39,951 nt of DNA, from assembly GCA_016841625.1 (NCBI GenBank), contig JAENYU010000008.1:23673-63623 (forward strand). Reading direction: 5' to 3'. How positions within the stretch are numbered: position 1 is the stretch's first letter; every line of letters begins with the position of its first letter. Of the stretch, positions 1 through 39,951 are shown piece by piece. Source of the DNA: Methanobacteriota archaeon. Lineage in GTDB: Archaea; Halobacteriota; Methanosarcinia; Methanosarcinales; Methanosarcinaceae. The notes under the pieces are model-generated. The model saw only the letters and a program-made list of their open reading frames with translations, searched no databases and was not told where the DNA came from. A program made the translations under genes and the position numbers.

Positions 1-63
1 GGAAAAATAGGAAAAATAGGAAAAATAGGAAAAATAGGAAAAATAGGAAAAATAGGAAAAATA
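1..63. repeat. 9-bp tandem repeat GGAAAAATA x7
   Basis: Seven perfect head-to-tail copies of GGAAAAATA open the window and run into a partial unit. They lie downstream of the lipoprotein gene (minus strand, stop at 107). The array probably continues to the left of the window. Confidence 0.95.
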
Positions 64-106
64 GAAAACGAGGTTAAAATTCACATGAGTTTCGGATTCT
101 TAAGGT

Positions 107-733
107 TCAGACTCCTTCAACCACTCCTCCATTGGCAAAGAACATCATGGTGTCTTCGTCCCCGGAATAAAGAACTAGCTGACCGTTTTCCATTGCCACT
201 GAATTTACTTCGGACAACAGCGTCACATATTGATCATACAATGATCCGGGTCCGCATTCGGCAAGCGTCATCGGGCCTGCCCCCAATGTGAGGGAATTTC
301 CTTCAAGTATGTAGCTCCCTCCTCCACGGTTGCAGTCGGCTTTGATGGAATAAGTACCGTGCCTGGAAAAGACAATGGTATAGTCCTCGGGATTCGACAC
401 TTCTGTTTTGCCTGCAAGACCAGACTCCTGAAGCTCAGTCCACTGCCACTCTATGTTGCTAATCTCCTCAGCCAAGGTTGCTTCGGTCCCTTCCTGTTCT
501 GGCTCATCCATTCCAGGTTCTTCTATTCCGGTTTCTTCTTGCTCGACCTCTTCCTGCCCAGCCTCTGCCTGGTCGGCATCCTCCGGAATGGTTTCGGCAG
601 GCTCTGCCCCGGTAGCTTCTTCAGGTTCGGCAGGAGTTTCCTGTTCAGCACAGCCGAGAGAAAAAACAGCCGCAGTCATAAGCCCGATAGTAAGGAATAA
701 AACAAGACCTATGGACATATTTTCGAGTTTCAT
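107..733 (-). CDS. META-domain (HslJ-like) lipoprotein
   Basis: A 208-residue secreted lipoprotein. Residues 1-27 form a signal peptide ending in a lipobox with Cys28 (SLGCA). Residues 30-85 are a low-complexity Glu/Ala/Pro spacer. Residues about 90-205 match the META/DUF306 fold seen in HslJ: an EWQWTEL start, a central YTIVFSRHGTYSIKADCNRG stretch, then LTLGAGPMTLAECGPGS and a C-terminal MMFFANG. Proteins of this family sit on the outer face of the membrane; HslJ is linked to novobiocin resistance in E. coli, but the role in archaea is unknown. The ATG at 733 has a GGGGGT ribosome binding site about 8 nt upstream. It appears monocistronic. Confidence 0.8.
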   Translation of the reverse strand: MKLENMSIGLVLFLTIGLMTAAVFSLGCAEQETPAEPEEATGAEPAETIPEDADQAEAGQEEVEQEETGIEEPGMDEPEQEGTEATLAEEISNIEWQWTELQESGLAGKTEVSNPEDYTIVFSRHGTYSIKADCNRGGGSYILEGNSLTLGAGPMTLAECGPGSLYDQYVTLLSEVNSVAMENGQLVLYSGDEDTMMFFANGGVVEGV

Positions 734-949
734 AACATACCCCCTAATTGGATAATATTATGAAACTCGTTCTTTTAATATCCTTTTGATTGGACAAAAT
801 TTTAATTTACAGTTGTATGCATCGGTTTCTAAGAACCTGAAGGGATACCTCATAAGACTTTTCAGGCGCTTTCAATTAGTGCCCTGCACCAAGTACGTAT
901 GCTTGAATTTTCGAAATCCGATTTTCCAGGTCTGCTGGAGTAAACGGAT

Positions 950-1342
950 TTACTCTTCTGATTCGTCCCCTTCAGGTTCGACTTTTCCCACTTTTTCCAG
1001 CCTGTGAGCGACGATCTGCTTTCCAACTACAGTGGCAAAACCAGAGAGGATCCCCAGCCCCACAAAGATGTAGACCATTGTAAAAGCTTTTCCCGAATCC
1101 GTTTGAGGGGAAAAGTCCCCATATCCTACAGTCGTCAGGGTTATTACCGAAAAATAAGATGAATCGAGCCAGCTCCAGCCCTCGACGTTGTGGTAAAATA
1201 AAGTGCCCGTAATAAGAATCAGCAATACAATGTATATAAGGGTCTGGAACTCCTCGTTTTTAAGCTGGTCTCTTAAGGTCTTGAAAAACACTATCAGAGT
1301 GGCTAAAATATATAGCGCTACTTTTATCCCCCCTTTAAACAT
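950..1342 (-). CDS. Small two-TM-type potassium channel (Ion_trans_2)
   Basis: A 130-residue membrane protein. It has an N-terminal hydrophobic segment, a second helix (IYIVLLILITGTLFYH), a pore loop with the K+ selectivity signature TTVGYGDFSP, and an inner helix (VYIFVGLGILSGFATVVG), followed by an acidic tail. It has no RCK/TrkA-N gating domain, so it resembles a bare KcsA-like subunit that would work as a tetramer. The neighbour at 1608-1970 is a paralogue. The start is uncertain: ATG 1342 lies close behind a TATA-like AT run and may be leaderless. A GGGGGG run lies inside the reading frame, and alignment with the paralogue would start the protein about 8 residues later, where no ATG/GTG/TTG exists. 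Confidence 0.8.
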   Translation of the reverse strand: MFKGGIKVALYILATLIVFFKTLRDQLKNEEFQTLIYIVLLILITGTLFYHNVEGWSWLDSSYFSVITLTTVGYGDFSPQTDSGKAFTMVYIFVGLGILSGFATVVGKQIVAHRLEKVGKVEPEGDESEE

Positions 1343-1607
1343 ATATTAATAAAAGGTTAAAAATATATCTGCAATGACAGCTTACCCGAAAATGCTGATG
1401 AGCAAAAGGGCGGAAGAAGATCGATAACTCCTTCTTTTTTTTGATCCACTTAAGCCGGGCAAAAAGAAAAGCTAACATATCAATTTAATCGCAATAACAG
1501 AAGGAAAAACTGCAGACATAACTGCTATCCATTAAACGCTGTCAGGACCTGCCTCTCAGATTTCATCTTTACACTTAGTATTTTCAGGTTGTCCAGAGGA
1601 ATTGGAG

Positions 1608-1970
1608 TTATCTCTGCTCTCTTCTCTGTTCCCTCTTCTCGACGCGTTCCATTCTTCTGTTTACGATATGGTCCCCGATAACATTAACAAACCCGAACAG
1701 AATTCCCAACCCTACAAAGATGTAGACTATTGTAAAAGCTTTACCCAAATCCGTTTCCGGAGAAAAGTCTCCGTAACCCACAGTCGTCAGTGTGATGACT
1801 GAAAAATACAAAGAATCAAGCCAGTTCCAGCCCTCGACTTTGTGGTAGACAAAAGTCCCGAGGAGAAGGACCATAACCACGGAAAATAAGAGGGCACGGG
1901 TTTCCGGTTTTTTAAGCAGGTCGTTTAATGATCTCAGAAACATCACCAGGGTGATTAAAACATAAAGCAT
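1608..1970 (-). CDS. Small potassium channel paralogue
   Basis: A 120-residue K+ channel subunit clearly related to the gene at 950-1342. Both share the KVEGW/NVEGW pre-pore segment, SVITLTTVGYGDFSP filter and VYIFVGLGIL inner helix. The C-terminus is a short, highly charged tail (RMERVEKREQRREQR) with no ligand-binding domain. The two genes point the same way but are separated by about 265 bases, so each may have its own promoter. They could be separate homomeric channels or form a heteromer; the sequence does not decide this. Confidence 0.8.
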   Translation of the reverse strand: MLYVLITLVMFLRSLNDLLKKPETRALLFSVVMVLLLGTFVYHKVEGWNWLDSLYFSVITLTTVGYGDFSPETDLGKAFTIVYIFVGLGILFGFVNVIGDHIVNRRMERVEKREQRREQR

Positions 1971-2009
1971 GGTTTCTTTCTCCTTAGCTTTGAAATCGGG
2001 TACAAATCC

Positions 2010-2162
2010 TCCTCAAGTATGGTTCCCCTCAAGTATGGTTCCCTCAAGTATGGTTCCCCCAAGTATGGTTCCCCCAAGTATGGTTCCCCCAAGTATGGTT
2101 TCCCGCCGAGTATAAGTTCTTACCAAGTATATATCTCACCAGGTATAATGCTCATCAAGTAC
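2010..2162. repeat. 14-16 bp minisatellite (CAAGTATGGTTCCC), decaying
   Basis: Six near-perfect units of CAAGTATGGTTCC with one to three extra C residues run from about 2010 to 2104. More diverged units (AAGTATATATCTCACC, AGGTATAATGCTCATC) continue to about 2162. The array fills the gap between the ABC permease 3' end and the K+ channel start. Confidence 0.9.
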
Positions 2163-2212
2163 AAAACCTCCTGATCACTGACAATGTGCCTCAAGCAAGA
2201 GTTCAGACCTCC

Positions 2213-3643
2213 TCAAAACTGCGGGTTTTCCATGCCATCCCATTTCCTGAAACTTCTCCCGAGAAGGTAAACGGCCACAGGCACCAGCGCCAGGTCCGCA
2301 AGCAAATAGTAAGAGCCCAAAATCGACAAAAAGATGTTGAGGATCAGGACCGGGACTATTGAGAGGGCATAAAGGGCAAAGGTCTTTCCATTGTAAAGGT
2401 TCACTGAAGGGTAAAGCCCCGTCAGGTAGACGAGTACAGTGACCATGTAGAAAGATATGGAGAGAAAGACCAGCAAAGAAGGAACAAGGGTGTAAGGTTC
2501 CGTCCTCAAGCCGATGCCGAAGAGGAAAACGAGAGGGACGACATTCAGGAAAGCGTAGCTGTCAAGTTTGCTTTTTATCACGTCCGAGACTTTCAAAGGG
2601 AGAAAGGCATAGGACGCAAATAGGTCGAATTCTGTAAGCCAGTTGTACATTGAGGAAGAAAGCACCCCCAGGATCAGGGAGAAGAGGATCAGGGAGTCCA
2701 TTGCAGGGATCACGTTTCCAAGGGCAGAGAGCAGCACCCAAACCAGTGTAGCAGGAAGCAGGAAGGAGAAGATAATTTTCCCAAGCCCTCCTTCACTTCT
2801 TTTCAGGTCAAGGAAGTCCTTTGCAACAAAAGATGAGTAGCGGTAGGAGCCAAGACGGGCTGAAAGCCCGGAAAAGGAGTTGGAAAAACTCTTCTGCACC
2901 TGGGGATAGTCCACTTTCAGGAAGATAAGGGATAGTGCGCAAGGAAGTATAATCAGGAAAGCCGGGGCCAGAAGGTGCCGGGTTTCGGAAGGTGCCAGGT
3001 AAAAGGCAAGTCCCGGCAGGGCATACAGGACTTCCACATTGAAATTCCCTGAGGCAAAAAGCAGGGCAGGGAACGCCAGCAGTAAGCCGGTGATCACGGC
3101 TTTTCCCGAATGGGCATAGACCGTGGAAAGGAAAAACACAACGGAAAGCCCGATCAGGAAGGAAAGGGAAAGTGTAAGCGTGAGAAGCGGGATCTTGAAG
3201 CTTCCGGCAGCTGAGGGAAGTACGAGTTTTACCGCCAGGGAAAAACCTGCAACGAAAGGCAGGACGTAGAGGATAAAATAGTACACGACATCCTTTACCA
3301 GGAAGTTCAGGAAAATGACCCTCTCGGAAACGGGAAGTGTCCTTGAAGAATATGCAATCAGGCTTGCCTGCCCGAAACGCCGGTTCATGAACTCCCTGCC
3401 CATGAGCCCGAAAGCTCCCACCATGCCTCCCACCAGCAGGAAAAAGTAGTGCATCCCGAGAACGATCCCGGTATCAGTAACGATTTCCCTGATGACCGGG
3501 AGGACCAGGCTCACAAAGAACGTGAAGAGGAAGATGAAGCCCGGAAAGAGGGCAAAGCCGCTGTGCCCGAAGAGGCTGGAGTGCATCCGCCATTCTTCTT
3601 TCATCATGCTTTTGAAAATGTCAAACATGGCAACCATTCCCAT
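2213..3643 (-). CDS. ABC transporter permease (ABC-2-like)
   Basis: A 476-residue polytopic protein with roughly ten or more hydrophobic segments and a short cytoplasmic N-terminus (MFDIFKSMMKEEWRMHSS). This layout is typical of ABC-2-type export permeases. It begins 60 bases after the stop of the ABC ATPase gene at 3704-4465, on the same strand, so the two almost certainly form one transporter. The substrate cannot be read from the sequence. Three in-frame ATGs lie near the start (3643, 3637, 3628); the third (MFDIF) looks most natural, giving 471 residues. Confidence 0.75.
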   Translation of the reverse strand: MGMVAMFDIFKSMMKEEWRMHSSLFGHSGFALFPGFIFLFTFFVSLVLPVIREIVTDTGIVLGMHYFFLLVGGMVGAFGLMGREFMNRRFGQASLIAYSSRTLPVSERVIFLNFLVKDVVYYFILYVLPFVAGFSLAVKLVLPSAAGSFKIPLLTLTLSLSFLIGLSVVFFLSTVYAHSGKAVITGLLLAFPALLFASGNFNVEVLYALPGLAFYLAPSETRHLLAPAFLIILPCALSLIFLKVDYPQVQKSFSNSFSGLSARLGSYRYSSFVAKDFLDLKRSEGGLGKIIFSFLLPATLVWVLLSALGNVIPAMDSLILFSLILGVLSSSMYNWLTEFDLFASYAFLPLKVSDVIKSKLDSYAFLNVVPLVFLFGIGLRTEPYTLVPSLLVFLSISFYMVTVLVYLTGLYPSVNLYNGKTFALYALSIVPVLILNIFLSILGSYYLLADLALVPVAVYLLGRSFRKWDGMENPQF

Positions 3644-3703
3644 GCAATCATTTATGCTTGATATTCGACCTGTTCGTTTCCTATCTGTTCATTTTCTATT
3701 CCT

Positions 3704-4465
3704 TTATTCCTGGGCAATCATGCCGGTAATTCCCGGCTCACAATTAAGCTGGCTTTCCCCGGGCTGTCCCACCAGTTCCAGGAAGAACTCTTCCAGGTCC
3801 CTATCTTCCATCTCAGGGTCGTCCATGCGCCCGCTGTGGACAAGTTTGCCCTTATAGATAATCCCGATACTGGTGCAGATCTCTTTTGCGATTTCCAGGA
3901 TATGGGTGGAGATGAAGATCGTACCCCCGTTTTTCACGTATCCCCTGAGGAAATCCTTTACTTTCCGCTGCATAACGGGGTCCAGGTTGATCAGGGGCTC
4001 GTCGATGATTGCAAGTTCCGGCTCGTGCAGGAAGGCCTGGGCAAACATCAGTTTCTGGCGGGTACCCCGGGAGAGGTCTTTGCAGAGCACGTCTTTCTGG
4101 TCTCCGAAATCGAAAAACTCAAACCACCGTTCGCAGGCTACCTCATATCCTTCCAGCTTCCGGATTTTTGCAACGAAATACAGGTACTCTTCCGCGGTCA
4201 GGAAACTGGGCGGAGTTTCCTGCTCCGGGATTACCCCCACAAGCTCCCGGACCTTGAGCGGGGCTTCCAGGACATCCACCCCATGTACCCTAAGGGAGCC
4301 TGAACCCGGTTTTAGCTGCCCCGTGAGCATTTTTATCATGGTGGTTTTCCCGGAGCCGTTCGGCCCCAGGAGCCCAAAAAGTTCCCCTTTTTTGACGGAG
4401 AGGTCCACGCTGTCCACTGCTTTTATATTTCCGAAAGGTTTTGATAGACCTTTTACATCAATCAT
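3704..4465 (-). CDS. ABC transporter ATP-binding protein
   Basis: A 253-residue nucleotide-binding subunit. It has Walker A GPNGSGKTT (34-42), a Q-loop at Gln82, signature LSRGT (131-135), Walker B LAIIDEP (151-157) and the switch His188 in ISTHIL. All ATPase residues are present. A C-terminal tail of about 40 residues follows the core. ATG 4465 has GGAG 8 nt upstream. It pairs with the permease gene immediately downstream, and the AI-2E-type gene ends 53 bases upstream on the same strand, so three genes may share one transcript. This is the CcmA/NatA-type class of exporter ATPases. Confidence 0.9.
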   Translation of the reverse strand: MIDVKGLSKPFGNIKAVDSVDLSVKKGELFGLLGPNGSGKTTMIKMLTGQLKPGSGSLRVHGVDVLEAPLKVRELVGVIPEQETPPSFLTAEEYLYFVAKIRKLEGYEVACERWFEFFDFGDQKDVLCKDLSRGTRQKLMFAQAFLHEPELAIIDEPLINLDPVMQRKVKDFLRGYVKNGGTIFISTHILEIAKEICTSIGIIYKGKLVHSGRMDDPEMEDRDLEEFFLELVGQPGESQLNCEPGITGMIAQE

Positions 4466-4518
4466 GTTCCTGGCTCCTGCAAGTCTTCCTTCCCCATAAG
4501 GGTAAATCTTGCAAGTCT

Positions 4519-5571
4519 TTATTCTTCATCAGGATAAATTTTAATCAGTGCTTTGTAAGACTCAATAATTATTATCTTGTATATAATGAAAATCGGAATT
4601 GCAAATACCATCCCAAGGGGACCGAGCAGCCTGGAGGCAGCAAGGGTCAGGACCACACTCAGGAGGGGGTTGATGTTTACCTTTTCCGAGATCATGAAGG
4701 GGATAAGGTAGAAGTTGTCCACAAGCTGGGCGACCAGGACCGTGCCTGCTGCCAGGATGGCTGTTTCCGGGCTGTTGAAGTAGCCCACGATTATTGGGGG
4801 AATCGCCCCTATTATCGGACCGATGTAGGGGATGATGTTCAGGAAACCCGCCAGGATTCCCAGGAAAAACCAGCCGTCAACCCCTGCAAGATAAAAACCC
4901 GTGCAGCAGATCAGGCCCACAACAGCGCTTTCGAGCATCTTTGCGCTAAAGAAGTCTTCAAGCTCTCGCCCCATCCCTTTTAAAGCCCTGTCGATAATCC
5001 CGGCATGTTTCGGGGGAGCATATTCGTGGATGTAGCTGCCAAGCTTATTCCGGTGCCTGAAATACATGCTGAACATCAGGGGAATTATGAGGACGCCCGC
5101 GAAGAGATAGTAGGAAATTTTAGATATAGTTCCGGTGAGTTCGGTAAAGATGGCATTACCTACTGCCTGCAGGTCCCCGGGTTTGATAACTCCGGACTTC
5201 GTAAGCCTTACAAACTCCGATTCGCTCCCGAAAAGCGCGGAAGACCCGCCTGTAAAGTCCTGCTGCACTTTTGCAGCTTCGGCTAGCAAAGCTGCTATCT
5301 CATCCATCTGGCTGCTGATAAGAAACACAACAGCAAGCAGGGAAAAAAGAATCAGGGAAACTCCTATGGCCTTCCGGTTCAGGTTCGGGAACCTGTCCAT
5401 AACCCTGTCAAAGTAGGAGAGTAATTTTTCACTGATCAGGAGCAGGATCATCCCCAGAATAAGGACTATGAAAATGTCCTGGAAATAAAACAGGACTGCA
5501 AAAAAACCTGCAAAAAGCACGGAGATTGCAAACAGGAACCTCCATACATACCTGTTAGCACTGAGTGCCAT
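4519..5571 (-). CDS. AI-2E family (UPF0118/DUF20) membrane transporter
   Basis: A 350-residue membrane protein with an N-terminal helix pair, a soluble stretch of about 100 residues and a C-terminal block of helices. The block contains the family features GFLNIIPYIGPIIGAIPPIIVG and LVAQLVDNFYLIPFMISEKVNINPLLSVV. Members include the autoinducer-2 exporter TqsA and Na+(Li+)/H+ antiporters, so the substrate here is unknown. ATG 5571 is preceded by GAAGGACGGGAAA and, further up, an AT-rich promoter-like TTTATATG. It may lead an operon with the ABC genes. A 12-mer AGACTTGCARGA occurs twice between its stop and the ABC start. Confidence 0.88.
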   Translation of the reverse strand: MALSANRYVWRFLFAISVLFAGFFAVLFYFQDIFIVLILGMILLLISEKLLSYFDRVMDRFPNLNRKAIGVSLILFSLLAVVFLISSQMDEIAALLAEAAKVQQDFTGGSSALFGSESEFVRLTKSGVIKPGDLQAVGNAIFTELTGTISKISYYLFAGVLIIPLMFSMYFRHRNKLGSYIHEYAPPKHAGIIDRALKGMGRELEDFFSAKMLESAVVGLICCTGFYLAGVDGWFFLGILAGFLNIIPYIGPIIGAIPPIIVGYFNSPETAILAAGTVLVAQLVDNFYLIPFMISEKVNINPLLSVVLTLAASRLLGPLGMVFAIPIFIIYKIIIIESYKALIKIYPDEE

Positions 5572-5879
5572 TTTCCCGTCCTTCTTTCATATTTCATCTC
5601 TTTTTAATTTTTTATATCCACAGTATAAACTTCTAAATTACATATAAACGTATAGCATGGTGAATAAATGGTTCGTTTAATGCCGGATTATTCAGGGTTT
5701 GTTAATGCAAAATTATGTGGAATTGATTCAGTCAAGCTTGATTCACCAACTTTCATATTATTAGAAAAGTTCCATAGCAACAGCTTTTAAGCTCTGATTT
5801 TGCTACGAAAACAGCCCTTAAAAGTTTAGCATGTGGCCTATCTGGAAAAGGTTATCATGTACTCTGTCCGGAATTCTTT
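5572..5879. other. Intergenic, promoter of the AI-2E gene only
   Basis: About 300 AT-rich bases. The part next to 5571 holds the AI-2E gene leader and a TATA-like element (TTTATATG on the minus strand near 5640). Nothing else recognisable; it may include decayed 3' sequence of the truncated TrmB gene at 5880. Confidence 0.5.
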
Positions 5880-6239
5880 TTAGCACCTTATTCCGAGTTC
5901 CGCAGATTTTCCAAAATCCGGGACTTCCTTTTCAAGGCTTAAGGCATTGAGGTCGTAGAAGGTCTCGTTCAGAGATAGCATAAAATCGGCCCTGATCCTC
6001 GAAATCAGTTTATCGGGACGGAGGCAGATAAAATGAGTCGGTTCCCCTTCAATAATCCGGACATACCCTTTCTCCGCCATTCCTCTAAGGACTTTGTACA
6101 CCTTGGGCCTGGGCACGCCGCTTGCTTCATAGATTTCCCTTGCTGTTCCCGTTTTCAAACAGACAAGGGAGGCATAGATCTTTGCCTCGTTCTCCGTAAA
6201 ACCGAGTTTCTGCAGGTTATTGATAAGTTTCAGGGACAT
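5880..6239 (-). CDS. TrmB-type transcriptional regulator, N-terminal domain only
   Basis: A 119-residue protein made almost entirely of a TrmB winged helix: LGFTENEAKIYASLVCLKTG, REIYEASGVPRPKVYKVLRG and the wing AEKGYVRIIEGEPTHF. It is followed by the usual coiled linker (PDKLISRIRADFMLSLNETFYDLNAL). Complete TrmB proteins continue for another 100-150 residues with a sugar- or effector-binding domain; this one stops at GKSAELGIRC. Either it is a functional DNA-binding-only protein or a truncated pseudogene. The stretch just before the stop has the EVPDFGKS motif where larger relatives continue, which favours truncation. Confidence 0.75.
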   Translation of the reverse strand: MSLKLINNLQKLGFTENEAKIYASLVCLKTGTAREIYEASGVPRPKVYKVLRGMAEKGYVRIIEGEPTHFICLRPDKLISRIRADFMLSLNETFYDLNALSLEKEVPDFGKSAELGIRC

Positions 6240-6350
6240 GCTTTTCCTCCGTGAAGGATACTAAAAATTAAAGTTCGAGATAGATTCTTTTTAAATTCAT
6301 TTTGTTATGTTTGCCGTGGTTTCGAGCTTTCCTGTCTCTGGTCTCCGGGC

Positions 6351-6836
6351 TTACTTTCCGCTTCCCATTGCCGAATCGATTTTTCTCAGGACTCGTAACA
6401 TTGTTCCAAGGCTCTTTTCAAAATCCCTGTAATCCTGCTCTTCACACAATCCCAGCAGCTCGGCAGCCATCTCCTCGGCTATTCCATTCAGGAGCTCATA
6501 ACACCGCTCCCCCTTTTCCGTAAGGGAAATGAGGACTTTTCGGCGGTCTTCAGGATTGTCTTTTCTCCGGACAAACCCTTTTTCCTCCAGGGAATCCACC
6601 ATTCTCGAAAGGCTGCTCCGGTCCATGCCCACGTATGTCCCGATGGTCGAAGGCATGATTTCCTTTACCACTCCTATTATCTTGATAACGGCAGGTTGAT
6701 TTTTACTAAGCTCCTTGAGTTCGGCGTTTTCAGATAAGGCTAACTTTTGAAAAAAATGGTCTTCAAACAATTTGCTGTGAAGTGCCTGATATTCAAGGTC
6801 CATTAACCTTATTTCCTTAATACATTCTGGGTCCAT
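6351..6836 (-). CDS. MarR family transcriptional regulator
   Basis: A 161-residue winged-helix repressor. The recognition region IGTYVGMDRSSLSRMVDSLEEKGFVRRKDNPEDRRKV shows the typical MarR helix and the DxR wing motif (PEDRRK), followed by LTEKGERCYELLNG and C-terminal dimerisation helices. I place the start at ATG 6836 (MDPECIK), which has GGAGA 5 nt upstream. The frame stays open to 6917 but that extension lacks a ribosome binding site. MarR proteins usually respond to phenolic or oxidant ligands; the target here is unknown. The 640-base upstream gap contains the palindrome TTGCTGCAA at 6971-6979, a possible operator. Confidence 0.85.
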   Translation of the reverse strand: MDPECIKEIRLMDLEYQALHSKLFEDHFFQKLALSENAELKELSKNQPAVIKIIGVVKEIMPSTIGTYVGMDRSSLSRMVDSLEEKGFVRRKDNPEDRRKVLISLTEKGERCYELLNGIAEEMAAELLGLCEEQDYRDFEKSLGTMLRVLRKIDSAMGSGK

Positions 6837-7459
6837 GTTTTCTCCAATGATATGTGAGTATGAGGCTGCAATAAATCCGGAAGCGACGAATGACTTTGCA
6901 GATTTGCAGTCCTGCAACCCAAATTTGACAGATTATGGTAATTAATATAGTACGTGATTAAAAAAACACTTTGCTGCAAGGCATATATTAAAAAATATAC
7001 TATGTAGCAAGAAATTTAAAAACACCATATCTAATTTAAAACCGTTTGGCAAAAACAAAAGCAATAGACCTATTTATACAGTACAAAATGTATGCTCCTG
7101 TCAAACTAAGGCTGCAAAAAGCCTCCCAGCAACTGGCCATTAAGTTCCCAATCCAGGTATAACTGAGATTTCAGTAGATGATATTGCAATAGTTAGTATA
7201 ATGATAGTTAGTATTAAGATTGATGCAAAATCAACTGATGATTAATCATCGAAATGGTAGAATCGTATTTAAAATTATCCATTTACTTCAATTTGTCTGA
7301 GTATTCAAGTATCTGCCCTGAAAATTGACAGTTTGCCCTAAAATTGAAAATTGAATTGAAACATTAATCAAAAAAGACCGCAACCCGATAAATGCCCGAT
7401 GCTGGGGGTTTTTCGGGCAATCTATCAGGGGCCACTTCCCAAATTCCAGGTTCGGAATT
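6837..7459. other. Intergenic gap, no gene found
   Basis: More than 600 AT-rich bases. Seen in it: the MarR ribosome binding site, the palindrome TTGCTGCAA (6971-6979), and an AT inverted repeat (ATATATTAAAAAATATAC, 6983-7000) that could be a promoter or operator. From about 7050 to 7380 there is no open frame or repeat I can interpret. Confidence 0.5.
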
Positions 7460-7493
7460 TTCAGTCTGTGGATTTATTCAGTCTGTGGATTTA
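7460..7493. repeat. 17-bp perfect tandem duplication across a stop codon
   Basis: TTCAGTCTGTGGATTTA occurs twice in direct succession (7460-7476 and 7477-7493). The stop codon of the aldo/keto reductase gene (7478-7480) lies inside the gene-proximal copy, so the 3' end of the gene has been duplicated. Confidence 0.9.
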
Positions 7494-8686
7494 TTCCCTA
7501 ACATTTGTTTTGCCATGGCTGCCCTCTGCTCAAGATCCGGTCCCTCAAGGTCCGCTACCACGGCTTCGAGGATAGTAGGGATCTCAAGGTGCTGGGGGCA
7601 TTTTTCCATGCACTCTTCACACTGCACGCAGAGGGAAGCAAATGCGGGATCTCCGCCTGAAAAGGCCCCACCCAACCTTGCTGCATACATGAACTTTGCC
7701 TCGTCTTCATTGCCAAACATATGCAGGCTGTTGTATACATCGAAACAGGCAGGAATATCCACCCCTTCAGGGCAGGGCATACAGTACCTGCAGCCGGTAC
7801 AGCCCGCTTTCATGAGTTCCCGGTACTTTTGTTCCACCCTGCTTACAAGCTGCAGCTCGCTTTCTGCCAGGGAATTCGGGTAACCCTCACCTGCTATTTT
7901 CAGGTTCTCTTCGATGTGAGCTTCCTCGTTCATGCCGGAAAGTACGACCGTAACCTCCGGATGGTTCCAGACCCAGCGAAGTCCCCATTCCGCCGCTGTC
8001 CGCTTCTCGGGGGCTTCAGCCCAGATTTCTTCCACCGCAGGAGGCACGGGGCTGGCGAGTTTTCCTCCGCGCAGGGGCTCCATGATGATTATGCCGAGGC
8101 CCTTTGAAGCAGCATATTCCAGACCCTCCGTGCCTGCCTGGTTCTTTTCGTCCAGGAAGTTGTACTGGATCTGGCAGAAGTCCCAGTCATAGGCGTCCAC
8201 TATCCGCTTGAAATCCTCTTCGGAACCGTGGAAGGAAAAACCTGCATTGATTATGCGGCCGTCAGCTTTTGCCCTGTCGAGGAGATCGGTGACCCCGAGT
8301 TTTTCTACCCTGTCCCAGAGTTCACCCGCGAGGCCGTGGACGAGGTAATAGTCAATATGGTCCGTGTTGAGTTTTTTGAGCTGGGCGTTCAGGAATTTAT
8401 CCATTTCTTCGCGGCTTTCAATCATCCAGGAGGGAAGCTTTGTTGCAAGTTTGACCTTTTCCCGGTAGCCATCGGCAAGGGTGCGACCCAGGAATGGCTC
8501 GCTAGCACCCATGTGATAGGGCCAGGCCGTATCGACATAGTTTACACCTTGGTCGATTGCGTAGCGAACCTGGCTTCTGGCTCTTTCTTCATCGATCGTT
8601 CTGTCTTCATTTACGGGAAGGCGCATGCACCCGAATCCCAGTATTGAGAGTTCGTCTCCGTTCTTTGGCATTTTCCTGTACAGCAT
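7478..8686 (-). CDS. Aldo/keto reductase with C-terminal ferredoxin-like domain
   Basis: A 402-residue protein. Residues 1-275 form an aldo/keto reductase barrel with the catalytic tetrad Asp52 and Tyr57 (YVDTAWPYH), Lys83 (ATKLP) and His117 (YLVHG). Residues about 290-370 contain two cysteine clusters, CTGCRYCMPC and CVQCEECMEKC, typical of two [4Fe-4S] centres. This architecture suggests reduction of a carbonyl or related substrate linked to ferredoxin-type electron transfer; the substrate is unknown. A TetR gene lies 78 bases upstream on the same strand, and a site resembling the TetR palindrome sits in its promoter region (8731-8744). The stop codon lies in a 17-bp duplication. Confidence 0.9.
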   Translation of the reverse strand: MLYRKMPKNGDELSILGFGCMRLPVNEDRTIDEERARSQVRYAIDQGVNYVDTAWPYHMGASEPFLGRTLADGYREKVKLATKLPSWMIESREEMDKFLNAQLKKLNTDHIDYYLVHGLAGELWDRVEKLGVTDLLDRAKADGRIINAGFSFHGSEEDFKRIVDAYDWDFCQIQYNFLDEKNQAGTEGLEYAASKGLGIIIMEPLRGGKLASPVPPAVEEIWAEAPEKRTAAEWGLRWVWNHPEVTVVLSGMNEEAHIEENLKIAGEGYPNSLAESELQLVSRVEQKYRELMKAGCTGCRYCMPCPEGVDIPACFDVYNSLHMFGNEDEAKFMYAARLGGAFSGGDPAFASLCVQCEECMEKCPQHLEIPTILEAVVADLEGPDLEQRAAMAKQMLGNKSTD

Positions 8687-8730
8687 TTTCCACTCTCCAT
8701 ATTTTTGATTGATTCTGGATTAGATTTTGA

Positions 8731-8744
8731 TTGACTGATCATTC
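8731..8744. promoter_or_regulatory. Probable TetR half-site in the reductase promoter
   Basis: TTGACTGATCATTC, about 45 bases upstream of the reductase ATG. It resembles the perfect palindrome TGACTAATCAGTCA found in front of the TetR gene (9368-9381), and has an internal TGATCA palindrome. The shared TGACT-nAT core suggests both are bound by the same regulator. Confidence 0.45.
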
Positions 8745-8764
8745 TAAATTTCTGTGAAAAAAAA

Positions 8765-9343
8765 TTATTCGGGAGACAGGCCTTTCCAGAGGATCTGAAA
8801 GCCATCTTCGATAATTTCATCCATATCCTGCAAGCTGCCAGAGTCCAGAATAAGACTCACCACCGCCCTGCTGGAATGGTAAAAAATCAGCATGGCCAGT
8901 TCCATTGAATAATTTCCGGTTTTTCCATTCCCGAAGCCTTCCTCCACCATGTCAAGGATGACGTCATATTCCTTCATCGCTTCTTCCCTGGTGATTTTTG
9001 TGATATAGGGGGATGAACTGAACTGCCCGACAAAAAGGAACTCTTCAGGGTTATTCACGCCACACCTGATGAAATTCGACCACAATTTCTTCATCCTGGC
9101 CTCAAAAGTGGCTTCGGAATCAATTCCTTCTTTTATACAGCTGCTTAACCTCCCCTTGACCTCAAAATAAAGGCTGTTTATCAGGTCTTCCTTGGTGGGG
9201 AAGTAGTTGAAAAGGGTCCCTGTGGCTACTCCCGCGTCCTTTGAAATCTGCGCGGTGGATGTGCCGTGAAAACCCCTTTCCGTAAAGAGCTTCAGGGCCG
9301 CGTCCATAATTGCTGTTTTTTTATCCTTAACCTGCTGGTCCAT
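8765..9343 (-). CDS. TetR/AcrR family transcriptional repressor
   Basis: A 192-residue regulator. The N-terminal helix-turn-helix is canonical: KKTAIMDAALKLFTERGFHGTST followed by AQISKDAGVATGTLFNYFPTKEDLI. The C-terminal two thirds form the variable ligand-binding and dimerisation domain (MVEEGFGNGKTGNYSMELAMLIFYHSSRAVV). It lies directly upstream of the Fe-S aldo/keto reductase, with a perfect operator-like palindrome 25 bases before its own ATG and a related site before the reductase. This suggests autorepression plus control of the reductase. The inducing ligand is unknown. Confidence 0.9.
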   Translation of the reverse strand: MDQQVKDKKTAIMDAALKLFTERGFHGTSTAQISKDAGVATGTLFNYFPTKEDLINSLYFEVKGRLSSCIKEGIDSEATFEARMKKLWSNFIRCGVNNPEEFLFVGQFSSSPYITKITREEAMKEYDVILDMVEEGFGNGKTGNYSMELAMLIFYHSSRAVVSLILDSGSLQDMDEIIEDGFQILWKGLSPE

Positions 9344-9367
9344 ATTTGAACTCTCAATTTTAAAGAT

Positions 9368-9381
9368 TGACTAATCAGTCA
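9368..9381. promoter_or_regulatory. TetR operator palindrome
   Basis: TGACTAATCAGTCA is a perfect inverted repeat (TGACT-n4-AGTCA) 25 bases upstream of the TetR start codon, where a bound repressor would block transcription initiation. The sequence type matches many known TetR-family operators. Confidence 0.6.
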
Positions 9382-9719
9382 TTGGTGTTATTGGTATAAA
9401 AACCTTCCATGCAGGAAAGTCCAAAAAGATTTGTACAGCATGGTGCATTTGGGGATTGGAAAACCGGACCCTGGATTTTTGGATGTTTTGAACAGGTTTA
9501 TGGTGGGTTTTGCATTTTGTTTTGATCTGGGCCGGGGTTCCGGTTTCGTAGCCCACCCACGGTTGCGCCAGCAACCGGCTTGTCCCTGAATTTAGTGAAT
9601 AAGATATAGTTATCAAGCCAGAAAAGAATTGGAAGGTTTAAAATAGAATCAGGCTAAAGACTTTAGAAAAAAAGACCCTCACAAACGGTTTCAATTTCAA
9701 GCATCCGGGAGGCCTGCCC
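9382..9719. other. Intergenic region upstream of the MoxR ATPase
   Basis: No convincing gene. A GC-rich patch at about 9530-9585 contains the hairpin GGTTGC-GCCA-GCAACC and differs in composition from its surroundings. The end holds the ribosome binding site GGGAGG (9707-9712) that serves the ATPase gene. Confidence 0.4.
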
Positions 9720-11219
9720 CTGAAAGATACTCTCCTCGAAATCAAATCCTCATTCACGGAATACTTCAAAGAGCGCGAAGCCGAAATCAACGGCTCCCTT
9801 CTTGCTGTCCTTTCAGGGGAAAACCTGCTCTTCCTGGGCCCTCCCGGCACCGCCAAGACCCTGCTTGCAAAAAACATCTGTCAGTCAATCGAAGGCGGGA
9901 ACTTCTTCAACTACCTCCTGACCAGTTTCTCTACCCCCGAAGAGATCTTTGGTCCGCTTTCCTTAAAAGCCCTTGAAGAAGACGAGTTCCGGCGGAAAAT
10001 CGACGGCTGCCTCCCGACCGCCCACCTTGCCCTCCTGGACGAGATCTTCAAGGCGAGCAGTGCGATCCTGAACAGCCTCCTGACCATCCTGAACGAGCAC
10101 AAATACCACAACGGAAGGGAAATTGTGGACGTGCCCTTGCTCTCGGTTTTCGGGGCGTCCAATGAACTTCCCGAAGAAGACGAAAGCCTCGAAGCCCTTT
10201 ACGACCGCTTCCTCTTCAGGTACAGGCTTGCCTACATCCAGGACGACGAGAACTTCAGAAGCCTCCTTTTCCGGACCCCCGGGGACTTCGAACCTGCCGT
10301 ACAGGTTTCGGTTTTTGAAATAGAACAGTTACGTGCAAATGCAGAAGCCGTGCCTGTTGACCCTGACGTCGAACTTATCATCACTGAACTCCGGCGAGCT
10401 CTCCAGCTACTTGAAATCGAAATCTCGGACCGGCGCTGGAAAAAGGTCGTCCAGGTGCTGAAAGTTGCAGCCTGTAGCAGCGGGTGCCCTGCTGTTGACC
10501 GGACGATGGCCCTTTTGCTCCAGCACATGCTCTGGAACCTGCCCGAAGAACGGGAAGCCATTCGGAAAACGGTCTTCGAGCTTGTGGTCTCAGGCGGGAT
10601 CAGCACCGAGAAACTGCGCCTGGACGCTGAAGACCTGAAGGCTGCCATAGGCAGCGCGCTTAAAAATGACCTGCCTCTGGGAGTTGTCTGCGACAGCTGC
10701 GGAGAAGAATTCAGCCTCAGGCAGGAAGTGGATGCACATCACAACACGCACCCGAACCACAGCTATAAGCTCAAAAGGGAAGGTGACTCCAGAATTTATC
10801 CATACGACAACCTGGTCCGGGAAATCGATTCCCTTCAGGAAAGTTCGGGAAAACCTGCTACCCTGTCTCCGGCGCAGAAAGAAGTTTTTGAAAACGAATT
10901 TGGGGACCTGGCAGGCAGGGTGAAGGGTGTAAAAAAGCGCTTTGAGGAAGAACGCGAACTTCTCAGGGACCTGATGGAAGCAAACATCTGGCTTTCAACC
11001 CTTGACCGGAACGAGGCTCTCCTCCTGCACGACACAAGAAGTGAAGAACTATCCGAAATTGAGGCTCTTGTGCAGGAAATCCGCGCTGTTCTCGGGTTGC
11101 AAACCCGGTCCTCAGGGCCCGCAGAAGCGGAAGCGGAATCAAAAGTCCCGGTCCCGGAATCAGGCAGCAGCTCTGCCGGGTTCATGAAAGGACTGGGGTC
11201 CAGGTTCAAGCTGAGATAA
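9720..11219 (+). CDS. RavA-like MoxR AAA+ ATPase with C2H2 zinc finger, CTG start inferred
   Basis: A 499-residue protein by the start chosen here, close to the length of E. coli RavA. Walker A GPPGTAKT starts at residue 40, Walker B LLDE is at 105-108 and sensor 1 GASN starts at 145. The AAA+ core is followed by helical regions. Cys324, Cys327, His340 and His344 fit the classical zinc finger C-x2-C-x3-F-x5-V-x2-H-x3-H, at about the position where RavA carries its LARA partner-binding domain. The frame is open from 9642, but contains no ATG, GTG or TTG before GTG 10125, which would delete the Walker motifs. CTG 9720 follows GGAGG by 7 nt. The next gene is ViaA-like, the usual RavA partner. 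Confidence 0.85.
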   Translation: MKDTLLEIKSSFTEYFKEREAEINGSLLAVLSGENLLFLGPPGTAKTLLAKNICQSIEGGNFFNYLLTSFSTPEEIFGPLSLKALEEDEFRRKIDGCLPTAHLALLDEIFKASSAILNSLLTILNEHKYHNGREIVDVPLLSVFGASNELPEEDESLEALYDRFLFRYRLAYIQDDENFRSLLFRTPGDFEPAVQVSVFEIEQLRANAEAVPVDPDVELIITELRRALQLLEIEISDRRWKKVVQVLKVAACSSGCPAVDRTMALLLQHMLWNLPEEREAIRKTVFELVVSGGISTEKLRLDAEDLKAAIGSALKNDLPLGVVCDSCGEEFSLRQEVDAHHNTHPNHSYKLKREGDSRIYPYDNLVREIDSLQESSGKPATLSPAQKEVFENEFGDLAGRVKGVKKRFEEERELLRDLMEANIWLSTLDRNEALLLHDTRSEELSEIEALVQEIRAVLGLQTRSSGPAEAEAESKVPVPESGSSSAGFMKGLGSRFKLR

Positions 11220-11280
11220 ACAAGCTAAGATAAACAAGCTGAGATAAACAAGCTGAGATAAACGAGCTGGGACTAAAAAT
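11207..11280. repeat. 14-bp tandem repeat starting inside the gene's last codons
   Basis: Four units of CAAGCTRAGATAAA plus a diverged fifth unit follow one another from 11207. Unit 1 contains the last codons and the TAA stop (11217-11219) of the MoxR gene; the later units are copies downstream. Confidence 0.92.
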
Positions 11281-11352
11281 CTAAGATAAGCCCGGATTCG
11301 GATGAACTTGGATGAGGATAAGGTTGGGGATGAGCAAAGAGGAGGGTGTGAT

Positions 11353-13002
11353 ATGGAAAGGTCGAATGGTCCCCTGAACAATCTGAATGACCCCTCCCTG
11401 GAAACTTACTCTTTTTTTTCCAGAAACAGGCCCTGGCACGGCCCCCTTACTGTCCGGAAGCGGACTGCGTCCCTGCTGGAAGGCGAACTCAGAAGCACGG
11501 TTGCATTTCCAAGGACTATTCCCCGTTCCTTGAGGGAAAAAATTGCTGAAGTAATCGTCCAGGAAATCCTTTTCGGACAGCCTTACGAAATAAAGGACCC
11601 TGCGAAATTCATCGGCTATTTCGGGGTATTTTACCCTGTTTTCCTGACCCTGAAAAATTCAAAACCCTGGCCGAAACTCCGAAAGCTCGCGAGAAAAAGT
11701 CCCGGAGCCGGCATTGCCTGCCTGAAGCTGCTCCTCCCGCTGGTATATGATGCCATGGAGCGTTTTTCGGCATCGTCTGATTCCTCCACAGAAGTACTCG
11801 GCTCCGAAATAGACGCTGTCCTCCAGGAATTCGAAAAGGTCCTGAAAGAAACCCTTCTCCATGGGGGAAACCGCTCTCAGGAAGGATTCCAGGGAAGGGA
11901 TGGCCAGCCCCGGGACCCGAACCTGGAACTCAATAACGGGCAGCCGGCTCTTTGCGAAGCTGTCCTGAACTTCATGCAGATGGACGGCTACCAGGCTTTT
12001 CTGGACGGGATGCTGGAAGGGCTCTACCGCAGGATGGACGAGTTCATCTCGGAGATGGAGGAAAGCCTGGACCTCTTCGACCTGCTTGCCCTCCTCTTCC
12101 CGGGCAGGAACTGGAGCTATTCCGTAAAGGAGCTTAAAAAAGAGCCTTTCTACGTCCACCTTAAGATGGTCCGGCGCTTCTCAAGCTTTTTCGAAGAAAA
12201 CCCTGACCTCAGGAAAATCGTGGACTTTGTCGGAAGAAGGGAGTTCGACCCCCCAACTGACCGAATACGCTACTCGCCCTTCGGGAAAAACAGGATACAG
12301 AGTGTCCGTTTCTCCAACTCCCTGAACAACCTCCTCCCCATGGAAGCCGCAAAGCTCCTGAACCCGACCCTGAAACGGAAGTTCTATGCGGACATGCTGG
12401 AAGGCAGGCTCCTTAGCTATCAGCTGCTTGGCAAGCATTTCACAGGCCCGCCCCGCCTGAAGCCCAAAGGCCCCCTGATCGTCCTTGTGGATACCTCGGG
12501 TTCCATGCACGGGGCCCCCCAGACCCTTGCCAAGTCCGCGGTCCTTGCGATTGCAAAAAGGATGCTTGCCCAGCACAGGGACATGAAAGTAATCCTCTTC
12601 GCCTCCACAACCCAGCACCTGGAAATCGAGCTCAGCAGCAAAAAACGGATGTCAGAAAAGTTCCTGAACTTCCTCCTCTACACCTTCGGGGGCGGGACGG
12701 ACTTTAACACCGCGCTTGCTTCCGGGCTAAAGAGCCTGAAAGAAAAGGACTTTCGAGGCGCAGACCTGCTCTTCATCACGGACGGGAAGTCCGAGGTCTC
12801 CGACGAGCTGGTGCTTGCCCGCTGGGAAGAGGCAAAGAAACGGTACAACGCAAAAATCTATTCGTTGATTGTGGGAGCTTCGGGGGCCGGAGGGCTTGAG
12901 GAGATTTCGGATTACACCTACCTGGTGGAGATGGACATGGCCCGGGAAGGAGCCAGCGGGGTTGTGAGGTTAATAGAAACTACACAAGGTAAGCCGGAAT
13001 GA
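11353..13002 (+). CDS. ViaA-like VWA-domain protein
   Basis: A 549-residue protein. Residues about 385-545 form a von Willebrand factor A domain. The MIDAS motif is DTSGSMHG, with further metal-site residues in GGGTDFNTAL and LLFITDGKSE. The N-terminal 380 residues are helical with no recognised motif. Its position directly after a RavA-like MoxR ATPase, plus the C-terminal VWA, identifies the RavA-ViaA type of pair. In E. coli these proteins form a membrane-associated chaperone-like complex that affects respiratory enzymes and aminoglycoside uptake. I start at ATG 11353 because GGAGG lies 7 nt upstream; the frame extends to 11302 without such a site. Confidence 0.85.
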   Translation: MERSNGPLNNLNDPSLETYSFFSRNRPWHGPLTVRKRTASLLEGELRSTVAFPRTIPRSLREKIAEVIVQEILFGQPYEIKDPAKFIGYFGVFYPVFLTLKNSKPWPKLRKLARKSPGAGIACLKLLLPLVYDAMERFSASSDSSTEVLGSEIDAVLQEFEKVLKETLLHGGNRSQEGFQGRDGQPRDPNLELNNGQPALCEAVLNFMQMDGYQAFLDGMLEGLYRRMDEFISEMEESLDLFDLLALLFPGRNWSYSVKELKKEPFYVHLKMVRRFSSFFEENPDLRKIVDFVGRREFDPPTDRIRYSPFGKNRIQSVRFSNSLNNLLPMEAAKLLNPTLKRKFYADMLEGRLLSYQLLGKHFTGPPRLKPKGPLIVLVDTSGSMHGAPQTLAKSAVLAIAKRMLAQHRDMKVILFASTTQHLEIELSSKKRMSEKFLNFLLYTFGGGTDFNTALASGLKSLKEKDFRGADLLFITDGKSEVSDELVLARWEEAKKRYNAKIYSLIVGASGAGGLEEISDYTYLVEMDMAREGASGVVRLIETTQGKPE

Positions 13003-13093
13003 CCGAATTCCAAAAAGAAGAGATTCCGGTTTTAATTCATACGTTAGCTGCTCCGACTCAATCGCAAATTGAGCCCTTTTCCGGAAAAACAGC

Positions 13094-13192
13094 TTAATTA
13101 AAAGGATTGGGGAAATACGTAAGCATGGAGTATAGTGCCAGTAAAACAAGAACAATAGACAGAATTGCACTGATCAGTTTCTTTAAGTCCAT
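13094..13192 (-). CDS. Small single-pass membrane peptide, 32 residues
   Basis: An unlisted small ORF: MDLKK, then a continuous hydrophobic helix (LISAILSIVLVLLALYSMLT) and a short YFPNPFN tail. ATG 13192 is preceded by GGAG with 7 nt spacing and, about 40 bases up, a TATA-like TTTTTATA (near 13230). Positive charges before the helix suggest an N-inside orientation. It is too short for family assignment. The TnpB element begins roughly 55 bases upstream of its start, so the element may have inserted next to its promoter. Confidence 0.55.
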   Translation of the reverse strand: MDLKKLISAILSIVLVLLALYSMLTYFPNPFN

Positions 13193-13397
13193 TTTATCGC
13201 TCCATTACTATTTTAGGCGCTGTCCCCTATAAAAAGCATTTCATTTATCTTAGCAGGCGGGAAGACTCCTTCCTCGGAGGCCTTAGGCCGACAGGTGGGA
13301 GATGGGAGCCGTCAACTTCCCGACACTACAATAAAATAACTCATTGAAAATTATAAAAGAATTTCCTTATCTCATTTTAAAACAATTAAGGAATGTC

Positions 13398-14576
13398 ATG
13401 AAAATGGGGAACGTATTCCGGATCTACCCGGATGATGAACAAAAAACACTTATCGAAAAGCATATCGGTAGCTGTCGATTCATATATAATCGCTTCCTCC
13501 ACATCAAAAAGGTTTTCTACGACAAATTCAGGATCAACATTTCCCTGAGTCAACTTGACAAGTACCTTCCCATGTTCAAGGAAATCTACCCCTGGCTCAA
13601 AGAGGTCAATTCTCAGTCTCTTCAAGAAGCAAGAAGAAACTTGCATGATTCTTTCTCCCGGTTTTTCAAAGGTCAAACCGGCTTTCCTCAACGGAAAACG
13701 AAGAAAGACACCAACAAGTCTTTCCAGATTCCCCAGAGGTACAAGCTCAACCTGACCACTTCGCAGGTGTTTCTTCCGGGAATCGGCTGGATGAAAATCA
13801 AGATGCACCGGGACATGTTCAGTCCTGAGTTTTTTGAGAACATGATAGAGACTACCGAAGTTAACGGGGAGGTCATTGTCGAAAAGGATCTTAATGGTGA
13901 GTTCCTGAGAACGGCAACCGTAAGAAGAACCCCTACAAGAAAGTACTTCATTAGCATCCTGACGGAAGACAGGGAAGAGTACCCGGAAATACAGGAATAC
14001 TCAGAGGATACCACAGTCGGGGTTGACCTCGGGATCAAGGACTTTGCGATCCTTTCCACCGGGGAGAAGATAGAGAACCCTAAGTTCCTGAAAAAGTCTT
14101 TGAACCGCCTGAAAACCCTCCAGAGGAGGGTCAGCAGGAAACAGAAAGGGTCCAACAACAGGAAGAAAGCCGTAAAACAGCTTGCTCTAATCCATGAGAA
14201 AATCTCCAACCAGAGACACGATTTCCAGCATAAGGAGTCAAACACTCTTTTGAGCGACAACCAAGCCCATGCCATTGCAGTGGAATCGTTAAACATTAAG
14301 GGGATGAAGAAAAACCATAAACTTGCTCAGGCTATCAGTGATTCGGCATGGGGAAGCTTTGTTTCGAAACTGGAATATAAGGCTAAAAGGCTCGGCAAAA
14401 CCGTTATTAGGATCGGGATGTGGGAGCCTTCCACAAAAACCTGTAACGTTTGCGGATACCACAACAAGGACATAACTCTGGCTGTCCGGGAGTGGGAATG
14501 CCCTGCCTGTGGAACGTTCCATGACAGGGACATTAACGCCGCTATCAACATCAAAAAGTTTGCACTGGCAACTTGA
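13398..14576 (+). CDS. tnpB: TnpB RNA-guided nuclease (IS605/IS1341 OrfB family)
   Basis: 392 residues from ATG 13398. It has an N-terminal helical/WED region (RIYPDDEQKTLIEKHIGSCRFIYNRFL) and a split RuvC nuclease. Asp210 lies in VGVDLGIKDF, Glu296 in IAVESLNIKGM, and the last acidic cluster in HDRDINAAINI (376-378). A zinc ribbon lies between them with Cys349, Cys352, Cys368 and Cys371. All catalytic residues are present, so the protein should be active. TnpB proteins use an omega RNA from the 3' end of their own element to cut DNA next to a TAM, which favours element retention. ATG 13404 is an alternative start. Confidence 0.92.
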   Translation: MKMGNVFRIYPDDEQKTLIEKHIGSCRFIYNRFLHIKKVFYDKFRINISLSQLDKYLPMFKEIYPWLKEVNSQSLQEARRNLHDSFSRFFKGQTGFPQRKTKKDTNKSFQIPQRYKLNLTTSQVFLPGIGWMKIKMHRDMFSPEFFENMIETTEVNGEVIVEKDLNGEFLRTATVRRTPTRKYFISILTEDREEYPEIQEYSEDTTVGVDLGIKDFAILSTGEKIENPKFLKKSLNRLKTLQRRVSRKQKGSNNRKKAVKQLALIHEKISNQRHDFQHKESNTLLSDNQAHAIAVESLNIKGMKKNHKLAQAISDSAWGSFVSKLEYKAKRLGKTVIRIGMWEPSTKTCNVCGYHNKDITLAVREWECPACGTFHDRDINAAINIKKFALAT

Positions 14577-14692
14577 TTCAAAATCACCCGTGGGACACGG
14601 GGAAGAGCCTGTGGATTCGTGGAGGTTGCTCCGGGAAATGAAGCAGGAAGCCCCTTCCTCGGCTCCGAAGGAGACAGGGAGGGGTAGTTCAC
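14560..14692 (+). ncRNA. Probable omega RNA (reRNA) of TnpB
   Basis: The 3' end of tnpB and the following 116 bases show the expected structured layout. There is a hairpin CCCGTG-GGA-CACGGG (14587-14601) and a CCCCTTCC/GGAGGGG pairing region (14651-14685), and the element ends in GTTCAC at 14692. By family precedent the guide would be the roughly 16-20 bases after 14692. The 5' end of the RNA is a guess. Confidence 0.5.
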
Positions 14693-14809
14693 CTGAGCTT
14701 GTTTTACATATAATGTTCTAAATAAAAATGAAGAGTTATCAGCTCAGTATCAATTTTATAGGCTTAATTATTATTTGTCCTGTAAATTTCAAAAACAGCA
14801 GCAAGGAGT

Positions 14810-14879
14810 TTACTGTAAAGTACTGTAAGGCAAAATATCTTACAGTAAACGTCAATTTTGGATTTACCGTTAAATATTT
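14810..14879. repeat. 70-bp direct repeat, upstream copy, with TTTACTGTAAA-type palindromes
   Basis: It matches 16211-16280 at 66 of 70 positions in the same orientation. It contains TTACTGTAAAG followed by TACTGTAA, then CTTACAGTAAAC and ATTTACCGTTAAAT, all variants of a TTTAC-n-GTAAA palindrome. The last part doubles as the promoter of the downstream gene. Confidence 0.9.
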
Positions 14880-14907
14880 ACCTTTACAGTACTTTACAGT
14901 AGATATG
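14866..14907 (+). promoter_or_regulatory. Leaderless promoter with operator over the start codon
   Basis: A TATA-like TTAAATATTTA (about 14870-14880) lies some 25-30 bases before ATG 14905, so transcription should start at or next to the start codon. No ribosome binding site is present. TTTACAGTACTTTACAGTA fills the space between TATA and ATG, a position where a bound regulator would block initiation. Confidence 0.55.
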
Positions 14908-16197
14908 GACATTGAAAAGCTCCTTGCCCTAATTCAGGAAGGGGAGTCGGAAAGGGTAGAGTTTAAGCAGAAACCTACAAGCGCACTTAATAAAGAGCTT
15001 ACCGCCTTTTCAAATGCTAGCGGCGGGTATCTCCTCATAGGAGTTGACGATTACGGGAAAATTGTGGGTACGGACGTAAAAAAAGCACAGGACGCCGTAT
15101 CTGCCGCTGCTCAAAACATAATTCCCCCCCTGAAGCTGAAGACACAAAAATTTTCAATCGACGCCAAAGACATTCTTGCTGTTGAGATTAAAAAAGGAGA
15201 TACGCTTTCTTCCGTGGGAGGGGTTGTATACATCCGGATAGGGTGTAGTTCAAGGCCTCTTTCTATACAGGAAATCCTGATGCTTTCCAGTGAACTTGGA
15301 ACCCTTAACTGGGATGAAGCCCCTTTAATTCCTTTTAAGACCGCAAAAACCGAATTTCTTGACTGGTTTTTTGAAGAAATCACGAGAAGCAGGGGCAAAA
15401 GTGTAGCTGACGAAGACAGGAACCGGTACTTGCGAAGTTCAGGAGCTGTAAAAAACAGCATGCTGACAAATGCAGGGACCCTATTTTTTACAGATGTCCA
15501 GGAGTTCATCCCTCATGCAAAGCTCAGAATTATAGCCATGGAAAAAGGCCAGCCTGTATGGAGTAAGGAATACGAGGGTCCTGTATGGAAATGTATTGAA
15601 TCCGCTTACGAGGACCTGCTGCGGGAAATTAAAAAAATCGAGTTCATCAAAGGAACAAAAAGAGTCAAAATGGAAGAGTATCCCCCAAGGGCTCTAAGGG
15701 AAGCAATCATAAACGCTGTCTCCCACAGGAATTACGTAATCAATGCCGATGTCCGAATTTTCCTCTACCCCGACCGCATAGAGATCAAAAACCCCGGTGG
15801 CCTGCTGCCCGGTGTGAACCTCGATGACCCGGATCATGTCCCCAGAAACCCGGCAATCTGCAACCTCCTCTACGATACCGGCTTTATAGAAAGGTACGGC
15901 TACGGGATCCAGCTTATAAAAAAGGAAACCGAAGAACATCCCATTTGCTCTGTTACCTTCAAGACCGACCCGAACCGCTTTGTCGTGATCTTCAAGAAAG
16001 ACCTCTCGATGATCCTTGATGATTCTGATAAACAAATCTTACAATCCGCCGTATCCCCCATGAAAAGCAGTGAAATTGCTGAACTTACGGGTATGTCCAA
16101 ACCTACAGCTCTCCAGCACCTTAAAAAACTTGAAGAGCTGGAACTAATCAAAAAAATAGGGTCAGGCGCCCGGACAAGGTATGAGATAGTAAAGTAA
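14905..16197 (+). CDS. AlbA_2 (Schlafen-type) / GHKL-ATPase / winged-helix regulator
   Basis: 430 residues in the COG2865 architecture. The N-terminal AlbA_2 domain has ESERVEFKQ and KELTAFSNASGGYLLIGVDDYGKIVG, as in Schlafen-like nucleic-acid-binding domains. The middle holds a HATPase_c_4-type ATP site (ALREAIINAVSHRNY, YPDRIEIKNPGGL, FIERYGYGI). The C-terminal 60 residues are a winged helix (SSEIAELTGMSKPTALQHLKKLEELELIKKI). Such proteins are usually called transcriptional regulators, and related AlbA_2 proteins occur in defence islands; the real role is unknown. ATG 14905 is chosen over the longer frame because the family begins there and the upstream codons are repeat DNA. The palindromes at both flanks suggest autoregulation. 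Confidence 0.85.
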   Translation: MDIEKLLALIQEGESERVEFKQKPTSALNKELTAFSNASGGYLLIGVDDYGKIVGTDVKKAQDAVSAAAQNIIPPLKLKTQKFSIDAKDILAVEIKKGDTLSSVGGVVYIRIGCSSRPLSIQEILMLSSELGTLNWDEAPLIPFKTAKTEFLDWFFEEITRSRGKSVADEDRNRYLRSSGAVKNSMLTNAGTLFFTDVQEFIPHAKLRIIAMEKGQPVWSKEYEGPVWKCIESAYEDLLREIKKIEFIKGTKRVKMEEYPPRALREAIINAVSHRNYVINADVRIFLYPDRIEIKNPGGLLPGVNLDDPDHVPRNPAICNLLYDTGFIERYGYGIQLIKKETEEHPICSVTFKTDPNRFVVIFKKDLSMILDDSDKQILQSAVSPMKSSEIAELTGMSKPTALQHLKKLEELELIKKIGSGARTRYEIVK

Positions 16198-16210
16198 TTT
16201 GCACCGGGCA

Positions 16211-16280
16211 TTACTGTAAAGTACTGTAAAGCCAAAAATCTTACAGTAAACGTGAATTTTGGATTTACCGTTAAATATTT
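16211..16280. repeat. 70-bp direct repeat, downstream copy
   Basis: It has four mismatches to 14810-14879. It begins 14 bases after the stop of the AlbA_2 gene. Further single palindromes follow at about 16303-16314 (CTTAACAGTAAA) and 16319-16332 (ATTTACTGTTAAAT), so the operator-like cluster continues to 16340. Confidence 0.9.
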
Positions 16281-16468
16281 CGAGGTTCTGAACTTAACAG
16301 TAAATCACCTGGTTTCGGATTTACTGTTAAATACTGCAAAAATCTAATTTTAACAATAAGCTGCGTGTTGCCTTTTGCGTCAAGCCTTTTAAAGGAAAAA
16401 AATAGAGGATTGATAAGAAACAAAAATCAATATACCTTTATCAAACAGGAGATTAATCTCATACTTTG

Positions 16469-16852
16469 ATGACAATAATTGATCCAATAATCATTTTTGG
16501 AGCAAACATTGTTGTAGGCGCAGTTGTAGGTTCTTTTTGCTTATTTGCCCCAAAAAAGGCAGTAACATCCATTTTTAATGATGCCTTCTCCTACAGCGAA
16601 ATTATCCGTCTTGCGGGAGCTTTCTGGATAGCATTAGGAGTGCTGTCTTTTTTCGGTTTATTCTATCCGGTTCGGTTTTCTCCAATCCTTTTCTTCCAGC
16701 TGGTATACAAACCCCTCTGGCTGCTTGTTTATGCCCTGCCTCATGCAATTAAAAGGGATTTTACACATATCCCGTGGATAATGACGGCCTTTTTCCTGCT
16801 GTGGGTAATTTTGTTGCCCTTTGCGATTCCCTTTGATTATTTGTTTGGGTGA
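16469..16852 (+). CDS. Small hypothetical membrane protein
   Basis: A 127-residue hydrophobic protein with about four predicted helices: residues 4-26, 44-65, 73-90 and 103-125. There are short charged loops between them (APKKA, HAIKRD). No family is recognised. TTG 16466 is in frame directly before ATG 16469; I take the ATG. GGAG lies 17 nt upstream, too far to be convincing. It stands alone between the AlbA_2 repeats and a gene on the other strand. Confidence 0.7.
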   Translation: MTIIDPIIIFGANIVVGAVVGSFCLFAPKKAVTSIFNDAFSYSEIIRLAGAFWIALGVLSFFGLFYPVRFSPILFFQLVYKPLWLLVYALPHAIKRDFTHIPWIMTAFFLLWVILLPFAIPFDYLFG

Positions 16853-17024
16853 AGTTGAAAATTGATTTCAGGAATTCCGGCCAGGTTTTTTAGGATTACT
16901 GCCAAGTTTGGATAAAAATAGCCGTTTTGGAATCTGATTTAACTCATCCGAGGCAAGATTCCCGAGCTTTGCCCGGAAGCCGCCTCCTGTTTAAGCACAC
17001 GATCAACCCAAAATGCCGCTGGAA

Positions 17025-17432
17025 TCAGATTTCATCCCAGATGTGAAAGAAACCCAGCAGTGGAAGCCTTGCAGGTGTAAATGCGTCCCGCAATAAATGG
17101 GAAGCATATCCCGCCTCCGCAAAAAAGAGCCCGAAAGCAAATTCACTCCTGGGGTTAGCAGTCAGGATTTCTGCATAAGTGTAGATGAAAAATAACAGCA
17201 GCAGTGTCAGGAAAAGGACCGAATGGAAAAATCTCCTGTGATAGCCGCCCCTTGGTGGTTCCAGCAGGTCAGGCAGCCTGGACCCTATCGCTGCGGATGC
17301 AATAGCCAGCAGTATAAATTCAAAGCCGAAGGTCAGGCCTCTTGAATCCAAAAACATGAGGAGAAAGAAAGAAACCATTACCCCTATGTAAAAATGCTCT
17401 TTTCGGCCTGCCAGAATGCATACCTCCTTCAC
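17025..17432 (-). CDS. Membrane-bound hydrolase-like protein (YdjM/DUF457 family)
   Basis: About 135 residues with four hydrophobic segments and the family motifs GSRLPDLLEPPRGGYHRRFFHS and AGYASHLLRDAFTPAR. The Asp/His residues resemble those of metal-dependent phosphohydrolases; function in vivo is unknown. The GTG at 17432 is weakly placed, because the GGAGG ribosome binding site lies inside the frame (codons 2-4). This points to initiation at ATT 17417 or CTG 17414 instead, giving a start at about LAGRKEHFYIG. One of several genes here with an unusual start. Confidence 0.75.
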   Translation of the reverse strand: MKEVCILAGRKEHFYIGVMVSFFLLMFLDSRGLTFGFEFILLAIASAAIGSRLPDLLEPPRGGYHRRFFHSVLFLTLLLLFFIYTYAEILTANPRSEFAFGLFFAEAGYASHLLRDAFTPARLPLLGFFHIWDEI

Positions 17433-17560
17433 CTCATACCATCTGCGTATCGAGTAGATAATTGTATACTAAATTTTGTTCAGGTAAATTGATACATTCA
17501 GATGGTTTTTATAATGAATTTTTTATAAGGTGGTCCTTGATAAGGTAATTTTGATCGAGT

Positions 17561-17612
17561 ATTTTTATCAGATGTCCTGTATCAGGATTTTTATCAGAAA
17601 CCCTGTTTCAGG
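17561..17612. repeat. 26-bp diverged tandem duplication across a stop codon
   Basis: 17561-17586 and 17587-17612 agree at 22 of 26 positions, both beginning ATTTTTATCAGA. The stop codon of the metalloprotease-like gene (17608-17610) lies in the second, gene-proximal unit. Confidence 0.7.
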
Positions 17613-18426
17613 GAATCCTGTAAGCCAGGACATAAGCAAAGAAGCTTAAAAACAGCCTTATCGAAGAAAAGGCAATCGAAACCATTGAGAACGCCAGCAA
17701 ATAGATATTGAAGGCAAGAACATCCAGGAAAAAACCGGATAAGTCTGCTTTGAGAAGCAGGGCGACCACATTTACCAGGAAAATAAACGAGAATATCGTA
17801 ACAAAGCCCCTTGAAGCTCCTTTCAGGTCCTCTTTGCTAAGCGCGATGTGAGAGGAAATCCCGATTGCCAGGGCAAAATAGATCCAGAAATTGAGGTTAC
17901 TCACGTTTTCAACCGAGAAGATGCTGCCGAAGAGTTCGGCGGTAAGCACTAAAATCTGCATCAGGATGCCGGGGTCAAGCTGGGTGGGCTCAAGGGTCAG
18001 AAAGTTCGAAAACTGAGAAAAAGAATCTGGCAGGAGCAAATACATCCCCAGGATCAGAGCCAACGTTCCACTGAATATGGGTCCCATTCCGATGAAAAAA
18101 TTGCCTATATTCTGGTAAAGGCTTTTCGGGTCCCAGCCGTGCTGGACATATCCCAGGACCCCGTCCTTCCTTCTCAGTGCAAGTAGCCGAAACTCCTTCA
18201 CATTGTGCCTGAACAGGTAACACATCAGCAGATGGCCTGATTCGTGCACAGGAGTACCTATCCAGGCAGTCAGCATGATGCCTTTCCAGCCGAACACCCT
18301 CTGGATGTAGAAATTGGCTCTGTTTCCGATAATGCCGAGAATCAGGCCTATGAGGATGAGGAGACCTGTCACGCAGAAGGTTTCGAACAGGCTCAGCTTT
18401 AAAATCGTGATTAACGTGTTTTCCAA
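17608..18426 (-). CDS. Membrane zinc-metalloprotease-like protein (HESGH motif)
   Basis: A 272-residue protein with about six helices. After the first helix it carries GTPVHESGHLLMCYLF, an HExxH zinc site (His61, Glu62, His65) inside a hydrophobic segment, as in M50 site-2-protease-like enzymes. A GMGPIFSGTLALILG segment follows. A clear third zinc ligand of the LDG/NxxPxxxLDG type was not found, so it may be a divergent or non-peptidase member. No PDZ or CBS domain is present. It appears monocistronic. Confidence 0.65.
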   Translation of the reverse strand: MENTLITILKLSLFETFCVTGLLILIGLILGIIGNRANFYIQRVFGWKGIMLTAWIGTPVHESGHLLMCYLFRHNVKEFRLLALRRKDGVLGYVQHGWDPKSLYQNIGNFFIGMGPIFSGTLALILGMYLLLPDSFSQFSNFLTLEPTQLDPGILMQILVLTAELFGSIFSVENVSNLNFWIYFALAIGISSHIALSKEDLKGASRGFVTIFSFIFLVNVVALLLKADLSGFFLDVLAFNIYLLAFSMVSIAFSSIRLFLSFFAYVLAYRIP

Positions 18427-18639
18427 TTTTCAACCACCTGGCTGCCGGATAATGGCTAAAAGCCTGCAAGCCTTTTCCATAGTTAAAAGGGTAGATAAGT
18501 GTTATTAAAGATTTTCTCAAACAGTAGATTCATCCAGGCATATATTCAAGCAGCGGTTTTAATGTGGCACGTCCTTTAACTTTGAACAAAAATTACTTTT
18601 ACGATTGTAACGAATAGTAAAGCGGAGGATTTTAAGCCT

Positions 18640-20580
18640 GTGGACCTGGAAATCAAACGTGGGTATGAAGTACTTCCCGACAACACGGTGAGGTTCGGCA
18701 TCCGTGTGACTAACAACGGGAATTCCGCCATTTCCGATGTAGAGGTCATCCTGGATTACAATGATTCGCTTTTCGAGCTTGAAGGCAATATTGTGGAAAA
18801 GCTCGGGACGCTTCCCCCCTCGGTCCCCCGGACCGTAAAATTCCTGCTAAAACCTCTCGGCTGCGTCCACAGGGAAGAGATCGGGGCGACAGTCCGCTAC
18901 AAAGACCACAGCTGGGAAAAGCACACCCTTGATATGCACCCAAAAGTTATCCACTGCGTCTGTCCCTTCCTGAAAGAAAAAGCAATTACAAGGTCTGAGT
19001 TCCTGAAGCTTTACGAAACGGGGAATTCGGCTGAACACGGCCTTACTTTTGAAAACATCTCTCCTGAAAAGCTTGTTGAGCTTCTCGCCCACACCTGCAA
19101 AAACCGGCTGTACAAAGTTGACGAGTTTTCCATCGAAAACAGAAAAGTCCTGTACCTCGCAGGCGACTCCCTGGGAGAAAAGGCTTATTACCTGCTCACA
19201 GCCGTTGTCCTGGAAGAGGAGGGAATTGCCCAGGTTTTCCTGCATGCAAACTCGGACAAAGCCTTCGGACTCAATGGCTTTTTAAATGAAATTCTTGAAA
19301 ACCTCCGGCACCTTATACGGAGTGTCGGCGCTGCCAGGGAAATCGGGATTATCAAAAAGGAACAGGTCATCAACATTATTGACTCGGTAGTGCAGCACAC
19401 GAATTTTGCGGGAGGAACGGATTTTCGAGCGGCAGATTTGCAGTCCGCAGATTCACAATCAACTGGTTCACAATCAACTGGTTCACAATCAACTGGTTCA
19501 CAATCAACAGGTTCACAATCAACGGATTCACAATCAACGGATTCACAATCAACGGATTCACAATCCATCGATATTCAGGGAAGTGTGGTGCAGCGAAGCA
19601 AAATAGGCTTCCTTGAAGAAGATAAAGCCGGCATTGAAAGTGAAGGACCTGAAAGGAAAAAGCCGGAAGAAACCGGAAAGGCTCAGGTAGCAGAACAAAC
19701 CGTTAAATGCTCTCCAGAAAAGAAAGCACCCGCAAAAAACCCTCCATCTCAGGCCCCGGAGAAAAAAGCCGGCAGTCCATCTAAAAAACCGGTCCCTGTC
19801 CTTGGCCTGATGATCATCGGCATCCTTCTTGTGGGAGCTTCTGCCATAGTCCTGGACTGGGGCGGCGGCCCCGGTAATCCTGAAACTTACACAAACTCCA
19901 TTGGCATGGAGTTCACGCTGATCCCCGGAGGAGAGTTCATGATGGGCTCGCCTTCAGGCGAAAGCGGAACGGACAACGATGAAAGTCCCGTGCATAAAGT
20001 CACGATCGAAGAGCCTTTCTACCTGGGCAAATACGAAGTTACTCAGGAACAGTGGCAAAAAGTAATGGGAAACAATCCTTCATATTTCAAAGGGGATTCC
20101 CTTCCGGTTGAAAGAGTTTCCTGGGAAGAAGCCCAGCAATTCATAAAAAAGCTCAACGAGATGGAAAAAGCCGATAAATATCGCCTCCCCTCGGAAGCCG
20201 AATGGGAATATGCCTGCAGGGCAGGGAACAACGCCAGGTATTCTTTCGGGTACGATGTTTCAAGCCTTGGAGAATATGCCTGGTACGATGAGAATTCGGG
20301 AGACAAACCCCACCCTGTAGGCCAGAAGAACCCCAACCCCTGGGGCCTTTACGACATGCACGGGAACGTCTGGGAATGGGTGCAGGACGGCTGGCACGAT
20401 AACTATTACGGAGCACCTTCCGACGGCAGCGCCCGGGAAAGTCTGAGCAACTCCCTCAAGGTCAGGCGGGGAGGGAGCTGGGAAGGCAGCGCCGGGTACT
20501 GCAGGACAGCGAACCGGGGGAACAGCGGCTCAGGGTACAGGAGTTCCGGACTCGGGGTCCGGGTTCTGAGGGAACTGTAA
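18640..20580 (+). CDS. Membrane-anchored FGE/SUMF1-like protein with CARDB-like N-terminus
   Basis: 646 residues. Residues 1-100 resemble a CARDB/Ig-like domain ([24 protein letters not shown]). Residues 105-265 are an unassigned domain. Residues 268-308 are a five-residue repeat ([10 protein letters not shown]). About 386-408 is a transmembrane helix. Residues 418-646 are a formylglycine-generating-enzyme-type fold ([70 protein letters not shown]). Of the two catalytic cysteines in GGSxxCxxxxC only the second is present, so true sulfatase activation is unlikely. The GTG start at 18640 has GGAGG 11 nt upstream. It lies alone, with no sulfatase nearby. Confidence 0.85.
19449..19563 (+). repeat. 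In-frame 15-bp repeat coding for [10 protein letters not shown]
   Basis: About seven to eight units of CACAATCAACTGGTT-type sequence, in frame inside the FGE-like gene. They encode the Ser/Gln/Thr linker between the cytoplasmic part and the membrane helix. The last units (GGATT variants) are also near-identical, suggesting recent expansion. Confidence 0.95.
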
Positions 20581-20659
20581 CCTATTTGAAGGAACCGTTA
20601 CCCTTATCGTTTACTCATTTTACCTGATCCCATGCATGGCTAAAAAATAGTTTTATCTT

Positions 20660-20687
20660 AAAAATACACTATAAACCCAGAAAATAG
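20660..20687. repeat. 28-bp direct repeat, left copy, upstream of the AT-rich gene
   Basis: It agrees with 21772-21799 at 27 of 28 positions (core CACTATAAACCCAGAAAATA here, CACTGTAAACCCAGAAAATA there). Further degenerate CCAAAAAATA-type units surround both copies (20698-20728 and 21737-21772). Confidence 0.85.
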
Positions 20688-20842
20688 AGGCCATAACCAA
20701 AAAATAGGGAAGTCACCTAAAAATAGAATGTTCTCTTTCTTCAAAAAATTACTTATATTGATATATCATGTAATTCTTACTAAATTTTCCAAGTAGTTTT
20801 GAAGACATCAACATACGACGAGTGGACTTTGGGTAATTAAAA

Positions 20843-21628
20843 ATGAAAACTGCAGATGAAAGAAGCAAACTATTAGACGATAAGGTTGCACATTTGTTAG
20901 TGGATGTCAGAGGTGATATAACTTCTATTTATGAAAGATGCATAGGATGTTTTCTAGATGATAAAAACTTTAGCTCCAAGTTCAAATGTGGTAAAAAGTA
21001 TTGGATAAACGCAATTCGGAGTGCTGGGCAAGTCGCAAAAAATCGAGATCGTTATGGAAAAATAATTAGTCGCGTAGATATTATAGAATCTACAATAATC
21101 CCCATAAACAAAGCTGTCAATAAAGTTCTATACTTATCAGCAATTATAGTACTTGTTTTTGGATCTATTGTTGCTATGGTTGCTGAAGTCTTATCCATTT
21201 TATCGCAACTATTCACTATCTTGTCTATTATCATTGCAACAATTTTAGGGTTTTTGGCTTGGTATAAACATCATCTAAATAAGGACGCTAAGCTTGTTAG
21301 TGAGATCAATACTACTTGGATATATAATGTTGATAAAAACACATATAAGGAGACGTATAGTTCCCTAATAGCAAAGGCGATGTGGAATCGCAATGCTGGA
21401 AAACATTCTACCATTGTTAAATACTTAGTTTTAGGCATTATACGTACGTTGCTTCGTCCAGTTTATATGTTCCTATTACGTATCATTTTTTTTGCAATTC
21501 CACTTGCTACAACAAAATATATTGAGTGTGGGTGCGATAAAACAAAATATAAAATATATTTCAAGGAGAATTATTTTAAAAAATGGAGTAATCTCAGAGA
21601 ATTAGGCGAACATTTTCGAAAGTCCTGA
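20843..21628 (+). CDS. AT-rich orphan membrane protein
   Basis: A 261-residue protein not recognised from any family. The N-terminal 90 residues are soluble and charged. Two adjacent helices follow at about 92-112 and 115-138 (LYLSAIIVLVFGSIVAMVAEVLS, LFTILSIIIATILGFLAWY), then a central soluble part and a hydrophobic stretch at 192-225. The C-terminus is Lys/Tyr-rich. Base composition is much more AT-rich, and codons such as ATA and TTA more frequent, than in the neighbours. It is bracketed by 28-bp direct repeats. This suggests acquired DNA. A hairpin-type membrane effector is possible but not shown. Confidence 0.65.
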   Translation: MKTADERSKLLDDKVAHLLVDVRGDITSIYERCIGCFLDDKNFSSKFKCGKKYWINAIRSAGQVAKNRDRYGKIISRVDIIESTIIPINKAVNKVLYLSAIIVLVFGSIVAMVAEVLSILSQLFTILSIIIATILGFLAWYKHHLNKDAKLVSEINTTWIYNVDKNTYKETYSSLIAKAMWNRNAGKHSTIVKYLVLGIIRTLLRPVYMFLLRIIFFAIPLATTKYIECGCDKTKYKIYFKENYFKKWSNLRELGEHFRKS

Positions 21629-22310
21629 TTTCACTATACGCCAACTATTACTGTTTTCGTTTATTGTATACTGATTATTATTTGGGATGATGACAATGGC
21701 GTTCTTGATGCCGAAAATTCTCGAATACCCAGAAAGTTGACCTGCTACCTAAAAAATACCCCCTATACCCAAAAAATACACTGTAAACCCAGAAAATAGC
21801 CGTTACTGGGCGATTTTGTAGGCAAAGCACTAATCCCGGAAACCTTTTTATCCCCATCAGAGATCGAAAACCTCCGCCAGCTTGCCTGGCGGCCCTCACA
21901 AAAAAACAAAAAAACTCTGTAGAAATTTTCAACAAATTCAGGTTTTTTATGACACATCGAAATTTAAAGAGACTTTGTATAAAGTCTAAACTTCCTAAAG
22001 TTACGATCCTGACATAAAGTAGTGACTGGAACACGAGTTGAATAAAAGTAAAGGTTCATAAGAAATTTATTTTGCAGTCGCTTTTTTTCAGAAATTTCGG
22101 GAAGGACCGCTTGCTTACGCAAGCGGTGAGAGCCCTGGGAATCGATACTAAGACAGAAACAAGCAAAATTGGAGTTACTATTAAACCCTGTCACAAACCA
22201 GGGCCTTTCTTCATTTCCCGGAAGCGGGCTCGAATGCGTAATCAGAAGCCATGGGCAGATACTTAAGCCGAAAAAGCTAATGTAATAATAAGGAAATGTA
22301 ATACCAGGGG
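21629..22310. other. Intergenic region with repeats and stem-loops
   Basis: No convincing gene. 21737-21800 holds CCAAAAAATA-type repeats and the right copy of the 28-bp repeat (21772-21799). 22107-22126 is a strong hairpin (CCGCTTGC-TTAC-GCAAGCGG), followed by GTGAGAGCCCTGG, whose GCCCTGG can pair with CCAGGGC near 22199-22205. Short frames in both directions here are repeat-derived. Confidence 0.5.
22107..22205 (+). ncRNA. Candidate structured RNA: hairpin + GTGAGAGC + long stem
   Basis: An 8-bp perfect stem with loop TTAC is followed by GTGAGA and a GCCCTGG...CCAGGGC closing stem. The arrangement resembles 32739-32795 and, on the minus strand, about 32335-32388. It may be a remnant of an IS605-type element end or an unrelated RNA. 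The call is by eye only. Confidence 0.25.
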
Positions 22311-22967
22311 ATGGGACAAATGGTTTCACAAAGCGAAGAAAAGAAACCTTCAATAAAAGTCGTTAAAGACGGCCCGTATCTTGTCAGGGATCTGAAGAAC
22401 TTCAGGAATTCAAAAGGCGAATCCATTGAAACAAAGCCTGTAATGGCCCTTTGCAGATGTGGGAAGTCAGAAAACAAACCCTTTTGCGATGGGGCTCATT
22501 CAAAGGTCGGTTTTTCAGGAGAAAAGAAAGAAGACCTTGCGCCTGATAAAGTAAAAGATTACAAAGGCAAGAAGCTTACCATTCATTACAACAGGGGAGT
22601 CTGTGCCCATGCTGCATCCTGCGTTAATGATGCATCTTCCGTTTTCAGGACAGATAAAAGGCCCTGGATCGATCCGGACGCTGAGGACACAGAAGAAATT
22701 GAGAAAGTTATCAGGAGCTGCCCGTCCGGAGCCCTGAGCTATTCCAGGGATGGGGTCCTGCACAAAGACTATCCACGCCCACCTGAAATTACTATTTGCA
22801 AGGACAGTTTTTATAGTGTTGTCGGGTATATCGAACTGGAAGACCCGGACGGTTCGGTCCCGGAATCAAAAGAGCATTACACACTCTGCCGCTGCGGGGA
22901 TTCAAAGAACAAGCCGTTTTGTGACGGGACGCACTGGCAGACCAAATTCAAAGACGACAAGAACTGA
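22311..22967 (+). CDS. CDGSH iron-sulfur protein with two CDGSH domains and a Fer4_19 domain
   Basis: 218 residues. The first CDGSH motif is CRCGKSENKPFCDGAH (Cys48, Cys50, Cys59, His63). The second is CRCGDSKNKPFCDGTH (Cys193, Cys195, Cys204, His208). Each should bind a 3Cys-1His [2Fe-2S] cluster. Between them, YNRGVCAHAASCVNDASSVF and VIRSCPSGALSYS form a divergent 4Fe-4S (Fer4_19) domain. This three-part protein is known in bacteria and archaea as a probable electron-transfer or redox-sensing protein without an assigned partner. ATG 22311 or ATG 22320 could start it. Monocistronic. Confidence 0.9.
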   Translation: MGQMVSQSEEKKPSIKVVKDGPYLVRDLKNFRNSKGESIETKPVMALCRCGKSENKPFCDGAHSKVGFSGEKKEDLAPDKVKDYKGKKLTIHYNRGVCAHAASCVNDASSVFRTDKRPWIDPDAEDTEEIEKVIRSCPSGALSYSRDGVLHKDYPRPPEITICKDSFYSVVGYIELEDPDGSVPESKEHYTLCRCGDSKNKPFCDGTHWQTKFKDDKN

Positions 22968-23054
22968 TCAAATTGGAGAAGGCAGATTTAGGCTGAATTT
23001 CATGGTAAAAAAGTAAAAAATTAAAATTAAAATTAAAAGTAAAACATAAAAAAA

Positions 23055-23258
23055 TTAAATAATTATAGAGAGTGAAAGTTGTTTCACCAAATCTAAAGCC
23101 AGAAGGTCAGTTCTGTCCTCCACGTCAAACCATACAGGTGTTTTGTCCTCCGGGTCGCAGTTGTAGTTTATTGTGATTTCCTCATTTTGCGGGATGTCTC
23201 TGATGCAGACATATTTCAAAAGGCCGTTTTTGAGGTCTTTTTCGTATTTTGCGTTGTT
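23055..23258 (-). pseudogene. C-terminal remnant of a SET-domain protein
   Basis: The minus strand reads 67 codons to a TAA at 23055-23057. The peptide contains NAKYEKDLKNGLLKYVCIRD, then IPQNEEITINYNCDPED and KTPVWFDVEDR, which match the C-terminal half of a SET methyltransferase domain (the EEITINY segment with following DPEDKTPVWF). An in-frame TAG at 23259-23261 and no start codon show that the 5' half is gone; the bases above it only faintly resemble the upstream NHS region, with shifted frame. I read this as a decayed lysine methyltransferase gene. Confidence 0.6.
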
Positions 23259-23372
23259 CTACGTTGCCTGTGGATTATTCCATTATGTGGCAAGGGCTAA
23301 GGATTTATAGGTTTCCGTCCGCAAGGTTCTCAGGAGATTTCCGGGCAACGAAGCCCATTAAATGAAGCCCAT

Positions 23373-25904
23373 TTATATGTGAAACTTTATTCCGGTGTGG
23401 TTCAGCAAGCTGTAAGCCCGGACTTTGATAAAATCTGTTATAAGAAAGGCAGTCAACGAATATCCCCAGACAAAAAAGGCAAGTTTCCAGCCCATTGCAG
23501 GAAGCAAGAACCCATACACGGTAATTAGTGTGGCAATCATCTGTGTAACTATTACCGCTACAAATAAGGGTTTGGCCGGTTTTACCGACCAGAAATAGCC
23601 TTTTGTCCTTGCAACAAATATTGTTAAATGGCCTGCTACGGAAAGTTTCAGGTATATGAAAGACTGGAGGACTTCATGGGAAAGCTGAAAAACGTGAAGG
23701 CCTATGTAAAGGATTCCGAATGAACTGATAACTCCAACAACCCCGAGAATGGTTGCCATACTCAGCAAAGTCCGCATATCCCATTTTTCCGGTAGATCGG
23801 AGTATTTGACATTATCGTAAGCAATGGTCATTATCGGGGCATCATTTAGAAGCGCAAGCAAAACTATCATCAGGGAAGTTACGGGATAAAACTTAAACAC
23901 CAGGATTGAAAGCGTTATGAAAAGCAGGACTCGAGTTGTTTCGGTAATGCGGTACAGGGCATAATTGTTCATCCGCTGGAATATCTTACGGCTCTCTATG
24001 AGCGCATTGACAATGACGGAAAGCCCGGGCTTTGTCAGCACGATGTCAGCAGCTGACTTTGCTGCGTCCATAGCCCCGGCAACAGCAATGCCTGCATCCG
24101 CCTTTTTCAGGGCTGGCGCATCATTGACCCCGTCTCCGGTCATGCCTATGATGTGGCCCCTTTGCTGCAGTAACTCCACGATATGGTACTTATGCTCCGG
24201 GAAAACCTGGGCAAAACCATCCGCATCTTCGACTATTTTCTCTGCTTTCCTGTCAGGCAGGTCCAGAAAGGACGTTGCAAGCATGATATCCGGCTTTAAG
24301 TTTACCTGCCTGGAAATCTCCTTTGCAATAGCAAGATGGTCTCCGGTAATCATTTTTACATCCACACCCATGGCCTGTGCAGTCCTGATGGTTTCTGCGG
24401 AATCTTCACGGGGAGGGTCGTAAAGGGCAAGAAGCCCTGCAAAATGCCAGTTCCCCTGAGCATCGGTCCTGCCAACCCCCAGGGCCCGGTACCCCCTGGA
24501 GGCAAACTCGTTAATGTATTCCTCAACCCGGGATTCGGGCGTATCCTCACTGTCCACAGTAACTTTACTGTCCGTGGTAATTTTACTGGCCACAGTAACT
24601 TCACTGTCCACGGAAACTTCACTTTCCATGAGAGCCGAAATTACCTGAGGTGCCCCTTTTGTTACCAGGAACCTGTTGCCAGCAGAGTCCTCTACTGTGG
24701 CTTCGGTCCTTTTTGAAACCGGGTCAAAAGGCTTGAATGAAAGTACCCTGTAGCTTCCGGCCAGCTCGGAAAAATCCTGCAGGGTCTTTGTTCCGGCAAG
24801 AATTGCATCATCAATCGGGTCCCGGTCCTCTCCCCTTGAAGCCAGGCTGGCAAAAAGAAGCACATCGTTTTCGGAAAAATCCTGAAAAGGGTTTATTTCA
24901 GTCAGAACCAGCTCGTTTTTGGTAATGGTACCGGTCTTATCCGAACACAGGATATCCATTCCGGCCATTTCCTCGACAGCCGCAAGCTTACTGACTATAG
25001 CTCCATCTTTGGCCAGAGAAATTGCACCTACTGCCATGCTCACCGATAGAACCGCAGGCAGAGCTGCCGGGATTGCTGCTACAAGCAGGACAAGCGCAAA
25101 CTGGAAAAACTCCAGCAGGCTTTCGTGGCGGAAGAGCACCACAAGAAATGTAAGGGCTACAAGCACAAGGGCAAAAACAATAAGGTAATCCCCTATCTTG
25201 ATGACAGCCTTCTGGAAGTGGCTCTGGATTTTTGCCTCTTCGACCAGCTTTGCAGTCCTGCCAAAGAAGGTGGCCATGCCGGTTGCAACTACCAGCGCAT
25301 CCATTTCCCCCTGCCGGATAACGGAGCCTGAGTATGCAACATCGGACACATGCTTTTCCACGGGGAGAGATTCCCCGGTTAATGCCGACTCGTCTATCAG
25401 CAGGTAATCTCCGTTTATGAGCTTAACATCAGCAGGGAAAATATCCCCCAGACGGAGGCGAATTATATCCCCGGGTACTATTTCATGAGCAGAGATTTCA
25501 AGCCATTTGTTATCCCTGCGCACCATTGCTTTCAAAGCCAGTTTCTGCTTCAATAATTCAATAGCATTGTCGGCTTTATTCTCCTGCCAGAAGCCCACTG
25601 TTACATTCAACAGCAGCAGCGCAAGAATAATCGCAAAATCATCCCACCGGTGCAGGACTGCCGACAGGACTGCTGCAACTTCGATCATCCAGGGAATGGG
25701 CCCCCAAAAATAGCCTAAGAACTTGACAAGCGCACTGGTTTTCTTTTCCGTGATTTCATTGGGCCCGTATTTTTGAAGCCTCTCTTTTGCCTCCACAGCA
25801 CCAAGTCCACCTTCATTTGAAGAGAGTTTCTCCAGGAGCTCGGCTACAGATGCTTCTTTTGCTTCATCCGCACTAATGATGTTTTGAATAAGAAAGATAG
25901 CTAT
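23373..25904 (-). CDS. P-type H+-ATPase (P3A, plasma-membrane type)
   Basis: From GTG 25796 the protein has 807 residues: P-domain DKTGT with the phosphorylated Asp286, the actuator motif LTGES (139-143), the hinge GDGVNDAPALKKADAGIA and eight to ten helices. The opening WGPIPWMIEVAA and the lack of heavy-metal CxxC domains fit the P3A proton pumps. Residues 391-420 are an inserted Val/Asp/Ser/Thr repeat in the nucleotide-binding domain. Homology continues upstream of the GTG (SVAELLEKLSSNEGGLGAVEAKERLQKYG), the normal N-terminal domain, but that open stretch has no ATG/GTG/TTG. ATA 25904 has GGGGG 7 nt upstream; ATT 25877 is an alternative. I give the ATA boundary, 843 residues. Confidence 0.88.
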   Translation of the reverse strand: MAIFLIQNIISADEAKEASVAELLEKLSSNEGGLGAVEAKERLQKYGPNEITEKKTSALVKFLGYFWGPIPWMIEVAAVLSAVLHRWDDFAIILALLLLNVTVGFWQENKADNAIELLKQKLALKAMVRRDNKWLEISAHEIVPGDIIRLRLGDIFPADVKLINGDYLLIDESALTGESLPVEKHVSDVAYSGSVIRQGEMDALVVATGMATFFGRTAKLVEEAKIQSHFQKAVIKIGDYLIVFALVLVALTFLVVLFRHESLLEFFQFALVLLVAAIPAALPAVLSVSMAVGAISLAKDGAIVSKLAAVEEMAGMDILCSDKTGTITKNELVLTEINPFQDFSENDVLLFASLASRGEDRDPIDDAILAGTKTLQDFSELAGSYRVLSFKPFDPVSKRTEATVEDSAGNRFLVTKGAPQVISALMESEVSVDSEVTVASKITTDSKVTVDSEDTPESRVEEYINEFASRGYRALGVGRTDAQGNWHFAGLLALYDPPREDSAETIRTAQAMGVDVKMITGDHLAIAKEISRQVNLKPDIMLATSFLDLPDRKAEKIVEDADGFAQVFPEHKYHIVELLQQRGHIIGMTGDGVNDAPALKKADAGIAVAGAMDAAKSAADIVLTKPGLSVIVNALIESRKIFQRMNNYALYRITETTRVLLFITLSILVFKFYPVTSLMIVLLALLNDAPIMTIAYDNVKYSDLPEKWDMRTLLSMATILGVVGVISSFGILYIGLHVFQLSHEVLQSFIYLKLSVAGHLTIFVARTKGYFWSVKPAKPLFVAVIVTQMIATLITVYGFLLPAMGWKLAFFVWGYSLTAFLITDFIKVRAYSLLNHTGIKFHI
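24537..24626 (-). repeat. In-frame 18-bp repeat in the P-type ATPase gene
   Basis: Imperfect 18-bp units such as ACTGTCCACAGTAACTTT (plus-strand reading) encode repeated (T/V)DS(E/K)VTV-type peptides. They lengthen a loop of the nucleotide-binding domain between KGAPQVISALM and EYINEFASRGYRALG. Confidence 0.85.
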
Positions 25905-26101
25905 AGGATGTCCCCCTTTCCTTTCCCCAACAAATTAAATATACAACTCTATTATCTTATAGCTTTTATAGAAGCATCTATCCCCTCATCCCTTTCATGT
26001 TCCCAACCCTGATGGGAAAAAAGACGAATTACTTTTTTAAATCTCTGAGACAGGAAAAATTATTCTCTCGATTCTTTTTCCACGATTTACATTCGCTCAG
26101 G

Positions 26102-26116
26102 CCGGGCTTCGCCCGG
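26102..26116. terminator. GC-rich hairpin downstream of the first APC gene
   Basis: CCGGGC-TTC-GCCCGG is a six-bp perfect stem about 60 bases past the stop codon at 26176, flanked by AT-rich DNA. It could aid 3'-end formation, but archaeal terminators are usually simple T tracts, so the role is uncertain. Confidence 0.3.
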
Positions 26117-26175
26117 AAATGTCCCCCCGGCCAAGTTCGGGGTAAGATCCGGACCGACCTCTGTGTTCTTTACAC

Positions 26176-27471
26176 TCAGGCACCTCCGCCTACTGTTTTC
26201 TTTTTCTTTTTCCTCACACCCCTCCAGTACCCCATTCCCACCAGCAGCAGCGGATAAACTACCCACCAGCTGAACCCCGAGACCAGAAATGAAAGTGAAA
26301 CAAACGAGAGCCCCGTAAAAACCCACCGCTTCCACCCAATTTCGAGCTTCCAGTACGAAAGCACCACAAAAGCGTAGAGGAAGACAAAGTTCTGGTCCAC
26401 CAGGAGCACCATTGCCGAAATCGGGACTTTGAAGACGTAGGTTGCGGAGATGAGGAGAAGAGAAACTGCATAAAGCGCCAGCAGAGCAGTGACCGGGATC
26501 GCTCTTCCCGAGAGCTTGCCCAGGGAAGCGGGGAAAATCCCCTCGTTTGCTGCGGAGTAGAGTAGACGGCTGGCTGTGAAGTTCCAGGAGCTTGCGTTTG
26601 CTACCAGGACGATTACGATCAGCCCGAGCAGCAGGTCCCCTCCCGGGGTTAGCTCGACCAGGCCTGCAAGGCCGGAAGCCCCTTTCAGGGAAACGCCACT
26701 TATTTCGGCCCCGGCGGTTGTGAAGGCGAGCATCAGGTAGATGAAGACCACCGCGGCAAAACTCAGCCAGTAGACCCTCGGCACATTTTTTTCCGGGGAC
26801 TCCAGTTCCCCGAGGGAGAAGGAAAAGCTGCCCCAGCCCAGGAAAGCCCAGAAGAGGAGGGCTGCGATTTTCCAGAGGTTTTTGAGGTCCACTCTGCCTT
26901 CCCCTGAGAGGGCTTCAGGGAGGAGGGAGACGCCTGAGACAAAAAAGTCCAGGTTAAAAACAGAAATTACAAGGAGCAAAAGGATCAGGACCATCAGGGC
27001 TGCGTAGTTGACGAGCGAAACTGCCCGGACGCCTGCGAGGTTGAAAAAGGTCATTACCGTTACGATTAGCATGGCCAGCAGCGGAGTGAGGAGAGCTGTG
27101 TTGTCAAAAGGCAGGGAAAAGAGGCGCTGCACATACTCTGCCCCGATAAGGGTAACAGCAGGAAGCCCGGGAATCGAGCCAAAGACCAGGTAGGTAACGG
27201 CGTAGCCGCCCCAGGGTCCGACCGCTTCCTCGGCGTAGCGGGCAAGGCCAGCACTTGTCGGGAACTTCAGGCCGAGGGTTGCAAAGATCCGGATCAGGGG
27301 GAAGACCGCCAGGGAAATCAAAATCCAGCCCAGGACAGCCTCATAGGGGTTCCCGATTTCCAGGACCAGACCCGGGAGGCCGAGGAGGCCGGAGCCTATG
27401 ATCATGGAAATTGCAAGGGCGGCTCCCCTCCAGAGTGTTATTTCCTTCCTCAGCCCGGAACCGGACGTAAT
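26176..27471 (-). CDS. APC family amino acid permease (copy 1), ATT start inferred
   Basis: 431 residues with about 12 helices. It starts with LRKEITLWRG followed by the unwound first helix MIIGSGLLGLPG, the substrate-site motif of APC transporters. The WAFLGWGSFSFSLGELESPEKNVPR segment matches helix 6 and the loop behind it. Its two paralogues follow upstream at 27598 and 29077. The frame is open up to a TAA at about 27505 but has no ATG/GTG/TTG before ATG 27405, which would remove half of helix 1. ATT 27471 lies 4 nt behind GGAGG and gives (M)TSGSGLRKEITLWRG, matching the MTEL... starts of the paralogues. The substrate is unknown; amino acids or polyamines are likely. Confidence 0.88.
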   Translation of the reverse strand: MTSGSGLRKEITLWRGAALAISMIIGSGLLGLPGLVLEIGNPYEAVLGWILISLAVFPLIRIFATLGLKFPTSAGLARYAEEAVGPWGGYAVTYLVFGSIPGLPAVTLIGAEYVQRLFSLPFDNTALLTPLLAMLIVTVMTFFNLAGVRAVSLVNYAALMVLILLLLVISVFNLDFFVSGVSLLPEALSGEGRVDLKNLWKIAALLFWAFLGWGSFSFSLGELESPEKNVPRVYWLSFAAVVFIYLMLAFTTAGAEISGVSLKGASGLAGLVELTPGGDLLLGLIVIVLVANASSWNFTASRLLYSAANEGIFPASLGKLSGRAIPVTALLALYAVSLLLISATYVFKVPISAMVLLVDQNFVFLYAFVVLSYWKLEIGWKRWVFTGLSFVSLSFLVSGFSWWVVYPLLLVGMGYWRGVRKKKKKTVGGGA

Positions 27472-27597
27472 CTGACCTCCTTTATCCCCTTTCCCGATTT
27501 ACACCATGATTTTTGTTTTCAGGCCTTAAAACGCTGATGTTTACCTCGTAATTTCGGCTTTAAGGGCAGCTTTAAGGCCAGCTGACGTCAGCTACGT

Positions 27598-28938
27598 TCA
27601 GTGCTGAAGCCCAGCCGGCAGCTCGGTTTCGTCAGGTGTAAGCACGTATTGCTTTTCTTTTTTTAGGAGTTTCCCCTTTTTGGAAACGGTCCACCTGTAG
27701 TATCCGAGCCCTATCAGGAAAATAGGGTAGATAATTTCCCATGTGAACCCCGAGACCAGAAAGGCAAGGGAAGCAAGGGAAAGCCCTGAAAAGACCCATT
27801 TCTGCCAGCCGGTTTCGGTCTTCCAGTAGGCAAGGATGATGAAGGCATAGAGGAAGACGAAGTTCTGGTTTACCAGCAGGATCAGGTCCGAGACTGAAAT
27901 TTTGAAGATGTAAGTTGCCAGGATCAGGGTAAACGATGAGACAAAAAGGACTGCAAGAGCGGGCACGGGGATGCTTCGCTTCGACAGCTTCCCCAGGCTT
28001 GCCGGGAAGATTCCGGTCCTGCCTCCGGAAAAGAGCAGGCGACTGGCTGTAAAGTTCCAGGAACAGGCGTTTGCTGCAACCACTATGACCATAAACCAGA
28101 CAAGAAGGTCTCCTCCCGGGGTGAAGCGGACAAGGCCTGATAACCCGGCTGCACCCTGGAGAGGGACTCCGGCTGCCTTTGCTCCTGCGCTGATAAAAGC
28201 CAGGAGGAGGTAGATCGAGACCACCAGGACAAAACTAAGCCAGTAGAGGCGGGGGACGTTTTTCTCAGGATCTTTGATTTCCCCGAGAGAAAAGGAGAGG
28301 TTCTCCCAGCCCAGAAAAGCCCAGAAAAGCAGGGCTGCAATGGTCCAGAGCTTCTTAGGGTCCACGTTTACGCCTGAACCTGCGCTACCGTTCAGGGCTT
28401 CTACGGTAAGCCCGAGGCCCGATGTAAGGAAGTTCAGGTTGAAGAGAACAAGCAGACCGATCAAGAGGAAGAGCACGGCCAGGGCTGCATAGTTGATAAG
28501 GGAAATGGCCCTTATGCCTGCCAGGTTTGAAAGGGTCATCAGGATTATGAAGAGGATTGCAAAAAGGGCAACTTCCAATGCAGAAAGGGGTAGTAGCTGC
28601 CGTACGTATTCAGCCCCTACCAGGGCAACGGCGGGGAGCCCGAAGAGGAAAGAGCCTGCGACCAGATAGGAAACCGCATATCCTCCCCAGGGCCCGACAG
28701 CTTCTTCAGCGTAGCGGGCAAGCCCGGCGGTGGAGGGAAATTTCAGGCCCAGGCGGGCGCATATCTGGATAAGAGGCACTGCGACAAGGGAGATCAGCAG
28801 CCAGCCGAGGACTGCCTCGTGGACATTTCCGGCATCAAGAGCCAGGCCGGGGAGCGCAAGGATGCCTGTTCCGATAAGCATGCAGATTGCAAGCCCGAGG
28901 CCTCGCCAGAGGGTTATTGTTTTTCCGAGTTCTGTCAT
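27598..28938 (-). CDS. APC family amino acid permease (copy 2)
   Basis: 446 residues with 12 predicted helices: TLWRGLGLAICMLIGTGILALPG (helix 1), the WAFLGWENLSFSLGEIKDPEKNVPR core, and a charged C-terminal tail (KKGKLLKKEKQYVLTPDETEL). Copies 1 and 3 are homologous along the full length. I start at ATG 28938 (MTELGKT), matching copy 3. An upstream ATG (28956) lies about 15 bases from the TATA-like ATATATATTTAAAT, probably upstream of the transcription start. A motif CTGSCCTTAAAG occurs twice just past the stop. Own promoter likely. Confidence 0.9.
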   Translation of the reverse strand: MTELGKTITLWRGLGLAICMLIGTGILALPGLALDAGNVHEAVLGWLLISLVAVPLIQICARLGLKFPSTAGLARYAEEAVGPWGGYAVSYLVAGSFLFGLPAVALVGAEYVRQLLPLSALEVALFAILFIILMTLSNLAGIRAISLINYAALAVLFLLIGLLVLFNLNFLTSGLGLTVEALNGSAGSGVNVDPKKLWTIAALLFWAFLGWENLSFSLGEIKDPEKNVPRLYWLSFVLVVSIYLLLAFISAGAKAAGVPLQGAAGLSGLVRFTPGGDLLVWFMVIVVAANACSWNFTASRLLFSGGRTGIFPASLGKLSKRSIPVPALAVLFVSSFTLILATYIFKISVSDLILLVNQNFVFLYAFIILAYWKTETGWQKWVFSGLSLASLAFLVSGFTWEIIYPIFLIGLGYYRWTVSKKGKLLKKEKQYVLTPDETELPAGLQH

Positions 28939-29060
28939 TTTTTCGTCGCCGTACATCTAGCATTTAAATATATATTCTTTGGCGAGCGGATTTTTGGCAT
29001 TACTTCCACTGGAAATCCATCAACGCTTTACTCAGGACATTGAGCAGCATATTAAGCGGC

Positions 29061-29097
29061 ACTTACAGGTCTGAACTTACAGGTCCGAACTTACAGG
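29061..29097. repeat. 14-bp tandem repeat across the stop of APC copy 3
   Basis: ACTTACAGGTCTGA, ACTTACAGGTCCGA and ACTTACAGG follow each other. The stop codon of the gene (29077-29079) is in the middle unit and the last codons are in the third, so the repeat was seeded from the gene end. Confidence 0.9.
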
Positions 29098-30423
29098 AAA
29101 CACCGTCTCTTCCATTTCACGGATTTCTTTTTCACGCTTCAGCCGCCTGTTTTTCCTGACAAAGCCGTAATAGCCAAGCCCTGTAAGGGCTACGGAATAG
29201 AGGATTTTCCAGGTAAAACCGGAGACCAGGAAGGAGAGGGAGAGCAGGGAAAGTGCCGAATAGACCCAGCGCCTCCATCCGGTTTCGATCTTCCAGAAGG
29301 AGAGCAGGATGAAACCGTAGAGGAAGAGGAAGTTCTGGTTCACGAGCATGAGCAGGGAGGATATCGGAATCTTAAACAGCCAGGTTCCCAGGATCACAAG
29401 CACGAAGACCGCGTACATGCTCAGGATGCATGCCAGGGGCTGACCACCTTTCGAAAGTTTTCCCAGATATGCAGGCAGGATTTCTTCCTTTCCCGAGGCG
29501 TAGAGGAGGCGGCTGGAGGCAAAGTTCCAGCAGGTCACGTTTGCCACGATCACGATTCCCATCAGCCAGATCAGCAGGTTTCCGGGGGGCGTGAATTTGA
29601 CGAGTTCTACAAGCCCGGACGCCCCTCCCAGAGGGACTCCGCTTGCATCTGCCCCTATGCTCGTTACAGCCAGCATCAGGTAGATGAAAATTGTCAGGAT
29701 AAAGCTCAGCCAGAAAACCCGGGGCACATTCTTTTTTGGGTCCTGAAGTTCCCCGAGCCCGAAGGACATGTTTTCCCAGCCCAGGAAAGCCCAGAAAAGG
29801 AGGGCGGAAATCTTCCATACATTGTAGGGGTCAAGGGTTTCGAAATTACCTGCTGCAATTGCGGATACACCTTTGGAAAGGGCTTCCATGGAAAAACCGA
29901 AGCCTGAGGCAAAGAATTCGAAGTTAAAGTAGGTAAGGGCTGTGATAAGGAAGAGGAGTACGGCAACTGCTGCGTAATTGAAAAGCGAGACCAGCCTGAC
30001 CCCGGCAACTGTTATGAGGGTCATGGTCGTGGCTATGAGAATTGCAAGCAGGTAGACCCCGGAATCAGGCAGGTCAAAGAGGTGCCGGAGGTATTCTCCG
30101 CCGATAAGGGCGACCGCAGGCTCTCCCAGCATAAAAGAGCCGCAGACGAGGGCTGTTACCGCATATCCTCCCCATTCCCCCACAGCTTCCCTGGCATAAA
30201 GGGAAATGCCTCCTGAGTACGGAAATTTCATCCCGAGCCTGGCGCAGATCTGGATCAGGGGCATTGCTGCAAGGATGATCAAAAGCCAGCCGTAGACCAC
30301 TTCCTGCACTGTCCCGACGTCCGCCACGAGCCCCGGCAGCCCCAGCAGCCCCGAACCTATGACCATCAGCATGGCCAGCACCACACCGCGTCCTGGAGTA
30401 ACTGTTTTTTTAAGCTCGGTCAT
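29077..30423 (-). CDS. APC family amino acid permease (copy 3)
   Basis: 448 residues. MTELKKTVTPGRGVVLAMLMVIGSGLLGLPG forms the N-terminus and first helix. The conserved WAFLGWENMSFGLGELQDPKKNVPR is present, and the C-terminal tail is Lys/Glu-rich. This copy differs most at loop positions and near YSGGISLYAREAVGEWGGYAV, where the other two read SAGLARYAEEAVGPWGGYAV. Three adjacent same-strand copies, each behind its own gap of over 100 bases, imply local duplication with separate promoters. Substrates may have diverged. The stop codon lies inside a 14-bp tandem repeat. Confidence 0.9.
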   Translation of the reverse strand: MTELKKTVTPGRGVVLAMLMVIGSGLLGLPGLVADVGTVQEVVYGWLLIILAAMPLIQICARLGMKFPYSGGISLYAREAVGEWGGYAVTALVCGSFMLGEPAVALIGGEYLRHLFDLPDSGVYLLAILIATTMTLITVAGVRLVSLFNYAAVAVLLFLITALTYFNFEFFASGFGFSMEALSKGVSAIAAGNFETLDPYNVWKISALLFWAFLGWENMSFGLGELQDPKKNVPRVFWLSFILTIFIYLMLAVTSIGADASGVPLGGASGLVELVKFTPPGNLLIWLMGIVIVANVTCWNFASSRLLYASGKEEILPAYLGKLSKGGQPLACILSMYAVFVLVILGTWLFKIPISSLLMLVNQNFLFLYGFILLSFWKIETGWRRWVYSALSLLSLSFLVSGFTWKILYSVALTGLGYYGFVRKNRRLKREKEIREMEETVFPVSSDL

Positions 30424-30480
30424 ATTTCATCCCTTCCGAATCAATTAAACATGAGAGCAAATATAAAAAATTAGGTTAAG

Positions 30481-30540
30481 ACCGTGATAAAGATCGTGAT
30501 AAAGATCGTGATAAAGATCGTGATAAAGATCGTGATAAGA
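30481..30540. repeat. 12-bp tandem repeat (ATCGTGATAAAG) x5
   Basis: Five units fill 30481-30540; the first reads ACCGTGATAAAG and the last ends AAGA. The array lies between the start of APC copy 3 and the 3' end of the MFS gene. Confidence 0.95.
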
Positions 30541-30684
30541 AACTTAGTAAAAGCCTTCCAGTCCTATAGCTTTTGCGCTTTTTTACTGACACCCGGAGAT
30601 GTACGGCTAAAAAAAATAGATTGAAGGGCTGTCTAAAAGTCTTCCCTCAAAGCCTTCCCTTATAAGCCTTCTTCAACATCCTTC

Positions 30685-32085
30685 TTAACGCCTGAGCTTC
30701 CCTCTCCCGAGTGAAGCAAAGACCCCGATGAAGCAGAGTACCGAAAAGAGGGTAAAAGCCGTATGCACACTGGTCAGGAGTTCCGAGTGGTATTCGGCAG
30801 TTATTTCCACCCTTCCGATGAAGATAGAGAAAATCATCATGGAAAGCCCCATGCTCAGCATTTGCCCGATCAGGCGCATGGTGCCCATGGTCCCGGAGGC
30901 GATCCCGTAATAGCGCCTTTCCACGGAGCTCATGATTGCATTGGTGTTGGGGGAGGAAAAGAGGGCAAAGCCGAGACCGAGCACCATGAGGATAGCGGTT
31001 ATGTTCCGGAGCGGGGTCTCTTCCGTAAGGAAACTTAAGGCGAAAAGGCAGACCGCTGCAAGTCCCATCCCGACAGAAGCCACGATCCTTGGTTCGACTC
31101 TGTCCGAAAGCTTCCCGGCAAAAGGAGAAAGAAGCGCCATTACCACGGGCTGGGCTACGAGCACGGAGCCTGCTTCGAAAGGAGTAAGCCCCTTGTTGTA
31201 CTGGAGAAAGAGGCTCAGGAGAAAGGCAACTGCAGCCGTTGCGCTGTAGTTGATAAGGGCTGCAAGGTTCGAGAGGGCAAAGGTATGGTTGTCCCGAAAG
31301 AGCCTCAGGTTAATAACCGGGCTTGCCACCTTCATTTCCCAGAAGATAAAGCCCAGCAGCCCCACAAGCCCTGCCGCCAGGAACGCGAAAGCCTTCGTTT
31401 CAGGCACAAGGGAAAGCCCGTAGATAAGGGAAAAGAGCATGAAGCCGTAAATCACGGTGCCCACGAAATCGAATTTTTCTTTCTTGCCGCCCTCCGCAAC
31501 CTTCACCCGGAATGAGAGAAGAAACGCGGCAATGCCCACAGGCACGATAGACAGAAAGATGCTCCTCCAGCCAAAAGCCTCCGCAAGCACTCCCCCAAGG
31601 AAAGGCCCTGCCGAAAGCCCGATGTACACGGCTGACACGTTGATCCCGAGCACCCTGCCCCTTTCGCTCCCCGGAAAGACCGCAGTCAGGAGGGCAATGG
31701 CCGTGGCATAAATCATCGCCCCTCCTATCCCGGCCAGCACCTCGCAGCCGATGAGCATCGGGATCGATACCGAAAAACCGCAGAGTAAAACCGCAAGGGA
31801 ATAAACGATTATCCCGGAAGTGAAAATCTTCTTCATCCCGTAAAGGTCCGCCAGCCTCCCGAAGGGGATCAGCAGCACCGCCGAGGTCAGCAGGTAGGTA
31901 GTAGGAATCCAGCCGAGCAGCACCGCATCCGCCCCGAACTCCCTCCCGATCAGGGGAAGCGCGATGTTGATGGAAGAAGCTATGTAAGGGGACAGGAAGG
32001 ACGCCATTGTCGCTGCAAAGAGCACGCATCTCAGTTCGCGAGGCGTGTATTCGAGTGTATGGGGGGCTTGCCCGGGCTTTGTCAT
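30685..32085 (-). CDS. MFS drug exporter (DHA2, 14-helix type)
   Basis: 466 residues with 13-14 hydrophobic segments. Motif A appears as GRLADLYGMKKIF in loop 2-3, the D1-type motif precedes it (LGWIPTTYLLTSAVLLIPFGRL), and motif C as GLSAGPFLGGVLAEAFGWR. These fit the EmrB/QacA (DHA2) drug:H+ antiporters. The substrate cannot be predicted. The ATG at 32085 is the only good start. A (GTTATGATARR) repeat lies just upstream. No regulator gene is adjacent. It could also be a general multidrug or metabolite exporter. Confidence 0.9.
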   Translation of the reverse strand: MTKPGQAPHTLEYTPRELRCVLFAATMASFLSPYIASSINIALPLIGREFGADAVLLGWIPTTYLLTSAVLLIPFGRLADLYGMKKIFTSGIIVYSLAVLLCGFSVSIPMLIGCEVLAGIGGAMIYATAIALLTAVFPGSERGRVLGINVSAVYIGLSAGPFLGGVLAEAFGWRSIFLSIVPVGIAAFLLSFRVKVAEGGKKEKFDFVGTVIYGFMLFSLIYGLSLVPETKAFAFLAAGLVGLLGFIFWEMKVASPVINLRLFRDNHTFALSNLAALINYSATAAVAFLLSLFLQYNKGLTPFEAGSVLVAQPVVMALLSPFAGKLSDRVEPRIVASVGMGLAAVCLFALSFLTEETPLRNITAILMVLGLGFALFSSPNTNAIMSSVERRYYGIASGTMGTMRLIGQMLSMGLSMMIFSIFIGRVEITAEYHSELLTSVHTAFTLFSVLCFIGVFASLGRGKLRR

Positions 32086-32126
32086 GGGAGTTCTGTCCTT
32101 CCTTTTCGGTACTGCACTGGTAGCGA

Positions 32127-32170
32127 GTTATGATAGGGTTATGATAAAGTTATGATAGAGTTATGAGATA
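32127..32170. repeat. 11-bp tandem repeat (GTTATGATARR) x4
   Basis: Three clear units (GTTATGATAGG, GTTATGATAAA, GTTATGATAGA) and a diverged fourth lie 42 bases upstream of the MFS start codon, in its promoter or leader region. Confidence 0.85.
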
Positions 32171-32399
32171 GAGTAACGGGAAATAAATATTAATGCACAG
32201 GATTGAATAACAAATTGGATAGTATGAAGGAGAAGTTTTGTTTCCGAGGTTTAAAAGAGTTTTCCAAATACCCCGAAAGTCCCTGCCACTTTTTTGAGAT
32301 TCCACCCCCACGCTACGCTTCAGAAGCCGAAGTCAGGTACCGGCACTCTCACCGACCGCGAAGTGCAGCGAAGCGGGCGGTCTTTCCACAATGTGTATT

Positions 32400-32545
32400 T
32401 TGATAACTAAAAAGTGCATCCAGATGACTTTGAGTATATTTTGATAACTAAAAAGTGCATCCAAATGACTGAAAAATGTATTTGGATAAGCAAAAAGTGT
32501 ATCCAAATGACTGAAAAATGTATTTGGGTAACCAAAAAAGGCACC
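32400..32545. repeat. Imperfect ~40-bp repeats (AACTAAAAAGTGCATCCAAATGACT)
   Basis: Alternating blocks of TAACTAAAAAGTGCATCC, AAATGACTGAAAAATGTATT and close variants run from 32403 to about 32545. A minus-strand open frame across them encodes only a repeated hydrophobic peptide and is not a gene. The block is similar in style to the CCAAAAAATA repeats at 21737-21800. Confidence 0.75.
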
Positions 32546-32738
32546 AAAATGACTGGACAGAAGGGTTCAGAGAGGATATAACGATTAGTTTTGGATCGAT
32601 GCAGCAGAACTCGAATTTCGATCTTTTCCAAAAAGTTCGTTAAAAATCTTAAATTAAAATCGAATTTAAGCTATTATTCGACAAAATGAGGCTGGATCTG
32701 TTAATTTCTATTTTCTTTCTATTAACTTTTAAGAAAAA

Positions 32739-32795
32739 GCCGGTCAGCAAGCTGACCGGTGAAAGCCCGGGGTTCTGAGAGTAATCAGACCCCGG
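32739..32795 (+). ncRNA. Candidate structured RNA: two strong adjacent hairpins
   Basis: Hairpin 1: CCGGTCAGC-AA-GCTGACCGG (32740-32759), nine perfect pairs. It is followed by TGAAAGC and hairpin 2: CCGGGG-T-TCTGA, loop GAGTAA, TCAGA-CCCCGG (32767-32795), eleven pairs with one bulged T. They stand in AT-rich DNA about 165 bases past the stop of the ThyX-like gene, which is on the other strand. A small RNA or an IS605-type end remnant are both possible. Confidence 0.35.
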
Positions 32796-32960
32796 TTAAA
32801 TGAATTACGGAGGAACAGCATTCTCAACGTTGTTCTGTTTATCCTCAACGTCATCCTTTTTATTTCCATCGTTTATATTCAGCTTTTTTTATTAAGTTGT
32901 TTTTATTCACATCTTTTTCATTTCCAGCTTCATTCATTCCATCCTTTTTTATTCTCAACC

Positions 32961-33605
32961 TTACTCCTTTTTCTCAAGGCAGATCAGTTCTTCCGCGTAC
33001 GGAAGCTCCTTTATCATCCAGTCGCAGAATTCCCTCCACTCCTCAAGCTTGTGGTTCCGGCGCTGGAAGTAGATGTTCCGGAGTTCGGCGTAGTTGGTGA
33101 TGACGGTACGCTTCTGCATGTAGGCGCTTGGGAGGTCCTGGACGAGTTCCCTGAAGACGGCTTTCCGGTATGCAGCGTCTTCCTCGCTGTCTCCCTCCCT
33201 GGATTTGTAGGCTTTGATCAGGTCGTTGAGGTGCCGGATCTGGGTGTTCCTGTACTCGGTCATGCTGTCGAAGGAAAAGTCATGAGGGGCAAGGTCCCGG
33301 CTGGTCAACCTGTGCATGGTGGAGGTAGAGTTCTTTTCAACGAACTTGTAAGTATCAAATTCCTTCCACAAGTAGAGGGGAGCATTGAGGTCAAAGCAGA
33401 CCTGGATGAACCTTAAGAATTTGCCGTGCTCGGTCCCTGCAAGAGTCAGGCGCTTTGCCAGGTTCAGGTCCTTTTCCCCGAGTTCGCAGTTTCCGGCTGC
33501 ATCCGGCTCGCTGCTGTCCATCAGGTGCCAGGAGTTCATCGGGTTTCGCATGCCCTGGATTGCGTAGTAAATGTTGTATGTGCCGTGTAACTCGATTTTG
33601 ATCAT
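32961..33605 (-). CDS. ThyX-like protein of unknown function
   Basis: 214 residues resembling a group of ThyX-like proteins known from clostridia and phages. Features are AIQGMRNPMNSW near the start, LAGTEHGKFLRFIQVCFDLNAPLYLWKEFDTYKFVEKNSTSTMHRL, then TVITNYAELRNIYFQRRNHKLEEWREFCDWMIKELPYAEEL. The His-Arg pattern parallels the flavin-dependent thymidylate synthase fold, but the catalytic RHRxxSxNExSxRY motif is not present. So FAD-dependent dTMP synthesis should not be assumed. ATG 33605 has GAGAGG about 8 nt upstream. A phage-like origin is possible; it is an isolated gene. Confidence 0.6.
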   Translation of the reverse strand: MIKIELHGTYNIYYAIQGMRNPMNSWHLMDSSEPDAAGNCELGEKDLNLAKRLTLAGTEHGKFLRFIQVCFDLNAPLYLWKEFDTYKFVEKNSTSTMHRLTSRDLAPHDFSFDSMTEYRNTQIRHLNDLIKAYKSREGDSEEDAAYRKAVFRELVQDLPSAYMQKRTVITNYAELRNIYFQRRNHKLEEWREFCDWMIKELPYAEELICLEKKE

Positions 33606-33863
33606 GGAAGGAGCCTCTCAAGATAAGGGAATATATTATAAAATATTATTTTTAAAAAGTTTTGGATCTATATTATGAGGAACTCATGATATATTTATTG
33701 CTACTCGATACTGAACAATACGACACAATTTACCTGTGTTTGCCAGAACAAATTATTCAAAAATCAGGTTATGGGTATATAAAAGAAGTTATACAACAGC
33801 TGTACAAAAGAATGTAATCTCATCGAGAGAGCAGAAACTCTACTAAAAACAGGAAGAACACTC

Positions 33864-34163
33864 ATGTCAGATGCTCCCAAATCCCCTAATTCTCCAGGAT
33901 TTTCAAAGCTGAGGGAACTGCTTCAAGCCCTACTGCCCAAAAAAGAAGAAGAAAAGGAAAAAGCCGAAATTAAAGAGCCGGGCGGACAGGAAGAATTACT
34001 TTCTTTTGCCCTTCAGACATACAAAAAGCTTCAGGAAAAAGGTTCTCAGGCCGGTACGCCATCCGGTGAGCAGGAAGAACTCGAAAATGTACTCAAAAAT
34101 GCACTCAAAAATGCACTCTTTGAACTGATCCTGGATGAAGCAAAAAAAGCCCTCTCTACCTGA
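33864..34163 (+). CDS. Hypothetical protein, 5' part of a frameshift-split gene
   Basis: 99 residues in the 0 frame: a Pro/Ser N-terminus, a Lys/Glu-rich stretch (LLPKKEEEKEKAEIKEPGGQEELL) and amphipathic helices with the repeat ENVLKNALKNALF. It ends DEAKKALST just after GCA AAA AAA. ATG 33864 has AGGAAG upstream, and a TATA-like TATATAAAA lies near 33777. A second coding frame without start codon continues directly in the -1 frame (34148-34588). A -1 slip on the A7 run (34142-34148) would join them into a 241-residue protein. No family recognised. Confidence 0.65.
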   Translation: MSDAPKSPNSPGFSKLRELLQALLPKKEEEKEKAEIKEPGGQEELLSFALQTYKKLQEKGSQAGTPSGEQEELENVLKNALKNALFELILDEAKKALST

Positions 34164-34588
34164 ACTACCCGGAGGCATCTCCTCTCCTTTTCGAGTTATG
34201 GGCTGAAACTGAATATTACGAAACCGTCAGCGAACATATCAGAAAAACGCTGTACGGGACCCCTCACAATGCTCCGAAACTCCTCTACTGCTACAGGAAT
34301 AAAACAGCACCTGTGCAGGACCCTGAGGCTCTTCAGGTTCTTCAGGCAAACCCTAATCTGCTCTTCGGGGAAAAAGAATACAGTTCCCTGGCGGAGGTTA
34401 TGAACCCCGAACTGGTCTACAGGGCGCTTCACCTGAACAGGGTCATCAGGAAGATGAACGTTTTCGGGGTCGGAACCCAGGAATCCGTGCAGGAATCAGG
34501 GAAAGGGGATGAAAACGACACAGACTGCCTTGAAGAAATCATTTCGGAACGTTTTATGAAGATTCACGAACTCCGGAGGAGTGCTTAA
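34148..34588 (+). CDS. 3' part of the frameshift-split hypothetical gene (-1 frame)
   Basis: About 146 residues. It reads like real protein from the slip site: SPLYLNYPEASPLLFELW, AETEYYETVSEHIRKTLYG, NAPKLLYCYRNKTAP, then VQDPEALQVLQANPNLLFGE to IHELRRSA. The first in-frame start codon is GTG 34313, well inside the coding-looking region, and there is no ribosome binding site in front of it. So it probably depends on the upstream ORF: either by programmed -1 frameshifting at A AAA AAA or because one A has been gained or lost there. No family recognised. Confidence 0.55.
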   Translation, partial: SPLYLNYPEASPLLFELWAETEYYETVSEHIRKTLYGTPHNAPKLLYCYRNKTAPVQDPEALQVLQANPNLLFGEKEYSSLAEVMNPELVYRALHLNRVIRKMNVFGVGTQESVQESGKGDENDTDCLEEIISERFMKIHELRRSA

Positions 34589-35034
34589 GGAATTAAGCAA
34601 TTCGGGAAACAGTTTCTGCGTGCGAATTCCCGTCTCCCAACGGAAAGGGGAAATTATTTACAGGGACAGGCACTTTGTATCCGCATGAAATACCCCTATA
34701 AGTACAATTTTTCTGCAAGTACCGGATTTTTCCGTATAACCTCAAGCAGTAACGGCATATATTTCAAGTACAACATTGCTTATTTACATAAACCTGTTCC
34801 GGATACGAAAGATATGGAAACCTGATTCCTGAGGGGTGCTCCCCGGAGGAACAGAAAATCCCCGAAAAGAATGATTAATTCCAAACTCAAATTTAAATTC
34901 AAATTCAAAATCAGATTCAAACTAAGCTCAAACTAAGCTCAAACTAAACTCAAACTAAACTCAAACTCAATTCCTGATTTTAATTCCTAATTTTGACCCA
35001 AGAATCATAAACCCCGGAAACGTTAATTCTGGGG
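34589..35034. other. Intergenic gap with an 11-bp repeat
   Basis: About 450 AT-rich bases without a gene. From about 34913 to 34970 there are TCAAACTAAGC/TCAAACTAAAC units (five or so), preceded by looser AAATTCA units. The remainder shows no open frame or structure. Confidence 0.6.
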
Positions 35035-35850
35035 ATGACCCCTATCGACCCCCTCTACCTCTTAATACTCCTTTTCACAGGCGCTTTCACGGGCCTAATC
35101 TCCGGGCTCCTGGGTGTGGGTGGGGGTTTTATCATGTCCCCTATCCAGTACTGGCTCTTTCAGGAGGCAGGAATTTCCCCTGACCTTGCGTTACGGATCG
35201 CTTTTGGGACAAGCCTTTTTGTAATCCTGCCAAACGCCATAAGCGGGGTGTTGAAGCACCAGCGAAACCAGGCCGTACTCTGGAGACCTGCAGTTCTGAT
35301 CGGGATTTTCGGTTTGGTCGCAAGTTTCGGGGGGGCAGCCGTGGCAGCGGTTCTGCCGGCAGAAGTCCTGAGAAGGATTTTCGGGGTAACGATCATCCTC
35401 GGAGCGCTGAAAACGTACAGGACCCCCGCGGTCCCCAGGGAAGAAAGGGAAGTAAGTTCCAGCGTTCTCCTTTACGCAGGTGCCGGCATTCTCATAGGCT
35501 TCTTTTCCGGGCTCGTAGGAATCGGAGGAGGGGTGATAGGCCTCCCTATTATGCTCGTTTTCCTTCACTTCGGCATGCGAGAAGCAGTCGGGACCTCGGC
35601 TGCCGTAATGATCTTTACGTCCGTAGGAGGGACGATCGGGTATATTGTGAACGGCTGGGGAGTGCCCGGGCTTCCGCCTTACTCCTTGGGCTACGTTAAC
35701 CTCCTGAACGGGGTCCTGCTGGCAGGGCCAGGGATTCTTGCGGCAAGGAAAGGAGCCCAGATTGCCCACGTTGTCAATCCCGAGTACCTGAAGCACCTCT
35801 TCGTCGTCCTTATGATTTACATCGGGCTGAAAATGAGCGGAGTTGTTTGA
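35035..35850 (+). CDS. TauE/SafE family anion permease
   Basis: 271 residues with about eight helices in two homologous halves. Each half opens with a glycine-rich motif: FTGLISGLLGVGGGFIMSPI (first) and FFSGLVGIGGGVIGLPIM (second). These are the hallmarks of the TauE/SafE (DUF81) family, which exports or imports sulfite, sulfoacetate and other organosulfur anions. The substrate in this organism is unknown. ATG 35035 is preceded by GGGG immediately before it. It is convergent with the FtsX-type permease, the gap being filled by a 16-bp repeat. Confidence 0.9.
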   Translation: MTPIDPLYLLILLFTGAFTGLISGLLGVGGGFIMSPIQYWLFQEAGISPDLALRIAFGTSLFVILPNAISGVLKHQRNQAVLWRPAVLIGIFGLVASFGGAAVAAVLPAEVLRRIFGVTIILGALKTYRTPAVPREEREVSSSVLLYAGAGILIGFFSGLVGIGGGVIGLPIMLVFLHFGMREAVGTSAAVMIFTSVGGTIGYIVNGWGVPGLPPYSLGYVNLLNGVLLAGPGILAARKGAQIAHVVNPEYLKHLFVVLMIYIGLKMSGVV

Positions 35851-35861
35851 AAATAAGGCTT

Positions 35862-36004
35862 AGAGGCTGAAAGACTCAGGCTGAAAGGCTTAGAGGCTGA
35901 AAGGCTTAGAGGCTGAAAGGCTTAGAGGCTGAAAGGCTTAGAGGCTGAAAGACTGAAAGACTTAGGCTGAAAGACTCAGGCTGAAAGACTTAGGCTGAAA
36001 GAGG
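35862..36004. repeat. 16-bp tandem repeat (GGCTTAGAGGCTGAAA) between convergent genes
   Basis: Five or six near-perfect GGCTTAGAGGCTGAAA units (35867-35955) are followed by shorter GACTYAGGCTGAAA units to 36004. The last units adjoin the stop of the FtsX-like gene (36015), whose end (minus strand GCCTGAACTTCA) resembles the unit GCCTGAGTCTTTCA. Confidence 0.9.
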
Positions 36005-36014
36005 CGTTTGAAGT

Positions 36015-37184
36015 TCAGGCACTTTCGATCGCAGTTACAGCATCGAGTTTTGCAGCTTTTCTGGCGGGGTAAACCCCGGCAATCAGGTTGATCACGAAGG
36101 CAAAAATAGCAGCATAGACAAAGTTAATGGGTTCGACCTGGAGAGGGAGGGTCTGCAGCCCGAAATACATCTCCTGGGGGATCTCGATCTTATAGTTCTG
36201 TAGAAAAACGGTTGCCACATAGCCCAGGACCGTGCCCAGCACAAGACCAATGGCTCCAAGGAGTGCGGACTGGATAAGGAAAACAATGGTGATGCTCCGC
36301 CTTGAAGCTCCCATGGCTTTCAGGATCCCTATCTCCGGGGTCCGCTGGGCTACAACGGTAATCAGGGTATTGGCAATCCCGAAACCTGCAATCCCGTAGA
36401 TCAGCGCGTAGAAGATATATATGAAAGTCTGCTGGGTTTCAAGGAGGTCCAGGATATCGGCGTTCGCCTCGCGCCAGCTTACGGCGTCCAGACCCGTTTC
36501 TCCCTCGATTGAGGCTGCTATTGTCTCTGCCAGGTAGGGGTCTTGAACCCTCACCCCGATGGTGCTCACGACTCCGGGCTCGTTGTAGAAATCCTGTACG
36601 GAATCAAGCCTTGCGTAAGCTGTAACCTCATCGGCTGCGGTGCCCGTATGGGTAAGCCCTACAACTTTGAAAGAGCTAGTCTTTGAATCCGGAAAAACAG
36701 CGTCCACCCGGTCTCCGACCTTAACTTCAAGGTTTTCTGCAAGTTTGTCCCCGAGTATGATCCCCTGCCTGCTGTGCACAAGGGCAAAAAAATCCCCGTC
36801 AATGATGTCCTCGCTTACCCGCATGACCGCATCTTCGGCAAGGGGTTCCACCCCCTCAAGGGATACGCCTTCGGCATTGTCCCGGTACTCCAGCGCCGCC
36901 TGTCCCTGGTACTTGGGGGAAACGGCTATGACACCTTCCTTTTCCATGATTCGTGTGGAAGTGTGCCTGTAGAGGTGTATGAACTCTTCTTCCTCGTCTG
37001 CCGGGGAGATCACTATGTGCGGGTTATTCTCAATGCTTGCTTCTACCAGTTCCCCCTGAAAACCCGACATCATAGCCATCATTACCGTAATCACGGCAAC
37101 GGCAAGGGCAACGGCAATGATTGCAAAGACCGTCTGCTTCCGCCTTGAAAAAACCTGCCTGAATGCAATACCCAGTTCATACAT
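36015..37184 (-). CDS. FtsX/MacB-type ABC permease (LolE-like)
   Basis: 389 residues. One N-terminal helix (TVFAIIAVALAVAVITVMMAMMSGF) is followed by an extracytoplasmic domain of about 220 residues. Three C-terminal helices close it, including GIANTLITVVAQRTPEIGILKAMGASRRSI, the signature segment of FtsX/MacB/LolC permeases. Such proteins work with a cytoplasmic ATPase, which is not in this window. ATG 37184 (MYELG) has GGGAG about 9 nt upstream and fits the family N-terminus; a TTG at 37214 extends the frame. Confidence 0.88.
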   Translation of the reverse strand: MYELGIAFRQVFSRRKQTVFAIIAVALAVAVITVMMAMMSGFQGELVEASIENNPHIVISPADEEEEFIHLYRHTSTRIMEKEGVIAVSPKYQGQAALEYRDNAEGVSLEGVEPLAEDAVMRVSEDIIDGDFFALVHSRQGIILGDKLAENLEVKVGDRVDAVFPDSKTSSFKVVGLTHTGTAADEVTAYARLDSVQDFYNEPGVVSTIGVRVQDPYLAETIAASIEGETGLDAVSWREANADILDLLETQQTFIYIFYALIYGIAGFGIANTLITVVAQRTPEIGILKAMGASRRSITIVFLIQSALLGAIGLVLGTVLGYVATVFLQNYKIEIPQEMYFGLQTLPLQVEPINFVYAAIFAFVINLIAGVYPARKAAKLDAVTAIESA

Positions 37185-37359
37185 GAAGACAAACTCCCTG
37201 CTCCTAAAGGACAAAGTCCCTGGCTTTTCCCGGACGTCCGGGGGGATTGAGGAAACTGATCGTTTAATTTTTGTAACTAACTCTTTGATTGCTGATTATA
37301 AATTAGTTTCTGAGCAGGTATTTGTTAAAAACTCGGGACAACACCGAGTGTAACAGCAA

Positions 37360-37568
37360 TAAAAAGGAAAAGAAATGAAAAGAACGGAAAGGAAAGGAAA
37401 AGAAATGAAAGGAAATGAAAATAAAGGAAATGAAATGAAATGAAAATAAAGGAAATGAAATGAAAATAAAGGAAAAGAAATGAAAAGAAAAGAAATGAAA
37501 AGAAAAGAAATGAAAAGAAATGAAAAGAAATGAAAAGAAAAGAAATGAAAAGAAAGGAAAGGAAAAGG
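37360..37568. repeat. Purine-rich GAAA microsatellite
   Basis: About 200 bases composed almost only of A and G with scattered T on the plus strand. They consist of GGAAAAGAAATGAAA, GGAAATGAAAATAAA and AGAAATGAAA variants. It begins next to the enolase stop (37571) and ends upstream of the FtsX-like gene. The strand asymmetry could allow triplex-like structure or RNA with a T-rich 3' end for enolase. Confidence 0.95.
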
Positions 37569-37570
37569 GG

Positions 37571-38857
37571 TTAGAGATGCACGAAGTGTGCAACCTCTCC
37601 CAGGTCTTCCTCGATCCTGAGGAGCTGGTTATATTTTGCGGTCCTCTCTCCGCGGGCCGGGGCTCCGGTCTTGATCATCTCTGCTCCGATGCCAACGGCA
37701 AGGTCTGCGATGGTGGTGTCTTCGGTTTCGGCAGAGCGGTGGCTTACAACAACAGTGTAGCCGTTCCTGGCTGCCATGTTTGCAGCGTCAAAGGCTTCGG
37801 AGATTGACCCGATCTGGTTGACCTTCAGGAGGAGGGCGTTTGCCGCTCCCATGTCCACGCCTCTGGAGAGCCTTTCGATGTTGGTGACGAAGAGGTCGTC
37901 GCCCACGATGATCGTGTCCCAGAGTTCGCTGGTCAGGGCCTCGAAGTCCTCGAAAGCTTCCTCGTGGAAGGGGTCTTCGATGGAAAGGATCGGGTAGGTG
38001 TTTACAAGATCGATGTAGTAGTCAATGAGTTCCGGGGCTGCGAGCTTCTTCCCGTCAATGGTGTAGAACTCGTCCGCGTAGAATTCGGAAGCAGCGGAAT
38101 CAAGCCCAATGGTTACTTCGGTTTCGGTGTAGCCTGCTTCCTCGATTGCCTGTACCAGGGCGTCAAGGGCTTCCGTGCTTTCGCTCATCCTGGGAGCGTA
38201 TCCGCCTTCATAGCCCACGTTTGTTGAGGAGCCCCCGTATTTCTTTTCCAGGATCTTTCCGAGGACATGATAGATCTCGGCGCCGACCTGCATGGCTTCA
38301 AGGAAAGTTTCTGCGCCCTTTGGCTGGATCATGAATTCCTGTATGGCAAGGTCGTTACCTGCGTGCTTACCCCCGTTCAGGACGTTCATGGTGGGGACAG
38401 GCAGGGTAAAAGCGTTAGAACCGCCGAAATAGCGGTAGAGGGGCATGCTCAGGGAATCGGCAGCGGCCTTTGCAGCAGCCATCGAGACCCCCAGGATCGC
38501 GTTTGCCCCGAGGTTTGATTTGTGCTCCGTTTCGTCGAGCTCGATCATCAGCTCATCGATTCCCCGCTGGTTCCGCACATCGAGCCCCAGCAGTTCCTTC
38601 TGGATGATGGTGTTCACGTTATTGACAGCGTTGAGTACACCTTTTCCACCGTACCTGTTCGGGTCTCCATCCCGCATTTCAAGAGCTTCGTAGGTTCCCG
38701 TGGATGCCCCCGAAGGGACAGCTGCCCTTCCGAATCCCTTATCTGTAAACACATCAACTTCAACGGTGGGGTTTCCTCTGGAATCCAGAATCTCCCGAGC
38801 GTGTATCTTTTGGATTTTGTATTCTCCAGAAACCTGCTGTAAACCGATATACGACAT
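37571..38857 (-). CDS. eno: Enolase (phosphopyruvate hydratase)
   Basis: 428 residues, the normal length. It interconverts 2-phosphoglycerate and phosphoenolpyruvate in glycolysis/gluconeogenesis in the cytoplasm. Visible motifs are ILDSRGNPTVEVDV at the N-terminus, the mobile loop PSGASTG, the catalytic acidic residue in NVGYEGGYAP, metal ligands in SIEDPFHEE and VGDDLFVTN, catalytic Lys in LLLKVNQIG, and SHRSAETEDT near the C-terminus. ATG 38857 (MSYIG) follows GGGTGA with suitable spacing; the open frame extends to 38962 without homology. The promoter TATA-like AGATATATCTATAC (38886-38900) is about 30-40 bases upstream. The best-identified housekeeping gene of the window. Confidence 0.97.
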   Translation of the reverse strand: MSYIGLQQVSGEYKIQKIHAREILDSRGNPTVEVDVFTDKGFGRAAVPSGASTGTYEALEMRDGDPNRYGGKGVLNAVNNVNTIIQKELLGLDVRNQRGIDELMIELDETEHKSNLGANAILGVSMAAAKAAADSLSMPLYRYFGGSNAFTLPVPTMNVLNGGKHAGNDLAIQEFMIQPKGAETFLEAMQVGAEIYHVLGKILEKKYGGSSTNVGYEGGYAPRMSESTEALDALVQAIEEAGYTETEVTIGLDSAASEFYADEFYTIDGKKLAAPELIDYYIDLVNTYPILSIEDPFHEEAFEDFEALTSELWDTIIVGDDLFVTNIERLSRGVDMGAANALLLKVNQIGSISEAFDAANMAARNGYTVVVSHRSAETEDTTIADLAVGIGAEMIKTGAPARGERTAKYNQLLRIEEDLGEVAHFVHL

Positions 38858-38885
38858 CATTTCACCCATCCTAATAGCTGACCTA

Positions 38886-38900
38886 TGTATAGATATATCT
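38886..38900 (-). promoter_or_regulatory. TATA element of enolase
   Basis: AGATATATCTATAC on the minus strand, 30-45 bases upstream of ATG 38857. This spacing gives a short leader containing the GGGTGA ribosome binding site. Confidence 0.5.
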
Positions 38901-39371
38901 GTTATTTGAAGCTTGACCTTCAACTTAACTGTTATTTTTGATTTAACCGTCAAAATGTCCAAATATTATTTAATTTTTTATCCAGCTAGCGTTGAAAATA
39001 CCCTTAGATTTTACCAAGATTTTACCAAGATTTTACCAAGATTTTATCAAAGTATTAGCAAGTTTTATCAATGTTCTATAAATGTTTTAGCAAAATTGAA
39101 TCAGTTTATTCCAAGATTGTTTCTATCAGCCGTTCCTGTTTAATAATTTTAGCTATGTTATGAAAGTACTTCCTGAAAAGGAGTTTCTAAGTTAGCTGCA
39201 GATACAGGCATTAAAGGTTTTGGTTGGGCAAAACTTAATATATTTTATTCAGAAGAGGGATTTTCAAGGCTTTTTATTTCCGAAACTTTTCATAACCTGA
39301 TTCAACAGTGATATATTGTATTTTCCCTTAGGGGCGTATTCAATTTATTTAAAAAATAATTTTATCTACAT
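38901..39371. other. Divergent intergenic region
   Basis: AT-rich DNA between the divergent enolase and regulator promoters. 39007-39050 is four units of GATTTTACCAA. No open frame worth calling was seen in either direction, nor a clear palindrome. Confidence 0.6.
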
Positions 39372-39384
39372 AAATTATATAAAC
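39371..39384 (+). promoter_or_regulatory. TATA element of the terminal regulator gene
   Basis: AAATTATATAAACC, about 25-35 bases before ATG 39407. The distance leaves little or no leader and no ribosome binding site is visible, so the mRNA is probably leaderless. Confidence 0.5.
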
Positions 39385-39406
39385 CTGAAAGTATTATTCA
39401 TTTGCG

Positions 39407-39796
39407 ATGACTGACGATTCTCCTGTTATTTTAACCGAAAAAGAGTATACAGTTATTGATATGCTCCAGACCCTCGGCCTCCCGCGGACGGAAGCTACGG
39501 CAATCGTATGTCTCAAAGACTGCAACGAACTCAGGTCGCTTCACATAGAGATTGTTTCCGGGCTCAGGCAGCCGGAAGTAAGCGTAGCCATGCGCCCTCT
39601 TAAAGAAAAAGGCTGGGTGGATGAAAGGTCAGAAAAGAAGAACAAGGGAAAAGGTAGACCTGTCAAATACTACCAGCTAATTATACCCTTCCCAAAAATC
39701 GTAGGAATGCTAGAAGATGAATTCCTGAAAGACAATCAGGTAAAAATAGCTGCCCTAAGAAGACTCAGAGAACTGGAAGTTATGATGCAAAATTGA
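39407..39796 (+). CDS. Winged-helix transcriptional regulator (TrmB/MarR-like)
   Basis: 129 residues. A winged helix occupies residues 10-90: EYTVIDMLQTLGLPRTEATAIVCL, a recognition region (RSLHIEIVSGLRQPEVSVAMRPLKEKGWV) and a basic wing (ERSEKKNKGKGRPVKYYQL). A C-terminal amphipathic helix (DNQVKIAALRRLRELEVMMQ) probably dimerises. This short predicted regulator type is common in methanogens, without effector domain. It is divergent from enolase but separated by about 550 bases. Its end CAAAATTGA is the seed of the following repeats. Confidence 0.8.
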   Translation: MTDDSPVILTEKEYTVIDMLQTLGLPRTEATAIVCLKDCNELRSLHIEIVSGLRQPEVSVAMRPLKEKGWVDERSEKKNKGKGRPVKYYQLIIPFPKIVGMLEDEFLKDNQVKIAALRRLRELEVMMQN

Positions 39797-39951
39797 ATTG
39801 ATTACAAAAATTGATTACAAAATTGATTGAGTAAATCGATTACAAAATTGATTGAGTAAATCTATTAAATCAATCTATCAAATCAACCGATCAAATCAAC
39901 CGATCAAATCAACCGATCAAATCAACCGATCAAATCAACCGATCAAATCAA
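39785..39951. repeat. AAAATTGATTAC and 13-bp CCGATCAAATCAA tandem repeats
   Basis: First come AAAATTGATTAC/GATTGAGTAAATC units that begin with the end of the regulator gene (CAAAATTGA, stop 39794-39796). Then about five perfect CCGATCAAATCAA units run to the end of the window and probably beyond. Confidence 0.92.

What the first reader, a model, noticed from the sequence alone, without database searches (positions are those of the whole stretch)
14810..16340. AlbA_2/Schlafen-type ATPase gene bracketed by 70-bp direct repeats full of TTTAC-n-GTAAA palindromes
Copies at 14810-14879 and 16211-16280 agree at 66 of 70 bases. Both contain four variants of the same palindrome, and one further tandem pair lies directly between TATA box and start codon. 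The protein has a C-terminal winged helix that could bind them. The layout looks like a self-controlled cassette: either both ends are operator arrays, or a mobile unit is flanked by its own recognition repeats.
Basis: partly seen in the sequence, partly recalled or inferred. Interest (0 to 1): 0.72.

Follow-up and report, generated by a model that had tools for sequence, protein, structure and literature searches.

The report
Schlafen-type gene inside duplicated palindrome array
In a methanogenic archaeon, a gene of a kind linked to virus defence sits between two copies of an old palindrome-rich spacer that related species carry only once and without the gene, which looks like a clean case of gene insertion with a long duplicated target whose repeats also form the gene's promoter.

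Summary
The repeat is real: 14810-14879 and 16211-16280 match at 66/70, and its palindromes are far beyond chance. The bracketed gene (14905-16197) encodes a Schlafen/AlbA_2-GHKL-wHTH protein, an architecture published as a defence effector.

The repeat is not the gene's own. A palindrome array lies in single copy just downstream of a PNPOx-family flavoprotein gene in congeners and in a second genus, without the gene. In two congeners (G001, G003) the empty site is exact: the left flank of the window's upstream copy and the right flank of its downstream copy are joined by one array. A third congener (G002) has array-gene-array like the window.

So this is L-array-gene-array-R against L-array-R: insertion with a long (about 95 bp) target duplication and no recombinase inside. 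The upstream copy ends one base before the ATG and supplies the TATA-like element. I infer that a protein bound to the palindromes represses the gene; a host factor is likelier than the gene's own wHTH, because the array persists in genomes without a close relative of that wHTH. Repeat recombination explains patchy loss. Five of 30 distant homologues also have flanking repeats (suggestive). Binding, expression and RNase activity are untested.

The parts
14810..14904 (+). Upstream array copy (repeat core 14810-14879; weaker similarity to 14904), ending one base before the start codon; near-perfect 93-bp dyad; proposed promoter/operator
14870..14879 (+). TATA-like element TTAAATATTT
   Evidence: read from sequence; conserved in G002; function inferred
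14882..14901 (+). Tandem CTTTACAGTACTTTACAGTA between TATA-like element and ATG; proposed repressor site
   Evidence: conserved in G002
14905..16197 (+). Gene for 430-aa Schlafen/AlbA_2 (14-119) - GHKL ATPase (281-363) - ArsR-like wHTH (384-417) protein
   Evidence: dN/dS 0.12 vs G002
16211..16305 (+). Downstream array copy
16294..16330 (+). Right-hand palindromes of the ancestral array (13-bp inverted repeat around an 11-bp loop); only in the downstream copy and in the empty sites
14764..14808 (+). Left flank shared with the empty sites of G001 and G003 (39-40 of 45 bases)
14695..14761 (+). Relic of the PNPOx gene's upstream region; the PNPOx coding sequence is deleted at 14761/14766 in this genome
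13344..14576 (+). IS200/IS605-type TnpB gene, a separate insertion left of the array (homology to G003 resumes at 13250 and 14695)
17025..17432 (-). YdjM-family membrane protein gene, conserved right neighbour of the array, convergent with PNPOx in the empty state

Best explanation
A Schlafen-type defence-like gene entered a pre-existing palindrome array that lies downstream of the PNPOx-family gene, and about 95 bp of the array (up to 115 bp in G002) was duplicated on either side (insertion with long target duplication). The left copy ends one base before the start codon and now serves as the gene's promoter/operator: archaeal TFB/TBP would use the TATA-like element, and a dimeric factor bound to the palindromes between it and the start would keep the gene off. 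That factor is more likely the host protein that maintains the array elsewhere than the gene's own wHTH. Homologous recombination between the two copies converts them to one another and can delete the gene, leaving one array. The protein would act as an ATPase-gated RNase. Shown: anatomy, empty sites, age of the array, selection on the gene. Inferred: promoter use, repression, deletion by recombination, RNase action.
For: Exact empty site in G001 and G003: the window's left flank (39-40/45) and right flank (19-21/25, then 21/26) are joined by one array. The array is ancestral: it begins about 40-75 bp past the PNPOx stop in G103, G109, G111, G124, G121 and G010 of another genus, no gene there; 42 bp at 95% between G003 and G109, whose shared coding regions are 73-90%. 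The same array-gene-array is in G002. Gene divergence G000-G002 (dS 0.335) equals that of neighbours (0.314, 0.317), dN/dS 0.12: old and functional. Recombination between copies: bases 41-71 are 29/30 alike in the window but 19/30 in G002. The upstream copy from the TATA-like element to the ATG is conserved in G002. The AlbA_2/GHKL/wHTH architecture and E14/E19/D49 are conserved in 33 homologues; the published effector class is in PMC12839542.
Against: No transcript, binding or activity data. The 25 bases next to the ATG are only 12-15/25 like the empty sites, so the inner end of the duplication is uncertain. G000 and G002 differ left of the array, so the original left junction is seen only in the window. 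Polarity (gain then loss, or exchange of haplotypes between species) is not settled: G000 is outgroup to a near-trifurcation of G001-G003. The array's own function in gene-free genomes is unknown, so 'operator' is by analogy.
Confidence: 0.6

Rival explanations
1. Self-controlled cassette: the gene's own wHTH dimer binds the TTTACNGTAAA sites of both copies and represses its promoter; the repeats came with the gene as its operators.
For: ArsR-like wHTH by sequence and fold; palindromes overlap the TATA-ATG interval and are conserved in G002; the upstream copy carries an extra perfect tandem pair.
Against: The array is present and intact in genomes without the gene, in another genus too; the wHTH has no relative at E<=1e-6 in 110 other family genomes; palindromes in gene-free G001/G003 are more perfect than in the window.
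Confidence: 0.22
2. The array is an RNA-level element (bidirectional terminator or 3'-end hairpins between the convergent PNPOx and YdjM genes); the gene landed in it and the palindromes have no operator role.
For: Lies just after the PNPOx stop and between convergent genes in relatives; arrays fold strongly as RNA (z -3.3 and -6.7 for the two strands in G003, -8.2 for the window's upstream copy); adjacent palindromes often alternate T/A centres, so neighbours can pair.
Against: Each 11-mer is palindromic on its own, as for DNA operators; number and spacing vary between species and centres do not alternate in G103/G109; no Rfam family reaches its threshold.
Confidence: 0.22
3. True mobile unit: the repeats are recognition ends used by an enzyme acting in trans (for example a solo Cas1 or another recombinase), which moves the 1.4-kb cassette.
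For: Exact empty sites; similar TTTACTGTAAA...TTTACAGTAAA arrays sit directly after solo cas1 genes in the sister genus.
Against: Repeats are direct, imperfect and long, with no constant junction; the cassette is found only at this locus; no exact copy of the 20-bp unit in viral contigs; the cas1 arrays differ inside and may be convergent.
Confidence: 0.06
4. Assembly or annotation artefact.
For: Draft genomes; repeats can be mis-assembled.
Against: The window contig and an independently assembled congener (UBA9310, G002) show the same structure with diverged copies; the single-contig genome G003 shows the empty site.
Confidence: 0.02

Closest known systems
Insertion with long target duplication (Nobusato, Uchiyama, Ohashi and Kobayashi, Gene 2000, as cited in PMC1643837)
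   Same: Gene between two long direct copies of a sequence that the gene-free relative has once; no transposase; described for restriction-modification genes, another defence class
   Different: Archaeal; between species rather than strains; a single Schlafen-type gene; the duplicated target is a conserved palindrome array that also becomes the promoter
Schlafen RNase - minimal histidine kinase (GHKL) - wHTH effectors linked to BREX and related systems (PMC12839542)
   Same: Same domain order; acidic residues E14, E19, D49 conserved in homologues
   Different: Stands alone here; no BREX or restriction-modification gene among the neighbours scanned; activity not shown
DIP2311 of Corynebacterium diphtheriae, PDB 3LMM
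   Same: Best sequence and fold match
   Different: About 17% identity; TM-score 0.44 over the whole chain, so domain arrangement differs or is mispredicted
Solo cas1 3' palindrome arrays of the sister genus g8
   Same: TTTACTGTAAA and TTTACAGTAAA in inverted pairs about 26-37 bp apart, starting about 10-15 bp after the gene
   Different: Inner sequence differs (ATGTAAA units, about 43-bp tandem period); homology to the PNPOx array not shown

Membership tests
Insertion with long target duplication | Long direct repeats directly flanking the inserted gene | tested here: met
   70 bp at 94%, similarity to 95 bp
Insertion with long target duplication | Relative with one copy, same flanks, no gene | tested here: met
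   G001 and G003
Insertion with long target duplication | Target sequence predates the insertion | tested here: met
   Single array after PNPOx in another genus
Insertion with long target duplication | No transposase or recombinase within the repeats | tested here: met
   One gene only, AlbA_2/GHKL/wHTH
Prokaryotic Schlafen-GHKL-wHTH effector | AlbA_2, GHKL ATPase and wHTH in that order | tested here: met
   Pfam 1.5e-21, 5.9e-19, 3.8e-9; model pLDDT 89
Prokaryotic Schlafen-GHKL-wHTH effector | Conserved acidic residues of the Schlafen RNase core | tested here: met
   E14 33/33, E19 29/33, D49 32/33; equivalence to the eukaryotic E-E-D triad is from memory and motif, not superposition
Prokaryotic Schlafen-GHKL-wHTH effector | RNase or anti-virus activity | not testable with these tools
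   needs assay
Prokaryotic Schlafen-GHKL-wHTH effector | Linkage to BREX or restriction-modification genes (common, not obligatory) | tested here: not met
   Ten neighbours scanned, none found
Self-operated regulatory cassette | Binding sites occur only with the regulator gene | tested here: not met
   Array in gene-free genomes
Self-operated regulatory cassette | Protein binds the palindromes | not testable with these tools
   needs EMSA or ChIP
DNA transposon / insertion sequence | Transposase and terminal inverted repeats, copies at several loci | tested here: not met
   No transposase inside; one locus per genome

The most novel reading that the evidence does not exclude
The TTTACNGTAAA arrays of Methanosarcinaceae are a genuine class of recombination or attachment sites, shared by the PNPOx locus and by solo cas1 genes, and serve as docking places where defence-type genes are exchanged by duplication of the array and then placed under its control.
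Probability: 0.08. Interest if true: 0.8.

Novelty: new variant of a known kind. Interest (0 to 1): 0.5.

Why it matters
It is a clean archaeal case, with filled and empty sites at base resolution, of a single defence-type gene gained with a long target duplication, and it suggests that the duplicated target can supply the gene's promoter at once. If flanking repeats are common around Schlafen-type genes (5 of 30 here against 0 of 102 random and 2 of 109 neighbouring genes), this route may help explain how such genes spread without transposases. The conserved palindrome array after PNPOx is an unexplained cis element with an unknown binding partner.

Tried and rejected
Array as a dispersed MITE-like repeat: rejected, one locus per genome. 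Viral carriage: exact 20-bp unit absent from viral contigs; plasmid and phage homologues listed are only about 25-31% identical. Known RNA family: only a sub-threshold chance match (let-7, E 0.065). Recent transfer of the gene between G000 and G002: rejected, dS equals the backbone. A standalone regulator with the same wHTH: none at E<=1e-6. Pattern search is void (my pattern had one A too many; zero even in G003). and the ORF ends used wrong strands for some loci; redone. One search failed on region length; the control was redone. X (gene left of the array in G002) has no Pfam or PADLOC match and only a non-significant NCBIfam hit. Literature searches gave no paper on this array.

Full report
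Observation. All nine sites within one mismatch of TTTACNGTAAA in the 40-kb window lie in these two intervals; whole-window shuffles give a mean of 1.2, and none of 2000 local shuffles reaches the local counts. The upstream copy is also a large dyad (39-bp arms, 85% complementary; fold z = -8.2).

The gene. 14905-16197 encodes 430 residues with a Schlafen AlbA_2 domain (1.5e-21), a HATPase_c_4 (GHKL) domain (5.9e-19) and an ArsR-like winged helix (3.8e-9). The AlphaFold model (pLDDT 89) matches DIP2311, PDB 3LMM, best, then kinase-type ATPase domains and a Schlafen-11 N-terminal domain. In 33 homologues E14 (33), E19 (29), K21 (33) and D49 (32) are conserved, in keeping with a Schlafen-type acidic site, and so are N270, G298, G332 and G334 of the ATPase. 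[quoted passage not shown]). Here no defence neighbour was seen.

Empty sites. Of four genomes held for the genus, G002 (UBA9310; 92% protein identity) has array-gene-array too. G001 and G003 lack the gene and have one array. In them the 45 bases left of the array match the left flank of the window's upstream copy (39-40 of 45), while the bases right of it match the right flank of the window's downstream copy. So the window is L-array-gene-array-R and the relatives are L-array-R. G003 is a single-contig genome, so this is not an assembly gap.

The array is older than the gene. A DNA search of 112 family genomes finds the array in a second genus (g8), and at one further locus in a third (g2). 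In g8 it begins about 40-50 bases after the stop codon of a PNPOx-family flavoprotein gene, between that gene and the convergent YdjM gene in G103, G109 and G010, with no AlbA_2 gene. One g8 genome is 5,751,492 bp long, the size of M. acetivorans C2A (identity inferred). Between G003 and G109 the core is 95% identical over 42 bp while shared coding regions are 73-90%. In the window PNPOx itself is deleted: its upstream region (14695-14761) now abuts the array's left flank, and a TnpB insertion lies just left of it.

History. Local trees place G000 (window) outside G001-G003, which are nearly a trifurcation with mixed signal. The gene's dS between G000 and G002 (0.335) equals that of neighbours (0.314, 0.317), and dN/dS is 0.12. 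So the gene was probably in the genus ancestor, has been kept under selection, and was lost in G001 and G003, or the two haplotypes have been exchanged between species. Bases 41-71 of the two copies are 29/30 alike in the window but 19/30 in G002, a sign that the copies recombine within a genome. The same process would delete the gene and leave one array.

Mechanism. The upstream copy ends one base before the ATG. It holds a TATA-like TTAAATATTT about 30 bases before the ATG and the tandem CTTTACAGTACTTTACAGTA between the two; this stretch is almost unchanged in G002. A protein on these palindromes would block the initiation complex, the usual archaeal form of repression. I think the binder is more likely the host factor that keeps the array intact elsewhere, since the gene's wHTH has no close relative in array-bearing genomes without the gene. 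Self-binding is the main rival; an RNA or terminator role of the array is the other.

Comparison with the known. The pattern is that of 'insertion with long target duplication', first described for restriction-modification genes in two strains of one bacterium (cited in PMC1643837). As a post hoc check, 5 of 30 distant homologues have direct repeats of at least 49 bp within 400/500 bp on either side, against 0 of 102 random genes of five relatives (p = 0.0005). On the same contigs it is 4 of 20 against 2 of 109 neighbours (p = 0.005). Numbers are small, the test was chosen after seeing the data, and for these homologues no empty site was examined; in L012 and L015 the repeated DNA looks like part of a neighbouring gene.

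Limits. Nothing here shows expression, binding or enzyme activity.

Noticed in passing
L111, L112, L113, L114, L118 (whole cas1 or its C-terminal part); L098/L119, L120, L109, L110 (remnants): In genus g8, solo cas1 genes (PF01867) are followed about 10-15 bp after the stop by TTTACTGTAAA...TTTACAGTAAA arrays with GTAAA-rich units of about 43 bp in tandem; the arrays persist even next to what look like degraded cas1 3' ends.
   Followed up: partly
L063 7939-8721 (G002): A 260-aa gene (MRCGTMEIPVFLSYAKPYN...; no Pfam hit) is transcribed divergently from the AlbA_2 gene across the upstream array; the PNPOx gene of G002 is at the end of another contig, and both contig ends share AACCTAACTTTGACAG, probably an IS end.
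   Followed up: partly
L099 4778-4860 (G124): Five 18-bp tandem repeats carrying ATTACTGTAAA lie upstream of PNPOx, so palindromes flank PNPOx on both sides in that genome.
   Followed up: no
L012, L015, L016, L032, L040: Distant AlbA_2/GHKL homologues are also flanked by direct repeats of about 50-690 bp, in L012 made of a piece resembling the 5' end of an hsdR-like gene.
   Followed up: partly
window 16466-16852: A 128-aa membrane protein gene right of the downstream array was not found at this locus in the related genomes; the locus looks like an insertion hot spot.
   Followed up: no
L104 4391-4431 (G004): A 41-bp element close to the array core stands alone between a carboxymuconolactone decarboxylase-like gene and a convergent PHP-like gene in a third genus, near a tRNA-like sequence.
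   Followed up: partly
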